Assembly (NCBI GenBank): GCA_018434945.1
Contig: JAHDOI010000016.1
Span: forward strand, 1 to 64,000
Length of the DNA: 64,000 bases
From: Selenomonadales bacterium
GTDB lineage: Bacteria > Bacillota > Negativicutes > Sporomusales > UBA7701
Reading direction: 5' to 3'
Shown: piece by piece, positions 1-64,000 of the stretch
Layout of the letters: every line of letters begins with the position of its first letter
Numbering within the stretch: position 1 is the first letter of the stretch
Position numbers and translations under genes: made by a program
The notes under the pieces: generated by a model
Database searches by the model: none
What the model was told of the DNA's origin: nothing
What the model saw: the letters and a program-made list of their open reading frames with translations, nothing else

Positions 1-121
1 CGTCTGCCCATTTTTAGATGATTTATTGCGGAGAATGACGTATTGATGTTTGGCAGATTGTCTGTAAACGCAATTCTTGGATTGGGAATCAGTTGTTTGC
101 GTTTCTTTTTCGGATTTTAGC

Positions 122-559
122 TTACAGCGCAAGATGCTTTTGCCCTAAGTAACGCGGGGCAACCTTCTCCCCTTTCTCGTTCAAGAATTTTTGCACGTCC
201 GCCCGCCGAATCTTATCCAAAGACATTTTCCCAAGCGTCGATACCTTTATGTGACAATCAATGATCGTCTTATAAATCGTGTGGCTTTTCACCGAAACGC
301 TACCTTTTTTATTGACTTCGAGCCAGGTATCTAACCACTCTTGAAGGGTAAGTTTTTTGGCTTTTGGCTTTACGCCCAAGTCTATGGACTTTAAAAATTC
401 CTTCTTTTTAGCCAATACCTCGCCCTGACTGGCCCCCCTGATTGTCGTCCTCTTCAATTCGTCTGTGGCCGGATCCCGATAGGATACTTTTAGCCACCAG
501 CGGCCGTTTGCATCTTGTTTAGGCTCAGTACCCGCTCCATTCTCACGCCTTTCGGCCAT
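122..559 (-). pseudogene. Tyrosine recombinase (phage integrase), truncated: N-terminal half only
   Basis: The 145 residues carry the N-terminal arm-binding region (repeat with WWLKVSYRDPATDE near residue 21) and the SAM-like core-binding domain (LTLQEWLDTWLEVNK, then SHTIYKTIIDCHIKV). This is how ICE and phage integrases begin. The catalytic domain with the R...HxxR...Y residues is absent: the frame leaves the family after about residue 135 and stops at 122-124. Complete relatives have about 370-400 residues. Positions 1-121 are AT-rich and do not resume the domain in another frame. The start at 559 has a strong AAGGAGG site. It is probably non-functional as a recombinase and suggests deletion or rearrangement at this end of the island. 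Confidence 0.8.
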
Positions 560-861
560 GCAAATTCCTCCTTGCTATATCCCCATTGTAAGCCGATATC
601 CCCAGCCAGGCAGCCGATGCCCAGCGCCTTCCCATCTTGTTGGGAAAACGCCGGGTACTGGGCTCTAATCTCCGTCGCAGCTTCCTGCGAAAGTATTCTC
701 CACTTGTGGCGAAAACAGAGGTTTTTCGCATACATGCGGAGAAGGGGGCCGGCGGCGAGGAGGATGGCCAGCGGCTTGTTAAAGGGTATGCGTAAAGCGA
801 TACCATCCAAGATGATACCACTGTCAGAAACTCTGACGGTACCAACTTCGGTATCGGCCAT
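490..861 (-). CDS. Hypothetical island protein
   Basis: About 123 residues, not recognised. I prefer the ATG at 861, because AAGGGG lies 10 nt upstream; an in-frame GTG at 870 is too close to that site. There is a short hydrophobic segment (KPLAILLAAGPLLRMYA) around residues 30-46 and no signal peptide. The 3' end overlaps the integrase start by 70 bp and contains its ribosome binding site, a packing typical of phage-type operons. The overlap leaves some doubt that the whole frame is translated. Confidence 0.5.
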   Translation of the reverse strand: MADTEVGTVRVSDSGIILDGIALRIPFNKPLAILLAAGPLLRMYAKNLCFRHKWRILSQEAATEIRAQYPAFSQQDGKALGIGCLAGDIGLQWGYSKEEFAWPKGVRMERVLSLNKMQTAAGG

Positions 862-905
862 ATCAGTCACGCCCCTTCGATAAAAATAGCTGGCCTCGTG
901 ACCAG

Positions 906-1214
906 CTATTGTAAATCTTCACTTTTTTGATAAGTGTCGCTTGCGCTGAAGCCCGGCGTCTTGCCCTCTTTTACCTGAAGAATAAGCGTCCGGCATTCTT
1001 CCCGCAATTCTTCCCCGAAGGCTGCCCGTTCCGAAACCGGTATGCACATTTTTTCAGCTATGCGTTCCAATTCAGCGGGCATCACCTTCTCCATAGCCGC
1101 TTCCATCATGGAGATGATAAGCTCCCGTGAGAAGAGTCCCGCATCGATCATCTCCTCGATCTGTGCCGCAAGCTTGTTCCTTACCTGATGGATGCAGTCT
1201 GCAACTAAGTCCAT
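906..1214 (-). CDS. Small hypothetical island protein
   Basis: 102 residues, mostly charged and predicted helical (QIEEMIDAGLFSRELIISMMEAAMEKV), soluble, with a single cysteine pair (C62 region and C85 region). The ATG at 1214 is preceded by a good AGGAGG site, so translation is likely. I do not recognise the family. It lies between the 205-residue and 123-residue genes of the phage-satellite-like island and is probably co-transcribed with them. Confidence 0.55.
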   Translation of the reverse strand: MDLVADCIHQVRNKLAAQIEEMIDAGLFSRELIISMMEAAMEKVMPAELERIAEKMCIPVSERAAFGEELREECRTLILQVKEGKTPGFSASDTYQKSEDLQ

Positions 1215-1319
1215 TGAGGCTTCCTCCTACTCCTGATTATTGACGTACACGGGAAAAGGGCCTGCGCTGGGGGGCAGACCCTTTCCGGAGATGACTTCGG
1301 TTAAATCGACGTCAGGTAT

Positions 1320-1937
1320 TTAGCTGGCCGCCTCTTCTTCCCGCGGTACCGCGTTCATGTACTCCGGCGGCTTGGTCGGACCGGTAATCTGTGCCCTTTC
1401 GGTGAATTGCGCGTCGCGGTCCATCTTGGCGCCGTAGGCATTGTCGAAGTGATAAAGATCCTCTATGTACTTTCCGTCCGTCGGCCACAGCTCACCGAAT
1501 TTCTCCAGCGCCCGATACTCGCCGCGCTCATAGGCGATGAACGCCGCGGCTAAAGCCGTGTTTTTATCCCCCGAAACCGAAGCGAGTTCGATCATGCGCT
1601 GAAGCCCCTTAAACTCTTTAATCGAATCGGCCCGCTGGATAGCCGCGGTGAAGGAATCCCGGATTGCTTGGGCCTCGGCCCTATTCATTGTCGAGGAAAC
1701 GGAGGGGGCGAAGGCGTCCTGAGCCATCACCTTCCGGGTGTCGGCCTTGGCCTGGTTGAACTCGCTGACTAGGGATTGGTGCCTTTCAAGGGCCTCATTA
1801 TAGGTCCGGCTTATCTTCTGCGCGCGGCCGATCTCAGAGAGGGTTTTATCCGCCCGGATGCGCTCCACCGCGGCGGCGTAGTTCTGGCGGTTCGTTTTGA
1901 TCTTGTTCATGCAGTTTTGGATATCGGCTATACTCAC
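1320..1937 (-). CDS. Hypothetical island protein, coiled-coil rich
   Basis: 205 residues, strongly helical in the N-terminal half with many Q, K, E and A residues (INKIKTNRQNYAAAVERI-like heptads), ending in an acidic tail (PREEEAAS). No membrane segment or catalytic motif is visible. The shape would suit a phage scaffold-like or structural accessory protein, but no capsid, portal or terminase gene is nearby, so no function is assigned. It sits in the same minus-strand run as the replication genes. Confidence 0.55.
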   Translation of the reverse strand: MSIADIQNCMNKIKTNRQNYAAAVERIRADKTLSEIGRAQKISRTYNEALERHQSLVSEFNQAKADTRKVMAQDAFAPSVSSTMNRAEAQAIRDSFTAAIQRADSIKEFKGLQRMIELASVSGDKNTALAAAFIAYERGEYRALEKFGELWPTDGKYIEDLYHFDNAYGAKMDRDAQFTERAQITGPTKPPEYMNAVPREEEAAS

Positions 1938-1983
1938 TTTTCATTCCTCCAAATTTCGTATTAGCTTGATAATCAGGATTTCG

Positions 1984-2220
1984 CTACTCGAGCGCCATGA
2001 CGATATCATTGAGAAGGTCGGCTATCTCGCGCCTTTTTTCGACCGGCTGCAGCCGCAAGTGGATGAGATTGACCGTAAATCCTCGCTCAGGCAAAGTCTT
2101 TTTCGGGGTTTCGCGGGGTTTCATAATAACCCTGAGTCGTTGGGCCCTTTGATAATACTGAAAGATATAGCTCTCTGTCTCGGCCGTCTTCGGCGTCTCG
2201 CCTTCCCAATACTTACGCAT
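1984..2220 (-). CDS. Small basic hypothetical island protein
   Basis: 78 residues, basic, not recognised (KYWEGETPKTAETESYIFQYYQRAQRLR). The N-terminal half is aromatic and polar and the C-terminal half is helical. Its ATG overlaps the TGA of the 54-residue gene upstream (TGATG), and GAGAGGGA lies upstream, so it is probably translationally coupled to that gene. It belongs to the replication-module part of the island by position only. Confidence 0.5.
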   Translation of the reverse strand: MRKYWEGETPKTAETESYIFQYYQRAQRLRVIMKPRETPKKTLPERGFTVNLIHLRLQPVEKRREIADLLNDIVMALE

Positions 2221-2384
2221 CAGTCGTCCCTCTCTTTCCCGTTGCCTATCTGCGAAGGCTTGAGCCTCAAGTCGGCCGGAGTGGCTTTCTTGATCTTCCG
2301 CTCCATCTCCTCAAAATGGTCCGCGATACTACGGCCGGTTTTCACTCCGACCGAGTTGCCCCAGCCGCCTGGTCTTCTATCCAA
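2220..2384 (-). CDS. 54-residue island protein, TTG start
   Basis: A short frame begins with TTG at 2384 behind a strong AAGGGGGTG site (about 5 nt spacing) and ends with a TGA that shares a base with the ATG of the next gene. The product begins MDRRPGGWGNSVGVKTG and continues as a charged helix (HFEEMERKIKKATPADLRLK). The tight overlap on one side and the 24-bp gap to the helicase-loader gene on the other support a real small gene. The function is unknown. Confidence 0.45.
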   Translation of the reverse strand: MDRRPGGWGNSVGVKTGRSIADHFEEMERKIKKATPADLRLKPSQIGNGKERDD

Positions 2385-2408
2385 TTTTTCACCCCCTTAC
2401 CTTCCGCT

Positions 2409-2903
2409 TTATCCAATTCCCTGTGTCAATTGCCGAATATCCGCCCGCATGATGGCCGCCACGGCTTTGTTCTCGACCTCGTCCTTCTGCCGCCGGCGCA
2501 GGGTCTCGTAAATATCCATGAAGCGCCGGCTCATGTCGTATTCGGCCTCGCAGAGCGTCCGCCCGCCAATAACGCTAACGGCACGGCCAATCAGAGGATG
2601 TGACCATTCTGCGGCACGGTATGGGGAGATTTTCTTTCGAACCTCCTCCCAAGCATCTGCCGCCGGCGGGGCTTCGTCTGGCCGCGGCTTTAGGGCAACC
2701 GCTGCCTCCCGGATATCGGCCACCGTCGGGAAGAACCGTGCTGTCATCAATATCTTGGCAAGTGCAGCCTCCGCAAGTTCATATTCAAGGTCGGACAGCA
2801 ATTTCTCCCAAAGCCTGGCGGTGGCCAACATGTCCCTATCCTGCATAGACGGGAATCCGGCGAGCGCCAGCATAACCAGTTGTTTAGCCTGATCTAATGT
2901 CAA
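2409..2903 (-). CDS. Replicative helicase loader/inhibitor, G39P-like
   Basis: 164 residues resembling the phage loader-and-inhibitor-of-helicase family (SPP1 G39P type). The N-terminal helical domain has the arrangement ALAGFPSMQDRD, then W(E)KLLSDLEYELAEAALAKIL and FFPTVADIREA, which is typical of these proteins. The C-terminal part is polar and likely disordered, as in G39P. Family members bring the replicative helicase to the phage initiator at the origin. It overlaps the replication initiator gene by 20 bp, which fits one operon and one job. Assignment is from family pattern only. Confidence 0.65.
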   Translation of the reverse strand: MTLDQAKQLVMLALAGFPSMQDRDMLATARLWEKLLSDLEYELAEAALAKILMTARFFPTVADIREAAVALKPRPDEAPPAADAWEEVRKKISPYRAAEWSHPLIGRAVSVIGGRTLCEAEYDMSRRFMDIYETLRRRQKDEVENKAVAAIMRADIRQLTQGIG

Positions 2904-3738
2904 TGGTTTCGCCCCCTTCGCGCATTAGTGAGGCAATCGCCCGGGAAACCGGCAGGCCGAACCCCTTGTTGTCATAATTCCCTTCAGCTACCTTGATTCG
3001 GTTTGCCGGTTTTATAACCCAGTCAAAGCCGAAGTTCACCGGCTTAATTCGGCCAGTCAGAAAGTCGCTCGCTTCAACCCGTCGAAAAAAGGCACACATC
3101 GCCACCTCGTCCCGGCCGATCCAACCCCAAAAACCTTTTATCGCCGTTTTCCGTTGGGCGGAAAGGTCTACCACTCGTGGCAGTGATGGGCAATAAAGGT
3201 TAAAAGTTTCGACGACCGTTCCGTAAGGAACGGTTATTTTGCCATTCTTTTCATTCTTACCACCATTCTTGTTTATATTGTCGTGCCTGCGTTGTCTCCG
3301 CTCGGTCGCCGCTAAGTTCCCGCCATCGCCTTCGCCGCTGTGCTCGTAAAGTTTCGGGTCTTGATAAACCGCGTAGTTACTAATCTCAATGAGAATATGG
3401 TGCGTTGTCTTCGCCGTCTGAATCATCGGCGTCTCCGCGTCGCCTTCACTCGATCCCCGCCAACTTGTTCGCATCCACTCTAAACAATTAAAAATCGTGT
3501 TACGGGAAATCTTGCATGGCCGGTTCCCAGCCATCCAACTGGTCGCATCCTGAATCTCCGGGATGCTTGTAAGGAGTTGCCCCCTCTTCAACCCCTTATA
3601 TGGACCATGTTGCGCCCGCAGTAGTATATAAGCCCAAACCTTGAACCACTCAGGGGGCTTTCGCCAAATCTGGCTTTCTATGATCTTGCGAGCCAGGAGA
3701 ATATACCCTCCGGGGATTCTCGCTCCGTTCGCCTCAAT
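2884..3738 (-). CDS. Phage-type replication initiator (DnaD-like N-terminal winged helix)
   Basis: The C-terminal 235 residues start at a TTG at 3591, but the frame clearly extends upstream with family-typical sequence (ILLARKIIESQIWRKPPEW, then WAYILLRAQHG) leading into KRGQLLTS. No ATG, GTG or TTG lies between the upstream in-frame stop and 3591. The best-placed candidate is an ATT at 3738, about 7 nt behind AGAGGGGG, giving about 284 residues. The N-terminal winged-helix part of such proteins binds the origin; here it is followed by a polar asparagine-rich linker and a conserved C-terminal domain (FNLYCPSLPRV). It lies directly after the excisionase-like gene and before the helicase loader, a standard phage replication order. 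The start codon is the uncertain point. Confidence 0.6.
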   Translation of the reverse strand: MEANGARIPGGYILLARKIIESQIWRKPPEWFKVWAYILLRAQHGPYKGLKRGQLLTSIPEIQDATSWMAGNRPCKISRNTIFNCLEWMRTSWRGSSEGDAETPMIQTAKTTHHILIEISNYAVYQDPKLYEHSGEGDGGNLAATERRQRRHDNINKNGGKNEKNGKITVPYGTVVETFNLYCPSLPRVVDLSAQRKTAIKGFWGWIGRDEVAMCAFFRRVEASDFLTGRIKPVNFGFDWVIKPANRIKVAEGNYDNKGFGLPVSRAIASLMREGGETIDIRSG

Positions 3739-3752
3739 TTTGACCGCCCCCT

Positions 3753-3956
3753 CTAAGCGCCGGGCTTGCCGAGAAATTGCTCAAGTGACCACCTGGGGAC
3801 AAGCCATCGTCTTTCGCTCGCCTTGATCGCTTTAAATTGACCGAGAGCTATCATGTTCGCAAGCGTATTCCGTGATACGCCGAGAATTTTACAAGTTTCC
3901 GCGATAGTGAAAACCATCCGCCCCCCCTCCCAATTTTTCTCCGCTTGTGACTTCAT
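3753..3956 (-). CDS. Excisionase-like helix-turn-helix protein
   Basis: 67 residues with a MerR/excisionase-type HTH (FTIAETCKILGVSRNTLANMI) and the wing motif IKASERRWLVPRWSLEQFL typical of HTH_17 proteins. The ATG at 3956 is chosen because GGGAGGT stands 7 nt upstream; a longer reading from 3998 would begin before this site. Such proteins bend DNA at attachment sites or act as small phage repressors/activators. It is the second gene of the island operon, next to the regulator at 4026-4607. Confidence 0.7.
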   Translation of the reverse strand: MKSQAEKNWEGGRMVFTIAETCKILGVSRNTLANMIALGQFKAIKASERRWLVPRWSLEQFLGKPGA

Positions 3957-4025
3957 AATAATACCTCCCTTTTTTTGCATATAAAAAACGTCAGTCAATT
4001 GACTGACGTTTTATACCTGGATAAG

Positions 4026-4607
4026 CTATATTTTTTCGTCGATTATTTGATTAAACCCATCAGATTGTCTCTTGAAAACCTTATATCGAAAGACCACCTG
4101 ATTATTCCCCTCAGAAGTCGCCTCAATGAATCCGAACACCGTTAACATTTTTCCTTCCCAAAACGCGGCATCAGTACCGGCCTGCTCAATTACGATTCTG
4201 GCGTATTTTGCTGGAATCACTGGAACGCCAGAAAGTCCGTGTTGCGCATTTAGATATTCTATTCGTAAAGTATGTAAGTCACCGATTATAGCAGGACGGG
4301 AAATTGTATTATCGGCTTGAATGATGTCACCGAGGTCAAGAATTGTGCTTGTGCTTTCTTCAGCGATTCGTTTTGTTTCTGCGACCTTTTTGACAGGCCA
4401 GTTTAGATTATTGATGAGTTTATTGGTCGTCATAACATGGAAAGGAGTATCTTCCGGCCATTCTGAGAATCTCTTTCCGGGCCCTTCACTTCGAATAATA
4501 GGCGCAGGAATCAATTTCTGTTTCTGGTATCGCTGCAAAGTTTTCAGGGAGATTTCGAGGCCGGAATCCTTAAGTGCTTGCAGCAAAGTTTCTGTCTTCA
4601 GTTCCAT
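4026..4607 (-). CDS. Putative DNA-binding regulator of the island
   Basis: 193 residues from the ATG at 4607, which has GGAAAGAGG upstream; a TTG at 4733 would add 42 residues but lacks a clear site. Residues 1-40 form a MerR-like HTH (LLQALKDSGLEISLKTLQRYQ, then KLIPAPIIRSEGPGKRFSEW). The rest is a mixed alpha/beta domain of unknown role. As first gene behind a near-consensus promoter it probably controls the island. No repressor-type LexA or CI peptidase domain is visible. Confidence 0.55.
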   Translation of the reverse strand: MELKTETLLQALKDSGLEISLKTLQRYQKQKLIPAPIIRSEGPGKRFSEWPEDTPFHVMTTNKLINNLNWPVKKVAETKRIAEESTSTILDLGDIIQADNTISRPAIIGDLHTLRIEYLNAQHGLSGVPVIPAKYARIVIEQAGTDAAFWEGKMLTVFGFIEATSEGNNQVVFRYKVFKRQSDGFNQIIDEKI

Positions 4608-4762
4608 CAACCTCTTTCCTGTAATCCCTACACTTATCTTTGGCTTTGCCCATGCTGCTCTGAGGGCTGAATTACCCTCAGTATTCGCATAGAAGTTTTC
4701 CCCAAAAAAAGGCATAGAAATCCCCGCTTTCAAAAGGACACTTAAATTTATTTTGTGTCTTT

Positions 4763-4792
4763 ATCATAATTCAAGCATCTATGCCGTGTCAA
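4763..4792 (-). promoter_or_regulatory. Sigma-A promoter of the island operon
   Basis: On the minus strand TTGACA (4792-4787) is followed after 18 bp by TATGAT (4768-4763). Both boxes are close to consensus, and the promoter faces the regulator gene. It is AT-rich, like the rest of the island. Confidence 0.75.
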
Positions 4793-4874
4793 GTGTTTTT
4801 GTGTTTTTTTATGCTCAATACCGCAGTAATCTAGCATTACGAGAGTTAACTGTCCCAAAAATTGTCCCAAATAA

Positions 4875-4915
4875 AAAAATGCTATGTTCCCAACACGTGG
4901 GAACATAGCATTTTT
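4875..4915. terminator. Bidirectional intrinsic terminator
   Basis: A perfect 18-bp inverted repeat (arms 4875-4892 and 4898-4915, loop ACACG) has A/T runs at both outer ends, so it can terminate on either strand. It separates the TauE gene from the island promoter and marks the likely right edge of the island. Confidence 0.85.
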
Positions 4916-4989
4916 AAGGGTTTTACGAATTGATGATGGACAAGGGCAAAGTGTGACTGCTATTTTTGATTGTTGCGGCTGTTTCAATT

Positions 4990-5889
4990 TTATGCTCCGG
5001 CTGTCAGGGAAAAGAGCCGGGATGCGACGGTGAGCGCGGCAAGCAGCAGGAGGATGGCGAAGCATTTTCTGGTCGTATCGGCGTCGGCGCGGGCGCAAAG
5101 CTTTACGCCGATTTTGACGCCCGCGAGGGCGCCGAGGATCAGCCAGCAGGCTACAGTCCAGTCGGTATGGCCCAGCTGGCAGTGCCGCAGTCCGCCGTAG
5201 GCGCTGGCGATGAAGACCTGGAGGGTGCTTGTGCCGACAGCGAGCCGGGTGGGCAGGCCGATTAGGTAGATCATGAGCGGCAGGCCGACGAAGCCGCCGC
5301 CGAGGCCGAGGAGGCCGGCCAGGCAGCCGACGGCGAGGCTTATGACGCCGGGTACCCAGAGGCTTATCTGTTCGATGCCGGAGGCGGGAAAAGAGACGAG
5401 GGGCCGGACCGCCCAGTTCCTGAGCCGGCCGGCCAGGACGCCGCCGGGCTCTCCGGAGCCGGGGGAGAGGCTTTCCCGCAGCATGAAGACGGCGACGCCG
5501 GCCAGGAGAACGAGGTAGCAGCTGTTGAGGACAATGTCGACAGGTTGGTGTGAGCGGCCGTTAATCGTCAGAGGCGCGGCGGCGTTAATGGCTTGCAGCA
5601 GCCGGACGCCGGTTTCGACGCCGATCAGGCCGCCGGCGGCCATGAGCAGGCCGAGCCTGAGGTCGACGTTGCGCCGCCGCCAGTGGCCCAGGGCTGAAAA
5701 GAAGGTCGCGGCCACGATCTGCACGAGGCTGGTGCCGACCGCCAGCGGGTAGGCGAGGCCGAAGAGGATGTGCAGGGCGGGGGTGATGAGGAAGCCGCCG
5801 CCAATGCCTAAAAGGCCGGTCATCCCGCCGGTGACCAGCCCGAGCAGCGCGAGGCCGAGGTACCATGCGGCCGGTTCGGCTGGCGGCAT
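4990..5889 (-). CDS. TauE/SafE family sulfite/anion exporter
   Basis: 299 residues with eight or so hydrophobic segments in two similar halves. Each half starts with the family's glycine-rich signature (GLLGIGGGFLITPAL near residue 25 and GLLGLGGGFVGLPLM near residue 195). These membrane proteins are exporters or channels for sulfite, sulfoacetate or related organic anions. The ATG at 5889 has GGGAGG upstream, and only 4 bp separate it from the HPP gene, so the two are co-transcribed. The substrate cannot be told from sequence. The gene is last in its operon, before the terminator at 4875-4915. Confidence 0.85.
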   Translation of the reverse strand: MPPAEPAAWYLGLALLGLVTGGMTGLLGIGGGFLITPALHILFGLAYPLAVGTSLVQIVAATFFSALGHWRRRNVDLRLGLLMAAGGLIGVETGVRLLQAINAAAPLTINGRSHQPVDIVLNSCYLVLLAGVAVFMLRESLSPGSGEPGGVLAGRLRNWAVRPLVSFPASGIEQISLWVPGVISLAVGCLAGLLGLGGGFVGLPLMIYLIGLPTRLAVGTSTLQVFIASAYGGLRHCQLGHTDWTVACWLILGALAGVKIGVKLCARADADTTRKCFAILLLLAALTVASRLFSLTAGA

Positions 5890-5893
5890 TGTA

Positions 5894-6445
5894 TTATCCT
5901 CCCTGGGGGTCTGTGCGGCGGTGTTTGGCGGCGGCGGTTTCGGCGAGACGGTTGAATATCATTCCGGCGAGCGACAGGATGGCGGCGCCGGCGGCTACGG
6001 GCACGAGGGGGTAGAGGAAGTCCTGTTTTGTGAGGACGGCGATGAGGGCGGTGGCGGCGGCCGGCGGGTGGAGGGTGGCGCTGTAGAGCATGGCGGCGAT
6101 GGCGCCGCCGACGGCAAGGGCGGCGGCGTACCAGGTGCAGCCGAGGGTGTGGACGGCTGCTACGCCGACGAGGGCGGCGACGGCGTGGCCGAGGATGACG
6201 TTGCGCGGCCGGGAGAAGGGGCCGTGGGGAACGGCGAAGATGAGGCAGGCGGAGGCGCCGAAGGAGGCTACGAGGATGGGGACGGCGGCGGTCATGGCGA
6301 GGTAGGTGATGACGGCCATGCCGATGGTGGCGCCGCAGAAGATGCGCAGGCCGGCCCGCGGGGAAGGCGGCGGCGGGCAGCCGCCCTCCCCCTCTCCGAG
6401 GGCCAGCCGGCGGCAAATGACCCACAGGCTCCGGCCGCGGTTCAC
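5894..6445 (-). CDS. HPP family integral membrane protein
   Basis: 183 residues from a GTG at 6445 that overlaps the epimerase stop (GTGA) behind GGGGGTGG. The longer frame to 6883 is a shadow of the epimerase gene. The HPP signature is present in the motif ATLHPPAAATAL, with four predicted membrane helices (MAVITYLAMTAAVPILVASF; AALVGVAAVHTLG; and others). HPP proteins have been linked to nitrite and other anion handling in some organisms, but function here is unknown. The neighbouring anion exporter makes a transport role plausible. Confidence 0.8.
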   Translation of the reverse strand: MNRGRSLWVICRRLALGEGEGGCPPPPSPRAGLRIFCGATIGMAVITYLAMTAAVPILVASFGASACLIFAVPHGPFSRPRNVILGHAVAALVGVAAVHTLGCTWYAAALAVGGAIAAMLYSATLHPPAAATALIAVLTKQDFLYPLVPVAAGAAILSLAGMIFNRLAETAAAKHRRTDPQGG

Positions 6446-7377
6446 CGGGCCACCCCCAGGGCCGCCCGGCCTGCGCAGCCTGCGAGGGCACGGGCGAAGG
6501 CCTGGCGGAGGACGCCGTTTTCCCGCGCCGGCCGGTAGCCGGTTTCCCGCGCGGCTTTTTCCCAACTGAGCAGCCACCGTTCGTTCAGAAACGCCGGCCC
6601 CCGCCAGGAGCCGCCGGAGGATTCGATGAGGGGCGAACGCGAGCCGACGATTTCGATGATGGCGGCCGCGATTTCCGTCCAGGTGAGGAAGAGGCTGCCG
6701 AGGTTGTAGACGCCACCGGCGGAGGGCGGCGAGGCGGCGGCGGCGAGGATGAAGGCGCCGATGTCGTCCATGGCGACGAAGGTGCCGCCGGCGCCGGCGA
6801 CGACCCGGAGCGGTTCGTTGTTTTCGGCGGCGGCGACCATGTCCCTGAGGTGCCGGCCGCCGATGGTGTCGCCGAACGCCCACCAGAAGCGGATGACGGT
6901 GGCCGGCAGGCCTCTGCCGTTATGATAGATATGACAGAGCTGTTCGGCGGAGAGTTTGCCGAGGGCGTAAAGCGGCTTGCGGGCCTGGAGGGGCAGGCAG
7001 GGATGCTCCTCGGTGACCGGCTCGCTCAGGGGGGCGCCGTAGACGGCGGCGGTGCTGGCGTAGATGACGCGTTTGCAGCGGCCGGCGGCGGCGGCTTCGA
7101 GGAGGTTTATGTGACCGCCGAGGTCTTCGCGGAAGATGGTGGCGGCATCGTCGGCAAAGCTCCAGGCGAGGTTTACGACGACGTCCGCGCCCGCCAGCGC
7201 GGTCTCGACGAGTTTCTTGTCCTGCAGGTCGCCCCGGACGGCGGCGTGGGTGCCGAGCCCACCCGCCTCGGTCCAGGGCGCTTTGTCGAGCACGATTAGC
7301 TCGTGCCCGTGTTCGAGTATGTAACGGCTGACGTGCCTGCCGACTTCGCCGGCGCCGCCGGCGAGCAGGAAACGCAT
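6442..7377 (-). CDS. NAD-dependent epimerase/dehydratase (extended SDR)
   Basis: 311 residues from ATG 7377 with GGAGGAGG upstream; the frame extends to 7578 but that part is not family-like. The Rossmann start is MRFLLAGGAGEVGRHVSRYI (a GxxGxxG variant). The active-site Ser/Thr is followed by YALGKLSAEQ, the YxxxK catalytic pair. The substrate is unknown; such enzymes usually act on nucleotide sugars, but there is no sugar pathway around it. It is coupled to the HPP gene by an overlapping stop/start. Confidence 0.8.
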   Translation of the reverse strand: MRFLLAGGAGEVGRHVSRYILEHGHELIVLDKAPWTEAGGLGTHAAVRGDLQDKKLVETALAGADVVVNLAWSFADDAATIFREDLGGHINLLEAAAAGRCKRVIYASTAAVYGAPLSEPVTEEHPCLPLQARKPLYALGKLSAEQLCHIYHNGRGLPATVIRFWWAFGDTIGGRHLRDMVAAAENNEPLRVVAGAGGTFVAMDDIGAFILAAAASPPSAGGVYNLGSLFLTWTEIAAAIIEIVGSRSPLIESSGGSWRGPAFLNERWLLSWEKAARETGYRPARENGVLRQAFARALAGCAGRAALGVAR

Positions 7378-7405
7378 TTTGTCCAGCCTCCTCCCGTAGA
7401 GACGA

Positions 7406-7463
7406 CGGGACCCGCGCGGCCGGGCCGGGCGGGTCCCGCTGCCGATGTCGGCGCAAGCGCCGA
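7406..7463. other. Two hairpins between lctP accessory gene and epimerase
   Basis: Directly behind the stop codon of the 75-residue gene lies TCGGCGC/GCGCCGA (7448-7463), followed by a 10-bp arm pair CGGGACCCGC/GCGGGTCCCG (7406-7415 and 7429-7438). Neither is followed by a T-run, so this may be a processing or partial termination site, not a full terminator. Confidence 0.5.
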
Positions 7464-7691
7464 TCAGCCGAAATAGTAGGCGACCGCCGCGCCGACGAAC
7501 ATGATGGCCATACCGATGTTGACTATGCCCATGTCGTTGGCGACCAGCCCCTGATGGACCAGGAAGTAATCGAGCCACATGATTACGACCGATACGACCA
7601 TGCCGGTGATTTTATATTTCTTTTTGAAGACCGCGGCCTGGGATGCCTGCGGTGCGCCGGTCTGCGGACTTGCCTGTGTCACTCTCTCCAC
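7464..7691 (-). CDS. Small membrane protein downstream of lactate permease
   Basis: 75 residues: a polar, alanine/glutamine-rich N-terminus followed by two hydrophobic helices (ITGMVVSVVIMWLDYFLV and GIVNIGMAIMFVGAAVAYYFG). It begins 3 bp after the lactate permease stop, so it is translationally linked to that gene. I do not recognise a family. The position and size suggest an accessory or stabilising subunit of the permease, which is inference only. Confidence 0.65.
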   Translation of the reverse strand: MERVTQASPQTGAPQASQAAVFKKKYKITGMVVSVVIMWLDYFLVHQGLVANDMGIVNIGMAIMFVGAAVAYYFG

Positions 7692-7694
7692 CTC

Positions 7695-9290
7695 CTATTT
7701 CATGCCTGGGAAGAGCATATACAGCATCAGCCAGGCGAGCGCGCCGATGACCAGGCATTGGACGATGGTGTACAGGGTCGTCGCTTTCAGGCATTCGCCT
7801 TCCCGCCCGACGGTGTTGGTGACCCCGGTGCCGAGGGCGACGTTCATCGGGCAGAACATGTTGCCGATGGCCCCGCCGGCGGTCTGCAGGCCGAGGATGA
7901 CGAACGGGCTGATGGAAAGCAGGGTGGCGACTTCGCGCTGCAGGCCGGTGAAGAGGATGTTGGAGTTGGTGTTGCTGCCGGTCATGAACGCGCCGAGCAC
8001 GCCGATGAAGGGCGAGGCGATGGCGTAGGCTGCCCCGAAGTATTTGGCCATGCCGTTGGCGAGGTAGCTGGTCATGCCTGTTTCCATCATGACGACGGCC
8101 ATCATGCTCATGGTCATGACGGTGAGGGTGGCGCCGATCGCCTGGCGCAGCGATTTGTTGAGGACGGTTTTGCCGCCGCCCTGGGGCCACAGTTTGACCA
8201 TCCGGTAGTACAGGTAGGCGAGCAAGGCGGAGGCGAAGATGAGGGTGCCGGGGGCGGTGAACATTTTGATGCCGGCGTAGGTTTTCACCGCTTTGTTGGT
8301 ATAGCCGAAGACGGTCTTGGTCTCAGGATAGGGCATGCCGATCTCCCACAGGGTGTTGAGCCAGTTTTTGAGCGGCGGGATGAGGTAAACGACGAAGACG
8401 ACGCCGATGAGGAGGTAGTAGGCGGAGAAGGCCCGGTGGAAGCCGAACGGTTCCGTTCCCGCCTCCTGGAGCGGTATGCCGTCTTTAGGCCGGTAGGCTT
8501 TAAGCTTGGTGACGACGAGGCCGCCGACCAGGAGGCCGACCATGCCGGCGGTGAACGAGGCGACGTAGGGGGTGACGAAGTTGCACATGATGTTGAGCAT
8601 GGCGCCCATCGACAGGCCGAGCCATAACACGGCGGGCACCGATTCTTTCATGGCCCGCCAGCCGCCGTAGTAGTGGGCGATGGAGAAGCCGACCATGACG
8701 CAGGCGACGCCGAGGAAGAGGGCGCCGAAGGTGGCCAGCCTGGTGGGGTCGAGGTCGGTGAGGCGCACGAGGACGGAGTAGGAGGAACCGAGCGAGCCGA
8801 AGGTCACGGCCCAGGAGTGGCCGATGAGGGCGGTGACGACGGCGAGGATGGGGTCGAAGCCGAGGCCGACGAGGAGCGGCGCGCTTACGGCGACAGGCAC
8901 GCCGAAGCCGCACACGCCCTGGATGAAGGACGGGAAGGCCCAGCCGAGCACGAGGAGCTGGAGGAGTTTGTTGCCGTGCGTCAGGCGGGTGAAGGTGGAG
9001 GCGATCACTTTGAAGCTGCCGGTTACGTCGACGACATTGTAGAGGGTCATCGCCCCCCAGATGATGTAGAGGACCCAGACTGTCGTCCATAAGCCTTTGA
9101 CGGTGCCGGAAGCGAGGAGCTTGAGGTCGCCGCCAAAGAAATAGGCGCCAATCAGCAAAGAAGCCACCCAGGACACCGCGCCGGATTTACCGCCGCTCAT
9201 CCTGAGTCCCATCATGAGGACGAGGACGAGGAAGATCGGTATCCAGGCGACGAGCCAGCGTCCAATTGTCAGTTCTGGCAAGCCTTGCAC
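7695..9290 (-). CDS. lctP: L-lactate permease, LctP family
   Basis: 531 residues, the usual length for LctP, with about 13 membrane segments. Family hallmarks visible include GLRMSGGKSGAVSW near the N-terminus, FPSFIQGVCGFGVPVAVSAP, FGSLGSSY and the C-terminal half motif GSNTNSNILFTGLQ. It exchanges or imports lactate with protons. It follows the ferredoxin oxidoreductase genes after a hairpin, which ties lactate uptake to pyruvate oxidation. No lactate dehydrogenase gene lies in this window, so the oxidation step must be encoded elsewhere. Confidence 0.93.
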   Translation of the reverse strand: MQGLPELTIGRWLVAWIPIFLVLVLMMGLRMSGGKSGAVSWVASLLIGAYFFGGDLKLLASGTVKGLWTTVWVLYIIWGAMTLYNVVDVTGSFKVIASTFTRLTHGNKLLQLLVLGWAFPSFIQGVCGFGVPVAVSAPLLVGLGFDPILAVVTALIGHSWAVTFGSLGSSYSVLVRLTDLDPTRLATFGALFLGVACVMVGFSIAHYYGGWRAMKESVPAVLWLGLSMGAMLNIMCNFVTPYVASFTAGMVGLLVGGLVVTKLKAYRPKDGIPLQEAGTEPFGFHRAFSAYYLLIGVVFVVYLIPPLKNWLNTLWEIGMPYPETKTVFGYTNKAVKTYAGIKMFTAPGTLIFASALLAYLYYRMVKLWPQGGGKTVLNKSLRQAIGATLTVMTMSMMAVVMMETGMTSYLANGMAKYFGAAYAIASPFIGVLGAFMTGSNTNSNILFTGLQREVATLLSISPFVILGLQTAGGAIGNMFCPMNVALGTGVTNTVGREGECLKATTLYTIVQCLVIGALAWLMLYMLFPGMK

Positions 9291-9342
9291 TTGGCATCTC
9301 CCTTTCTTACATAACTAACACTGAAGAATGGGAAGAGAAAGC

Positions 9343-9374
9343 CCCCGGCGCTTTTTGTTCACGGGGCGCCGGGG
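9343..9374 (-). terminator. Hairpin between porB and lctP
   Basis: Arms CCCCGGCGC (9343-9351) and GCGCCGGGG (9366-9374) flank a 14-nt loop. Reading on the minus strand it is followed by CTTTCTCTTCC, a pyrimidine tract with some U. It is probably a partial terminator reducing lctP expression relative to por. Confidence 0.55.
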
Positions 9375-9400
9375 ACTGGGCCGATGCTATTTGGCCGGCG

Positions 9401-11615
<2,215 letters not shown>

Positions 11616-11627
11616 TTTTTTCACTCC

Positions 11628-11918
11628 CTATTCGTCAAAATCCAGCTCGGGCACCCGGCTGATCGCGCCGACGGGGCAGACGCTGCTGCAAACGCCGCAG
11701 CCCTTGCAGTATTTGAGGTTGAAGTCGACCCCTTCGTCTTTGGAGAAGTCGACGCAGGCGTCGGGACAGAATATCCAGCAGGTCTTGCACTGGGTGCACT
11801 GGCCTTTGTCGACCACGGGGCGCAGGTAGCGCCAGTTGCCTGTCACCATGTGCTCGTTGGACACGGTGGGCGAAGGGACGATGGCCGCAAAGGGGACTTG
11901 TTTGTAGGTTTTCGACAT
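11628..11918 (-). CDS. porD: 2-oxoacid:ferredoxin oxidoreductase, delta (2x[4Fe-4S]) subunit
   Basis: 96 residues with two ferredoxin motifs, CTQCKTCWIFCP (about residues 41-52) and CKGCGVCSSVCP (about residues 71-82). These carry electrons from the TPP site to ferredoxin. The N-terminal extension containing NWRYLRPVVD is typical of PorD subunits. It is in the normal position between gamma and alpha genes. Confidence 0.93.
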   Translation of the reverse strand: MSKTYKQVPFAAIVPSPTVSNEHMVTGNWRYLRPVVDKGQCTQCKTCWIFCPDACVDFSKDEGVDFNLKYCKGCGVCSSVCPVGAISRVPELDFDE

Positions 11919-11952
11919 GAAGGCACCTCCTAGTAAAATTTCCGGGCCCGGG

Positions 11953-12648
11953 TTACTTCCATTTGATCTCCTGGGGGTCTTCCGGCAGGCCGCAGGCGAA
12001 GGCTTCGCCTTTGCAGACAGGCAGGACGGTCACTTTTTCGTAGCCTTGCTTGACGGCCGCTTTGTTTTCGGCGACGCTGACGAGCGATTCGAGTTTGACG
12101 CAGCCGGTGGCCTTGGCGACCGCCCCGGCGATGGCCGCGCCGACGCCGGCGCCGATCTTGGTGTCGTCGCCCGAGCCTTCGGTGCCGTCGAATGTGAGCA
12201 TGACGCCGGCGCCGAGGGCGTTGGCGTCGATGCAGGCGACGGCTTTGAGGTGTTTCATGTTCTCTTTGGGGGAGATCCATTTGAGCAGTTTTTCGGGGTC
12301 GCGGGCGGTGTTGATGACGACGACGCAGCCCGGCTTGGCCCCCCCGAGGATGTTGTGGCCTTTGACGAGCGTCTCTTCGGCGAGCACGACGATGTCGGGC
12401 CGATAGTTCTCGTATTCGTAGAAGGTTTCGATGGGGTCGGGGCTTATGCGGGCGTAGCTCTTGCAGGGGACGCCGATCCGGTCGGGCAGGTCGACGTAGT
12501 TGTCGAACGATTGGACATGTTTGCCTTCCGCCTTGCCGGCCTTGGCCAGCAGGGTGGCGGTGTCGCGCGCCTCCTTAGCAAGGGTTACGCCCCTCGTCCA
12601 TACGGTGACTTCCAGCATGTTCGGGTCGATAGCAACCGCCAGTGTCAT
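11953..12648 (-). CDS. porC: 2-oxoacid:ferredoxin oxidoreductase, gamma subunit
   Basis: 231 residues from ATG 12648, which follows AAGGAGGAG; the frame upstream to 12903 is a shadow of the ATPase gene. Visible family features include RGVTLAKEARDTATLLAKAG in place of the usual GQGG loop region, the YARIS motif, DIVVLAEETL and the glycine-rich GAGVGAAIAGAVAKATG. The gamma domain contributes to CoA binding in this enzyme class. First por gene of the operon, 52 bp behind the AAA+ ATPase gene. Confidence 0.85.
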   Translation of the reverse strand: MTLAVAIDPNMLEVTVWTRGVTLAKEARDTATLLAKAGKAEGKHVQSFDNYVDLPDRIGVPCKSYARISPDPIETFYEYENYRPDIVVLAEETLVKGHNILGGAKPGCVVVINTARDPEKLLKWISPKENMKHLKAVACIDANALGAGVMLTFDGTEGSGDDTKIGAGVGAAIAGAVAKATGCVKLESLVSVAENKAAVKQGYEKVTVLPVCKGEAFACGLPEDPQEIKWK

Positions 12649-12700
12649 TTTTTCTCCTCCTTTTTGCTTTGGTGATGATCGCCGGTGGTGATGGCCACTC

Positions 12701-14848
12701 TCATGCGCCACCCCCTTTTTGCCCGGTTTGCGAACACGCGCCTGTTTCCCGGAAGGCTGCCGCGAAGTCGTCCGCCCGCACGACCGGCCCCCCCTCCCCT
12801 GTTTCGCGCCCGGCGGCGATGTAGCGTTTGATGGCCGACATGGCGGCGTGTTTGCACAGTGATTCGATGTCGGCGCCGACCAGGCCGGCCGTGCGCCCGG
12901 CAAGAAGGGGGATGTCGACGTCGGCGCCGAGGGGGATGCCGTCGGTGTGGATGCGGAAGATCTCCTCCCGCTCGGCGGGGCCGGGCTCCGGCAGCTCGAT
13001 GCGGTAGTCGAAACGCCCGGCGCGCATGAGGGCCGGGTCGAGGATGTCCGGCCGGTTGGTGGCGGCGACGACGACTACGCCGGCGGCGTCGGTGAGGTTG
13101 TCGAGCTCCATGAGGAGCTGGCTGACGAGCCGCCCTCCCCCCTGCCTGTCGCCTGTGCGCACGGGGGCGAGGGCGTCTATTTCGTCGAAGAACAGGATGC
13201 AGGGGGCGACCTGTTTGGCGCGCCTGAATATCTGGCGCAGGCCTTTTTCCGCTTCCCCCAGCCAGCGTGAATGGAGGGTGGAGGCGTCGACGGCGATGAA
13301 GTGGGCGCCGCTGGAGCCGGCCAGGGCCCGGACGACGAGCGTTTTACCGGTGCCCGGCCCGCCGGTGAGCAGCACGCCTTTGGGCATGCGCTGCCGGGTG
13401 CGGCGGAAGAGGTCGGGGAAGGCGAGCGGCAGTTCGACGACGGCCTGGAGCTTTTCTTTGATGGCGCCGAGACCGCCGACCTGGTGCCACTGGGTCGTCG
13501 GCCGGTCGCCGAAGAATTCCCTGGTGGCCGTGGGTTCGACTTCGCGGAAGGCCTGGAGGAAGTCGTCGGCGGTGATGCTGCTCCGGCTGAGTTCGTCGGG
13601 GCGAAGGCGGTCGGCCCCGAGGTCTAGCTCCGGCAGGATGCGGCGGATGGCGTTCATGCCGGCTTCCTTGCAGAGGATGGCGAGGTCGGCGCCGACGAAG
13701 CCATGGGTGGCGCGGGCCAGCCGTTCGAGGTCGACCGCGGCGTCGAGCCGCATGGCGCGGGTGTGGATTTTGAGGATGGTGAGCCGCCCCTGCCAGTCGG
13801 GCGGGGTGGTGGATATCTCGCGGTCGAACCGGCCGGGCCGCCTGAGGGCGGGGTCGACCATGTCGGGTACGTTGGTGGCGCCGATGACGATCACCTCGCC
13901 CCGGCTTTTGAGGCCGTCCATGAGGGCCAGGAGCTGGGCGACGATGCGTTTTTCGACGTCGCCGATGACTTCGGTGCGCTTGGGGGCGATGGCGTCGATC
14001 TCGTCGATGAAGATGATGGCCGGGGCGCGCCGCTGGGCGGTCTCGAACAGTTCGCGCAGCCTGGCCTCGCTTTCGCCGTAAAATTTGTTGACGATCTCCG
14101 GGCCGTTGACGTGGAGGAAGGTCGCCCTGCTTTCGCTGGCCACCGCCCGGGCCATCAGCGTCTTGCCGGTGCCGGGCGGCCCGTAGAGCAGCACGCCTTT
14201 GGGGGCTTCGACCCCGAGCTGCCGGAAGATTTCGGGGTATTTGAGCGGCAGTTCGATCATTTCCCGGACCCGCCGCAGTTCTTTGTCGAGGCCGCCGACG
14301 TCTTCGTAGGAGGCGCAGTAGCTGAGGTCTTCCTGGGCGTCGGGCTTGGTGACAGTGATTTTGGTGGCGGCGTTGATGACGACGGGACCCTGGGGCGCGG
14401 TGCCGAGGACGGTGAAGTACTGGGTGCGGGCGCCGGCGAGGGTGACTTTTACTTTGTCGCCGATGACGACCGGCAGGCCGTTCAGGATCCTCTCAAGGTG
14501 CTTGATATCCTGACCGGCGCTGAAATCTATCGTGGTATCCAGCGGGCTGAGGACAAGGGTCTGGGCGCTTTTGTGGGCCGTTTTGCGAAGGACGATCCGT
14601 TCGTCGAGGCCCACGCCGGCGTTCTGACGGATAACGGCTTCGAGCTGGGCGAGGTTCTGGCGCTTGAAGGGCGTGTAGCAGGGGACGGCTTTGGCGACGG
14701 TGGTTTTTCGCCCCTGTATTTCGACGATGTCGCCGATTATCAGCCCCAGCTTATCCATGTCCTCGTTGTCGAGCCGGACATATCCCTGACCGACGTCTTC
14801 CGGCATGGCGTCGACCACTCTAAAGGACTGGATTCTGTTGTCGTTCAA
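12701..14848 (-). CDS. Cdc48/VAT-like double AAA+ ATPase with N-terminal double-psi barrel
   Basis: 715 residues. Residues 1-180 match the Cdc48 N-domain (VRLDNEDMDKLGLIIGDIVEIQG, shortened here: MDKLGLIIGDIVEIQG, then QGPVVI). D1 has Walker A GPPGTGKT (223-230), Walker B IIFIDEID (about 278-285) and RRPGRFD arginine fingers (about 336-342). D2 has GGPGTGKT (about 496-503), FFDEID (about 553-558) and RAGRFD. All catalytic residues are present in both rings. VCP/VAT proteins unfold or remodel protein complexes and are common in archaea but patchy in bacteria. It is the first gene of the por operon, so a role in assembling or disassembling the Fe-S oxidoreductase or handling damaged subunits is plausible, but this is inference. 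Confidence 0.9.
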   Translation of the reverse strand: MNDNRIQSFRVVDAMPEDVGQGYVRLDNEDMDKLGLIIGDIVEIQGRKTTVAKAVPCYTPFKRQNLAQLEAVIRQNAGVGLDERIVLRKTAHKSAQTLVLSPLDTTIDFSAGQDIKHLERILNGLPVVIGDKVKVTLAGARTQYFTVLGTAPQGPVVINAATKITVTKPDAQEDLSYCASYEDVGGLDKELRRVREMIELPLKYPEIFRQLGVEAPKGVLLYGPPGTGKTLMARAVASESRATFLHVNGPEIVNKFYGESEARLRELFETAQRRAPAIIFIDEIDAIAPKRTEVIGDVEKRIVAQLLALMDGLKSRGEVIVIGATNVPDMVDPALRRPGRFDREISTTPPDWQGRLTILKIHTRAMRLDAAVDLERLARATHGFVGADLAILCKEAGMNAIRRILPELDLGADRLRPDELSRSSITADDFLQAFREVEPTATREFFGDRPTTQWHQVGGLGAIKEKLQAVVELPLAFPDLFRRTRQRMPKGVLLTGGPGTGKTLVVRALAGSSGAHFIAVDASTLHSRWLGEAEKGLRQIFRRAKQVAPCILFFDEIDALAPVRTGDRQGGGRLVSQLLMELDNLTDAAGVVVVAATNRPDILDPALMRAGRFDYRIELPEPGPAEREEIFRIHTDGIPLGADVDIPLLAGRTAGLVGADIESLCKHAAMSAIKRYIAAGRETGEGGPVVRADDFAAAFRETGACSQTGQKGGGA

Positions 14849-14890
14849 ACCGGCAGCCCTCCTTTAGAGGTTGTTTGCTTCCCTGTCCCG

Positions 14891-14949
14891 ATTATAAACC
14901 GGCTGCCGGAATATTTACACTATTTGTAAAATTAGGTTCTTATTGTAAA
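14891..14949 (-). promoter_or_regulatory. Promoter and probable operator of the cdc48-por-lctP operon
   Basis: The minus-strand -10 TATAAT (14896-14891) lies 17 bp from a weak -35 TGTAAA (14919-14914). That -35 is one half of an inverted repeat TTTACA-CTATT-TGTAAA (14914-14930, plus-strand reading), and another TGTAAA half-site follows at 14944-14949. A weak -35 covered by repeated half-sites is the layout of a regulator-activated promoter. The two-component system just upstream is the obvious candidate. Confidence 0.55.
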
Positions 14950-14975
14950 TAGCGTGCGCGAACCGCGGGTGTGAA

Positions 14976-15012
14976 CAAAAAAAACATAACGGCATACCGC
15001 CGCTATGTTTTT
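14976..15012 (-). terminator. Terminator of the two-component operon
   Basis: Arms around 14980-14993 and 14999-15012 (one mismatch, loop ATACC) with T/A runs on both sides; on the minus strand the stem is followed by eight T. It ends the response regulator transcript before the cdc48 promoter. Confidence 0.8.
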
Positions 15013-15021
15013 GCAGGCTGT

Positions 15022-15720
15022 TCAGTTGGTGAGTCCTTTGGTCACCTGGAATTTCTGCTGCGGCCGTCCGACCGGGCCGTAGGCAAGGGTTTCCTGCAGG
15101 TAGCCGCTTTCGTGGAGGAAATTGAGGTAGCGTTTGACGGTGATGCGGGAGATCCCGAGGGTGGCGGCTATTTCCGGGGCGGTGAAGTAGCTGCTTTTGT
15201 GGCGGAGATGCCCGAGGATGAGGTCGAGGGTGGTTCTCTGCAGTCCTTTGGGGAGGGCGTTTTTTCTGATGTTCTGGCCGGCGGCGGTCTTGAGGGCGTC
15301 GATATCCTGCTGGGAGACCGATTTGCCGCCGGCGCGCAGTTTGTCGAAGTAGTTGCGGTATTGCTCGAGCGCTTTTTTGAAGCGGGGGAAGGTGAACGGC
15401 TTGATGATGTAGTCGACGGCGCCGTACTGGATGCCCTGCTGGACGGAGTCGGTGTCGTGGGCGGCGGTGACGAGGATGATGTCGGTATTCCAGCCTTGTT
15501 TGCGGGTCTGCTTGAGGATTTCCAGGCCGCTCATTCCCGGCATGTAGATGTCGACGACGGCGAGGTGGGGGCGCTGCCTGCCGATGAGTTTCAGGCCGGC
15601 GTCGCCGTCGGCGGCGCACCCCAGCAGGCTGAAGCCGTTTACTTTGCCGATGTATTGACGGTGCAGCTCGAGCACCATCGGGTCATCCTCAAGGATCACC
15701 ACGTTGATTGTTCTTTCCAT
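15022..15720 (-). CDS. Response regulator, CitB/DcuR/MalR type
   Basis: 232 residues from the ATG at 15720 (GGAGGG 8 nt upstream, inside the kinase gene). The receiver domain starts NVVILEDDPMVLELHR, has the phosphoacceptor in VVDIYMPGMSGLE, the switch threonine/serine in LVTAA and lysine in IIKPF. The C-terminal part has a winged HTH-like region (FTAPEIAATLGISRITVKRYLNFL) as in DcuR/CitB regulators. This family controls C4-dicarboxylate, citrate or malate genes. Overlapping the kinase gene and next to the por-lctP operon, it probably responds to a carboxylate and controls that operon. Confidence 0.88.
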   Translation of the reverse strand: MERTINVVILEDDPMVLELHRQYIGKVNGFSLLGCAADGDAGLKLIGRQRPHLAVVDIYMPGMSGLEILKQTRKQGWNTDIILVTAAHDTDSVQQGIQYGAVDYIIKPFTFPRFKKALEQYRNYFDKLRAGGKSVSQQDIDALKTAAGQNIRKNALPKGLQRTTLDLILGHLRHKSSYFTAPEIAATLGISRITVKRYLNFLHESGYLQETLAYGPVGRPQQKFQVTKGLTN

Positions 15721-17524
15721 GGCCACTACCCTCCTCGCCTATTCTGACGGGTATTTTCACGGTGAAAATGCTGCCCTGGTTTTCGCGGGAACGTACGGCG
15801 ACGCTGCCGCGGCTCGCCTCGACTTCCTGGCGGACCAGGGCCAGGCCGATGCCGCGGCCGCCGCATTTGGTCGTGAAGCCGCGCTTGAAAATCTGGCGGA
15901 TGATCCTGCGCGGGATGCCTGCGCCGCGGTCGGCGACGACGATGTTGAGGAATTTTTTTCCCTGGGTGATGCGCACTTCGATGTACCGCCTGTCCACAGC
16001 CTGGTCGACGACGGCGTCCATGGCGTTGGCGATCAGGTTGCCGAGCACGGTGACCATCGAGGCGCTGGTGAATTGGTCCGGCAGCTTGAGCAGGCGGCTG
16101 CGCGGGGCTACTCTAAGGGTGATCCCCTGCTCCGACGCCTGGCTGACCTTGCCGAGCAGCAGGCCGGCGGTGGCTTTGTCGCGGATGCGCTGTACGATGA
16201 AGCCGATGAGTTCCTGTTTGGCTTCGTAGACCTGTTTGACGAGTTCGACCACTTTGTCGTATTGCTCCATCTGGATGAGGCCGGAGATGGCGTGAAGTTT
16301 GTTGATGAATTCGTGAGACTGGGCGCGCATGGATTCGAGGAGGGTTTTCACGCCGATCAGCTCTTCGGCCATGTGCCTGACATCCTGCTTGTCGCGGAAT
16401 GTGGCGATGGCGCCGATGACTTTGCCGTTGACGATGACCGGTACGCGATTTGTTATGACGACGGTGCCGCCCAGCTTATGTTCCTGGTCGTATTCGGCCG
16501 TCCGGGAGGCGACGACCGCCGGCAGCCGGGAGTCGGCGATGATTTCGTTGATGTGCCGGCCGACGGGGTCGCCGGTCCGCCCCAGGAGACGGAAGGCTTC
16601 CTGGTTGGCCAGGGTGACGGTGCCGGCGGCGTCGATGGCGATGACCCCTTCGCGCATCGAGTGGAGGAGTGCTCTGTTCTGCTCGAGCAGGATGCTGGCT
16701 TCCTGGATGCGTTCCTGGAGTTTGCGGTCGGTGTAGCCGTACATCTGGGCGTTGTGGACGGCGATGGCGGCGTGGTTGGCGAAGGTCAGCAGCACCCGCT
16801 GGTCGGCGGGAGTAAATTTGCGGAAGGTGTGGAACCCTATGGCCAGTAGTCCGATGACCCGCGTTTCGACCCGCAGTTTGAGCAGGACGAGCACTTCGAG
16901 CCCTTCCGGCCCGATGACGTCTTTCAGGCAGGCGACGCCGGCGTCGGCGCTTGTGGCGATGTGCATGTCGGGCGCCGGCAGGGCGCATTGGGCTATCAGG
17001 CGGGGCGAACCTTTGTCGTGCCAGCCGTGGGCGGCCTTGGTGGCGAAGTCGCCGTCGGCGCCGATGAGGGAAACGCTGCCGCAGTTGGCTTTGAAGAGAC
17101 GGAGGGCGTTTTTGACGATGAAGTTGAGCACCCGGTCGAGGTCGAGGGAGGAGACGAGCCTGGTGGATATTTCGTTGATGATGCGCAGTTGTTCAAGCTG
17201 CTTGAAGACGGTTTCCTCGTAGAGGATGAAGAAGTAGTCGGTCACATATACTCTGGCCCGGTCGAGCAGGGCGTCGATTTCCCGCCTCAGGATGTTGAGG
17301 GTGGCAAGGTCGTCGCGCAGGAAGCTGGACATGGCGTCTTTGAGGGATTTTTCGTACAGGTCGAACACGGCCATTATGTCGGCGAGCCTCACGCCTTGTT
17401 CGAGGCGCAGCTTGCACAGCCAGCTGAGATGGCTTTTGAGGTGGGTGAAGGAGTCGCGGCTGACGGTGTCGATGACCGCCTGGGTCATCCCTTCGAATTC
17501 GGTTTCGAGTTCGTCGTCCGACAT
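15689..17524 (-). CDS. Sensor histidine kinase with GAF and PAS domains, Spo0B-type phosphoacceptor
   Basis: 611 residues from the first ATG. There is no membrane segment. An N-terminal helical domain (about 1-110) is followed by GAF (about 120-270) and PAS (about 285-385). The dimerisation helix is SMRAQSHEFINKLHAISGLIQ with its phosphorylatable His, as in CitA/DcuS kinases. The HATPase has N-box GNLIANAMDAV, GAGIP and GRGIGLALVR. CitA/DcuS relatives normally have a periplasmic PAS; here sensing is cytoplasmic. The ATG has no good binding site, and open, coding-like sequence continues upstream, so the real start may lie near 17625. Confidence 0.88.
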   Translation of the reverse strand: MSDDELETEFEGMTQAVIDTVSRDSFTHLKSHLSWLCKLRLEQGVRLADIMAVFDLYEKSLKDAMSSFLRDDLATLNILRREIDALLDRARVYVTDYFFILYEETVFKQLEQLRIINEISTRLVSSLDLDRVLNFIVKNALRLFKANCGSVSLIGADGDFATKAAHGWHDKGSPRLIAQCALPAPDMHIATSADAGVACLKDVIGPEGLEVLVLLKLRVETRVIGLLAIGFHTFRKFTPADQRVLLTFANHAAIAVHNAQMYGYTDRKLQERIQEASILLEQNRALLHSMREGVIAIDAAGTVTLANQEAFRLLGRTGDPVGRHINEIIADSRLPAVVASRTAEYDQEHKLGGTVVITNRVPVIVNGKVIGAIATFRDKQDVRHMAEELIGVKTLLESMRAQSHEFINKLHAISGLIQMEQYDKVVELVKQVYEAKQELIGFIVQRIRDKATAGLLLGKVSQASEQGITLRVAPRSRLLKLPDQFTSASMVTVLGNLIANAMDAVVDQAVDRRYIEVRITQGKKFLNIVVADRGAGIPRRIIRQIFKRGFTTKCGGRGIGLALVRQEVEASRGSVAVRSRENQGSIFTVKIPVRIGEEGSGHGKNNQRGDP

Positions 17525-17670
17525 CCGCAGGTAGGAAGCGGGCTCGCCGGCACTGGCGAGTTCGGCGACCGCGCCTTTGTTGACTTCTGTTTTTATCGAT
17601 TCGAGGATCTGTGTGATGGCGGCGATCGTGCATCACCCTTCCCGCGACGACGTTCGATATTTTCAAAATG

Positions 17671-17723
17671 TTGACACCGCGGGGTGTCATTTATATTATA
17701 AAACTGATAGTAAATATTTTCCA
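17671..17723. promoter_or_regulatory. Divergent promoter pair with shared palindrome
   Basis: Plus strand: TTGACA (17671-17676), 17 bp, TATTAT (17694-17699), driving the 61-residue gene. Minus strand: TGGAAA (17723-17718), 17 bp, TATAAT (17700-17695), driving the two-component operon. The palindrome TGACACC-GCGG-GGTGTCA (17672-17689) overlaps the plus promoter's -35 and lies near the minus start point, so one regulator could control both. Confidence 0.6.
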
Positions 17724-17794
17724 TATATTCAATTTATTTGTACAAATAATCGTCATTGCAGCCGGGATGGAGAAAAGAACGAGGGGTGATTCCT

Positions 17795-17980
17795 GTGCCG
17801 GAAAAAGATATTTCACCGGGTTCCGCCCCCGTTGGTCCCGCCGCGGCGCCCGCCGAGCAGCAGGGTAGCCCGCAGCCGGGCGAGGCCGGCGGCACGGGGA
17901 CGGAAACAGCGACTTTTTCCCATAAGGTCAAAGGTCTTGTCGACGATTTCGTGGATTACGCCAAAAAAGCCGATCTCTGA
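17795..17980 (+). CDS. Small hypothetical protein, 61 residues
   Basis: GTG start at 17795 with GAGGGGTGA about 5 nt upstream, following a near-consensus promoter and an approximately 90-nt leader. The first two thirds are rich in Pro, Ala, Gly and Gln and likely disordered. The C-terminal 20 residues form an amphipathic helix (KVKGLVDDFVDYAKKADL). It is one of only three plus-strand genes in the window. The terminator-like hairpin behind it supports an independent transcript. No family recognised. Confidence 0.55.
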   Translation: MPEKDISPGSAPVGPAAAPAEQQGSPQPGEAGGTGTETATFSHKVKGLVDDFVDYAKKADL

Positions 17981-18006
17981 GTAATCGTTTCGGCGGCCCT
18001 GTCACC

Positions 18007-18046
18007 ACCCAACAGGCAGCCTCCCCTGCCGGTCGGGTTGTTTTGT
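18007..18046 (+). terminator. Probable terminator of the 61-residue gene
   Basis: Imperfect 13-bp arms (18007-18019 and 18026-18038, two mismatches) with a CCTCCC-type loop, followed by TGTTTTGT. Confidence 0.5.
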
Positions 18047-18139
18047 CCGCGTGAACGCCGGTCACGTCCGCGCAGGACAGGGGGTAGCCGTCCGGTCGGC
18101 CGTGGAGGGGGAAATTTCCCGGATGGCTAAGGCAAAGGG

Positions 18140-18165
18140 AAAGAGCGGGGTAATACCCGCTCTTT
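18140..18165 (-). terminator. Hairpin behind the DUF6506 gene, end of the acetoin-type operon
   Basis: Perfect 10-bp arms AAAGAGCGGG/CCCGCTCTTT (18140-18149, 18156-18165) with a 6-nt loop, 58 bp after the last stop codon. The following minus-strand sequence is CCCTTTGCC, so the U-tract is weak. Confidence 0.6.
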
Positions 18166-18222
18166 CCTGTTTTGGGGACGTATGGATGTTCGCTTGCCGG
18201 AGGCCGGCGGACTGGACGGCTG

Positions 18223-18528
18223 TCAGCGGAAGAGGTCGTCGCCGCTTTTGAAGCCGAGACCGGGGTGGTTGTCGAAGCGGACGACGCCTACGGCGGCTTT
18301 GCCGTCGACGGCCTGTTTGACGAGGGCGGCGCCTTCGAGGCCGAAGCCGCCGCACAGTTCGAGGGCGGCGAAGCCTTCGGCGACGAGCTGGCGGGCTACA
18401 TCCGCCGCTGCGGCGTAGTTTTTGACGCCGATGGCGGTGAGTTTGACGGCGGGGGTGTCGACGACGGCGCGGTGGACGGCGGGGTCGGCGTCGGGGGCGA
18501 CGAAGATGAAGGCTGCTTTGAGGCTCAT
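18223..18528 (-). CDS. DUF6506 family protein
   Basis: 101 residues, compact alpha/beta protein starting MSLKAAFIFVAPDADP with an AAAGGAGG site. The pattern TPAVKLTAIGVKNY, then LVAEGFAALELCGGFG and KAAVGVVRFDNHPGLG is what I associate with DUF6506. No enzymatic role is known to me. As last gene of the acetoin-type operon, separated from acoX by the structured element at 18569-18772, it may be a small accessory or ligand-binding protein. Confidence 0.7.
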   Translation of the reverse strand: MSLKAAFIFVAPDADPAVHRAVVDTPAVKLTAIGVKNYAAAADVARQLVAEGFAALELCGGFGLEGAALVKQAVDGKAAVGVVRFDNHPGLGFKSGDDLFR

Positions 18529-18568
18529 GGAGTTCCTCCTTTGCGGTGTTATTTACGGGCAGCGGGAC

Positions 18569-18772
18569 GAGAGTTGCATTACAAGCGAGTATTGGCGCAG
18601 GACGGTTACGCGCCGTTGACGAAGCGGACCGTTAACGCAACCGTACGCCCGGCCATGGACGGCCGGGCGAGGCGACAACGGGCATGGACGCCCGTTTGGC
18701 GCCGGTACGGCTGAGTCGGCGTGAGTCTACGGCGCGTCCGTCCGTAGACATGCGAGCGGTGATGCAACTCTC
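18569..18772. repeat. Multi-hairpin structured element behind acoX
   Basis: A perfect 11-bp outer stem (GAGAGTTGCAT 18569-18579 with ATGCAACTCTC 18762-18772) encloses about 180 nt with several internal hairpins: CCCGGCC/GGCCGGG, AACGGGC/GCCCGTT, GTCTACGG/CCGTAGAC and CCGTAC/GTACGG. It contains no convincing reading frame and begins 9 bp behind the acoX stop. It differs in sequence from the repeat family at 22-60 kb but has the same kind of position. Confidence 0.6.
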
Positions 18773-18781
18773 GGGACAAGG

Positions 18782-19813
18782 TTAGGTTTGCGCCGGGGAG
18801 CCGGCGGGGAGGCGGAAGACGCCTGCGGCGGCGGCGGCGGTGAGGGCGGCGCGGGCGTCGACGACGAGGGGGCCGTCGAAGGTGAGGCGGATAGAGGCGG
18901 TTTCGCCGGCCCTCACTTCGATTTCGCGTTCGCCGTCGAGGGCTATGACGCAGGGGGTGCTGGCGACGGGGACGTGTTCGCCGATGGCGAGGGCGCGGTA
19001 GCCGCGGTAGCTGACGGGGACCACGACGCCGGGGGCGATGGGGGCGAGGACGGCGGCGGCAGCGTCGCCGAGCTCGATGGCGAGACCGCGGTCGTCGTGG
19101 GGGCCGATGGGGGCCAGCTGGCCGCCGATGGCGGATATGCCGATGGCGTGGGGTTCGCAGCGGGTGAGGACGATCTGGCGGATGGGTTCGATGTCCCAGA
19201 TGGCGCGCGAGCCGATGAAGGCGCCGTCCAGGACGACGGCGTCGACGAGGGCGATGTCGGCGGGGGCACCGTCTTTGACGACAAGCAGTTTCTTGGTGCG
19301 GCGGACGACCGGTTCGCCGCCGGCGAGGCCGCGGGCGACGACGCCGGCGGCGAGGCCGGCGGTCGTGCCTTCCAGCATGGCGGGGAAGACGTTGTTTGTG
19401 CCGGTGGATACGGGCAGGAGGGGAATGTCGCCGCAGCCTTTGGCGACCATGCGGTTTGTGCCGTCGCCGCCGAGGGTGACGATGCAGCCGGCGCCGCTGG
19501 CGCGCATGGCGGCGCCGGCTGCGGCGGAGTCCTGCTGGGTGCAGGTGAGGGGGATGTCGGCGGGGACGGTGTCGAACAGCGGGCGGTCCCGGCTGCTGAG
19601 GCCTTCGAGGGCGCGGGGGACTATGCCGTAGTAGTCGGGCATGTAGATTACTTTATCAACGCCGGCGGCGGCGAGGCCGAGGATTATTCTTCTGACGATG
19701 TTGACTTTTTCGAGGTTGTCGAAGACGGTGCCGTAGGCGACGAGCCGCCTGATGTCTTTGCCCGAGGCCGGGTTGGCGACGATTCCTACCGTGGTCACGC
19801 TATTCCTCCTCAT
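18782..19813 (-). CDS. acoX: AcoX-like ATP-NAD kinase family protein
   Basis: 343 residues. The N-terminus (TVGIVANPASGKDIRRLV) and LGGDGTNRMVAKG are the ATP-NAD/diacylglycerol kinase fold signature (GGDGT). The next segment PLLPVSTGTNNVFP carries the NE/D-like loop in altered form. AcoX is a long-known member of acetoin operons with unproven function. Here it follows the E1 beta gene by 50 bp, as in Clostridium and Bacillus-type aco clusters, which supports the name. It could phosphorylate NAD or a related small molecule. Confidence 0.85.
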   Translation of the reverse strand: MRRNSVTTVGIVANPASGKDIRRLVAYGTVFDNLEKVNIVRRIILGLAAAGVDKVIYMPDYYGIVPRALEGLSSRDRPLFDTVPADIPLTCTQQDSAAAGAAMRASGAGCIVTLGGDGTNRMVAKGCGDIPLLPVSTGTNNVFPAMLEGTTAGLAAGVVARGLAGGEPVVRRTKKLLVVKDGAPADIALVDAVVLDGAFIGSRAIWDIEPIRQIVLTRCEPHAIGISAIGGQLAPIGPHDDRGLAIELGDAAAAVLAPIAPGVVVPVSYRGYRALAIGEHVPVASTPCVIALDGEREIEVRAGETASIRLTFDGPLVVDARAALTAAAAAGVFRLPAGSPAQT

Positions 19814-19863
19814 GGGGTGCCGGGTCGGCCCGGCCGTCGTGGGCCGCCGCCGCGCGGGCGGCC

Positions 19864-20841
19864 TTAGAAGAGTTCTTTGACGGCCTGGATGATTTTTCCT
19901 TCATCTGGCAGGAAGGCTTTTTCCAGTACCGGGCTGAAGGGGACGGGGGTGTCGGGGGCGGTGACGCGCTTTATCGGGGCGTCGAGGAGGTCGAAGCCTT
20001 CCTCGGCCGCGACGGCGGCGATTTCGCCGCCGAAGCCGCTCGTCCTGACGGCTTCGTGGACGATGACGAGTTTGTGGGTTTTGGCGAGCGAGGCGAGGAT
20101 GGCGTCTTTGTCGAGGGGGACGAGGGTGCGCGGGTCGATGACTTCGGCGCTTATGCCGTCTTTGGCGAGGGCTTCGGCGGCGGCGAGGGCGCGGTGGACC
20201 ATCCACGACCAGGCGACGATGGTGACGTCGGTGCCGGGACGTTTGATGTCGGCTTTGCCGAGCGGGACGAGGTATTCGCCTTCGGGGACGTCGCCGCCGA
20301 GGCCGAGGAGTTGTTTGTGCTCGATGTAGATGACGGGGTTGTCGTCGCGGATGGCGGCGGCCATGAGGCCTTTGGCGTCGGCGGGGGTGGCGGGCATGAC
20401 GGTTTTGAGGCCGGGGATGTGGGTGAACCAGGCTTCCATGCACTGGGAGTGCTGGGCGGCCGCGGCGACGCCGCCGCCGCAGATTGTTTTGAGGACGAGG
20501 GGCACTTTGGCTTTGCCGCCGAACATGTAGCGCATTTTGACGGCCTGGTTGAAGAGTTCGTCCATGCAGACGCCGGTGAAGTCGACGAACATTATTTCGG
20601 CGACCGGCCTGAGGCCGACGGCGGCCGCGCCGACGGCGGAGCCGATGATGGCGGTTTCGGTGATGGGGGTGTCGAGCACCCGGCCGGGGAATTCGTCGAC
20701 GAGGCCGGCGGTGACGCCGAAACAGCCGCCGAATTTACCGACATCCTCGCCGCAGAGATAGACGGCGCTGTCGCGTTTCATTTCCTGCCTGATGCCGTCC
20801 CTGATGGCTTCGGCGTAGGTCATCTTTTTCATTTTCGTCAC
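19864..20841 (-). CDS. acoB: Acetoin/pyruvate dehydrogenase E1 component, beta subunit (set 1)
   Basis: 325 residues. Transketolase pyrimidine-binding domain begins MTYAEAIRDGIRQEM, with GEDVGKFGGCFGVT and DTPITETAIIGSAVGAA; the C-terminal domain has DPRTLVPLDKDAI and HEAVRTSGFGGEIAA. It forms the alpha2beta2 E1 with the gene upstream (13-bp gap) and cleaves acetoin or a 2-oxoacid using TPP. Presence of AcoX and an AcoR activator argues for acetoin, though E1 beta sequences alone do not separate the two. Probably acts with the E2/E3 encoded at 36.8-39.6 kb. Confidence 0.85.
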   Translation of the reverse strand: MTKMKKMTYAEAIRDGIRQEMKRDSAVYLCGEDVGKFGGCFGVTAGLVDEFPGRVLDTPITETAIIGSAVGAAAVGLRPVAEIMFVDFTGVCMDELFNQAVKMRYMFGGKAKVPLVLKTICGGGVAAAAQHSQCMEAWFTHIPGLKTVMPATPADAKGLMAAAIRDDNPVIYIEHKQLLGLGGDVPEGEYLVPLGKADIKRPGTDVTIVAWSWMVHRALAAAEALAKDGISAEVIDPRTLVPLDKDAILASLAKTHKLVIVHEAVRTSGFGGEIAAVAAEEGFDLLDAPIKRVTAPDTPVPFSPVLEKAFLPDEGKIIQAVKELF

Positions 20842-20853
20842 CCTTTCTCTTCG

Positions 20854-21819
20854 TTATTGACCGGCGTAGACGTCGGTGAGCACGTCGGCGGGAACGGGGT
20901 CGGGGCTGCTTTCCGCGAAGGCCACGGCGGCCGCGACCTGGGCTTTGACGGCGTCGGCGATGTTGGCGAGGTCGGCTTCGCCGGCGTGGCCGAGTTCGAT
21001 GATTTTCTGCGCCAGCCGGGGGATGGGGTCTTTCTGGAGCCAGGTTTTCTGTTCTTCGGGGTTTTTGTAGGTGGCGGGGTCGCCTTCGAAGTGGCCGCGC
21101 CACCGCCAGGTCTTGCATTCGATGAGGCTGGGGCCGTCGCCCTGCCTGGCCCGCTTGACGCCTTCGGCGGCGGCTTCGAAGACGGCTACGACGTCGTTGC
21201 CGTCGACGGTGACGCCGGGGACGCCGTAGGCGGCGGCGCGGTCGGAGATGTCGCAGATGTTCATGTGGTCGCGCTGGCAGTTGGAGATGCCGTACATGTT
21301 GTTTTCGCAGACGAAGACGACAGGCAGTTTCCAGATGGAGGCGAGGTTCATGGCTTCGTGGAATGTGCCGCGGTTGGAGGCGCCGTCGCCGAAGAAGCAG
21401 ACGGCGATGGCGCCGTTCTGCTGGTATTTGCAGGCGAAGGCGGCGCCGACGGCGATGGGCTGGCCGGCACCGACGATGCCGTTGGCGCCGAGGATGCCGA
21501 GGTCGACGTCGGCGATGTGCATGGAGCCGCCTTTGCCTTTGCAGTAGCCGGTGGCTTTGCCGTAGAGCTCGGCCATCATGAGGTCGACTTTGCCGCCTTT
21601 GGCGATGAGGTGGCCGTGGCCGCGGTGGGTGCTGGTGATGTAGTCTTTGGCGGTGAGGTTGGCGCAGACGCCGGTGGCGACCGCTTCTTCGCCGATGTAG
21701 AGGTGGACGAAGCCGGGCAGTTTGCCGGCGGCGAAGAGTTCGGCCGCTTTGTTCTCAAAGGTCCTGATGGTCACCATGGTCTGGTAGAACGCGAGCAGGT
21801 TTTCCTTTGCCAGTTGCAT
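20854..21819 (-). CDS. acoA: Acetoin/pyruvate dehydrogenase E1 component, alpha subunit (set 1)
   Basis: 321 residues from ATG 21819 with GAAGGAGGG upstream; the frame runs on to 22320 without family sequence. The TPP motif is GDGASNRGTFHEAMNLAS...N (GDG at about residue 160), and GYCKGKGGSMHIAD precedes it, as in AcoA/PdhA of this subfamily. It lacks the phosphorylation loops of mitochondrial enzymes. It lies behind the Lin0512 gene in the sigma-54-controlled operon. Confidence 0.88.
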   Translation of the reverse strand: MQLAKENLLAFYQTMVTIRTFENKAAELFAAGKLPGFVHLYIGEEAVATGVCANLTAKDYITSTHRGHGHLIAKGGKVDLMMAELYGKATGYCKGKGGSMHIADVDLGILGANGIVGAGQPIAVGAAFACKYQQNGAIAVCFFGDGASNRGTFHEAMNLASIWKLPVVFVCENNMYGISNCQRDHMNICDISDRAAAYGVPGVTVDGNDVVAVFEAAAEGVKRARQGDGPSLIECKTWRWRGHFEGDPATYKNPEEQKTWLQKDPIPRLAQKIIELGHAGEADLANIADAVKAQVAAAVAFAESSPDPVPADVLTDVYAGQ

Positions 21820-21859
21820 TTTTTTCCCTCCTTCGTTTGTTGGAAAAATCGGGTTCCGC

Positions 21860-22225
21860 TCAGGAGTCGACGTCGATGTAGACGGTGAGGGCGGCGACGG
21901 CGACGACGATTGTGTCGCCGGGCCCCAGGGCAGGCAGGTCGAGGCCGCGGACGGCCAGCCCGCCGGGGACAATTTCGAGGGTTTTTGTGCCGAAGGGCAC
22001 GGCTGCGAGGACTTCGCCGCCACTGATCCGCTCCGGCTGGGTAGAGCCGATTTTGACTTCGATGTGCATTTTGTCGGGGCTGTCGAGGCGGAAGATGTCG
22101 ATGAGGCCGCAGAGGCAGCTGCGGGAGACGGCGTCTTTGACGGCCCGCTGGGCGGCTTTGGTGACGTCGCCGCCGTGGAGGTCGGCGCCGGTGCCGATTT
22201 CCACGATGTAGCGCTTGAGTGGCAT
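21860..22225 (-). CDS. Lin0512 family protein
   Basis: 121 residues from ATG 22225 (GAGGGGGTGA upstream). Sequence pattern KRYIVEIGTGADLHGGDVTKAA, shortened here to IVEIGTGADLHGGDVTKAA, then IEVKIG and GPGDTIVVAVAALTVYID fits the Lin0512 family of small proteins with unknown function. It resembles a chorismate-mutase-like or MoaC-like small alpha/beta fold by eye only. It is the first gene of the set-1 operon, 51 bp behind the sigma-54 promoter, so it is presumably useful for the same pathway. Confidence 0.75.
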   Translation of the reverse strand: MPLKRYIVEIGTGADLHGGDVTKAAQRAVKDAVSRSCLCGLIDIFRLDSPDKMHIEVKIGSTQPERISGGEVLAAVPFGTKTLEIVPGGLAVRGLDLPALGPGDTIVVAVAALTVYIDVDS

Positions 22226-22275
22226 TTGTTCACCCCCTCGTCTTTTTTTGCCGACAGGTTGGCATGTAAATATAT

Positions 22276-22291
22276 TGCAAAGGTTGTGCCA
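22276..22291 (-). promoter_or_regulatory. Sigma-54 promoter of the set-1 aco operon
   Basis: On the minus strand the sequence is TGGCAC-AACCT-TTGCA, identical to the -24/-12 consensus with correct spacing. It lies about 50 bp before the Lin0512 start codon and below the AcoR-type gene at 22542-24533. Confidence 0.9.
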
Positions 22292-22314
22292 AGGCGCCAC
22301 CGGGAAATGAAAAG

Positions 22315-22334
22315 AACCACCCGTGAGGGTGGTT
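22315..22334 (-). terminator. Terminator-like hairpin behind acoR (set 1)
   Basis: Perfect 8-bp arms AACCACCC/GGGTGGTT around GTGA, followed on the minus strand by CTTTTCATTTC. It insulates the sigma-54 promoter from acoR read-through. Confidence 0.65.
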
Positions 22335-22353
22335 AGTTCGTCCTATTTGCGCC

Positions 22354-22477
22354 GCGGCCGTTCAGAAAGGCCCAGATGCAAGGCGCACCGGAGGCTGACA
22401 CCGGAAGCGTACACGAACGTACGCTGAGGATGGCAGCCGAGGAGCAACGCCGCAGATGGGCCTTTATCAACGGCCGC
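22354..22477 (+). repeat. Structured intergenic repeat, copy 1
   Basis: Outer stem GCGGCCGTT/AACGGCCGC, inner motif CCAGATGC.../GCAGATGG and GGCTG/CAGCC apical stem with GCGTAC/GTACGC. 124 bp, 64 bp behind the acoR stop. Same inner sequence type as copy 3. Confidence 0.85.
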
Positions 22478-22482
22478 CTTTG

Positions 22483-22539
22483 ACTGTAGCGGGGGTGTAG
22501 CGTATATGTTCTACCATTTAACATTTCCCCCGCTACAGT
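22483..22539. other. Inverted repeat immediately behind acoR
   Basis: Perfect 13-bp arms ACTGTAGCGGGGG (22483-22495) and CCCCCGCTACAGT (22527-22539) with a 31-nt AT-rich loop containing ATGTT-N9-AACAT. It starts 2 bp after the acoR stop. It may be a terminator stem; being about 190-265 bp upstream of the sigma-54 promoter it could also hold an activator site. Confidence 0.55.
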
Positions 22540-22541
22540 GT

Positions 22542-24533
22542 TTAGCTGTCAAGACCAAGGTGGCGCAGGCGGCGGTATATGGTGCTGCGGGCGACGCCGA
22601 GGCGTTTGGCGAGCTGGCTGATGTTGCCGCCGCATTCGCCGAGGAGGGCGGCGAGCTGCTGCCGGTCGCGCTGCGCGAGCTGCCGGCGGGTCTGGTCGCG
22701 TAAAGTGACGATACGGACGACTTCGGGAAAGGCGAGGCCGCCGCCGTGGATTTCCGGGGGGAGGTGCCAGAGGTGGACGGTGTCGCCTTCGGCGAGGCTT
22801 ACGGCCCGTTCTGCGGCGTTGTGGAGTTCGCGGACGTTGCCCGGCCAGCGGTAGCGGCGGAGGGCGTCGTAGACGGCCGGTGCGGCGGCAAAGGCCCGGC
22901 CGCGCTCGCGGCCCAGGCGGGCGAGGAAGTCGTCGAAGAGGAGGAGGATGTCGTCGCCGCGCTCTCTGAGGGGCGGGATGGTGATGGCGATGACGTTGAG
23001 ACGGTAGTAGAGGTCCTGACGGAATGTGCCTTTGACGACTTCGTGGGCGAGGTTTTTGTTGGTGGCGCAGATGACGCGGACGTCGGCGGGGATGACTCTG
23101 CTACCGCCGATGCGGACGAGTTTCTTTTCCTGCAGCACTCTGAGGAGGGCGGCCTGCTGTTCGAGGGGCATGTCGCCGATTTCGTCGAGGAAGATGGTGC
23201 CGCCGCCGGCGAGCTCGAATTTGCCCGGTCGCCCGCCGCGCGAGGCGCCGGTGAACGCGCCTTCTTCATAGCCGAACAGTTCGCTGCCGATGAGTTCGCG
23301 GGGGATGGCGCCGCAGTTGACGACGATGAAGGGGCCGGCGCAGCGGGGGCCGTGGTGGTGGATGGCCTGGGCGAAGAGTTCTTTGCCTGTGCCGCTTTCG
23401 CCCTGAAGGAGGATGTTGGCGGCGCCGGCGGCGGCGAGGCGCGCGATGCGCACGGCTTCAAGGATCGCGGGGCTGGCGCCGGTGATGTCGCTGAACCGGA
23501 AGGTGGTGAAGTAGCCGCTGAAGCGGTTGACGAGGGAGCGGACCTGTTTGATGGGCCGCACGACGATGACGCCGCCGCTTATTTCGCCCTGGCCGTCGGT
23601 GACGGGGTCGCCGGAGACGAGGCAGTGGCTGGCGCCGTTTCTGCCGGGGAGCATGAGTTCGATGTCGGCGTAGGGTTGTTTTTCGGTTAGCATGCGGCGG
23701 GTGAGGGGGGCAGAGCCGCCAAGGAGTTTTTCGATGGGCCGGCCGACGATTTCTTCGCTGGGCCGGTCGGTCAGCCGGCCGACGACGGCGTTGATTTCGT
23801 CGACGACGCCGTGGCGGTCGATGAGGATGACGCCTTCGGACATGGTGTTGAAGATGCTGGTGAGCCGCCGGTTGGCTGTGGCGAGTTCGCGGTTTTTCTC
23901 GCGGATGGCGAGCTGCATGGCGATGGCTTCGGCGGCGGCGACGACCATGGCGAGGGTGTGGGCGTTGCAGGCGCGGGCGGGGCCGGAGACGTCGAGGACG
24001 GCGATGATTTTGCCGTCCCTGCCGGTGATGGGCGCGGCGGAACATGTCCAGGTGTGGTGGCTGAGGCAGAAGTGTTCGGAGCCGGAGACCTGGATGGGCG
24101 CGCCGGTGGCGAGGGCGGTGCCGATGGCGTTTGTGCCGACGCTGACGTCCTGCCAGTCGGCGCCGGGGAGGAAGTTGATGGCGCGAGCACTGGCGAGCGG
24201 CTCGCTGTCGCCGAAGCTTTCGAGGATGTAGCCGGCGGCGTCGGTGAGGACGATGATGAAGCCAGAGGCGCGGAAGAACTGGTAGAGGTTCTGCATGAAG
24301 GGTTTGGCGAGGCTTACGATTGTGCGGTTTTTGTCGACGAGCCGCCTGAGGTCGGCGTGTTCGAGGACGATGCGCCCTTTGCCGTCGGCGGGGTCGACGC
24401 CGGTGAGGGCGCATTTGCGCCATGAGGCGGCGATCGGCGGGGGGATGGCGCCGGCGGCGATTTCTCCCGAGTTTACGAAGGTTTTCCAGGCCGATGCCCT
24501 GTCAGGCTTGGACGTGCTCCTGATGACTTCCAT
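22542..24533 (-). CDS. acoR: Sigma-54-dependent activator, AcoR type (set 1)
   Basis: 663 residues. An N-terminal region (about 60-200) resembles the GAF-like AcoR sensor (SWRKCALTGVDP, TWTCSAAPI) and is followed by PAS (about 215-330). The AAA+ domain has [15 protein letters not shown], the sigma-54-contacting loop GAFTGAS and [12 protein letters not shown]. The Fis-type HTH is SQLAKRLGVARSTIYRRL. All ATPase motifs are intact. It is placed directly upstream of the sigma-54 promoter of the acoX-containing operon, so it is very likely its activator, with acetoin the probable signal. Confidence 0.92.
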   Translation of the reverse strand: MEVIRSTSKPDRASAWKTFVNSGEIAAGAIPPPIAASWRKCALTGVDPADGKGRIVLEHADLRRLVDKNRTIVSLAKPFMQNLYQFFRASGFIIVLTDAAGYILESFGDSEPLASARAINFLPGADWQDVSVGTNAIGTALATGAPIQVSGSEHFCLSHHTWTCSAAPITGRDGKIIAVLDVSGPARACNAHTLAMVVAAAEAIAMQLAIREKNRELATANRRLTSIFNTMSEGVILIDRHGVVDEINAVVGRLTDRPSEEIVGRPIEKLLGGSAPLTRRMLTEKQPYADIELMLPGRNGASHCLVSGDPVTDGQGEISGGVIVVRPIKQVRSLVNRFSGYFTTFRFSDITGASPAILEAVRIARLAAAGAANILLQGESGTGKELFAQAIHHHGPRCAGPFIVVNCGAIPRELIGSELFGYEEGAFTGASRGGRPGKFELAGGGTIFLDEIGDMPLEQQAALLRVLQEKKLVRIGGSRVIPADVRVICATNKNLAHEVVKGTFRQDLYYRLNVIAITIPPLRERGDDILLLFDDFLARLGRERGRAFAAAPAVYDALRRYRWPGNVRELHNAAERAVSLAEGDTVHLWHLPPEIHGGGLAFPEVVRIVTLRDQTRRQLAQRDRQQLAALLGECGGNISQLAKRLGVARSTIYRRLRHLGLDS

Positions 24534-24564
24534 GGCTGGTTTCCCTCCTCGCGGAGATTATATT

Positions 24565-24620
24565 AGCCTGTCTGCTGATCCCGACAGGCTGCCTTGAGCC
24601 GGATGCTGCCGCGTCCGGCT
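24565..24620 (-). other. Pair of short hairpins between eamA and acoR
   Basis: AGCCTGTC/GACAGGCT (24565-24572, 24583-24590) and AGCCGGA/TCCGGCT (24597-24603, 24614-24620). Neither has a clear U-tract. A minus-strand TATAAT at 24562-24557 just below could be the acoR -10 box, with a poor -35. Confidence 0.4.
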
Positions 24621-24665
24621 TGTCTGCTAATTTATATGCGGGACAGGGGTATTTGTTGACTGCGA

Positions 24666-25526
24666 TCAGCCGAGGGCGAGGGCGACGAGGCCGGCGACCA
24701 TGACGCCGGCGGCGGCGAGACGCGGCCCGGCGTCGCCTTCCCGGAGGATGTGGGTGCCGGCGAGGGTGCCGATGAGGATGCTGATTTCGCGGGCGGGGGC
24801 GATGTAGCTTACGGGGCTGAAGACCATGGCGGTGAGGACGAGGATGTAGGCTAACGGTGAGAGGACGGCGACGGCGGCGATGGAGAGTTTGTTCTGCCGC
24901 CACTGCCGGCGGACGCCCTCGCGGTCGCGGAGGGCGGCGGGGGTGAGGAAGAGGACGCGGCCGAGGTTTGCGGCCCAGTCGTAGAGGAGGGGCGGAATGA
25001 GGAAGGTGCTGACGGCGATTTTGTCCCAGACGGTGTAGGCGGCGATGACGGTGCCGCATAGGATGGCGAAGATGACGGGCCGACGGTTGGCGGGGTCTTT
25101 GAGTTTGGCGGGGTTGCCGGTGAGGACAAGGATGCCGGCGCCGATGGCGAGGCCGCCGGCGATGGCGAGCCAGGAAGGGCGTTCGCCGAGGAGGAGGATG
25201 GCGGCGAGCATGGCGAGGAGCGGCCCGGTGCCGCGGGCAAGCGGATAGATGACGGACAGGTCGCCGTGCTGGTAGCCTTTGTCGAGGAGGATGAAGTAGA
25301 CGGCGTGGAGGACGGCTGTGCCGGCGATGAGGCCAAGCTCGGCCGGGCCGATGACGGGCCGGCAGGTGTGGTAGACCCAGGCGGCTACCGGGGCGTAGAT
25401 GACGGCGGACATGACGGCGAACAGCCAGATGAAGGGGGTGCCGCCGGATATTTTTTTGGCAAGGTAGTTCCAGGCGGCGTGGGCGAAGGCGGCCGCCAGG
25501 ACGAGGGCGAGGGCGAGTGCGGACAT
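24666..25526 (-). CDS. EamA/DMT family transporter
   Basis: 286 residues, ten predicted membrane helices in two EamA repeats. Typical features are AAFAHAAWNYLAKK at the N-terminus, SVIYPLARGTGPLLAMLAA in the first repeat and SYIAPAREISILIGTLAG in the second. DMT transporters move amino acids, sugars, nucleotides or polyamines; the substrate here is unknown. It is the last gene of the ABC/GlpP operon, 24 bp behind glpP. Confidence 0.85.
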   Translation of the reverse strand: MSALALALVLAAAFAHAAWNYLAKKISGGTPFIWLFAVMSAVIYAPVAAWVYHTCRPVIGPAELGLIAGTAVLHAVYFILLDKGYQHGDLSVIYPLARGTGPLLAMLAAILLLGERPSWLAIAGGLAIGAGILVLTGNPAKLKDPANRRPVIFAILCGTVIAAYTVWDKIAVSTFLIPPLLYDWAANLGRVLFLTPAALRDREGVRRQWRQNKLSIAAVAVLSPLAYILVLTAMVFSPVSYIAPAREISILIGTLAGTHILREGDAGPRLAAAGVMVAGLVALALG

Positions 25527-25550
25527 GGTGTCCTCCGCTTTTCGACGGGT

Positions 25551-26114
25551 TTATTTCCAGAGGTCGCGGTGGGAGGTGCTGACGGCGGCGGCGCCGCCGG
25601 CGAGGGCGCTCTGGACGTCGGCGCGGGTGGCGACGAGGCCGCCGGCCCAAAGGGGCAGGCCGGTCTGGTGGGTGATTTCGCGGAAGACCCACGCGGGCAC
25701 GGAGGCGGGCAGTACTTCGACGGCGTCCGGTTTGGCCTGGTTGACGATTTTTATGCCGGTGCGCAGGGCTTCGGTGTCCATGATAAAAAGGCGCTGGACG
25801 ACTATCATGCCTTCGTCCCGCGCCGTTTTGACGAGCTGCTGCTTGGTGGTGATGAGGGCTGTGACGCCAAGCCGGGCGAGGCATTTGACGCCGGCGCGGT
25901 CTTTGCCGACGCCGTCCAAAAGGTCGAGGTGGACGATGAGGCGCTTGCCGTGCCGCTTTGCTTCGGCGAGCAGGCCGGGGAGGGTGTTGATGTCGCCGAA
26001 GAGGAGGATGACGGCGGGGGCGACTGTGTTGGCGAGAGCGTGGGTGAGGTCGGCGGTGGTGCGGGCGGCGGGGATAACGGGCCCGGCACAGAGCGCTGAG
26101 ATTAGTCCGGACAT
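25551..26114 (-). CDS. glpP: Glycerol-3-phosphate responsive antiterminator, GlpP family
   Basis: 187 residues, TIM-barrel-like GlpP fold. Family patterns include ILLFGDINTLPGLLAEAKRHGK, shortened to FGDINTLPGLLAEA, HLDLLDGVGKD, GVTALITTKQQLVK, LFIMDTEAL and AGGLVATRADVQSAL. GlpP of Bacillus binds leader mRNA in the presence of glycerol-3-phosphate and prevents termination. Here it is downstream of an ABC transporter rather than glpFK. It may regulate this operon or sense a related phosphate ester. Confidence 0.85.
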   Translation of the reverse strand: MSGLISALCAGPVIPAARTTADLTHALANTVAPAVILLFGDINTLPGLLAEAKRHGKRLIVHLDLLDGVGKDRAGVKCLARLGVTALITTKQQLVKTARDEGMIVVQRLFIMDTEALRTGIKIVNQAKPDAVEVLPASVPAWVFREITHQTGLPLWAGGLVATRADVQSALAGGAAAVSTSHRDLWK

Positions 26115-26158
26115 TCTGTCCTCCTGTCAGGGGCCTGCGTATATTCGCGGGCAAATGG

Positions 26159-27202
26159 CTACGCGGGGAAGATCATTATTTTGTCAACAACGAGGCCGAT
26201 GTTTTGCCCGGCGCCAATTTCCCTGAAGGCGGCGGCGGGGGCGATGACGCGGACGGTTTCGCCGCCCACTTCGATGCGCCAGTCGACGGCGTCGCCGAGG
26301 TAGGATTTGTGGATGACGGTGCCGGCGATGCCTGTGCCGGGGGCGGCGAGGGCGATCTGTTCGGGGCGGACGGCGGCGACGGCTTTGCCGGTAAGGCCGG
26401 ACGGCGCGGGGACGGTGCGGCCGAGGGCGGGTACGGCGACTCCCCCCTCCCCTGCTTCGGCGGTAAGGAAGTTGACGAGGCCGATGAAGTCGGCGATGGT
26501 TTTGTTGGCCGGGGTTTCGTAGACGTCGACGGGGTTGCCGATCTGCTGGATGACGCCGGCGTTCATGACGACGATGCGGTCGGACATGGCCATGGCTTCG
26601 GCCTGGTCGTGGGTGACGTAGATGACGGTGACGCCGAGTTTTTTCTGCAGTTCCTTGATTTCGAACCGCATGCTTTCGCGCAGTTTGGCGTCGAGGTTGG
26701 AGAGCGGCTCGTCGAGGAGCAGGAGGTCGGGCTCGGCGACGAGGGCGCGGGCGAGGGCGACGCGCTGCTGCTGGCCGCCGGAGAGCTGGCTGGGCAGGCG
26801 CTGGGCGAGACCGTTAAGGTGGACGAGGTCGAGGGCGGTGTTTGTGCGGTCGGCGATTTCGGTTTTGGGGAGACCTTTGATTTTGAGGGGGTAGCCGACG
26901 TTGTCGAAGACGGACATGTGCGGCCAGACGGCGTAGGATTGGAAGACCATGCCGATGCTGCGTTTTTCGGGGGGGACGAATATGCCTTTGGCGGGCGAGC
27001 TTACGAGGCGGTCGCCGATGTATATTTCGCCGGCGGTGGGTTTCTCGAAGCCGGCGACCATGCGCAGCATGGTGGTTTTGCCGCAGCCGGAGGGGCCGAG
27101 GATGGAGACGAATTCGCCGTCGCCGACGGTGGCGACGAAGTTGTCGACGGCTTTGACTTCGCCGAAGTGTTTGGAGACCGATTGTAATATAATTTCAGCC
27201 AT
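26159..27202 (-). CDS. ABC transporter ATP-binding protein (Fe3+/polyamine/phosphonate type)
   Basis: 347 residues. Walker A is GPSGCGKTT, signature [15 protein letters not shown], Walker [14 protein letters not shown]-loop in YVTHDQ. A C-terminal TOBE region (about 250-340) fits the PotA/FbpC/PhnT class. The preceding permease gene encodes both membrane halves, so two copies of this ATPase complete one transporter. Confidence 0.92.
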
Positions 27203-27234
27203 ATCTCAATACTCCTTTGCCGGTTTTGGCGCGC

Positions 27235-28956
27235 CTATATGCCGATGGCTCCTTTGGAGACTTTGCGGAGGATGATGTTGCCGACGAGGATGATGATGAG
27301 GATGATGACCGCGAGGACGGAGGCGTCCTGCGGGTCGGCGTAGGTCTGGAGTTCGTAGAGGAGGACGCCGATGGTCTTGGTCTGGGAGCCGTAGAGGATT
27401 ATCGACATGGTTAGTTCGTAGAAGGAGGGCATGAAGACGAGGAACCAGCCGGCGACGATGGAGGGCCCGATGAGGGGGAGCATGATGTCGCGCAGCGACT
27501 GGAGCCAGGTGGCGCCGGAGTTCAAGGCGGCCTCTTCAAGGGAGGAGTGGACCTGGCTGAGCGAGGCGGCGATGGTGCGGACGGCCATTGTGAGGTATTT
27601 GACCATGTAGGCGACGATGAGGATGCCGAAGGTGTTGTAGAGGTTCAGCCCGAATTCGCCGGAGAAGGTGATGATGAGGGCGAGGGCGATGACGATGCTG
27701 GGGGTGGCCCCGCCGAGGGTGGCCAGACCGTCGGGGATGGTGCGGCCGCGCATCCTGGTCTTGACGAGCAGGTAGGCGATGAAGACGGCGATGGCGGTGG
27801 CGACGGTGGCCGCGGCGGCGCCGGTGACGAAGCTGGTCCACAGCGGGGTCATGTACTGGTCGTTTTTGAGGGCGGCCAGCCAGGCGTCGATGGTGAGGTT
27901 GTCGAGGGAGATGGGCCGCGAGAGAGATTTGATGAGCGAGGTGACGGCGATGGAGGCTAGCGGCAGGAAGATGGCGACGAAGCCGTAGAGGCTGACGAGG
28001 AAGGTGAGCGGCCATTTCCACCCGCGCAGTTCGACGAGGTTTGGCCTGGTGCTTTTGCCGCTGATGGTGACGTAGTCTTTGCGGGTTAAAAGCCAGGTGG
28101 AGGCGTAGAGGACGAAGTTGGCGGCGATCATGAGGGAGACGGCGAGGGCGGTGGCGTCGCGGATGCCTTTGCCGGTGCCGAGGTAGACGTAGGTGACGAT
28201 GCGGGTGGTGAGGACTTCGATCTGGGCGGGCATGCCGATGATGGCCGGGATGCCGAAGGCCGAGCCGACGCCGATGAAGACGAGGACGCCGCCGGCGATG
28301 ATGCTGGGGAACATGAGGGGCAGGGTTACCCGCCACAGGGTGACGAGCGGCGAGGCGCCCGCGACCCGCGAGGCTTCCTCGAGGCTGGGGTCCATTTTTT
28401 CGAGGGCCCGCGAGATGGTGATGAAGGCGAAGGGCGAGTAGAAGAGGGTGAGACACCAGATGAGCCCGCCCATGCCGTAGATGTCGAAGGGAGCTTTGGA
28501 TAGTTTGAAGACGCTGACAAGCCATTCGTTGAGGTAGCCGACGCTGGGGTTTAATAGCTGGGTCCAGGCGATGGCGCCGACGTAGGGGGGGATCATGTAG
28601 CTGGCGATGAAGGTGGTGCGGAAGAAGCCTTTGCCGGGGAGGTCGGTGCGGCCGACGAGCCAGGCCAGGGGGAAGGAGATGGCGATACTGACGAATGTGA
28701 CGACGAGGGAGATGTAGAAGGTGTTGGCGAAGGCTTTCCAGTTGGCGGACTGGGCGTAGACCTGCTTGTAGGTGGCGAAGTTGAAGGCGCCGTCGATGAA
28801 GACGCTCCGCCAGATGAGGTAGAGCATGGGCAGGACGACGAATAGGACAAGGATGCCCACAGCCGCGGCGATGGCCATCCATTTGGCGTCGAATTTTTGG
28901 CGCAGGCGGTTTATCACAAGTACCCCCTGAGTATGGGGGGATTTTTCGTCCCCCAA
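27235..28956 (-). CDS. ABC transporter permease, fused two-domain (FbpB-like)
   Basis: 573 residues with about 12 membrane helices and two copies of the BPD permease EAA loop (EEASRVAGASPLVTLWRVTLP and EEAALNSGATWLQSLRDIMLP, the second somewhat altered). Such fused permeases occur in ferric-iron, 2-aminoethylphosphonate and some phosphate-ester systems. The ATG/TTG region near 28956 lies behind the structured repeat copy 2. The substrate is not determined by the sequence. Confidence 0.9.
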   Translation of the reverse strand: MGDEKSPHTQGVLVINRLRQKFDAKWMAIAAAVGILVLFVVLPMLYLIWRSVFIDGAFNFATYKQVYAQSANWKAFANTFYISLVVTFVSIAISFPLAWLVGRTDLPGKGFFRTTFIASYMIPPYVGAIAWTQLLNPSVGYLNEWLVSVFKLSKAPFDIYGMGGLIWCLTLFYSPFAFITISRALEKMDPSLEEASRVAGASPLVTLWRVTLPLMFPSIIAGGVLVFIGVGSAFGIPAIIGMPAQIEVLTTRIVTYVYLGTGKGIRDATALAVSLMIAANFVLYASTWLLTRKDYVTISGKSTRPNLVELRGWKWPLTFLVSLYGFVAIFLPLASIAVTSLIKSLSRPISLDNLTIDAWLAALKNDQYMTPLWTSFVTGAAAATVATAIAVFIAYLLVKTRMRGRTIPDGLATLGGATPSIVIALALIITFSGEFGLNLYNTFGILIVAYMVKYLTMAVRTIAASLSQVHSSLEEAALNSGATWLQSLRDIMLPLIGPSIVAGWFLVFMPSFYELTMSIILYGSQTKTIGVLLYELQTYADPQDASVLAVIILIIILVGNIILRKVSKGAIGI

Positions 28957-28996
28957 AATTTACAAGTGCGCGGATCGTTATTTTATGAATTGCACA

Positions 28997-29119
28997 CGGC
29001 CGTTCAGAAGTGCCCAGATGCAAGGCGCACCGGAAGAGCGCGCCGCGCCGCGTACCCGGAATGTACGCAAGCAAGCGCTCTGAGGAACAACGCCGCAGAT
29101 GGGCGCTTATCAACGGCCG
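28997..29119 (+). repeat. Structured intergenic repeat, copy 2
   Basis: Outer stem CGGCCGTT/AACGGCCG, CCAGATGC/GCAGATGG motif, apical stem AGAGCGC/GCGCTCT. 123 bp, 45 bp behind the solute-binding protein gene and before the permease, so it sits inside an operon. Confidence 0.85.
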
Positions 29120-29164
29120 CATTGAAGGAGGGGAGAAACCTCTCCCCTCCCCTGCCGGGTAAAA

Positions 29165-30208
29165 TTATTTCTCCAGTACCTTGCTGCGGAACGTCTCCTT
29201 GACTTTCTCGTTTTCTTTGGAGAGTTTCTCCCAGTTGGGTTTGATGGCTTTGTCCATGAAGGTCTTGAGGGCGGGAGCGCCTTTGGGGGCGGCGACGTCG
29301 CCGCGGACGGAGTGCATCCAGCCTTTGACGATAACTTCCTGGCCTTCTTTGGAGAGGAACCAGTCAAGGACTATTTTGGCGGCTTCCTGGTTCTTGGAGG
29401 TGTTGAAGATGGCGATCGGGCTGGGGATGACGATGGTGCCGTCTTCGGGGTAAACGACTTTTACGGGTTCGCCTTTGGCACCGATCTTGAGGATGTTTTC
29501 CTCAAGGATCATGACGGCGAGGTATTCGCCGCGCACGAGTTTGTTCTGGATGGCGGAGTTGCCTTCTTCGACTTTCATGCCGTTGGCTTTGAGGTCTTCG
29601 AAGTATTTCCAGCCGTATTTGTCGGACAGTTCGCCGGCGGCGACGTAGGCGGTGCCGGAGAGCAGCGGGCTGGGCATGGCGATTTTGCCCTTCCATTTGG
29701 GATCGAGGAGGTCTTTCCAGGTTTTGGGGACGTCGGCGGCATTGACCTTGGCGGTGTTGTAGGCGATGATCATGTTGGAGATGCGCACGCCGGTCCAGTA
29801 GCCTTCAGAGTCCTTGTTGATCTGGACGTCCTTGCGGTTGGGGGAATCGTATTTGAGGAGGAGGTTCTGGTTTTTGAGGGTGAGGTAATAGGAGGGATCG
29901 GCGACCATGAGCAGGTCGGCCTGGATTTTCTTGGCCTCGATTTCGCCGGCGACTTTGGCCATTACTTTCTCGGTGCCGGCCTGGAACCACTGGACTTCGA
30001 GGTCGGGGAACTGTTTTTTGAGGGCCGGTTTGATGAGTTCGATGATGTCGGGGTAGATGGAGGTGTAGATCATTACTGTGCCTTTGGGGCCGCCTGCTTT
30101 GGAGGTCTCGGCGGTTTTTTTGTCGCCGCCGCCGCAGCCGGCTACGAGGACGAGGGACATTGCGGCGATGACGATGAGCGAGACGATGAGATACCAGGGT
30201 TTTTTCAC
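29165..30208 (-). CDS. ABC transporter solute-binding lipoprotein (Fe3+/phosphonate-type)
   Basis: 347 residues with a lipoprotein signal (KKPWYLIVSLIVIAAMSLVL, then lipobox LVAGC at about residue 25). The mature protein starts with a KGTVMIYTSIYPDIIELI pattern and contains QADLLMVADPSYYLTLKNQ, typical of the FbpA/IdiA/PhnS class. Conserved tyrosines for iron are not obvious, so a phosphonate or phosphate-ester ligand is at least as likely. The neighbouring HAD phosphatase and GlpP favour a phosphorylated compound (inference). Confidence 0.88.
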   Translation of the reverse strand: MKKPWYLIVSLIVIAAMSLVLVAGCGGGDKKTAETSKAGGPKGTVMIYTSIYPDIIELIKPALKKQFPDLEVQWFQAGTEKVMAKVAGEIEAKKIQADLLMVADPSYYLTLKNQNLLLKYDSPNRKDVQINKDSEGYWTGVRISNMIIAYNTAKVNAADVPKTWKDLLDPKWKGKIAMPSPLLSGTAYVAAGELSDKYGWKYFEDLKANGMKVEEGNSAIQNKLVRGEYLAVMILEENILKIGAKGEPVKVVYPEDGTIVIPSPIAIFNTSKNQEAAKIVLDWFLSKEGQEVIVKGWMHSVRGDVAAPKGAPALKTFMDKAIKPNWEKLSKENEKVKETFRSKVLEK

Positions 30209-30253
30209 GGTACTACCTCCCTAAATAGAAAATTGGTGCCCGGAGTTATATGG

Positions 30254-31075
30254 TCAGCCGCCGGACGGGAAGCTGTCTTCCTGTCGGTCGCCGGCGGCCA
30301 GGGCCAACTGGAGTGTGCCGAGGCCGGCGTATACGTGGTCGGGGGCGACGGCGGTGCTGCCGAGGTCGGCGGCTTTTGTTTCGCCGCTGAGGACCAGTAT
30401 GGAGGTGATGCCGGCGTTTTTGCCGGTGGCGATGTCGGTGTAGAGGCGGTCGCCGACGATGGCGGTGGCGGCGGCGGGATGCCCGGTACGGGTAGTGACG
30501 GCGTCGATGATGTCGCGGTGGGGTTTGCCGATGATGTGGGGCCGGACGCCGGTGGAGGCGGCGATGAGTTCGATCATGGCGCCGCAGTCGGGGATGAAGC
30601 CGTCTTCGGTGGGGCAGTTGATGTCGGGGTGGGTGGCGATGAAGGGCACGCCGCCGCGGATGAGGGTGCAGGCGGTGGTGAGTTTGTCGTAGGTGAGGGT
30701 TTTGTCGAAGCCGAGGACGACGTAGTCGGGGTCTTGGGCGGTGAGGGTGAAGCCGTGGGCGGCGAATTCGGCTTCCAGGTCGGGGGTGCCGAGGAGGAAG
30801 ATACGGGCGGCGTTTTTGCGGCTGGCGAGGTAGAGGCAGGCGGCTTCGCCGCTGGTGAGGATGTCGCGCGGCTCGGCCGGCCAGCCCATGGCGGTGAGCT
30901 TTTCGGCATAAAAATGAGCGGAGCGGGACGAGTTGTTGGTGAGGAAGAGGTAGTCCCGACCGCTGGCTTTTATGTATTTCATGAATTCCAGGGCTCCGGG
31001 GAGAAGTTTCTCACCGAGGTAGAAGGTGCCGTCCATGTCGAGCAGAAAACAGCGTATTTCCGATAAAGGTCTCAA
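30254..31075 (-). CDS. HAD-IIA family sugar/glycerol phosphatase
   Basis: 273 residues. HAD motif I DMDGTFYLGEKLLPGA, motif II LTNNSS, motif III with lysine in IIGKPH and motif IV IVGDRLYTDIATG are all intact. The cap is the NagD/AraL/PGP type IIA cap. Members dephosphorylate small phosphates such as 2-phosphoglycolate, glycerol-1- or 3-phosphate and sugar phosphates. As first gene of the ABC operon it may cleave the imported phosphate ester. Confidence 0.88.
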   Translation of the reverse strand: MRPLSEIRCFLLDMDGTFYLGEKLLPGALEFMKYIKASGRDYLFLTNNSSRSAHFYAEKLTAMGWPAEPRDILTSGEAACLYLASRKNAARIFLLGTPDLEAEFAAHGFTLTAQDPDYVVLGFDKTLTYDKLTTACTLIRGGVPFIATHPDINCPTEDGFIPDCGAMIELIAASTGVRPHIIGKPHRDIIDAVTTRTGHPAAATAIVGDRLYTDIATGKNAGITSILVLSGETKAADLGSTAVAPDHVYAGLGTLQLALAAGDRQEDSFPSGG

Positions 31076-31368
31076 GGTCTGCGGTCTCCAGTTCCTTTTT
31101 TGCGCTAGGAAGTATTTCGCTAAGAAAGGTTGGCAATCCTCTCATTTCCGGAAAAATTGTGAAAATGAATTGTGGGGTAAAAATCTGTCGATACGACGGG
31201 CCGGGAATGGGAACCCGCCTGTTTGCCAAACCCCGGTCCGGGTAGTATTATGAGACTGATGGGCACCTGGATCGCCCGCAAAATATTTTTTCGGGATTTG
31301 CATGAATATTCGTAATTAGCGTTGAACTATAAATCAGTATGCAGTTCAATTACACGAGGTGGTCTGAT

Positions 31369-32046
31369 ATGCAGCAGGATTTTTCCCGGCTGAGGCAGTC
31401 GGTGATGACGATGGGGGACAAGACGGCGGAGGCGGTCGGCCTGGCCGTGCGCGCGCTGGTGGATAACGACGCCGCTACGGCGGCCGTGGCGCGGGAGATA
31501 GAGAAGCAGGTCGATCTGCTGTATGAGGAGATCAACGAGCATTGTCTGGATAGTCTGGCCGCCAGGCCTTGCAGCCGCGACGAGGTCAATTTCGTGACAT
31601 GCAGCCTGAAGATCGCGATGGAGCTTGAGAGAACGTGCGATTACGCCAATCAGATCGCGAAGCTGGTGCAGAAGAAGTTCGCCGCCCAGAATATGCAGCC
31701 GCTGGCGACGCTGCACGGTTCGCTGTCCAGTATGAAGGACCAGTCGCTGGAGATGCTGCGGGGGGCGTTGCGCTGCTACGATACGCTGGATTGCGCGTTG
31801 ACGAGGCAGGTAATCGATAAGGATACTTCGGTGGATAAGCGCAACCGCGACCTGTTCCGCGATATGGTGTGCGTGTTGTCGGTGCATCCCTGGATCCAGG
31901 AGACGATCATGGATTATCACGTGGCGATCCGCTATATCGAGCGGGTGGCCGACCGGGCTACGAATATCGCCGAGCTGGCTTTTTATATCGCCCAGGGAGA
32001 GCCGCTGAAGAAGAAGGGCGCGGGCGGAGGCGAAGCCGGTGGTTGA
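31369..32046 (+). CDS. phoU: PhoU domain protein
   Basis: 225 residues from ATG 31369 (GAGGTGG 7 nt upstream; an ATG at 31339 lacks a site). Two PhoU three-helix repeats are seen: MGDKTAEAVGLAVRALVDND in the first and SLEMLRGALRCYDTLDC in the second, with E(x)ERTCDYANQIA and IERVADRATNIAEL as metal-binding E/DxxxD motifs. PhoU regulates Pst transport and Pho signalling. No pst genes or PhoR are near. It overlaps the mgtC-like gene by 8 bp. Confidence 0.88.
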   Translation: MQQDFSRLRQSVMTMGDKTAEAVGLAVRALVDNDAATAAVAREIEKQVDLLYEEINEHCLDSLAARPCSRDEVNFVTCSLKIAMELERTCDYANQIAKLVQKKFAAQNMQPLATLHGSLSSMKDQSLEMLRGALRCYDTLDCALTRQVIDKDTSVDKRNRDLFRDMVCVLSVHPWIQETIMDYHVAIRYIERVADRATNIAELAFYIAQGEPLKKKGAGGGEAGG

Positions 32047-32707
32047 CGATTATACTACTGTGCTCCGCCTGGTGGTTTCGGTGGTGCTGGGCGGTATTAT
32101 CGGTTTCGAGCGCCAGCACCGCGGCAAGACGGCGGGGCTGAGGACGCATATCCTGGTGTGCCTGGGGTCGTGCCTGGTGGCGATCCTGTCGCTGAATCTG
32201 TATTCGGATGTGGAGGGCAAGACGAACGCCGATCCGGCCAGACTGGCGGCACAGGTGGTCAGCGGCATCGGTTTCCTCGGCGCCGGGGCGATCATGAAGG
32301 AGGGCCCGACGATCAAGGGCCTGACGACGGCGGCCAGCCTGTGGGTGGTGGCGAGCGTGGGCCTGGCGGCCGGTGTGGGCGCGATGGTCGGCGCGGTGGC
32401 GACGACGGTGCTGGTGGTGGTGGCGCTGGAGGTGCTGCCTAAGATCGATAAGCTGTACGCGAGCCGCAGCCCGCGGGTGGCGAATCTGGTGATTAAGTCG
32501 CTGGACAAGCCGGGGCAGATCGGCCGCATCGGTTCGTGCCTGGGCGGCCTGGGGGTGGGCATCCTCCAGATCCAGATCGAGGACGCTGAGGAGCCGGGGA
32601 AGATTTTTATCCCGGTGACGGTGAAGCTGTCCGACCGGAGCGAACTGGATCAGGTGATAAACGAGCTGTGCGGCATCGAAGGCGTGCTGGATATAAACAA
32701 GAAATAA
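32039..32707 (+). CDS. MgtC/SapB family membrane protein
   Basis: 222 residues from GTG 32039 (GGAGGCG upstream). Four or five membrane helices in residues 1-130 with family motifs GGIIGFERQHRGKTAGLRTH and GIGFLGAGAIMKEG. A cytoplasmic ACT-like domain follows (about 150-222). MgtC proteins affect adaptation to low magnesium and phosphate handling. The overlap with phoU suggests a joint role in phosphate or magnesium homeostasis. Confidence 0.9.
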   Translation: MVDDYTTVLRLVVSVVLGGIIGFERQHRGKTAGLRTHILVCLGSCLVAILSLNLYSDVEGKTNADPARLAAQVVSGIGFLGAGAIMKEGPTIKGLTTAASLWVVASVGLAAGVGAMVGAVATTVLVVVALEVLPKIDKLYASRSPRVANLVIKSLDKPGQIGRIGSCLGGLGVGILQIQIEDAEEPGKIFIPVTVKLSDRSELDQVINELCGIEGVLDINKK

Positions 32708-32713
32708 ATACGC

Positions 32714-32741
32714 AAAAACCGCCGGGCGACCGGCGGTTTTT
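32714..32741 (+). terminator. Terminator of phoU-mgtC
   Basis: AAAAACCGCCG (32714-32724) pairs with CGGCGGTTTTT (32731-32741), 7 bp behind the mgtC stop, followed by more T. Confidence 0.9.
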
Positions 32742-32788
32742 TTGCTACGGGGAAGGTTGGAGGGTTCCGCGCCCTGCGGGGCACGGGC

Positions 32789-32831
32789 AGCCCGCCCGAG
32801 GCGCGGGCATAGCCAGGGCCTCGGGCGGGCT
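32789..32831 (-). terminator. Long hairpin behind the CPBP-like gene
   Basis: Perfect 14-bp GC-rich arms (32789-32802 and 32818-32831) right after the minus-strand stop at 32836, without a U-tract. Probable 3'-end structure in the convergent region. Confidence 0.55.
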
Positions 32832-32835
32832 CTTA

Positions 32836-33675
32836 TCAGGGGCCGCGGGCGATGCCGGCCTCCTCCTCCCCGCCCCCCGTTTCTTTGCCCCAGTCGGCGG
32901 GCGGCCAGGCGCGACGGATGAACCAAAGGACGGGCACGAGCGAGACAACGGCGCCGGCGATGAACAGCCAGCGGTACTGGGCGATGAAACTCAGACTGTA
33001 GATTTCGATGTTGTTTTGCTTGGCCCAGGCTATTAGGATTATCGCGATAACGCCGGTGATACAGCCAGAAACTATGGGGGCGAGGATGGTTTCGTAGCGG
33101 GTGTACATAAGGGACATGACAACCGAATATATGAAGAAGGAGAATACCCACCCTTCAGAATGGCCGATTAGCGCGGTAAGGGCCGCAACGATGAGGGCGG
33201 CCGCTGCGACGTTCCACCGCCGCGAAAGACGAACGAGTAAGACTACCCGGTGAAGTTCAAAGAAAATAGTAATTACCGGGATGAGTAAGAAAAATACCGA
33301 TAATAACAACGGTAGTTCGCCGGAAAAAGGTCCGTATACTTTCGCCAGCGGTTGCGCTTCGATTCCGGCGAAGAGGGCGAAGATCTGACGGATGGAGAAG
33401 TAGGCTAAGAAGGTAAAGACGGATACGACGGTCAGTTCGCCCCAGGCGATGTCGGGTCTTGGCCGCACACCTAGGAATTCAGCCGGCGTGATGCCGAGTT
33501 TGGTAAGCCTTCGGCGGATAAGCAGCAGCAAAAGAAGCGGGTACGGCAGAACGGCAAGGTATACAAGGGAGGTATCGATAAGGAGAAACGCAAGGATGAG
33601 TGAAGCGGTCAGCCCTGCCAGGTCGTAGAGCAACAGGTCACGGAAGCGGAAGCGATGGAGTTTGGGTGAAATCAT
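32836..33675 (-). CDS. CPBP/CAAX-protease-like membrane protein, motifs degenerate
   Basis: 279 residues with about seven membrane helices. The segment ALIGHSEGWVFSFFIYSVVMSLMYTRYETILAPIVSG aligns by eye with motif 2-4 of CPBP intramembrane proteases (split: ALIGHSEGW, SLMYTRYETILAPIVSG). However the EExxxR motif is missing (IFFELHRVV instead) and the final His/Asn motif is not present. Hence the fold may be kept without protease activity. ATG 33675 has GAAGGTGACAGC upstream. Confidence 0.55.
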   Translation of the reverse strand: MISPKLHRFRFRDLLLYDLAGLTASLILAFLLIDTSLVYLAVLPYPLLLLLLIRRRLTKLGITPAEFLGVRPRPDIAWGELTVVSVFTFLAYFSIRQIFALFAGIEAQPLAKVYGPFSGELPLLLSVFFLLIPVITIFFELHRVVLLVRLSRRWNVAAAALIVAALTALIGHSEGWVFSFFIYSVVMSLMYTRYETILAPIVSGCITGVIAIILIAWAKQNNIEIYSLSFIAQYRWLFIAGAVVSLVPVLWFIRRAWPPADWGKETGGGEEEAGIARGP

Positions 33676-33747
33676 GCTGTCACCTTCTTTCTATTCCCTA
33701 TATTTCCCTTAAATGTTTTGTATTTCCTCCTTTCTGTGTGGGCACAT

Positions 33748-33787
33748 GAGAACAAGAAAACCGCCGAGCGGCGGTTTTCTTGTTCTC
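33748..33787. terminator. Bidirectional terminator behind DUF815 gene
   Basis: Perfect 18-bp arms (33748-33765, 33770-33787), loop GAGC, with A/T-rich outer parts on both strands. It follows structured repeat copy 3 on the minus strand. Confidence 0.88.
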
Positions 33788-33805
33788 TCATTCTTTTATC
33801 TGCGA

Positions 33806-33930
33806 GCGGACGTTCAGAACCGCCCAGATACAAGGCGCACCGGAGGCTGACACCGGAAGCGTACACGGGACGTACGCTGAGGATGGCAGCCGAGGAGCAA
33901 CGCAGTAGATGGGCGGTTATGGGCGGACGC
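33806..33930 (+). repeat. Structured intergenic repeat, copy 3 (degenerate right arm)
   Basis: Has the CGTTCAGAA start, CCAGATAC motif and the same GGCTG...CAGCC apical region as copy 1. The right outer arm is altered (TTATGGGCGGACGC in place of TTATCAACGTCCGC), so the base of the stem is broken. It lies 1 bp behind the DUF815 stop. Confidence 0.75.
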
Positions 33931-33931
33931 C

Positions 33932-35182
33932 TCAGACTATTTTACCAAGCAAGTGTTGGATGAATTGGCGAGCCACGCGGCCCGACCTCCCCGAATGGCT
34001 GAACTCCCACTGGAGGGCTTCTTTGTTGAGCTGTTCTTCGCCGAGGCCGATTTTGTGCTTCTGGGCGAGTTTGTGGACGATGTTGAGGTATTCCTGCTGG
34101 TCGGGGGACGGGAAGGTGATGGTGATGCCGAAACGGTCGGCGAGGGCGATTTTTTCGTTGAGGGAGTCGAAGCGGTGGATCTCGTCGTCGCTCCCCTGGC
34201 GGTCCTGCCAGGTTTCCTTGACAAGGTGGCGGCGGTTGGAGGTGGCGTAGATGAGGACGTTGGCCGGCCTGGTCTGGAGGGACCCGTCGATGACGGTTTT
34301 GAGGTGCTTGAAGTCGCCGTCGGAGTCTTCGAAGGAGAGGTCGTCGAGGAAGAGGATGCATTTTTTGCCGCGGGCGCCGAGGAGGTCGCTGACGGTCTGG
34401 AGGTGGAGGAGGTCGCCCTTTGCTACTTCGACGAGTCTGAGACCTTTTATGGCGTAGGCGTTGACGAGGGCTTTGACGGTGGAGGATTTGCCGGTGCCGC
34501 GCGGGCCGATGAGGAGGACGTTGTTGGCGGGGCGGCCGGCGAGGAAGGCTTCGGTGTTTTCTTTGAGGGTGTTTTTCTGGCGTTCGTAGCCGATGATGTC
34601 GTCGAAGGTGGTTTTGTCGTAGTGGGTTATGCCGGTGAGACCGCCTTTGCGGTCCCAGCGGAAGGCGACGTGGTTGGCCATCTGGCCGCAGCCGTAGACG
34701 GCGTAGTGACGGGCGAGCATGGCGGCAAGGGCGTCTGGGGCGGCGGTTCCCGCGGCGGCCCAGCTGTGTTTGAGGGCGTTGAAGGCGAGGAGGTCGCTGG
34801 CGACGGTGGGCCGGTAGTCGGCGAGGAGGCCGCCGGCGAGGGCGGCGGTGCCGGCGTGGAGACGCTTTAAGATGGCGAGGTCGTGGGCGCAGGCGGCGAG
34901 GAGGCTTTCGCCGACCTGGCCGCGCTGTTTTTCGGCGGTGATGCTGAAGGGGTTTTCGTCGACGACGAGGAGGTAGATGAGGTGGTCGCCGAGGACGTTG
35001 CCGGCAAGGCCGTACTGTTCGGCGAAGGCGATGAGGTCGGCGACGGTGGCGGGCGGCAGGTCTCCCCCCTCCCCCACCCTGTCGGCGTGGGTGAGCAGCT
35101 GTTTGATTATCGGGTCTTCCAAGAGATCGCGGAAGATGACAAGTTTATTGAGTTCTTTGAGTTCGGCGAACATGAAATCCAC
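33932..35182 (-). CDS. DUF815 family AAA+ ATPase
   Basis: 416 residues. An N-terminal helical domain (about 1-180) is followed by the DUF815 ATPase with Walker A GPRGTGKSS, Walker B CILFLDDLSFED and sensor IYATSNRRHLV. The line DIIGYERQKNTLKENTEAFL is the family's lead-in to the P-loop. Function in bacteria is not known. It stands alone between repeat copy 3 and the lipA gene on the same strand; no partner is obvious. Confidence 0.85.
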   Translation of the reverse strand: MDFMFAELKELNKLVIFRDLLEDPIIKQLLTHADRVGEGGDLPPATVADLIAFAEQYGLAGNVLGDHLIYLLVVDENPFSITAEKQRGQVGESLLAACAHDLAILKRLHAGTAALAGGLLADYRPTVASDLLAFNALKHSWAAAGTAAPDALAAMLARHYAVYGCGQMANHVAFRWDRKGGLTGITHYDKTTFDDIIGYERQKNTLKENTEAFLAGRPANNVLLIGPRGTGKSSTVKALVNAYAIKGLRLVEVAKGDLLHLQTVSDLLGARGKKCILFLDDLSFEDSDGDFKHLKTVIDGSLQTRPANVLIYATSNRRHLVKETWQDRQGSDDEIHRFDSLNEKIALADRFGITITFPSPDQQEYLNIVHKLAQKHKIGLGEEQLNKEALQWEFSHSGRSGRVARQFIQHLLGKIV

Positions 35183-35239
35183 CCCGTCACTGTCGTTAAA
35201 TAGTATTGTAACTATTTAATAACAGACGGGGTGTTTGTG

Positions 35240-36106
35240 TCAAGAGCCGGTTGGGTTTTGGCCGTCCACGAAGGCGGCGGCGTGGTAGGAGCTGCGGACG
35301 AGGGGCCCGGCGGCGACGTGGCTGAAGCCAAGGGCGTATGCCGCTTCCTCGTAGCGGCGGAATGTGTCGGGGTGGATGTATTCGCTGACAGGCAGGTGGT
35401 CGGGCGAGGGCCGCAGGTATTGGCCGAGGGTGAGGGCGCGGACGCCGGCGGCGGCGAGGTCGGCGAGGACGGCGTGGATTTCGTCTTGCTGCTCGCCGAG
35501 GCCGAGCATGAGGCCGCTTTTGACGAGGACGGGGCGGCGGGCGGCGGCGGCGAGGAGGGCGAGCGAACGGCGGTAGTCGGCGCCGGGCCGGACGGAGGGG
35601 TAGAGACGGGGGATTGTTTCGAGGTTGTGGTTGAAGACTTCGGGGGAGGCGGCGAGGAGGGTGTCGAGGCTGTCTTCGCGGCCGGCAAAATCGGGGGTGA
35701 GGACTTCGACGCTGGCGCCGCAGGCGGCGCGGATGGCGGCGATGACGGCGGCGAAGTGGGCGGCGCCGCCGTCGGGGAGGTCGTCGCGGGTGACGGAGGT
35801 GACGACGGCGTGGCGGAGGCCTAGGGCGGCGGCAGCCTGGGCTACCCGGGCGGGTTCGCCTGGGTCGACGGGGCCGGGCTGGCCTTTGGGGACGGCGCAG
35901 AAGCGGCAGCGGCGGGTGCAGACGCTGCCGAGGATGAGGAAGGTGGCGGTGCCGTGGCCGAAGCATTCGCCGATATTGGGACAGTGGGCGCTCTGGCAGA
36001 CGGTGTGGAGGCCGAGGCCGCCGAGGAGGCCGCTGACTTTTTCGAAGGAGCCGGGGGCGACGCGCTGGACGAGCCAGGGCGGCCGCGCGGGCTGGGGGTC
36101 GGTCAC
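35240..36106 (-). CDS. lipA: Lipoyl synthase (radical SAM)
   Basis: 288 residues. The auxiliary cluster cysteines are C37, C42 and C48 ([14 protein letters not shown]); the radical SAM motif is CTRRCRFC (63-70). C-terminal RSSYHA supplies the serine ligand. It inserts two sulfurs into protein-bound octanoyl groups to form lipoyl-E2. The ATG overlaps the lipB stop (ATGA). A gene in this location serves the E2 encoded just upstream. Confidence 0.96.
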
Positions 36107-36768
36107 TGGTGTTCATCTCCTTGGGGCTCGCTGTATTCGAGGTCGAAGACGGCGGCTGTTTCGGCGGCGAGGACGGCGGCGACCTCGGGCAGTGTGGCGG
36201 CGACGCCGGCCTTCTGGAGGCTGGTGACGCCGAATTCCCTGATGCCGCAGGGGACGATGGCGTCGAAGAGGGCGAGGTCGTTGGCGACGTTGAGGGCGAA
36301 GCCGTGGCCGGTGATCCAGCGCCTCACCGAGACGCCGATGGCGGCGATCTTGTCGTCGGCGAGCCAGACGCCGGTGTATTTGGCTTTGCGGCCGGCGGTG
36401 AGGCCGTAGCTGGCCAGGGTGCGGATGAGGGCTTCTTCGAGGGTGTGGACGAACCAGTGGACATCCTGGCGCCATTTGGCGAGGTCGAAGATTGGGTAGC
36501 CCACCAGTTGGCCGGGGTTGTGGCCGGTGACGTTGCCGCCGCGGTCGGTGTGGGCGACGGCGATGCCGCGGGCCTGGAACCAGGCGGGGTGGGCGACGAG
36601 GTTTTCGTCGCCGCCGCCGCGGCCGATGGTGACGACGGCGGGGTGTTCGAGGAGGAGAAGGATGCCGGCGTAGCGGCCTTCTTCTACGAGGGTGCGGGCT
36701 TCTTTTTGCAGGACCAGCCCGGTGTCGTAGTTAACGAGACCGGGCTGGAGAAGGAGGCAGCGTCGCAT
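36103..36768 (-). CDS. lipB: Octanoyl-[ACP]:protein N-octanoyltransferase
   Basis: 221 residues. Family motifs: [13 protein letters not shown], the [18 protein letters not shown] signature (usual form RGGxxTxHGPGQ, so Asn replaces Gly), [12 protein letters not shown] with the catalytic lysine, and VPCGI with the nucleophilic cysteine. It transfers octanoate from ACP to the E2 lipoyl domain, the step before LipA. Overlaps lpd by one base and lipA by four. Confidence 0.93.
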
Positions 36769-38165
36769 CAGCTTTTGCGGGCCGGCGGCCAGTGGATGGC
36801 GGCACCGGCGACGGCGAGGGCGGCTTCGCCCATGGCTTCGCTGACGGTGGGATGAGCGTGGATGGTGGTGACGAGTTCGTCGACGGTGGCTTCGAGCCTG
36901 AGGGCGAGGGCGGCTTCGGCGATGAGGTCGGTGGCGCGGGGGCCGAAGATGTGGACGCCGAGGATTTCGCCGTGTTTGGCGCCGGAGATGATTTTGATCT
37001 GGCCGGTGCCGCCGCTTTCGATGAGGGCTTTGCCGTTGCCGGCCAGGGGGAAGATGCCTGTTTTGTAGGCGACGCCCTGGGCCTTGGCCGCCTCTTCTGT
37101 GAGGCCGACGCCGGCGACTTCGGGGCTGGTGTAGATGCAGGAGGGTATGGTGTGGGCGTGGTAGGCGCTGCGGTGGCCTAGGGCGTGTTCGACGGCGGCG
37201 ATGCCCTGGGCGGAGGCGGCGTGGGCGAGCATGATGAGGCCGTTGACGTCGCCGACGGCGTAGACGCCGCTCCGGTTGGTCATGAAGTTTGCGTCGACTT
37301 TTATGCGGCCGCGTTCGGCGGCGATGCCGGCGTTTTCAAGGCCGAGGCCGGCGGTGCGCGGCCGGCGGCCGACGGCGACGAGGACCTGTTCGGCGACGAT
37401 TTCCTGGGTTTGGTCGCCGGCGGCGACGACGGCGGCGAGGCCGGCGGCGGTTTTTTTGACTTCGCCGAGGCGGGCGCCGGTGAGGAATTTGACGCCCTGT
37501 TTGGCGAGGTGGCCGCGGATGAGGGCGGCGATTTCGCCGTCGACGGGCGGGAGGATTTGGGGGAGCATTTCGATGACGGTTACCGCGGCGCCGAACGAAC
37601 GGTAGAGGGCGGCGAATTCGACGCCGATGACGCCGCCGCCGACGATGGCGATGGAGGCGGGGATGGCCGCCAGGGAGAGGGCGGCGGTGCTGTCGATGAC
37701 CCCAGGCAGGTCAGCGCCGGGGAAGCTCAGGCGGACAGGCTCGGAGCCGGTGGCGAGGATGACGGCGTCGGCTTCGAGGACGGCCGGGCTGTCACCGCTT
37801 ATTGCGACGGTGCGGGGGTCTTTGAGGGCGCCGGTGCCGCGGTGGACGGCAACGCCGTTGGCTTTGAGGAGGCCTTCGACGCCGCGGACGAGCTTGGTGA
37901 CGACGGCGCGCTTGCGGGCCATGACGGCCGGCCAGTCGACGGTGACGTTGTCGGCTTTTATGCCCTGGGAGGCGCCGTGGGTGATGGCGTGGTATAGTTC
38001 GGCGGCGTGGAGGAGGGCTTTTGTGGGGATGCAGCCGACGTTAAGGCAGGTGCCGCCGATGTGTTCGTTTTCGACGAGGTGGACTTCGGCGCCGAGCTGG
38101 GCGGCGCGGATAGCGGCGACGTAGCCGCCGGGCCCGCCACCTATGACGATTATTTTCTTGGGCAT
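36768..38165 (-). CDS. lpdA: Dihydrolipoyl dehydrogenase (E3)
   Basis: 465 residues. FAD motif IGGGPGGYVAAIRAAQLG, redox disulfide GGTCLNVGCIPTK (C40, C45), NAD-binding IVGGGVIGVEFA, and the C-terminal HPTVSEAMGEA with the active-site His/Glu. It reoxidises dihydrolipoamide of the E2 with NAD. It has no N-terminal lipoyl domain. It is encoded between E2 (after repeat copy 4) and lipB. Confidence 0.96.
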   Translation of the reverse strand: MPKKIIVIGGGPGGYVAAIRAAQLGAEVHLVENEHIGGTCLNVGCIPTKALLHAAELYHAITHGASQGIKADNVTVDWPAVMARKRAVVTKLVRGVEGLLKANGVAVHRGTGALKDPRTVAISGDSPAVLEADAVILATGSEPVRLSFPGADLPGVIDSTAALSLAAIPASIAIVGGGVIGVEFAALYRSFGAAVTVIEMLPQILPPVDGEIAALIRGHLAKQGVKFLTGARLGEVKKTAAGLAAVVAAGDQTQEIVAEQVLVAVGRRPRTAGLGLENAGIAAERGRIKVDANFMTNRSGVYAVGDVNGLIMLAHAASAQGIAAVEHALGHRSAYHAHTIPSCIYTSPEVAGVGLTEEAAKAQGVAYKTGIFPLAGNGKALIESGGTGQIKIISGAKHGEILGVHIFGPRATDLIAEAALALRLEATVDELVTTIHAHPTVSEAMGEAALAVAGAAIHWPPARKS

Positions 38166-38193
38166 AGTTAACCTCCTATAACCTAAAACCTTT

Positions 38194-38318
38194 GCGGCCG
38201 TTCAGAAGCCCCATAGGCAAGGCGCACCGGAGGATGGCCCGCGACGGCGTACTTGGTTGCGTACGTCGAGTGGGCCATCCGAGGAGCAACGCCGCCTAGG
38301 GGGCTTATCAACGGACGC
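38194..38318 (+). repeat. Structured intergenic repeat, copy 4
   Basis: Outer arms GCGGCCGTT/AACGGACGC; in place of the usual AGATG mismatch motif it has TAGGC/GCCTA, which pairs fully. Apical stem GGATGGCCC/GGGCCATCC with GCGTAC/GTACG. 3 bp behind the E2 stop and before lpdA, inside the operon. Confidence 0.85.
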
Positions 38319-38321
38319 CCA

Positions 38322-39608
38322 TTAGCTGAGCAGCAAAAGTGGTTCTTCAAGCAAAGAACGAACGCGGGCCATGAATTTCGCGGCGAGGGCGCCGTCGACG
38401 AGGCGATGGTCGAACGACAGGCACAGGTTGGCCATGGGGCGGATGACGATGTCGTCGCCGATGACGACGGGACGCTTGACGACGCGGCAGACGCCGAGGA
38501 TGGCGGATTCGGGCGGGTTGATGATGGGGGTGAAGTGGTCGGTGCCGAACATGCCGAGGTTGGTGACGGTGAAGGTGCCGCCGGTGTAGTCGTCGGGGCC
38601 GAGCCGGCCCTCGCGGGCTTTGGCGCTTAAGGAGGCGATGTCTTCCCTGATCTGGCCGACGGTTTTGGCGGCGGCGTTTTTGACGACCGGGACTATGAGG
38701 CCGTTTTCGAGGGCGACGGCAACGCCGATGTTGACGCTGTCGTGCTGGACGATGGCGCCGTTTACGAGACTGGCGTTGACCATCGGGAATTCGCCGAGGG
38801 CTTTGGCGGCGCATTTGATGATGATTTCGGTGAAGGAGGCTTTGGCGCCGGCGGCGGCGAGGGTGTCTTTGAGGCGGCCGGCGGCGGTCATGTCGACTTC
38901 GACGGTGAGGTTGACGTGAGGGGCGGTCTGCCAGCTGAGGCTCATGCGTTCGGCGATGATTTTGCGCATGCCGGTGAGGGGCATGGCGGCGGCTGTCGCC
39001 TGGGCCGGCAGGGCGGCGCGGACGTCGGCGGCCATGATGCGGCTGTCTGTGGCGATGGCGGCGAGGCTGACGCCGTGCTCGGCGGCTAGTTTGGCGGCCA
39101 GGGGCGATGCTTTGGGGGCCGCGGCCTGGCGGGCGGCGTAGTCGAGGATGTCTTTTTCGACGACGCGGCCGCCTGGGCCGGTGCCGGTGACGAGGGCGAG
39201 GTCGACGCCGTGTTCTTTGGCGAGTTTTTTGGCGAGGGGCGAGGCGATGACGCGACTGTCGCCGGCGGCGGGGGCAGCTGCGGGAGCGGCGGACGGGGCG
39301 GACGGGGCCTGTGCGTCCGCGGCGGGCGCGGCGGCGGCAACTTCGGCGACCGCGGCGTCGATTTTTTCGCCGGGGGCGCCGATGACGGCGAGGACGGCCT
39401 TGACGGGTGCAACGCCGCCTTCGGGGACGAGGACGGCGAGCAATACGCCATCAGCCGGGGCTTCGATCTGGTTGGTGATTTTGTCGGTGGAGATTTCGGC
39501 GAGGATTTCGCCGGCGGTTACCTTCTCCCCCACTTGTTTGAACCATTTGCCGACCGTGCCTTCGGTCATGGTGAGCCCGAGCTGGGGCATGGTGAAGTTT
39601 GTCGCCAT
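38322..39608 (-). CDS. Dihydrolipoamide acyltransferase (E2)
   Basis: 428 residues. Lipoyl domain 1-80 with lysine 43 in ISTDKITNQ; an Ala/Pro linker (85-118); E3/E1-binding domain at about 120-157 (ASPLAKKLAKEHGVDL, GTGPGGRVVEKDI). A second related segment at 167-200 (ASPLAAKLAAEHGVSL) lacks the GTGPGGR part. The catalytic domain carries DHRLVDGALAAKF (HxxxDG). It is the only E2 in the window and could serve all three E1 pairs. Confidence 0.92.
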   Translation of the reverse strand: MATNFTMPQLGLTMTEGTVGKWFKQVGEKVTAGEILAEISTDKITNQIEAPADGVLLAVLVPEGGVAPVKAVLAVIGAPGEKIDAAVAEVAAAAPAADAQAPSAPSAAPAAAPAAGDSRVIASPLAKKLAKEHGVDLALVTGTGPGGRVVEKDILDYAARQAAAPKASPLAAKLAAEHGVSLAAIATDSRIMAADVRAALPAQATAAAMPLTGMRKIIAERMSLSWQTAPHVNLTVEVDMTAAGRLKDTLAAAGAKASFTEIIIKCAAKALGEFPMVNASLVNGAIVQHDSVNIGVAVALENGLIVPVVKNAAAKTVGQIREDIASLSAKAREGRLGPDDYTGGTFTVTNLGMFGTDHFTPIINPPESAILGVCRVVKRPVVIGDDIVIRPMANLCLSFDHRLVDGALAAKFMARVRSLLEEPLLLLS

Positions 39609-39648
39609 ATCATTTTCCTCCTCGGAATTGTTGATATTTTACGCCGGA

Positions 39649-40626
39649 TCACCGGCCGAGGGTTTGCCTGACGGCGGCGGCGATGTCGCCGGGGTTGGGG
39701 TAGATGAAGTCTTCGAGCGCCGGGCTGAAGGGCGGGACGACGTTGAGGCCGGCGACCCTTTTGACGGGGGCGTCGAGGTGGTCGAAGAGGTCTTCGCCGA
39801 TCTGGGCGGCGAGTTCGGCGCCATAGCCGCCGCGTTTGACGGCTTCGTGGACGACGACGGCGCGGTGGGTTTTGGCGATGGAGGATGCGAGGGTTTCCCA
39901 ATCGAGGGGGACGAGGCTCCTGAGGTCGAGGACTTCGGCGTCGATGCCTTCGCCGGCGAGGGTCCGGGCGGCTTCGAGGGCGGAGTGGACCTGGCGGGAC
40001 CAGGCGATGATGGTGACGTCGCGGCCGGGCCTCTTGATGTCGGCGGCGCCGAGGGGGATGGTGCAGTCGCCGTCGGGGACTTCGCCTTTGGTGGCGTAGA
40101 GGAGTTTATGCTCGATGCAGACGACGGGGTCGTCGTCACGGATGGCGGTTTTGAGGAGGCCTTTGATGTCGGCCGGGGTGCTGGGAGCGATGACTTTGAG
40201 GCCGGGTATATGGGTGAAAAGGGCCTCGAGGCTCTGGGAGTGCTGGCCGGCGTTGCGGCGTCCGGCGCCGCCGGGGCAGCGGAGGACAAGGGGGACGCTG
40301 GCCTGGCCGCCGGTCATGTAGCGCATTTTGGCGGCCTGGTTGACGATGGCGTCGAAGCATACGGGGGTGAAGTCGACGTACATTATTTCGACGACGGGCT
40401 TGAGGCCGCGCAGGGCGGCGCCGACGGCCATGGCGGTGAAGCCGGCTTCTGATATGGGGGTGTCGATGACGCGGTTGGCGCCGAATTCTTCGAGGAAGCC
40501 TTTTGTGAGGCCGAAGACGCTGCCCATGACGGCCATGTCTTCGCCGAGGATGAAGACGTTTTCGTCGCGGAGCAGCTCTTCGCGGAGGGCTTCGCTGACG
40601 GCCTGACCGTAGGTGATGGTCTTCAT
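39649..40626 (-). CDS. 2-oxoacid/acetoin dehydrogenase E1, beta subunit (set 2)
   Basis: 325 residues from ATG 40626, whose ATGA overlaps the alpha stop; frames further upstream are shadows. Start KTITYGQAVSEALREEL, GEDMAVMGSVFGLT, DTPISEAGFTAMAVGAA, and C-terminal RSLVPLDWETL and HEAVKRGGYGAELA. A distinguishing feature is RCPGGAGRRNAGQHSQSLE, where set 1 and 3 have different residues. Followed by E2, so this pair is the one most tightly tied to the complex. Confidence 0.88.
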   Translation of the reverse strand: MKTITYGQAVSEALREELLRDENVFILGEDMAVMGSVFGLTKGFLEEFGANRVIDTPISEAGFTAMAVGAALRGLKPVVEIMYVDFTPVCFDAIVNQAAKMRYMTGGQASVPLVLRCPGGAGRRNAGQHSQSLEALFTHIPGLKVIAPSTPADIKGLLKTAIRDDDPVVCIEHKLLYATKGEVPDGDCTIPLGAADIKRPGRDVTIIAWSRQVHSALEAARTLAGEGIDAEVLDLRSLVPLDWETLASSIAKTHRAVVVHEAVKRGGYGAELAAQIGEDLFDHLDAPVKRVAGLNVVPPFSPALEDFIYPNPGDIAAAVRQTLGR

Positions 40627-41618
40627 CTGGCCACGCTCCTCTCGTTGTCGGCGGCGTAAACGTCGCGGACGACTTCGCCCGGCTCGGGGTAGGGCGATTG
40701 TTCGGCGAAGGTGACGGCGTCGTCGATTTCGCGGCGGACGCTTGTTTCGATTTCTGCGAGTTCGGCGGCCGCGCCGGGGTCGAGCGTCAGAACGGCGGCC
40801 CTGAGGAGGACGAGCGGGTCGCGTTCTTTCCAGCCGGCGGCTTCGTCGGCGGGTTTGTAGATCTGGGGGTCGCCTTCGTAGTGGCCGCGGTGGCGGTAGG
40901 TTTTTGCTTCGATGAGGGTGGGCCCCTCCCCCGCCCTGGCCCGCGAGGCGGCGGCGCTGACGGCTTCGAAGACGGCGACGACGTCGTTGCCGTCGACGAC
41001 GATGCCGGGGATGTCGTAGGCTTTGGCGCGGTCGGCGATGTCGGCGATGTTGGTGACGCGGTCGATGGCGACGGAGACGCCGTATTTGTTGTTTTCGCAC
41101 AGGAAGATTACAGGCAGGCGCCAGGCGGAGGCCATGTTGAGGGCTTCGTGGAAGACGCCTTCGTTGGAGGCGCCGTCGCCGAAGAAGGCGAGGGTGACTT
41201 CACGGCCGCCTTTGATTTTGCTGGCGAGGGCCGAGCCGGCGGCAATGGGGATGCCGGCGCCGACGATGCCGTTGGCGCCGAGGATGCCGAGGCCGAGGTC
41301 GGCGATGTGCATTGAGCCGCCTTTGCCTTTGCAGTAGCCGGTGGCTTTGCCGAAGAGTTCGGCCATCATGACGGCGGCCTGGCCGCCTTTGGCGAGGCAG
41401 TGGCCGTGGCCGCGGTGGGTGGAGGTGATGAAGTCGGTCGGCTCGAGGGCCTGACAGGCGCCGACGGCAGTGGCTTCCTGGCCGATGCAGGTGTGGATGT
41501 TGCCGGCCATGCGGCCCTGGCTGAAGAGTTCGGCGGCTTTGAGGTCGAACTGGCGGATGCGCTGCATTTCCCGGTAGAAGCGCAGCAGGGTGTCACGGCC
41601 GGGCTTTTTGGTTTTCAT
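40623..41618 (-). CDS. 2-oxoacid/acetoin dehydrogenase E1, alpha subunit (set 2)
   Basis: 331 residues. TPP motif GDGASNEGVFHEALNMAS, preceded by GYCKGKGGSMHIADLGLGILGA (in two parts: GYCKGKGGSMHIAD and LGILGANGIVGAG). The N-terminus KPGRDTLLRFYREMQRIRQFD differs from set 1 and 3, pointing to divergence in substrate or partner contacts. It follows dctM after 226 bp containing a large stem. Confidence 0.88.
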   Translation of the reverse strand: MKTKKPGRDTLLRFYREMQRIRQFDLKAAELFSQGRMAGNIHTCIGQEATAVGACQALEPTDFITSTHRGHGHCLAKGGQAAVMMAELFGKATGYCKGKGGSMHIADLGLGILGANGIVGAGIPIAAGSALASKIKGGREVTLAFFGDGASNEGVFHEALNMASAWRLPVIFLCENNKYGVSVAIDRVTNIADIADRAKAYDIPGIVVDGNDVVAVFEAVSAAASRARAGEGPTLIEAKTYRHRGHYEGDPQIYKPADEAAGWKERDPLVLLRAAVLTLDPGAAAELAEIETSVRREIDDAVTFAEQSPYPEPGEVVRDVYAADNERSVAR

Positions 41619-41651
41619 GCGCTGTGCACCATCCTCGCTAGGCTTAAGTCA

Positions 41652-41708
41652 CGGACCGTGCGGCGGAACCGGCGGCCGTGATGGCCGGGGAGGTTCCGCC
41701 GCGGTCCG
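41652..41708. other. Large inverted repeat upstream of set-2 E1 alpha
   Basis: Arms 41652-41670 and 41692-41708 pair over 17 bp with small bulges (CGGACC.../...GGTCCG and GCGGCGGAACC/GGTTCCGCCGC). It sits 34-90 nt before the start codon with no U-tract, so it is more likely an mRNA stability or attenuation structure than a terminator. The rest of the 226-bp gap holds nothing I recognise. Confidence 0.5.
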
Positions 41709-41844
41709 CGGGAGGGGGGGGTATGCGTTGGTATGTCAGCTGCCGGCGGTGCCGACGGCTATTTTTCAGTTTCGGGCAAAGACCGCCAGGGTTGCGGGGG
41801 CGCCGGCAGGTTACGCTCAGGCCGGTGCACCCCCGGAGCCGGCG

Positions 41845-43137
41845 TTATTTCATGCCGAGGGCGGTGGGCAGCCACATGGAGAGGGCGGGGATGTAGGTGA
41901 TGGCCGCCAGGGCGATGAGGGAGGCGATGAGGAAGGGCGTTATCGCCGCCGATATCTGTTTGAGGCTGATGTTGGCGATGTTGCAGGCGACGTAGAGGTT
42001 GACGCCGACCGGCGGGGTTATCTGGCCGATGGCGAGGTTGACGGTCATGATGACGCCGAAAAGGACGAGGTCGACGCCGATGGCGTTGAGGATGGGGATG
42101 AAGATGGGCAGCAGTATATAGAAGGCGGAGATGGCGTCGATGAAGCAGCCGGCGATGAGGAGGATGATGTTCATGATGAAGAGGATGACGTATTTGTTGC
42201 TGGAGAACTCGACCATGGCTTTGGAGAGGTCCTGGGCGACGCCTTCGGTGGTGACTAGCCAGGCGAAGACGGTAGCGGCGGCGACGATGAGCATGACGAC
42301 CGCCGAGCCTACGGAGGCGTCGATGAGGAGTTTTTTGAGTTTGGCCAGGGTGAGTTCCTTGTAGACGAAGAAGCCGACGAACAGGCCGTAGACGGCGGCG
42401 ACGCCCGCCGCTTCGGTGGGGGTGAATACGCCGCCGTAGATGCCGCCGAGGATGATTACCGGGGTCATTAGGCCCCAGGCGGCGTCTTTGAAGGCGTCCC
42501 ACAGTTCGCCGAGGGTGGGTTTTTTGCCGCCGCCTCCCCAGCCGCGTTTTTTGGAGATGACGTAGCTGACGAGGGCGAGGGCGAGGCCGACGATGAGGCC
42601 GGGAACGACGCCGGCCATGAAGAGTTTGCCGATGGAGACTTCGGCGACGACGCCGTAGACGACGAAGGCGATGCTGGGGGGGATGATGATGCCGATGGCG
42701 CCGGCGTTGGCCATGAGGGCGGAGGACATGGGTTTGTCGTAGCCGGCCTCGGCCATGGCGGGGATGAGGATGGATCCCAGAGCTGCAACGGTCGCCGGGC
42801 CGGAGCCGGAGATGGCGGCAAAGAAGCAGGAGGTGATGACGAGGACGATGGCCAGGCCGCCGGTGATATGGCCGACGCAGACGTTGGCGAAGCGGATGAG
42901 GCGGCTGGAGACGCCGGCCTGCTCCATGACGACGCCGGCGAGGATGAAGAAGGGGATGGCCAACAGGGTGAATTTGGCGGTGGCCGAGTACATGGTGAAG
43001 GCCATGATGTCGAGCGAGCTGCCGCTGAGGAAGATGGTGATGACGCTGCCGAGGCCGAGGGCTACGGCGATGGGCGTGTTGAGGCACAGGAGGATACCGA
43101 AGATCAGGAACAGGAGAATGCCGGGTTCGATGTCCAT
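41845..43137 (-). CDS. dctM: TRAP transporter, large permease subunit
   Basis: 430 residues, 12 or so helices. DctM features: FLIFGILLCLNTPIAVALGLG, LAIPFFILAGVVMEQAG, GSGPATVAALGSILIPAM, and IIPPSIAFVVYG. Together with DctQ and the binding protein it imports an organic acid using a sodium gradient. It starts 1 bp after dctQ stops. Substrate unknown; context suggests a 2-oxoacid or related compound. Confidence 0.93.
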   Translation of the reverse strand: MDIEPGILLFLIFGILLCLNTPIAVALGLGSVITIFLSGSSLDIMAFTMYSATAKFTLLAIPFFILAGVVMEQAGVSSRLIRFANVCVGHITGGLAIVLVITSCFFAAISGSGPATVAALGSILIPAMAEAGYDKPMSSALMANAGAIGIIIPPSIAFVVYGVVAEVSIGKLFMAGVVPGLIVGLALALVSYVISKKRGWGGGGKKPTLGELWDAFKDAAWGLMTPVIILGGIYGGVFTPTEAAGVAAVYGLFVGFFVYKELTLAKLKKLLIDASVGSAVVMLIVAAATVFAWLVTTEGVAQDLSKAMVEFSSNKYVILFIMNIILLIAGCFIDAISAFYILLPIFIPILNAIGVDLVLFGVIMTVNLAIGQITPPVGVNLYVACNIANISLKQISAAITPFLIASLIALAAITYIPALSMWLPTALGMK

Positions 43138-43138
43138 A

Positions 43139-43606
43139 TCAGTTGCCCCCCTTGTGCCAGGATTTCCAGCCGGCCTGGGCGAAACGGATGAAGCAGAAGG
43201 CGGCGCCGACGGGGACGGCGATACCCATGGTCCACTCGGGGATGCCGAGGGCCGGGGTGGTCTGGCTGCTGGCCAGCTGCGAATTGACCATGCCGATGCT
43301 GGTCCAGATGATGACGGCGAACAGTACGAGCGACATTATCGATACGATGAGGGCGACGAGCCGCTGCCATTTGGCGGGCAGCAGGTCGGTGAAGACGCTG
43401 AGGCCGAGGTGGGCGCCGCGCTTGGCGGCGGCGGACGCGCCTAAAAAGCAGCTCCAGACGAAGAGGTTTGTGGTTATCTCTTCGGTGAAGGACATGGACA
43501 AGTTAAGAAAATAGCGGGAGAGGACGTTGCCGAAGTTGAGCAGCAGCATGGCACCGAGGGAGATGGCGAGAAACCATTCTTCGATGGCGTCAAACAGTTT
43601 GGACAT
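43139..43606 (-). CDS. dctQ: TRAP transporter, small permease subunit
   Basis: 155 residues from ATG 43606 (GGAGGCTGTC upstream). Four helices in the DctQ arrangement (FLAISLGAMLLLNFGNVLSRYFL; EEITTNLFVWSCFLGASAA; and two more). The NVLSRY and EE motifs near helix 2 are typical for the family. Confidence 0.88.
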   Translation of the reverse strand: MSKLFDAIEEWFLAISLGAMLLLNFGNVLSRYFLNLSMSFTEEITTNLFVWSCFLGASAAAKRGAHLGLSVFTDLLPAKWQRLVALIVSIMSLVLFAVIIWTSIGMVNSQLASSQTTPALGIPEWTMGIAVPVGAAFCFIRFAQAGWKSWHKGGN

Positions 43607-43630
43607 GACAGCCTCCGCTTTTCTAATAGT

Positions 43631-43663
43631 CGAGGTGGCCCGGCTATGGGCCAAGCCACCTCG
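43631..43663. other. Intercistronic hairpin between dctP and dctQ
   Basis: Perfect 9-bp arms CGAGGTGGC/GCCACCTCG (43631-43639, 43655-43663). Such stems behind a solute-binding protein gene usually stabilise its mRNA so that more binding protein than permease is made. Confidence 0.6.
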
Positions 43664-43684
43664 CTAATGCTGTTGTTGATGAGG

Positions 43685-44704
43685 CTATTTCCCGGCGTTC
43701 CGGAAGGCGTCAAGCAGGTCTTTGCCGATGGCGGATTCGTATTTGGCGTAAACCGGGCCCATTTTGGCCTGGAAGGCTTTGACCTGGTCGGCCGTGAGGA
43801 CGGTGACCTGCATGCCTTTGGCTTTGAGCTCGGCGAGCTGTTTGGCTTCTTCTTCGCGGTTGAGCTTGATCTGGTATGCGCAGGCTTCTTTGGCGGCGTC
43901 CTGGAGGATCTTCTGGGTTTCTTTGTCGAGGGAGTCGAAGAGTTTCTTGTTGATGCCGAGGACGAGCGGGTCGTAGGAGTAGTTCCAGATGGTCATGTAT
44001 TTCTGGACTTCGCCGAGTTTGCTGGTGTAGATGACGGGGATGGGGTTTTCCTGCCCGTCGATGGTGCCCTGCTGGAGGGCGGTGAAGACTTCGGCGAAGT
44101 TCATGACGGTCGGGTCGGCGCCGAGCTCTTTATAGAGGTCGATGTACATTTTCATCGACGGGATGCGGATTTTCAGGCCGGCGGTGTCGGCGGGGGTGAC
44201 GATGGGTTTTTTGCTGTTGGTGACCTGGCGGAAGCCGTTTTCGCCGAAGCCGAGCGGCTCGATGCCTTTGGAGCGGAGGATTTCTTTGATTTTGTCGCCG
44301 CCGGGGCCTTTGAGGGCTTTGTCAGCGGCTTCGTTGCTGGGAACTATCCAGGGCATGGAGATGACGCTGAATTTGGGGTCGAGGACGGAGTAGATGATGG
44401 TGGAGTGGAAGGACAGGTCGGTTACGCCGTTCTGGAGCTGCTCGATGCCTTTGGGCTGGTTGCCGCTGGAGAGCTGCTCGTTGGGGAAGACTTGGACGGT
44501 GACGCGGCCTTTGGTTTTTTCTTTGACGATGTCGGCGAATTTCTGGGCGCCTTTCGTCCAGGGGGAGCTTTCCGCGGTGGTGACGCTCATTTTCATCTTG
44601 ATCTGTTTCTGTTCGGGTGCTTTCTTGTCGCCGCCGCCGCAGCCGGCAACGACCAGGGAGACCGCGAGGACGAGACAGAGAACGATGATCCACGCTTTTT
44701 TCAT
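43685..44704 (-). CDS. dctP: TRAP transporter solute-binding protein, DctP family lipoprotein
   Basis: 339 residues from ATG 44704 (GGAGGGGTAC upstream). Signal peptide with lipobox VVAGC (about residue 22) predicts a membrane-anchored lipoprotein, normal in Gram-positives though TRAP proteins elsewhere are periplasmic. Mature domain contains MNFAEVFTALQQGTIDGQENP, split here: FAEVFTALQQGTIDGQENP, the DctP signature, and the ligand arginine region GLKIRIPSMKMY. It binds a carboxylate. It follows the set-3 E1 beta by 28 bp. Confidence 0.92.
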   Translation of the reverse strand: MKKAWIIVLCLVLAVSLVVAGCGGGDKKAPEQKQIKMKMSVTTAESSPWTKGAQKFADIVKEKTKGRVTVQVFPNEQLSSGNQPKGIEQLQNGVTDLSFHSTIIYSVLDPKFSVISMPWIVPSNEAADKALKGPGGDKIKEILRSKGIEPLGFGENGFRQVTNSKKPIVTPADTAGLKIRIPSMKMYIDLYKELGADPTVMNFAEVFTALQQGTIDGQENPIPVIYTSKLGEVQKYMTIWNYSYDPLVLGINKKLFDSLDKETQKILQDAAKEACAYQIKLNREEEAKQLAELKAKGMQVTVLTADQVKAFQAKMGPVYAKYESAIGKDLLDAFRNAGK

Positions 44705-44732
44705 GTTTTTGTACCCCTCCAATTTTTTCTAT

Positions 44733-45707
44733 TTAATTACACAGCTTCTTAGCTGCAAGGGCAACGTCGTCAGCGGTGATCTTGACGAGTTTTTCGAGGT
44801 TGGGGCTGAAGGGTATCGGCACGTAGGGGGCGCCGATGCGCACGATGGGGGCGTCGAGGAGGTCGAGGTTTTCTTCGGCGGCGCGGGCGGCGATTTCCGC
44901 GCCGACCCCGCCGGTCTTGACGGCTTCGTGGACGATCATGAGCCGGTGGGTTTTGGCGATTGAGGCGTAGATGGCGTCAAAGTCGATGGGCGAGATGGTC
45001 CTGAGGTCGATGACTTCGGCTTCTATCCCCTGCCCGGCGAGTTTGTCGGCGGCTTCGAGGACGCGGTGCAGCATCATGGAGTAGGAGACGATGGTGAGGT
45101 CGCGGCCCGGCCGGACGATGTTGGCTTTGCCGATGGGCACGAGGTGGTCGCCGTCAGGTACCGGCCCTTTGGTGGGAAAAAGGGCTTTGTGTTCGAAGTA
45201 GAGGACGGGGTCGTCGCTGCGGATGGCTGCTTTGAGGAGGCCTTTGGCGTCGGCCGGATTCGAGGGGACGACGACTTTGAGGCCGGGGACGTGGAGGAAC
45301 CACGATTCGAGGCTTTGGGAGTGCTGGGCGGCCGCCGAGCGGATGATGCCGTCGGGGGCGCGGAGGACGACGGGGACGGTGCATTGGCCGCCGAACATGT
45401 AGCGGATTTTGGCCATCTGGTTGACGACTTCGTCCATGCAGACGGTGATGAAGTCGGCGAAGTGCATGTCGACGACGGGCCGCATGCCTGCGAGGGCCGC
45501 GCCGACGCCGGCGCCGACGATGGCGGTTTCGGAGATGGGGGTGTCGAGGACCCGGTCGGTGCCGAATCGCTGGGGCAGGCCTTTGAATTGGCCGAATATG
45601 CCGCCCTGGCGGGCGATGTCCTCACCCATGACGAAGACGCGCGCGTCGCGCTCCATTTCTTCGGCCATGGCTTCGAGGGTGGCTTCGGAGAATGTTATTT
45701 CCCGCAT
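44733..45707 (-). CDS. 2-oxoacid/acetoin dehydrogenase E1, beta subunit (set 3)
   Basis: 324 residues. Start REITFSEATLEAMAEEM, GEDIARQGGIFGQFKGLP, DTPISETAIVGAGVGAA; C-terminal RTISPIDFDAI and HEAVKTGGVGAEIAA. It stops 28 bp before dctP, so E1 and TRAP transporter are one transcript. It starts 1 bp from the stop of its alpha partner. Confidence 0.88.
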   Translation of the reverse strand: MREITFSEATLEAMAEEMERDARVFVMGEDIARQGGIFGQFKGLPQRFGTDRVLDTPISETAIVGAGVGAALAGMRPVVDMHFADFITVCMDEVVNQMAKIRYMFGGQCTVPVVLRAPDGIIRSAAAQHSQSLESWFLHVPGLKVVVPSNPADAKGLLKAAIRSDDPVLYFEHKALFPTKGPVPDGDHLVPIGKANIVRPGRDLTIVSYSMMLHRVLEAADKLAGQGIEAEVIDLRTISPIDFDAIYASIAKTHRLMIVHEAVKTGGVGAEIAARAAEENLDLLDAPIVRIGAPYVPIPFSPNLEKLVKITADDVALAAKKLCN

Positions 45708-45708
45708 G

Positions 45709-46683
45709 TTACTTCACCCCTTCCACATAAAGGTCTGCGAATAGTTCGGCTTCGTCGGGGTAGGGCGCCTGGCGGGCTTCCCCGACCGCCTGCTCGATTT
45801 CGCGGGCGGTTTCGGACGCGATGGCGTCGAGGTCGGCCTGTTTGAGGAGTTTGGCGCCGATGACCTTGTGGGCGAAGTTTTTGAGGGGGTCGTTTTCGTC
45901 GAAGTGTTTCTGCACTTCGGCTTTGGTGCGGTACATTTCGGGGTCGCCGACGAAGTGGCCTTTGATGCGGTAGGTTTTTGCCTCGATGAGGGTGGGGCCT
46001 TCGCCGGCGCGGGCGCGGTCGATGGCGGCTTTGGCGGTTTCGAGGACGGCGAAGATGTCGTTGCCGTCGACGACGACGCCGGGGATGCCGTAGCCTTTGG
46101 CGCGGTCGGCGATGTCTTCGATGTTGTTGGTGGTCCGGTAGGGGGTGGTCGAGGCCCATTGGTTGTTTTCGTTTACGAAGACGACCGGCAGTTTCCAGGC
46201 GGCGGCCATGTTGATGCCTTCGTGGAATGTGCCGCGGTTGGAGGCGCCGTCGCCGAAGAAGCAGACGGCCACCTGGCCGGATTTGCGCATTTTCGCGGCG
46301 AGGGCCGCTCCGACGGCGAGGTTGTAACCGCCGCCGACGACGCCGTTGGCGCCGAGCATGCCGACGGAGAAGTCGGCGATGTGCATGGAGCCGCCTTTGC
46401 CTTTGCAGTAGCCGGTCTGTTTGCCGAAGATTTCGGCCATCATCGGGCCGATCTTGGCGCCTTTGGCGATGCAGTGGCCGTGGCCCCGGTGGGTGCTGGT
46501 GATGTAGTCCTGGTCGGTGAGGCTGGCGCAGACGCCGACGGCGATGGCTTCTTCGCCCACATAGAGGTGGACGAAACCCGGCAGCTCGCCGCCGAGGAAG
46601 AGTTCGCCGATTTTTTCTTCGAACAGTCTGATGCTTATCATCCGCCGATAGAGGTGGCGTAGAAATTCGGCATCATGTTTCAT
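45709..46683 (-). CDS. 2-oxoacid/acetoin dehydrogenase E1, alpha subunit (set 3)
   Basis: 324 residues from ATG 46683 (GAGGGGTGATC upstream). TPP motif GDGASNRGTFHEGINMAA, with GYCKGKGGSMHIADFSVGML (written whole at 20 residues) before it. The loop NENNQWASTTPYRTT differs from set 1 (ENNMYGISNCQRD) and set 2 (ENNKYGVSVAIDR) at the position that lines the substrate channel, so substrate range may differ. First gene behind the sigma-54 promoter. Confidence 0.88.
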   Translation of the reverse strand: MKHDAEFLRHLYRRMISIRLFEEKIGELFLGGELPGFVHLYVGEEAIAVGVCASLTDQDYITSTHRGHGHCIAKGAKIGPMMAEIFGKQTGYCKGKGGSMHIADFSVGMLGANGVVGGGYNLAVGAALAAKMRKSGQVAVCFFGDGASNRGTFHEGINMAAAWKLPVVFVNENNQWASTTPYRTTNNIEDIADRAKGYGIPGVVVDGNDIFAVLETAKAAIDRARAGEGPTLIEAKTYRIKGHFVGDPEMYRTKAEVQKHFDENDPLKNFAHKVIGAKLLKQADLDAIASETAREIEQAVGEARQAPYPDEAELFADLYVEGVK

Positions 46684-46732
46684 GGAGATCACCCCTCTCG
46701 TTTTTCCCAAAACGTCTTTGTGGAAATATAAA

Positions 46733-46748
46733 TGCATTTTCCATGCCA
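46733..46748 (-). promoter_or_regulatory. Sigma-54 promoter of the E1-TRAP-E1-E2-E3-lip operon
   Basis: Minus-strand TGGCAT-GGAAA-ATGCA keeps GG and GC at the required distance with one deviation in each box. It lies about 50 bp before the set-3 E1 alpha start. Confidence 0.75.
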
Positions 46749-46823
46749 ACAGGGAAAAACACTGGAATTTAGGGGTGTCTGGCTTGAAACGGGGCATATT
46801 TTCCGCAGCGACGCCGCGCGAAG

Positions 46824-46862
46824 TGTTCGTTAATTGAGCAGCAAGTGGTCAATTAGTGAACA
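46824..46862. promoter_or_regulatory. Probable activator-binding site (UAS) for the second AcoR
   Basis: An inverted repeat with 14-bp arms, 12 of 14 matching (TGTTCGTTAATTGA 46824-46837 and TCAATTAGTGAACA 46849-46862), 11-bp spacer, located about 75-130 bp upstream of the -24/-12 promoter and overlapping the end of the acoR-like gene. Confidence 0.6.
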
Positions 46863-48822
46863 TTTCGTTTTCTTTCGGCACGGTTATGTCGTAGTCGCGC
46901 AGTTTGCTGTAGAGGGTATTGCGACCGATGCCGAGGAGCTTTGCGGCGTGGGAGATGTTGCCGCGGGTGTTGCTGAGGGTTTCTTTGATGATTTTTTTCT
47001 CGGCGTCGCGTAAGGATAGCTGGCTCCAGCCGGCTGCCTCGGTTTTTTCGCCCATGGTGCGCGGCAGGTATTCGGCGCCGATTTCGTCGTATTCGCAGAT
47101 GTTGACGGCCCGTTCGACGACGTTTTCGAGTTCGCGGACGTTGCCCGGCCATTCGTAGGTCATGATGCGGGCAAGGGCGTCCTTGCTGAAGCGTTTGTCG
47201 TCAACTTCGAGCTGGCGGCACATTTTTTTGAGGAGGTAGTTGAGGAGGGGCGGGATGTCTTCGAGGCGTTCCCTGAGGGGCGGGACGTAGATGGGCAGGA
47301 CGTTGAGGCGGTAGTAGAGGTCGTGGCGGAAGTTGCCTTCGCGGACTTCGACGGCGACGTCGCGGTTGGTGGCGGCGATGACGCGGACGTCGATGTCGAG
47401 GTAGCGCTGGCCGCCGACCCTGGTGATGCGTTTTTCCTGCAGGACTCTGAGGAGCTTGACCTGGATGTCGAGCGGCATTTCGCCGATTTCGTCGAGGAAG
47501 ATGGTGCCGCCGTGGGCGAGTTCGAATTTGCCGGGCCGGCCGCCCTGCTTGGCGCCGGTGAAGGCGCCGTCCTCGTAGCCGAACAGTTCGCTTTCGACGA
47601 GGTTGCGGGGGATGGCGCCGCAGTTGATGGCGATGAAGGGGCCTTCGGAGCGGAGGCTGGCGTTGTGGATGGCCTGGGCGATGAGTTCTTTGCCTGTGCC
47701 GCTTTCGCCCTGGATGAGGACGGTGGCGGCGCTGTTGGCGGCGATTTTGGCGAGGCGGACGCATTCTTTCATGGCCGGACTGTTGCCGACGATGTCTTCG
47801 AAGCTGAATTGGGCGGTGGCGCCGACCATTTTTGTGACGAGCTGGCGGATCCGCTTGATTTCGCGGAAGATGTCAATGACGCCTTCGAGTTCGCCTTTGC
47901 TGTTTTTAAGGGGAATGGCGGTTTTAATGAAATGGAGGATGCCGCGCTTTGTTTCGATGACGAATTCTTTGTCGGTGTAGCCCTGGCCGGTTTCGAGGAC
48001 GCGGAGGACTACGGGACGGAAGTCGACGAGGGTGGAGATGTGCTTGCCGAGGGCTTCGGCGGGGTTGATGTTGAGGATTTTGGCGCCGGTGGGGTTGACG
48101 AAGGTGACGATGCCTTTGGCGTCGATCATCAGCAGGCCGTCGGATACTTTGTTGACGATGGTGGAGTGGATGCTGGCGGTCTGCTCGAGTTCTTTCTGGG
48201 CTTTCTGGACGGCGAGGTAGTTGTTGATGGCGGCGGCGGCCGATACGACCATGCCGAGGGTGTGGCAGTGGACATGTTCTTTGCGGCCGGTGACGCTGAG
48301 GACGCCGAGGAGGCTGCCGGCGGCGTCGGTGAGAGGGGCGGCGGAGCAGGCCCAGTCCTGGTGTTTCTGGCAGTAGTGCTCGTAGCCTGCGACCTGGATG
48401 GGACCGCTGCCGAGGAGGGCGAGGCTGATGGCGGTTGTGCCGACGAGGTCTTCGGTCCATTTGACGCCGTTGACGTACTGGATGCCGCGATGGGATTCAA
48501 GGACGACGGCGTCGCCGATGACTTCGATGACGAAGCCGTCCCGGTCGACGAGGATGACGGCGAAGCCGGAGTTTTCCATGAGTTCGTAGAGGTTGCGCAT
48601 GAAGGGTCGTGCGGCGGCGATGAGGTCGGCGTTGCGCGCGAGGAGGGCCTCGAGTTCTTTGCCGTTGACGATGACGCTGCTGCCGCCGCTGCGGTGGTCG
48701 ACGCCCTGCTGCTCGCACCGGAGCCAGGAGCGGACGATGTCGGTCCTTATGCTGCCGGGCTCGATTTCCCGGTGGGTGATGAAGCGTTCCCAGGCGGCGC
48801 GGATTAGCTCGTCCTGGATCAT
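46849..48822 (-). CDS. acoR: Sigma-54-dependent activator, AcoR type (set 2/3)
   Basis: 657 residues from ATG 48822 (GGAGGGAGC upstream). N-terminal AcoR-like sensor ([29 protein letters not shown]), PAS (about 215-325), AAA+ with [31 protein letters not shown] and [11 protein letters not shown], and Fis [23 protein letters not shown]. Clearly a paralogue of the activator at 22.5-24.5 kb. It is transcribed toward the E1/TRAP operon and is its likely activator. Confidence 0.92.
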
Positions 48823-48970
48823 GTGTGCTCCCTCCAAACCGTTCTGTATTGATACAGGAAAAAACTGTTATTATAACCATTGGACAAAAAACGTTCGTTT
48901 CCTGCACTTGTGAGAATTTTTTGAACGCTGTAATATATTATTTCGCCAGGCGGGAGACAGAAAATAGCGA

Positions 48971-48999
48971 AGGCCGCACGGCGGTGTGCCGTGCGGCCT
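48971..48999. terminator. Strong hairpin upstream of acoR (set 2/3)
   Basis: Perfect 12-bp arms AGGCCGCACGGC/GCCGTGCGGCCT around GGTGT. On the minus strand it is followed by TCGCTATTTTCT. It lies behind structured repeat copy 5 and probably ends the 48-residue gene's transcript. AT-rich sequence between it and 48822 probably holds the acoR promoter, which I could not place. Confidence 0.65.
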
Positions 49000-49029
49000 G
49001 GAGAAGGTAAAAGTATAATAAGCCAATAC

Positions 49030-49130
49030 AGACCGTTCAGAAGCCGCCAGATGCTAGTCAGCCCGGCGACGGCCCTGGACGGGCCTTGTCCCTTGCGGGT
49101 ACAACGCAGATGATGGTTTATCAACGGTCT
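49030..49130 (+). repeat. Structured intergenic repeat, copy 5 (short form)
   Basis: Outer stem AGACCGTT/AACGGTCT (a compensatory change relative to GGCCGTT/AACGGCC), CCAGATGC/GCAGATG motif, apical GGCCCTGG...GGGCC and the CCCTTGCGGG mini-hairpin found also in copies 6, 9 and 11. 2 bp behind the 48-residue gene. Confidence 0.8.
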
Positions 49131-49132
49131 GA

Positions 49133-49279
49133 TTAGCGTTTGGGGGTTGATTGGGTCATCTCTGTGGCGAGGATTTTATTGAACGGTTCCGTTTTTTTTG
49201 TTTTGTCTTTGCCGGTGGCGCGGCGTTTGTCGCGGCTTTGGTTGTTGGTCTGCTGAACTTTGGCGGTGACGATGAGCAT
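49133..49279 (-). CDS. Small basic protein, 48 residues
   Basis: ATG at 49279 behind GGGGAGGG, ending TAA at 49133-49135. The product starts MLIVTAKVQQTNNQSRDKRR and is rich in K, R, T and Q, so it may bind nucleic acid or be disordered. It is followed within 2 bp by a structured repeat, like the other real genes here, which supports it. No family recognised; it could be a small sporulation protein by neighbourhood. Confidence 0.45.
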   Translation of the reverse strand: MLIVTAKVQQTNNQSRDKRRATGKDKTKKTEPFNKILATEMTQSTPKR

Positions 49280-49367
49280 GGTGCGCCCTCCCCTGCCGGA
49301 TTTTTCTCTTCATAAATTATATCGGCGGGAAGGGCGAATTTGTTTAGGGGATTTTTGGGGCGGCTTC

Positions 49368-49964
49368 TCAGCGGCCGAGGATTTCGGCGAGTTTCCACCT
49401 GATTTTTACTTCTCCCGGTTTTGCCGCTCCGGTGGCGCCGTCCGTGCCGGCGACGGCCGGGACGGCGGTGACGGTGGTGCCGTCGATGAAGCACAGGGGC
49501 GGGAAGAGGACGCACCACCAGTTCTTGCCTTCGGCGGCGCCGAGGAGGATGCGCACGCTTTCGTAGCGCCCGGGCGGCAGGACGAGGCTGCCGTAGGTGC
49601 GGAGGGGGAAGTCGAACCAGCCTGTTTCGATGGCCACCGGGTAGGCTGCGCCGCCGGCGGCGACCGTGTGGCGGGCGATGCGGAGGATGTCTTCGCGCTG
49701 GGCGGCGACGATGCGGCGGGCGTCGTCAACGGTGGCGGCGGCGGCGAGCCGGGGGGCGAGGTGGGCGGTGACGGCGTCGCGGACGCGGTATTTGAGCTGC
49801 TGATCGGCGGCGCTGTCGCTGTTGGCGATGATGTGGAGGCGGATGAGGTCCTGGGGGGATGCCTCCTCTCCCCTGCCCTCGCCGGCGAGGAGCAGGCTCC
49901 AGCCGCCGGTGACGAAGACGAAGAACAGTACGGGCAATACGATGCGGATCAGGGTCTTATTCAT
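49368..49964 (-). CDS. spoIIR: Stage II sporulation protein R
   Basis: 198 residues from ATG 49964 (GGAGAGGA upstream; a TTG at 49982 overlaps it). One N-terminal signal/anchor helix (IVLPVLFFVFVTGG), then the SpoIIR core LIRLHIIANSDSAADQQLKYRVRDAV (key words LIRLHIIANSDS and LKYRVRDAV) and C-terminal WWCVLFPPLCFID. In sporulation it is made in the forespore and triggers SpoIIGA to process pro-sigma-E in the mother cell. Ends with an added K/A/G-rich tail. Confidence 0.92.
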   Translation of the reverse strand: MNKTLIRIVLPVLFFVFVTGGWSLLLAGEGRGEEASPQDLIRLHIIANSDSAADQQLKYRVRDAVTAHLAPRLAAAATVDDARRIVAAQREDILRIARHTVAAGGAAYPVAIETGWFDFPLRTYGSLVLPPGRYESVRILLGAAEGKNWWCVLFPPLCFIDGTTVTAVPAVAGTDGATGAAKPGEVKIRWKLAEILGR

Positions 49965-50027
49965 TTTTTGATTCCTCTCCAATGTTGATTCTTTTAAGTC
50001 TTTTTTTCGGTTCTTCTATGGTTTGCC

Positions 50028-50263
50028 GGGAGGGCGTTCAGAGGCCCCAGATGCAAGGCGCACCGGATAAGCAACACACAACGCTTTAGCGTTGATGTGG
50101 TCGCTTATACCCGAAAGGGTGCGAGCGCGCCGCGACGCGTACTCGGATGTACGCTAGCCAGCGCTCTGAGGAGCAAGTGCGCAAGTTCTTGGCGCTTCAG
50201 CGCCTAGAACTGCGGCCTACTCCTTGCGGGTGCGCCGCAGATGAGGTCAATCAACGCCCTCCC
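50028..50263 (+). repeat. Structured intergenic repeat, copy 6 (long form, both cassettes)
   Basis: Outer stem GGGAGGGCGTT/AACGCCCTCCC. Contains cassette A (CAACGC/GCGTTG hairpin, CCC-GAAA-GGG, about 50064-50130) and cassette B (GTTCTTGGCGC/GCGCCTAGAAC plus CCTTGCGGG, about 50175-50245). 236 bp, 16 bp behind sigG. Confidence 0.85.
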
Positions 50264-50279
50264 CCATTAATGGCTGGGG

Positions 50280-51053
50280 TCAGACGTATTTACGCATATG
50301 TCCTAGGGCGGCTTTTTCGAGGCGCGACACTTGGGCCTGCGATATGCCGATCTCTTCGGCGACTTCCATCTGAGTCTTGCCTTCGAAGAAGCGGAGGGTG
50401 AGGATGTGTTTTTCGCGGTCGCTGAGTTTGCGGAGGGCTTCCTTGATGGCGACGCCTTCGAGCCAGTTGAAGTCGTGGTTGCGGTCGTCGCCGATCTGGT
50501 CCATGACGAAGATGGGGTCGCCGCCGTCGTGGTATATGGGTTCGAAGAGGGAGATGGGCTCCTGGATGGCATCGAGGGCGAAGACGATTTCTTCGCGGGG
50601 GATTTTGAGTTCGTCGGCGATTTCGTTGATAGAGGGTTCGCGGGAGAATTTGTTGACAAGCGAGTCGCGGACCTGGAGGGCTTTGTAGGCGACGTCGCGC
50701 ATGGAGCGGCTGACGCGGATGGGGTTGTTGTCCCGCAGGTAGCGGCGGATTTCGCCGATTATCATGGGGACGGCGTAGGTGGAGAATTTGACGTTCTGGG
50801 CGAGGTCGAAGTTGTCGATGGCTTTCATGAGACCGATGCAGCCGACCTGGAAGAGGTCGTCGACATACTCGCCGCGGTTGTTGAACCGCTGGATGACGCT
50901 GAGCACGAGTCTGAGGTTGCCGTAGATGAGCTGCTCGCGGGCGTCGGCGCCACCCGACTGCATGATTTCGAAGAGTTCGCGCATCCGGCTGGCCGGCAGG
51001 ACGGGGAGCTTGGCTGTGTTGACACCGCAGATCTCTACCTTGTTTACTAGCAC
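50280..51053 (-). CDS. sigG: RNA polymerase sporulation sigma factor SigG
   Basis: 257 residues from GTG 51053 behind GGGAGGG; the GTG at 51068 overlaps that site. Conserved N-terminus VNKVEICGVNTAKLPVL is specific for SigG. Region 2 includes YVDDLFQVGCIGLMKAIDNFD and KFSTYAVPMIIGEIRRYLRD; region 4 has EVAEEIGISQAQVSRLEK. It directs late forespore transcription. Usually next to sigE; here a 247-residue unknown gene lies between them. Confidence 0.96.
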   Translation of the reverse strand: MLVNKVEICGVNTAKLPVLPASRMRELFEIMQSGGADAREQLIYGNLRLVLSVIQRFNNRGEYVDDLFQVGCIGLMKAIDNFDLAQNVKFSTYAVPMIIGEIRRYLRDNNPIRVSRSMRDVAYKALQVRDSLVNKFSREPSINEIADELKIPREEIVFALDAIQEPISLFEPIYHDGGDPIFVMDQIGDDRNHDFNWLEGVAIKEALRKLSDREKHILTLRFFEGKTQMEVAEEIGISQAQVSRLEKAALGHMRKYV

Positions 51054-51130
51054 GTCTGTCCCTCCCACAAGCTTCCAACCCTGTTAATTTCCTATCAGCA
51101 TTATTGCCACGGAGGGACGGTTTTATTCGG

Positions 51131-51159
51131 CAAAAGAAAAAGCCCCTCGCGGGGGCTTT
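51131..51159 (-). terminator. Terminator of the 247-residue gene
   Basis: AAAGCCCC/GGGGCTTT arms (51139-51146, 51152-51159), followed on the minus strand by TTTCTTTTG. Confidence 0.8.
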
Positions 51160-51191
51160 GAATGTCCTTAAAGCTGGCGCATACTGGATGA

Positions 51192-51935
51192 TCACGTAAG
51201 TTCCAGAGAGCTGCCGAAAAATGGTGGTTTCAGTTCGTTGTAGGCCGTCCGTTTAAAGCCTTCGTACAGGCTGAGCCGGTCTTTCATAAAGCGGTAGGCC
51301 AGCAATTCGTCGGGAAAGGCGGGTATCAGGTCGTCGCCGTCGATCCAGGCTACCCAGTCCCCTTCAAGCAGTTGCACGACGTGGAGCATGTCGGTGCCGC
51401 CGTTTTCGACCAGGCCGTAGTGGGTGAGCGGGATCGAGGAAAGCGATTTTATCCGCCGCTGTTCGATTAATGCTGCGATATCGCGGTAATGTTTCTTTTC
51501 GTGGGATGAAGACATGAAGTCCGCGTAATTGCGCACCTGTCTGGCGAGGGCTGTGGCATACATGACGATCGGCAGGTTCGCCAGGATGCCGTCCATTATT
51601 TTCCGGGCCTCGAGGATTATGTCGGCGGTGGGCCGGCCTTCCCTGACCCGCAGCTTGTACGCGGCGGGCTGGGGCTTGTTGATGTGCAGGCGCAGTCCCT
51701 GGTGCTTTGCGGTCGCCGTGGAATTGCGGCATTTGTCGAGTTCCAGGGTTATTCTGATCAGGCCGCCTCTTTCCGAGCCGCAATACTCATTCTGGTATGC
51801 GGTCCTTATTACATCGGGGCGGCCCGGACAGTTGGCCCGGAAATGTGACGACCGCGAATAGAATACGGTGTCGCCGAAAAACCTTTGCAGTTCGCCGCAG
51901 CCATAGTGGCGATACCTTAGAACAGTTTCCACCAT
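51192..51935 (-). CDS. Hypothetical protein between sigG and sigE
   Basis: 247 residues, unrecognised. The first 60 residues are aromatic and cysteine-containing (YRHYGCGELQRFFG, RANCPGRPD). The middle is charged and helical, and LEGDWVAWIDGDDLIPAFP stands near residue 200. No membrane segment or signal. It has its own terminator and a minus-strand TATAAT about 45 bp upstream of the start. A role in sporulation is possible from position only. Confidence 0.55.
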   Translation of the reverse strand: MVETVLRYRHYGCGELQRFFGDTVFYSRSSHFRANCPGRPDVIRTAYQNEYCGSERGGLIRITLELDKCRNSTATAKHQGLRLHINKPQPAAYKLRVREGRPTADIILEARKIMDGILANLPIVMYATALARQVRNYADFMSSSHEKKHYRDIAALIEQRRIKSLSSIPLTHYGLVENGGTDMLHVVQLLEGDWVAWIDGDDLIPAFPDELLAYRFMKDRLSLYEGFKRTAYNELKPPFFGSSLELT

Positions 51936-52025
51936 GCACCCCTCCGCACCGTTTCTCCCCCCTCCCCACAGGGGGTGGGTTAATTACATTATATACTATC
52001 TTGCGGTGCGTGTATAGCCGGTAAC

Positions 52026-52060
52026 CACGCCGATTTTCCACAAAACGGATCATCGGCGTG
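52026..52060. other. Inverted repeat between sigE and the 247-residue gene
   Basis: CACGCCGAT/ATCGGCGTG, 9-bp arms with a 17-nt loop, about 100 bp behind sigE. No T-run follows; could end sigE transcripts partly. The rest of the gap shows nothing I recognise. Confidence 0.4.
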
Positions 52061-52156
52061 TTGCGGGGCGTATGGGCCTCCCTGCTCCCGGCGGCCAGGC
52101 GGCTAGTATGGCGTGCCGGCTGTTAGGCACGGGCAATGCGCGAAGCGGACGGGTTC

Positions 52157-52894
52157 TCAGCTCTGGGCTTTGATGAATTTTTTCATTTTCTGGATTATGC
52201 GTTTTTCGAGCCGCGAGATGTAGGACTGGCTGATGCCGAGCATGTCGGCGACTTCTTTCTGGGTTCTTTCCAGACCGTCGCCGGCGAGGCCGAAGCGCAG
52301 TTCCATGATTTTCTGCTCGCGGCCGGAGAGTTTGTTGATGGCGTTGTAGAGGAGGTCTTTGTCGACTTCTTCTTCGACGGATTTGTAGATGATGTCGTTG
52401 TCGGTGCCGAGGACGTCGGAGAGGAGGAGTTCGTTGCCGTCCCAGTCGATGTTGAGGGGTTCGTCGAAGGAGACTTCGGCCCGGGTTTTGCTGTTGCGGC
52501 GGAGGTACATGAGGATTTCGTTTTCGATGCAGCGGGAGGCGTAGGTGGCGAGTTTTATCCTTTTTACGGGGTCGAAGGTGTTGACTGCTTTGATGAGGCC
52601 GATGGTGCCGATGCTGACGAGGTCTTCGATGCCTACCCCGGTGTTTTCGAATTTGCGGGCGATGTAGACGACGAGGCGGAGGTTGCGTTCGATGAAGACG
52701 CTTTTGACGGTTTTGTCGCCTCTTTGCAGGCGGCCGAGGAGGAAGGTTTCTTCGTCGCTGGAGAGCGGCGGGGGGAGTATTTCGGTGCTGCCGACGTAGT
52801 AGATTTCGTCGGGCTGAAGGATGCCCAGCGCCTGAAGGAGTGCGATGAAACGGAGCTTGATGTAAAGCTTGACGATCGGCCAGGTTATGCGCAT
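52157..52894 (-). CDS. sigE: RNA polymerase sporulation sigma factor SigE (pro-form)
   Basis: 245 residues from ATG 52894, overlapping spoIIGA by 10 bp. Residues 1-30 ([20 protein letters not shown]) form the hydrophobic pro-sequence removed by SpoIIGA. Region 2 [21 protein letters not shown] and region 4 [19 protein letters not shown] are intact. It controls early mother-cell genes. Confidence 0.96.
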
Positions 52895-53799
52895 ATGTTC
52901 GCCACCTCTTTGTTGTCTATTGCCTTCAGGACGGCCGGATGGAGGAGCGCGGCGTAGGCGCCGTCGGCCGTGAAGCTGCCGCCGTGGATGCCGACGACGG
53001 CTTCGTCGGCGGCGATGCTGCCCGCGGCGGTGATGACGGTGAGGTTGTCGGGACGGAAGCCGAGCAGGAGGCTGGCGCCGCCGATGCCCCGGCAGGGGAT
53101 GATCTGGACGCGGGCGAGCCAGTCGGGGTCGCCGCACTGGTCGAGGCCAGCGAGCCAGGAGGCGGGCGGGGTGCGCCGGAGGTAGCCGCTGACGCTGCCG
53201 CCGAGGAGGGGCTCGAGGCTGCCGCGTTCGACGAGGACGACCGGCCGCAGGCCGCCGATGGTGTAGAGATGGTTGCCGGTGTCGAGGAGGGCGTTGAGCC
53301 TGACACTGCGGCCGGCGTATTCGAGGATGAGCGGCAGGAGGAGGCGGCGGCGGGTGAGGCCGGCGAGGAGGCGCCGCCAGACAAGGCCTACGAGCAGGAG
53401 GGCTAGGAGGCCGCCGGCGGCGAGGTGCCGCCAGGTGACGGCGGGCCACGCCGCCCCTCCTTGGGGCTGGGAGGCGAGGAGCAGCCAGCCGAGGGTGGCG
53501 CCGCCGAGGAGGAGGGATACGAGGTAGAAGCAGGCGGTGGCGAAGAGGAGGGCCCGCCAGGAGCGGGCGCCGAGGGCGAGCCAGACGAGGGCGGCCGAGG
53601 CGGCGAGCTTGGCGATGGGGCTGTAAAGGGGGGCGGCGCCGGGAAGGAGGCCGCCGAGGGCGTAGAGGGCGCCGAGGACAGCGGCGGCGAGGAGGCGCCA
53701 GGTTCTGAAGGCGGCGCCGGCCGCCCAGGCGGTGAGGAGGAGGATGAGGGCGTTCATGACGGTGTTTATGACGAGGAGGATGTCCGCATAGACGTACAT
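52885..53799 (-). CDS. spoIIGA: Sigma-E processing peptidase SpoIIGA
   Basis: 304 residues from ATG 53799 (earlier in-frame codons lack a site; the one used is also weak). Five membrane helices in residues 1-160 ([20 protein letters not shown] at the start), then a cytoplasmic aspartic-protease domain with [13 protein letters not shown] (DTGN) and [11 protein letters not shown]. It cleaves pro-sigma-E after the SpoIIR signal. Confidence 0.93.
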
Positions 53800-53947
53800 T
53801 TTTTTCACCGCCCCCCGGTTTTTCCGCTTTTCGGAAAGGATTGGCAGGATATGCATTTCATAACAATTTATGGCTGGCCTGCCAAGGATATTCCTATTAT
53901 AGCAAGGCGGTTTTTAAAAAAATGTAAATCGGTGGGTGCGCCCGCCG

Positions 53948-53981
53948 ACAAAATAAAGAACCCACCGCGCAAATCGCGGTG
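53948..53981 (-). terminator. Terminator behind ftsZ
   Basis: CACCGCG/CGCGGTG (53963-53969, 53975-53981, loop CAAAT), followed on the minus strand by GGTTCTTTATTTTG. It lies after repeat copy 7. The remainder of the gap to spoIIGA holds the spoIIG promoter region, where I could not place boxes. Confidence 0.75.
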
Positions 53982-54002
53982 AGTCTTTGAATGAATCTAT
54001 AC

Positions 54003-54177
54003 GGGGCGTTCAGAAGCCCCCATATGCTAGGCAGACCGGATAAGCAGACACACAACGCTTTAGCGTTGATGTGGCCGCTTATACCCGAAAGGGTGCGAGC
54101 GCTTGCTAGCGTACTCGGTGGTACGCTAGCAAGCGCTCTGAGGAGCAACAACGCAGATGGGGGCTTATCAACGCCCC
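54003..54177 (+). repeat. Structured intergenic repeat, copy 7 (cassette A)
   Basis: Outer stem GGGGCGTT/AACGCCCC, motif CATATGC/GCAGATG (only one mismatch), cassette A as in copy 6 and apical stem GAGCGCTTGC/GCAAGCGCTC. 175 bp, 11 bp behind ftsZ. Confidence 0.85.
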
Positions 54178-54188
54178 CATCGTAAAGG

Positions 54189-55223
54189 CTACTTTCTCAT
54201 CCAGGTGGGGATTTCGAGGTCCCCCCGCTTAAACGGCTCAACAATCGTGTCGCCTTTGAGGCGGATGGTTTTGGCGTCGAAGCCGGTGGCGATGACGGTG
54301 ACTCTTACCTGGTCTTCGCAGGTTTCGTCGATGACGGCGCCAAAGATGATGTTGGCTTCGGGGTCGGCGGCGCGGGCGATGATCTCGGCGGCTTCGTTGA
54401 TTTCGAAGAGGCCGAGGCTTGTGCCGCCGGTGATGTTGAGGAGGACGCCTTTGGCGCCTTCGATGGAGGTTTCGAGGAGGGGGCTTTTGATGGCGGCTTC
54501 GGCGGCCGCTACGGCCCGGTTGTCGCCGCTGCCGACGCCGATGCCCATGAGGGCGGAGCCGGTTTCCTGCATGATGGTTTTGACGTCGGCGAAGTCGAGG
54601 TTGATGAGGCCGGGAACGGCGATGAGGTCGGATATGCCCTGGACGCCTTGGCGGAGAACGTCGTCGGCGATCCGGAAAGCCTCGACGATGGAGGTGCGCT
54701 TATCCACGACTTGCATGAGGCGGTCGTTGGGGATGGTGATGAGGGTGTCGACCGCTTCTTTGAGTTTGGCGATGCCACGTTCGGCCTGGCTCTGACGACG
54801 GCGGCCCTCGAAGCCGAAGGGTCTGGTGACGACGCCGACGGTGAGGGCGCCGACTTCTTTGGCGCATTCGGCCACTACGGGCGCGGCGCCTGTGCCGGTG
54901 CCACCGCCCATGCCGGCGGTGATGAAGATCATATCGGCGCCTTTGAGGGCTTTGAGAAGTTCGTCGCGGCTTTCCTGGGCCGCTTTTTCACCGACTTCGG
55001 GGTTGGCTCCCGCGCCGAGGCCTTTGGTCAGCTTCTCGCCGATCTGGATACGGTAGGGGGCCTGGGACAAGAGGAGCGCCTGGGCGTCGGTGTTGACGGA
55101 GATGAACTCCACTCCCTGCAGCCCGGCGGCAATCATGCGGTTTACGGCGTTGTTGCCGCCGCCGCCGACACCGATGACTTTTATCGCCGCAAATTGGTCA
55201 AGATCCATGTCAAATTCAAGCAT
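54189..55223 (-). CDS. ftsZ: Cell division protein FtsZ
   Basis: 344 residues from ATG 55223 (AAGGAGG 11 nt upstream; a TTG at 55229 is also possible). GTP-binding motifs [18 protein letters not shown] and [12 protein letters not shown]; synergy loop [11 protein letters not shown]. The C-terminal peptide ends [12 protein letters not shown], the site for FtsA binding. It forms the division ring. Confidence 0.98.
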
Positions 55224-55260
55224 GAACAAAACTTCCTCCTTGTTACCTCGAGTGTCGGGA

Positions 55261-56433
55261 CTATAAAAGTTTTTTGAGCTTTCTGAAGAAGGATTTGACG
55301 GGGCCGCCGGCTTGTTCGCAGGGGGCGAGGCGGGCGGCGTATTCTACCAAACCGTAGCAGGCGGTGTTGGCCGGATGGGAATATTCGGCCGCGAGGCCGG
55401 CGCCCGGACGGGCGAGTTTGACTGGCAGGGCGAAGATTTTTTCCGTCCATTCGCCGACGCTGGGAAGAAGCGAGGTCCCGCCTGTGAGGAGGACTTTGTC
55501 CGCTCCGTAGCGGCTGAGGGCCGGTTCGACGTAGGCGTGGAGCAGGGAGACGATTTCTTCGACCCGGCTTTCGACGATTTTATGGAGGAAGTCGTAGTCG
55601 ACTTGTTTGTCGGTGGTGCCGAAGTCGTTGCAGTCGAGAACGAGTCCGCGGCCGCATAGGTCGCGGTCGAGTTTGGCGTAGTAGCGTTTGATCTCTTCGG
55701 CGTGGAGTCTGTCGATGCCGAGGCCATGCATTATGTCGCCGGTGATGTAGTCGCCGCCGAGCGGCAAAGAGGCCGTCAGGACGGGTTTGCCGCCGCAGTG
55801 GAGAGCAAGGTCGGTGAGGCCGGCGCCGATGTCGATTACGAGGCAGGAGGCGCTGTCGGCGGTGACGGCCGCGCCAACGACGACGTTGGCGAAGATGTCG
55901 GCGGTTTCGAGGCCCCGGGCCTCGAGGGCGGCGGTGATTTCGGCGACCAAGGCGCCGGGCAGGCTGACGATGTGGGCTTCGACTTCGAGGCGCTTGCCGC
56001 TTTTCCCCAGCGGCGCCTCGGTTAGCGGCTGGCCGTCCAGCCAGTAGGCGATGGGCATGACATGGAGGATACGGTGGTCGTCGGGCACGGTTACGATGGT
56101 TGCGGCGCGACAGGCGCGCTCGATGTCGGCGCCGGTGGCCATGCCCGCAGAGGGCGAGACGCTGCCGATGCCGTTCTGGGAGGTAAGGTCGATGCCGCCG
56201 ATGCCCAGATGTACCGGGCCGAGGGGTATTTCCGCGACCATGACGGCGCAGTCGACCGCTTCGCGGACGGCGGCGGCCAGTGCGGCGGCGTCTGTCACGG
56301 CGCCTTTGACCAGGCCGGCGCCGGCTACGGTTCCGCTGCCGAGTACATTCGTCCGGCCGTTGTGTTTCGTGGCAGCCAATACCTTTACGGCACTGGTGCC
56401 GATATCAACCCCTAGTATGTATTTGCCGGCCAT
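55261..56433 (-). CDS. ftsA: Cell division protein FtsA
   Basis: 390 residues. Actin fold: phosphate-1 [12 protein letters not shown], 1C domain around 85-165, phosphate-2 [13 protein letters not shown], adenosine motif [11 protein letters not shown]. The C-terminal amphipathic helix [12 protein letters not shown] targets the membrane. It anchors FtsZ. 37 bp before ftsZ on the same strand. Confidence 0.95.
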
Positions 56434-56594
56434 ACCCGTACCTCTGTAGCATATATTGTGGTTCCCTTTCAGTTATGTTTCAACATGTTTAGCGTTTTCC
56501 CTTTTTTGGGCAAAAAAAAATTGTAAACTTGTTCACAAGTTATGAAAATACGTTGCTACAGCTCCCCTACTCTCTCCGTTCCCCGAAATGGAAA

Positions 56595-56716
56595 GCGGCC
56601 GTTCAGAACCGTCCAGATGCAAGGCGGACCGAGCATGCGACGCGACGCGTACTCGAACGTACGCTAGCTAGCACGCGCAGGGCCAACACAGCAGATGGGC
56701 GGTTATCAACGGCCGC
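56595..56716 (+). repeat. Structured intergenic repeat, copy 8
   Basis: Outer stem GCGGCCGTT/AACGGCCGC, CCAGATGC/GCAGATGG motif, apical region with GCGTAC...GTACGC. The second arm of the inner stem is changed (GCACGCGCAGGGCC). 122 bp, 5 bp behind the small basic protein gene. Confidence 0.82.
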
Positions 56717-56721
56717 CAATG

Positions 56722-57051
56722 TTATTTTTTAAGAAAGTATCTACGGATGATTGCGAGGTTTTGGAAGATCCTCAGCCCAAACGCCAGCAGCGCAACATAG
56801 TAAAGGTCGATGCCAAGGCGTTCGCCGATGTAGACGAGGCCGGCGGCGAGAAGGGCGTTGGTGAAGAAGCCGGTGATGAAGACGGTGTTGTCGAATTTTT
56901 CTTCGATGCCGGCGCGAAGGCCGCCGAAGACGGAGTCGAGGGAGGCCAGGAGGGCGACGGACATGAATTTGGCGTAGGCGATCGGAACGCTGATGGGGAA
57001 GGCGACGCCGATGATGATGCCGAGGAGCAGGCCGGCGATTGGCAGGATCAT
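56722..57051 (-). CDS. Small basic family membrane protein (DUF1290)
   Basis: 109 residues, three helices, starting ILPIAGLLLGIIIGVAFPI and ending with basic RRYFLKK. Members are found between divIB/DUF881 and ftsA in many Firmicutes. The role in division is not established. Its ATG overlaps the DUF881 stop. Confidence 0.88.
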   Translation of the reverse strand: MILPIAGLLLGIIIGVAFPISVPIAYAKFMSVALLASLDSVFGGLRAGIEEKFDNTVFITGFFTNALLAAGLVYIGERLGIDLYYVALLAFGLRIFQNLAIIRRYFLKK

Positions 57052-57749
57052 TGTTTCTTGGCCTCCTCTTCCGGTTTGGCGTACTGGAAGGTTATGGCGC
57101 CTTTGTAGGCCGGTATTTTCACAGTTTCCGGGCGTTTGATGGTGACCTGGATGCCCCAGAACTGGAGGGTTTCGACGACACCGCCCCGCAGTTTGAGGGA
57201 GCTTTCGAGGGTCTGGGGCTCGCCGATGGCGCTTATTTCGTAGGGCGGCGAGTAGCGGGTGTTGTTGACCGACAGGGTGGGCCCGGCGCAGCGGATTTCG
57301 GAGCTGGCGATGAGACGCTGGCCGTTGATGGATATGGCTTCGGCGCCGGCGGCCCTCAGCTCGTTGATGACTTTGAGGATGTCGTCGTCGTGGATGAGGT
57401 AGAGGTTGGGGTTTTCCCCCGGTTTTGTGGGACGCTTGCTGTCGTCGATGCTGACGATTATCCCCGGACCTTGCAGCGGTACGAGCCCGGCTTTTATTTT
57501 GACTTGCTGGAGTTCGCGGTTGTAGGTTTCGCTGCTCGTTGAGCTGCGCAGGGCATGGACCTCGCTGAGGAGGGCCTCACGCTCTTTTTCGACTTTGCTG
57601 AGCTGCTGGGAGAGATCCTCGATGCGCTGAAAGGGCACAGAGGCCTTGATGTCCTGGGTGGTCCGAAACTGGACGGCCAGCATGACGCCGAGGACGACGC
57701 ATACCGCTGCTATGGCTACCTGGCCCTGTTTGATGGGCAATTTGCTCAC
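57048..57749 (-). CDS. DUF881 family protein
   Basis: 233 residues. One N-terminal helix (VAIAAVCVVLGVMLAVQF), a coiled coil (about 40-75), then the DUF881 domain (GPGIIVSIDDSKRP; DDILKVINELRAAGAEAISING, cited in parts: DDILKVINEL, GAEAISINGQRL). Extracytoplasmic by topology. Overlaps divIB and DUF1290 genes by 4 bp each. Confidence 0.88.
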   Translation of the reverse strand: MSKLPIKQGQVAIAAVCVVLGVMLAVQFRTTQDIKASVPFQRIEDLSQQLSKVEKEREALLSEVHALRSSTSSETYNRELQQVKIKAGLVPLQGPGIIVSIDDSKRPTKPGENPNLYLIHDDDILKVINELRAAGAEAISINGQRLIASSEIRCAGPTLSVNNTRYSPPYEISAIGEPQTLESSLKLRGGVVETLQFWGIQVTIKRPETVKIPAYKGAITFQYAKPEEEAKKQ

Positions 57750-58516
57750 TCCTTGCGCGAGGACTGCTTGAATTTGATGTATGGCGAGGCGTAGTTGAGA
57801 TCAATATATTCGATCGCGCCTTTTTTATTGCCGACTTCCCGGAGGATGTCGCCGGTGAGCCTGGCTTTTTCGGCCAGCCTGTCGGGGGGACCGATGCGGA
57901 TGGTGACAGTCTGGACGGTGTAGGCTATCAGGTCGCCGGCCGAGCGGATGTTGATTTCGGACAGCTGGCCGAGGGTGGCTTCGTCAAGTTCGGCGAGGTA
58001 GGACAGGACGTTTTGGACGGTGGGGGTGTCGATTTTGTCGCCGATGTAGATGTTGCCGAGGCGGACGCCGGTGATGATGGGGACGTCGACTTTTTTGATG
58101 TTTTTGACGGCCGCCATTACCACTCCCTGCTTGTCCAGCTGGACGAAGCCGTAGGAGCAGGCTGCCCAGGCGACGGGCTGGCGCTCGCTGACGGCGATGA
58201 CGATGGTAGCGGGAAAGCGCCTGGCGACTTCGGCCTCGTCGATCCTGAGGTCGCGGAGGAGTCTGGTTTTAATGGTCGAGGTGCTGAGGCGGAAGATGTT
58301 GACCTCGGCGGGGATGCCGGCGATGCCGAATACGTCTTCGGTGGCGATGTATTTGTTGCCTTCGACGACTACGGCGCCGACGGCGAAGTAGGCGGAGTTG
58401 ATGAAGAGAAAGGCGGCGACGATGACGGCAAGGGCCATCAGCAGCAAAGCCGGTTTCTTGCCAGGAGGCTTCCTTACGGGACGCTGGCCGGCTTGTCCCT
58501 CTTCCCTTGTTTCCAT
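57746..58516 (-). CDS. ftsQ: Cell division protein FtsQ/DivIB
   Basis: 256 residues. Basic cytoplasmic tail, one helix (LLLMALAVIVAAFLFINSAY), POTRA domain (AVGAVVVEGNKYIATEDVFG) and the beta domain with VSERQPVAW and DKQGVVMA. It is a scaffold of the divisome. The FtsL partner is not in the window. Confidence 0.92.
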   Translation of the reverse strand: METREEGQAGQRPVRKPPGKKPALLLMALAVIVAAFLFINSAYFAVGAVVVEGNKYIATEDVFGIAGIPAEVNIFRLSTSTIKTRLLRDLRIDEAEVARRFPATIVIAVSERQPVAWAACSYGFVQLDKQGVVMAAVKNIKKVDVPIITGVRLGNIYIGDKIDTPTVQNVLSYLAELDEATLGQLSEINIRSAGDLIAYTVQTVTIRIGPPDRLAEKARLTGDILREVGNKKGAIEYIDLNYASPYIKFKQSSRKE

Positions 58517-58623
58517 GCAATCCTCTCCCGGGTCAAGGTGTTATTTAGTAATTATACACTATGAGGCCTGGTATTGAAATATGGAAAATGGTAGAGTTGC
58601 GTGCGCGTCTTCATAAATAACGA

Positions 58624-58850
58624 GCGGCCGTTCAGAAGGCCCCAGATGCAAGGCGCACCGGAGGATGGCCCGCGACGACGGTCCCGGATGGGCCTAGTGC
58701 CGGGCGCGCCATGGATGGCATAGCGCCCGGCCGGCGTACTTGGTTGCGTACGTCGAGTGGGCCCTCCGAGGAGCAAGTGCGCAAGTTCTTGGCGCTTCAG
58801 CGCCTAGAACTGCGGCCTACCCCCTGCGGGTGCGCAGCAGATGGGGCCGG
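58624..58850 (+). repeat. Structured intergenic repeat, copy 9 (cassette B, right arm lost)
   Basis: Starts GCGGCCGTTCAGAA like copies 1, 4 and 8, carries cassette B at about 58775-58842 and an extra hairpin GCCGGGCGC/GCGCCCGGC (about 58701-58731). The expected TTATCAACGGCCGC is missing after GCAGATGGGGCC; copy 10 begins 8 bp later. Confidence 0.8.
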
Positions 58851-58858
58851 AATGGCAA

Positions 58859-58983
58859 AAGACTGTCTAAAAAGCTCCAGATGCAAGGCGCCCCGGAGGA
58901 GCGCGCCGCGACGCGTACTTGGTTGCGTACGCTAGCAAGCGCTCCGAGGAGCAACGCCGCAGATGGACTTTTTAGGCAGTCTT
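58859..58983 (+). repeat. Structured intergenic repeat, copy 10 (alternative outer stem)
   Basis: Keeps the CCAGATGC/GCAGATGG core and GGAGCGC/GCGCTCC apical stem, but the outer stem is AAGACTG-CTAAAAAG/CTTTTTAG-CAGTCTT, unrelated in sequence to other copies yet still paired. 4 bp behind ddl. The remaining sequence 58517-58623 shows no gene. Confidence 0.82.
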
Positions 58984-58987
58984 CCCG

Positions 58988-59914
58988 TTAGGCCATTAAC
59001 AAGATTTTTTCGCAGAGGTCGGGGAAACTTATCCCCGCCGCCGCCGCCGCTTTCGGCACGAGGCTGGTGGCTGTCATGCCGGGGATGGTGTTGACTTCGA
59101 GGACGTATGGTTTGCCGTCCGCGTCCAGCATGACGTCGACGCGGCCGATGCCGCGGCAGCCGAGGAGGGTGAAGGCGGCGAGCGCCTCGGTCTGGACGGC
59201 CCGGGTGGCGTCTTGGCTGAGGGGGGCGGGGCAGCGATATTCGGTGGCGCCTTTGGTGTATTTGGAGGTGTAGTCGTAGCGGCCGGAGTGGGGGACGATT
59301 TCGATGACAGGCAGGGCTTCGGGGTCGTCGGCGCCGAGGATGGCGACGGTGAGCTCGCGGCCTTTGATGAATTTTTCGATGAGGACGTGGTCGTCGTAGC
59401 GGAAGGCGGTGTCGAGCGCTTCGGCGAGGGCGGCTTCGGCTTCGACGATGGTGACGCCGATGCTCGAACCCTGGGCGGCCGGTTTGACGACGACCGGCAG
59501 GCCGAAGGCGGCGACGATTTCCCGGGCAAGCGGCGCCGTTTTCGCCTGGGCGGCGGTGTAGAGCCGCGAGGCGGGGGTGCTGATGCCGGCCTGGAGGAAG
59601 AGGCGTTTGGAGATGCCTTTGTCCATGGCGTTGGCGCTGGCCTGGACGCCGGAGCCGGTGTAGGGCAGGCCGAGGAGTTCCAGTGCGCCCTGGAGGAGGC
59701 CGTCTTCGCCGTATTTGCCGTGGACGGCGATGAATACTGCCTGGGCGCCGGCTTCGCGGAGCTGCTCGATGAATATTTTGGGTTCGAGGTCGATGCCGAC
59801 GGCGTCGTAGCCTTTTTCCTGCAGGGCGGCGAGGATGGCCCGGCCGGTGTTGAGCGAGACTTCCCGCTCGGCCGACGGCCCTCCCATGACGACGGCGATG
59901 CGCTTGTCTTTCAT
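58988..59914 (-). CDS. ddl: D-alanine--D-alanine ligase
   Basis: 308 residues. ATP-grasp fold: RIAVVMGGPSAEREVSLNTG at the N-terminus, HGKYGEDGLLQG, KPAAQGSSIGV, and the metal-binding LEVNTIPGMTATSL. Standard short bacterial length. Makes the dipeptide for peptidoglycan. Lies with murA, murC and ftsQ, the usual wall/division neighbourhood. Confidence 0.96.
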   Translation of the reverse strand: MKDKRIAVVMGGPSAEREVSLNTGRAILAALQEKGYDAVGIDLEPKIFIEQLREAGAQAVFIAVHGKYGEDGLLQGALELLGLPYTGSGVQASANAMDKGISKRLFLQAGISTPASRLYTAAQAKTAPLAREIVAAFGLPVVVKPAAQGSSIGVTIVEAEAALAEALDTAFRYDDHVLIEKFIKGRELTVAILGADDPEALPVIEIVPHSGRYDYTSKYTKGATEYRCPAPLSQDATRAVQTEALAAFTLLGCRGIGRVDVMLDADGKPYVLEVNTIPGMTATSLVPKAAAAAGISFPDLCEKILLMA

Positions 59915-59967
59915 TGTAAAGACCTCCAGTCGGAAACTTATGTATTATTTCTTTACGTATTCGGCGA

Positions 59968-60148
59968 GCGGGCGTTCAGAAGCCGCCAGATGCAAGGCGG
60001 CTCCGCCGGGCGCGCCGCGCCGCGTACTCGGCACGTACGTAAGCAAGCGCCCGGTGGAACAAGTGCGCCGTTCTTGGTGCCTCAGCACCTTAGAACGGCG
60101 GCCTACCCCTTGCGGGTGCGCCGCAGATGGTGGCTTATCAACGCCCGC
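59968..60148 (+). repeat. Structured intergenic repeat, copy 11 (cassette B variant)
   Basis: Outer stem GCGGGCGTT/AACGCCCGC, CCAGATGC/GCAGATGG motif. Cassette B with compensatory changes: GTTCTTGGTGC/GCACCTTAGAAC where copies 6 and 9 have GGCGC/GCGCC. 181 bp, touching the murA stop codon with no gap. Confidence 0.85.
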
Positions 60149-61399
60149 CTACGGGCTTCTACGAACTATCTTTGCGCCGATCTGTTGCAGCTTCTTTTCA
60201 AACGCCTCATATCCCCGGTCGATGTGGTATACCTGTTCTATTTCGCTGACGCCTTCGGCGGCGAGGGCGGCAAGGACGAGGGCCGCGCCGGCCCTGAGGT
60301 CGTGGGCGGCTACGATGGCGCCGGAGAGTCTGGGAACGCCCCGGATTACGGCGGTGCGTCCTTCGACTTTGATTTTGGCGCCCATGCGGCCGAGCTCGTC
60401 GACGTGTTTGAAACGGTTTTCGAAGATGGTTTCGGTGATGATGCTGGTGCCTTTGGCTAAGGTGAGCAGGGCGAGCATGGGGGCCTGGAGGTCGGTGGGG
60501 AAGCCGGGATAGGGCAGGGTTTTGATGTCGACGCCCCGCATTTCGCCGCCGCGTACGCGGACGCTTGTGCCGTTGGCGTCGATGCGGGCGCCGATTTCCT
60601 GCAGTTTGTCGATGACGGCGAAGAGGTGCTCGGGGATGATGTTGTCGACGACGATGTCGCCGCGGGTCAGGGCCCCGGCGATGAGGAAGGTGCCGGCTTC
60701 GATGCGGTCGGGGATGACGGTGTGCTCTGCCGGCGAGAGGCGTTCGACGCCCTGGATGCGGATGGTGTCGGTGCCGGCGCCGCTGATTTTGGCGCCCATC
60801 TTGTTGAGAAGGGTCTGGAGGTCGGCGACTTCGGGCTCGCGGGCGGCGTTGCGGATGATGGTGGTGCCGCTGGCTACGGCGGCGGCCATCATGGCGTTTT
60901 CGGTGGCGCCGACGCTGGGAAAGTCGAAGTGGATTTCGCCGCCGGTGAGGTGGACGGCTTCGGCGGCGATGAAGCCGCACCGGTCGTTGACGGTGGCGCC
61001 GATTTTCTCCAGGGCTTTGATGTGGAGGTTGATGGGCCGCGGCCCGATGGCGCAGCCGCCCGGAAAGGAGAGCCGCACCCGCCGGAAACGGCCCAGGAGA
61101 GGCCCCATGAGGAATACGGAGGCCCGCATTTCCCGCATGAGGTGTTCGGGTATTTCTTCTTTCGAGACGCCGGTGGTGTCGATGATGAGGGTGCCGTTTT
61201 CCCGGTGGATCTTGGCCCCCAGCAGGGTGAGGATGTCTTGCATCATGGTGATGTCCCGCAGGTGCGGGATGTTGTGCAGGACGCTTACGCCGGTGGAGAG
61301 CAGTGTTGCGGCCATCAGCGGCAAGGTGGCGTTTTTTGCGCCGTTAACTCTGATGTGGCCTGTTAATTGTACTTCTCCCGCGACGATAAATTTCTCCAT
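60149..61399 (-). CDS. murA: UDP-N-acetylglucosamine 1-carboxyvinyltransferase
   Basis: 416 residues from ATG 61399; the frame above it to 61444 is not family-like. K22-N23 in RVNGAKNATLPL and the reactive cysteine at about 116 in GGCAIGPRPIN are present, so fosfomycin sensitivity would be expected. RIEAGTFLIAGAL is also typical. First committed step of peptidoglycan synthesis. Confidence 0.96.
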   Translation of the reverse strand: MEKFIVAGEVQLTGHIRVNGAKNATLPLMAATLLSTGVSVLHNIPHLRDITMMQDILTLLGAKIHRENGTLIIDTTGVSKEEIPEHLMREMRASVFLMGPLLGRFRRVRLSFPGGCAIGPRPINLHIKALEKIGATVNDRCGFIAAEAVHLTGGEIHFDFPSVGATENAMMAAAVASGTTIIRNAAREPEVADLQTLLNKMGAKISGAGTDTIRIQGVERLSPAEHTVIPDRIEAGTFLIAGALTRGDIVVDNIIPEHLFAVIDKLQEIGARIDANGTSVRVRGGEMRGVDIKTLPYPGFPTDLQAPMLALLTLAKGTSIITETIFENRFKHVDELGRMGAKIKVEGRTAVIRGVPRLSGAIVAAHDLRAGAALVLAALAAEGVSEIEQVYHIDRGYEAFEKKLQQIGAKIVRRSP

Positions 61400-61471
61400 C
61401 GTCTTCCCTCCCCAGAAAAGTACAATCACCCCGCAATTATACAAATAAAACAGTCGGGTAATGGTCGTCGT

Positions 61472-62854
61472 TTAGTTGTTTTTATTGGCCAGCCGATCGA
61501 CGAGTTCTTCGCCGCTGAGGTATATGTTGCCCGCCCCCATGGTCATGACGAGGTCGCCCGGTTCGACGATTTCGGAGAGGTAGCGGGCGATGTTGGCTTT
61601 GTCGGCGATGTAGGTGACGGGTTTGCCGGTCTGGCGCTCGACTTCTTCTTTGAGGGTTTCGCCGTTTATGCCGGGTATGGGCGCTTCGCCGGCCGAGTAG
61701 ATGTCGGTGAGGATGAGGAGGTCGGCCCGGGTGAAGGCGCCGCCGAATTCCTGGCGGAGAAATTTTGTGCGGGTGTAGCGATGGGGCTGGAATACGCAGA
61801 TGAGGCGCTTGGGGTCGACGTCGCGCGCGGCTCCAAGGGTGGTTGCTATTTCGGTGGGGTGATGGGCGTAGTCGTCGACGACCCATACGCCGCCTACCCG
61901 CCCTTTGGTCTGGAAGCGGCGTTTTACGCCCTGGAAGTGGCCGAGACCGGCGGCGACCTGTTCGAAGGTGAGGCCGGCGTGGAGGCCGACGGCGACGGCG
62001 GCGAGGGAGTTGGCGACGTTGTGGCGGCCGGGGACGTTGATGACGATTGTGCCGAGCGGCCGGCCGCGGTGGCAGGCCAGGTAGGTGGTGGTCATGCCCC
62101 GGGTTTCGATGTTTTCGGCGGTGTAGTCGGCTTCGCCGTCGAGGGCGTAGGAGATGTATCGGCGGCCGCAGCGGGCGGCGATGTCGCGGACGTGGTGGTT
62201 GTCGAAGCAGAGGACGGCGAGGCCGCCATCCGCGGGCAGTTTTTCGAGGAAGGCGGTAAAGGCGGCCAGTATGTTGTCCATGGTGCCGTAATGGTCCATG
62301 TGGTCGTTTTCGATGTTGGTGACGACGGCGACTTCGGGGTTTAGCTTGAGGAAGGAGGCGTCGCTTTCGTCGGCTTCGGCGACGAGCCATTCGCCGCCGC
62401 CCAGTTTGGCGTTGCCGTTGAGGTAGTCGATGTCGCCGCCGATGATGATGGTGGGGTCGAGGCCGGATTTTTCGAGCATGAGGGCGATCATGGAGGTGGT
62501 GGTGGTCTTGCCGTGGGCGCCGGCAACGGCGATGCCGCGCCGCTCGTCCATGAGGGCGGCGACCATTTCGGAACGGTGGTATATGGGCAGGCCCTTCGCC
62601 TTGGCGGCGGCGATTTCGGGGTTGCTGCCGGCGATGGCGGTGGATACGACGATGGCTTCGGCGCCGTCGATGTTGGCGGCGTCGTGGCCGATGATTATTT
62701 TGGCTCCGAGTTGCTGGAGCCTATGTATGGTTTCTGATTTGGCGATGTCGGAGCCGCTGACGGCGTGGCCCTTGGCCAAGAGAACTTTGGCGATGGCGCT
62801 CATTCCCGCGCCGCCTATGCCGACGAAGTGGATGTTTTTGAGGTTGTCGAGCAA
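61472..62854 (-). CDS. murC: UDP-N-acetylmuramate--L-alanine ligase
   Basis: 460 residues from TTG 62854 (AAGGGGAG upstream); the frame reaches 62896 without site. FVGIGGAGMSAIA, ATP loop VAGAHGKTTTTSMIA, DEYDA-like DESD, and VWVVDDYAHHPTEI are Mur ligase hallmarks for MurC. Adds L-Ala to UDP-MurNAc. No murB follows between murC and murA, so that enzyme is elsewhere. Confidence 0.95.
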   Translation of the reverse strand: MLDNLKNIHFVGIGGAGMSAIAKVLLAKGHAVSGSDIAKSETIHRLQQLGAKIIIGHDAANIDGAEAIVVSTAIAGSNPEIAAAKAKGLPIYHRSEMVAALMDERRGIAVAGAHGKTTTTSMIALMLEKSGLDPTIIIGGDIDYLNGNAKLGGGEWLVAEADESDASFLKLNPEVAVVTNIENDHMDHYGTMDNILAAFTAFLEKLPADGGLAVLCFDNHHVRDIAARCGRRYISYALDGEADYTAENIETRGMTTTYLACHRGRPLGTIVINVPGRHNVANSLAAVAVGLHAGLTFEQVAAGLGHFQGVKRRFQTKGRVGGVWVVDDYAHHPTEIATTLGAARDVDPKRLICVFQPHRYTRTKFLRQEFGGAFTRADLLILTDIYSAGEAPIPGINGETLKEEVERQTGKPVTYIADKANIARYLSEIVEPGDLVMTMGAGNIYLSGEELVDRLANKNN

Positions 62855-62932
62855 CGGAGTACTCCCCTTTCCTGCCTGACGGCGCCTCCAGCGCAATGTT
62901 ATTGTATGCGGGGGGCGGTGGTGGTGTGAATT

Positions 62933-64000
62933 TTAGGCTTTCCGGTTGCCGGCGAGGTCGATGGCGAGCCTGGCGATGGCGGCGGCCGCTTCGGGCCGGC
63001 CGAGTTCTTTGCTGGTTTTCGCCATGGCGGCGAGGCGGGCCGGGTCGCCGAGCAGGGTTTCGATGGCGTCGGCGAGGCGCGGGCCGCTTAGATCGGCGTC
63101 GCGGATGACGAGGGCGGCGCCGCGGCTTTCGAGGACGCGGGCGTTGAATTCCTGGTGGTTTTCGGCCGCGTAAGGGTATGGGACGAGGATGGCCGGGATG
63201 CCGCGGGCGGTGAGCTCGGCGAGACCGATGGCGCCGGCGCGGAAGACGGCGAGGTCGGCGGCGGCGAGGGCTTGCGGCATGTTGTAGAGGTAGGGGACAA
63301 TGCTAATGTTTCCAGTTCTGGCAATGTCTATTCCGCGTTGGCCCAGGAGGCCAACTATGTTATTATACTCCCCGCTGCCGGTGGCGTGCAAGATTTGTAT
63401 TTCCGGCCGGCCGGCGAACCGGGCGTGGACATCGGCCATGGCGGTGTTGACGCTGCGGGCGCCGCGGCTGCCGCCGGCGACGAGGACGGTGAGTTTTCCG
63501 GGGGAGAGGCCGAGGGCCGCGATGCCTTCTTCGCGGGTGGCTGTGAGTACTTCGGGACGGACGGGGTTGCCGGTGACGACGACCTTGTCCTTATTGGCGC
63601 CAAAATTTTTCGCGGCTTCGGCGTAGCCGACGGCGATCTTGCCGACGAAGCGGGCGAGGATGCGGTTGGTGACGCCGGGGATGACGTTCTGCTCCTGGAT
63701 GACGGCCGGGATGCCGAGGAGGCTGGCGGTTAGGAGGACGGGGCCGCAGACGTAGCCGCCGGTGCCGACGACGACGTCGGGACGGAAACGGCGGATGACG
63801 GCGAGGGATTCGAAGAGGCCGGCGAAGGTTTTGAGGAGGTTGCGGAGGTTGCCCAGGGTAAGGCGGCGCTCGATGCCGCCGGCGGCGACGGTGGCGAAGG
63901 GGAAGCCTTCCTTGGGGACGATGTCGGCTTCGAGGCCCTGTTCGGTGCCGACGAAGAGGATGTCGGCGGGCTGTATTTCGTTGATGGCGCGGGCGATGGT
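62933..64000 (-). CDS. murG: UDP-N-acetylglucosamine--LPS/lipid I N-acetylglucosamine transferase MurG (5' end outside window)
   Basis: The frame is open from the right window edge to 62933 (about 355 residues visible), so only the N-terminal few residues are missing. Visible motifs: VVVGTGGYVCGPVL, QEQNVIPGVTNRIL, GGSRGARSVN and AGAIGLAELTARGIPAILVPYP, split here: GAIGLAEL and PAILVPYPYA, with the donor-binding E. It completes lipid II. Confidence 0.95.
   Translation of the reverse strand, partial: TIARAINEIQPADILFVGTEQGLEADIVPKEGFPFATVAAGGIERRLTLGNLRNLLKTFAGLFESLAVIRRFRPDVVVGTGGYVCGPVLLTASLLGIPAVIQEQNVIPGVTNRILARFVGKIAVGYAEAAKNFGANKDKVVVTGNPVRPEVLTATREEGIAALGLSPGKLTVLVAGGSRGARSVNTAMADVHARFAGRPEIQILHATGSGEYNNIVGLLGQRGIDIARTGNISIVPYLYNMPQALAAADLAVFRAGAIGLAELTARGIPAILVPYPYAAENHQEFNARVLESRGAALVIRDADLSGPRLADAIETLLGDPARLAAMAKTSKELGRPEAAAAIARLAIDLAGNRKA

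Follow-up and report, generated by a model that had tools for sequence, protein, structure and literature searches.

A TwoAYGGAY RNA between acoX and a DUF6506 gene is a copy of a dispersed, mobile repeat family with paired candidate CsrA-binding loops

Introduction

In a Selenomonadales bacterium, about 200 nucleotides (nts) of nested inverted repeats lie between acoX and a DUF6506 gene of the aco operon, and the locus raises the question of what this element is and what it does there. A sequence-only reading of the window, which here means the whole 64,000-nt stretch of DNA that was analyzed, had described a second type of multi-hairpin element, without a reading frame and with selection on a repeated loop, and had considered that it uncouples DUF6506 from acoX.

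The element belongs to TwoAYGGAY RNA, an orphan family since 2010, when it was described as a probable RNA to which no function was assigned (Weinberg et al. 2010, PMC2864571). A proposal from 2014 holds that CsrA binds at the two loops (PMC4333381), and our literature search found no test of it. The present analysis adds the mobility and copy number of the family in one genus, evidence for the strand that folds and a statistical link with CsrA.

Results

The locus consists of the following parts.

18223 to 18528, minus strand: DUF6506 gene, downstream of the insertion (PF20116, E 3.8e-37)
18568 to 18773, plus strand: whole TwoAYGGAY element with extended outer stem (perfect ends, fold z, dispersed copies, empty in congeners G003 and G004)
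18568 to 18580, plus strand: outer stem 5′ arm, the terminal inverted repeat (pairs with 18761-18773; covariation in 37 copies)
18593 to 18750, plus strand: Rfam RF01731 TwoAYGGAY match, model positions 1-168 of 168 (63.5 bits, gathering 43, E 3.2e-8)
18600 to 18616, plus strand: second stem 5′ arm (GGACGG..ACGCGCCGT; pairs with 18729-18743)
18646 to 18669, plus strand: hairpin 1, 9-bp stem, hexaloop AUGGAC at 18655-18660, C-G closing pair; candidate CsrA site 1
18676 to 18698, plus strand: hairpin 2, stem, hexaloop AUGGAC at 18684-18689, C-G closing pair; candidate CsrA site 2
18729 to 18743, plus strand: second stem 3′ arm (covariation)
18761 to 18773, plus strand: outer stem 3′ arm (partner of the 5′ arm; covariation)
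18782 to 19813, minus strand: acoX-type gene (NAD_kinase domain), upstream of the insertion

The match to RF01731 is the sole Rfam match at gathering score in the whole 64-kb window, and it identifies the element at acoX as a copy of TwoAYGGAY RNA: the score is above gathering, two hairpins carry AYGGAY loops and the secondary structure is backed by covariation. None of 14 control genomes had an RF01731 match. An unrecorded RNA type is ruled out by this match, and the element is not new in the sense in which a second type had been announced. Because the match is on the plus strand, the RNA strand runs antisense to the aco genes.

The multi-hairpin element itself is real, with nested stems and two ATGGAC hexaloops, so that the common ATGGA loop noticed in two inner hairpins was correctly read. 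The outer-stem arms CGAGAGTTGCAT (18568-18579) and ATGCAACTCTCG (18762-18773) are perfectly complementary as first described, and the pairing extends over 12 bp instead of the 11 bp given. The distance of 9 bp to a stop codon was also accurate (18772 against the acoX stop codon at 18782-18784). The minimum free energy of the plus strand was -122.6 kcal/mol, compared with -88.7 +/- 4.3 kcal/mol for shuffled sequences (z = -7.96, with 0 of 200 shuffles as low), and the minus strand of the same stretch gave z = -6.95. An open reading frame of 180 amino acids on the plus strand (18172-18714) overlaps the element; it runs opposite to the aco genes, is mostly antisense to DUF6506 and looks spurious, and the absence of a reading frame in the element therefore stands. 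The AGGAGG ahead of the DUF6506 start codon is intact, and neither a promoter-like site nor a convincing terminator was found near the aco copy.

We examined covariation in 37 aligned copies, where changes on both sides were present in 24 of 51 pairs and, for the outer helix, in all 15 of its 15 pairs. In total, 94.8% of cells were paired compared with 83.1% in shuffles, the covariation score was reached by none of 500 shuffles, and a slid alignment left approximately 35-39% of cells paired. Among the inner helices, 98.5% of cells were paired in hairpin 1, 99.6% in hairpin 2, and 92 and 99.7% in helices 3 and 4 of the alignment, which form the second stem. G-U pairs outnumbered A-C mismatches (51 versus 25; p = 0.004, with cells that are not independent), and this excess indicates that selection probably acts on the folding of the plus-strand RNA, the one that has AUGGAC loops. 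Since the 37 copies had been picked with a filter for AYGGAY-like loops, loop conservation was measured again in 92 copies taken without the filter. The GGA of loop 1 was kept in 91 of the 92, which upholds the suggested selection on the repeated loop; for loop 2, 73 of the 92 had GGA in the aligned column, and most of the others had a shifted GGA.

Compensatory changes in the arms could also arise when template switching corrects quasi-palindromes at replication, with no selection on an RNA fold. At one orthologous locus (L006, L065 and L069), arm changes are clustered and coordinated, which fits this mechanism; we consider it very improbable as the explanation because it leaves the loop conservation, the G-U excess and the covariation of inner helices unexplained.

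The element belongs to a dispersed repeat family whose members are gained, lost, truncated and inverted at single loci in this Selenomonadales genus. The genome analyzed (G000) has 28 RF01731 matches, 23 of them over the cut-off, and four congeners have 15, 17, 24 and 33; no copy was found in a sister genus (G005), and the rest of the order yielded copies in a single genome. At the aco locus, the element is absent from G003 and G004, where a short spacer alone parts acoX from DUF6506, and G001 has only a remnant, a short stretch resembling the element end. Other loci, too, were filled, empty or partly filled depending on the species, and in-place inversion between congeners was found at two (L018 of G000 versus L067 of G004, and L149 of G003 versus L071 of G004). 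Thus, on none of the three counts named beforehand as fatal (uniqueness, lack of conservation, and pairing equal to shuffled sequence) did the sequence-only reading fail, considering the dispersed copies, the covariation and the fold z.

Dispersed copies and empty sites are those of a classical MITE, and nearly all full copies have inverted arms, of a sequence specific to the subfamily; however, no consistent target-site duplication was present at the empty sites compared. A 5-bp repeat, GTCCC, flanks the aco copy and may be due to chance.

Several observations concern sequences inside or beside the copies. In L047, L044 and others, extra hairpins, for example one with TTAGCGGTTAGAGGGGCGGCC and another with AAGCGATCACATCGCCGCTAAAGCGGCGTGTGCCTGCTTAC, are inserted inside the element, indicating that copies grow by insertion. 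Up to 138 nts of sequence (GACCAGCTATGAAAAGTCAAG...) are identical at four contig ends of G000 (C59:15141-15278, C82:1-133, C87:1-133 and C94:1-120), and in each case they lie at the same point within a TwoAYGGAY or TwoAYGGAY-like copy. This sequence is not a part of TwoAYGGAY but a separate repeat sitting inside copies, and it probably represents a collapsed multi-copy insertion with TwoAYGGAY as its site-specific target. A group II intron or IS fragment was considered for it, and no Rfam intron match was found. The sequence was not found in the five other family genomes or among plasmids, and a viral collection scanned for the exact pattern gave no relative of it either; the same kind of scan found no copy of the TwoAYGGAY core motif in the viral collection. 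Two c-di-GMP-I riboswitches (L052:1869-1953, plus strand, and L047:154-243, minus strand) are located less than 2 kb from TwoAYGGAY copies on contig C77.

The window contains a second dispersed repeat, CGTTCAGAAGNCCCCAGATGCAAGGCGC, with five plus-strand copies where none is expected. It also occurs beside some TwoAYGGAY copies, has no Rfam match, and may be the element that had been counted as the first type.

22359-22386, 29001-29028, 33811-33838, 58629-58656 and 59973-60000, plus strand: copies of CGTTCAGAAGNCCCCAGATGCAAGGCGC

Three paralogous aco-type dehydrogenase gene sets are also present in the window (19921-21732, 39712-41522 and 44793-46596); they correspond to repeat families D14, D16 and D17 and show 66-83% identity to the reference copy of each family.

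The orientation of 40 copies was counted relative to flanking genes, called by a simple codon model: 20 were sense, 14 antisense, 3 convergent and 3 divergent, without a clear bias. This bears on whether the element is a cis-regulatory RNA of a neighboring gene, or a stabilizer or attenuator in the 3′ UTR that uncouples DUF6506 from acoX. The Rfam label 'Cis-reg' implies such a role, and the location between two operon genes, the fold that is very stable on both strands and the placement of 34 of the 40 copies between co-directional genes agree with it. On the other hand, a cis-acting element would keep to one orientation and one place with respect to a gene, unlike the mixed 20:14 found here and the in-place inversion; the orientation data give no support to regulation of the downstream gene, gene order at the aco locus is intact in the two congeners that lack the element, and Weinberg et al. 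rated a cis-regulatory role of the motif as improbable (PMC2864571). The proposed uncoupling by an operon-internal RNA also found no direct support, the RNA strand being antisense to the operon. We judge cis-regulation quite improbable.

The two loops were then considered as candidate CsrA sites. Among 100 copies carrying both loops, loops 1 and 2 fit C-ANGGAN-G in 98 and 96, respectively, and they are 29 nts apart in 89, as in the aco copy. In one subclass (L043, L012, L014, L140, L155, L157, L162 and L165), the second hairpin is replaced by TCCGCAAGGAGCCGGATGCGACTTTTGCGGA-like sequences; these copies still keep GGA motifs. It is known that CANGGANG hexaloops are high-affinity targets of CsrA/RsmE and that the spacing of dual CsrA sites is optimal at approximately 18 nts, with an example at 21 nts (PMC4894983), compared with the 29 nts of the candidate sites. 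Most CsrA SELEX ligands have four or fewer contiguous stem pairs (PMC7652899); the stems of TwoAYGGAY are longer, which counts against the CsrA reading.

We compared the presence of the motif with that of CsrA in 398 genomes of the phylum, of which 51 have the motif and 284 have CsrA. CsrA was found in 48 of 50 genomes with the motif (leaving out G000) and in 236 of 347 without it (p = 7e-6 by genome and 4e-4 by genus, both without phylogenetic correction). The co-occurrence may follow shared ancestry and motility, and CsrA is also common without the motif, as in the sister genus, which has CsrA and no copies.

Within the genus, csrA is present in G001, G002 and G004, and absent from the G000 assembly and from G003, which is 87% complete. 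The absence in G000 does not refute the CsrA reading, because its flagellar locus is broken exactly at fliW-csrA: flgL is cut off at the end of contig C38 and the flagellin gene at the start of C81, indicating that fliW and csrA lie in the gap between C38:1 and C81:1. In G004, fliW adjoins csrA. The CsrA of the genus (L124:3001-3225) carries Leu4 and Arg44, two residues named as critical (PMC7652899).

These results also bear on the explanation that TwoAYGGAY is a purely selfish MITE-like repeat, whose fold and loops serve only its own mobilization, the element being recognized as RNA or single-stranded DNA by a transposase or other factor, with no role of CsrA. Dispersed copies, presence and absence, remnants, in-place inversions, mixed orientation and terminal inverted repeats are all in its favor, but it predicts neither the retention of GGA loops even where hairpin 2 is replaced, nor the G-U bias, which favors RNA, nor the co-occurrence with CsrA; moreover, target-site duplication was not consistent at empty sites, and the arm sequences vary between subfamilies, unlike classical terminal repeats. 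We therefore regard a purely selfish repeat as rather unlikely.

At the aco operon, the transcript carries the complement of the element, with GUCCAU loops, and both terminal loops are without GGA. An operon-strand CsrA site was rejected because no hairpin loop in the predicted fold of the complement contains ANGGA. It is therefore unlikely that this copy lets CsrA act directly on the aco mRNA, and the operon mRNA is probably not a target of the element. The likeliest local role of the copy is none, or that of a passive hairpin between two genes; if no antisense transcript is made, it would be a passenger, and all it adds would be a strong hairpin separating acoX from DUF6506.

Discussion

We consider it fairly probable that TwoAYGGAY in this genus is a mobile element, present in dispersed copies, whose RNA has two binding sites for CsrA. 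A CsrA dimer would be bound through the two C-ANGGAN-G hexaloops, held 29 nts apart on a rigid multi-stem scaffold, and transcribed copies would titrate CsrA or put a CsrA site into an intercistronic region. A more tentative idea, possible but doubtful, is that the mobile repeat spreads pairs of CsrA hairpins, so that a distributed CsrA sponge is built up and rewired by transposition, in bacteria where FliW controls CsrA as well.

The loop fit over approximately 100 copies, the strand signal and the CsrA co-occurrence make the 2014 proposal directly testable, and the mobility of TwoAYGGAY adds a way of spreading candidate CsrA sites. According to a review, whether FliW and sRNAs act jointly on CsrA had not been determined for any species (PMC7652899); a genus with fliW-csrA and dozens of candidate CsrA-binding RNAs bears on this question.

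Compared with TwoAYGGAY as described in 2010 (PMC2864571), the element shares the full length of the model, the two AYGGAY hairpins and the multi-stem scaffold, whereas the copies here are dispersed and dimorphic and have an outer stem of approximately 9-25 bp with subfamily-specific sequence, and the host is a member of the Selenomonadales instead of the human gut, Clostridiales and gammaproteobacterial sources of that report. Bacterial MITEs and REP-type repeats (reviewed in PMC10969869) are similar: they are short, lie dispersed in intergenic DNA, code for no protein, have inverted ends and fold stably as RNA, and some of them are a source of sRNAs (PMC10969869). They differ from TwoAYGGAY, for which no target-site duplication was seen and no parent element was found, and whose arm sequences are not conserved across subfamilies.

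The CsrA-titrating sRNAs of the CsrB/CsrC/RsmZ type also present GGA in hairpin loops at more than one site per RNA, but they have many sites and are encoded at one or two loci, while TwoAYGGAY has two sites per RNA and many dispersed copies, known from sequence alone. The flaA leader of Campylobacter jejuni, an mRNA-borne titrator of CsrA (PMC4894983), likewise comes from an organism with FliW-CsrA; the leader is a 5′ UTR that overlaps the ribosome-binding site, whereas TwoAYGGAY is a mobile intergenic repeat.
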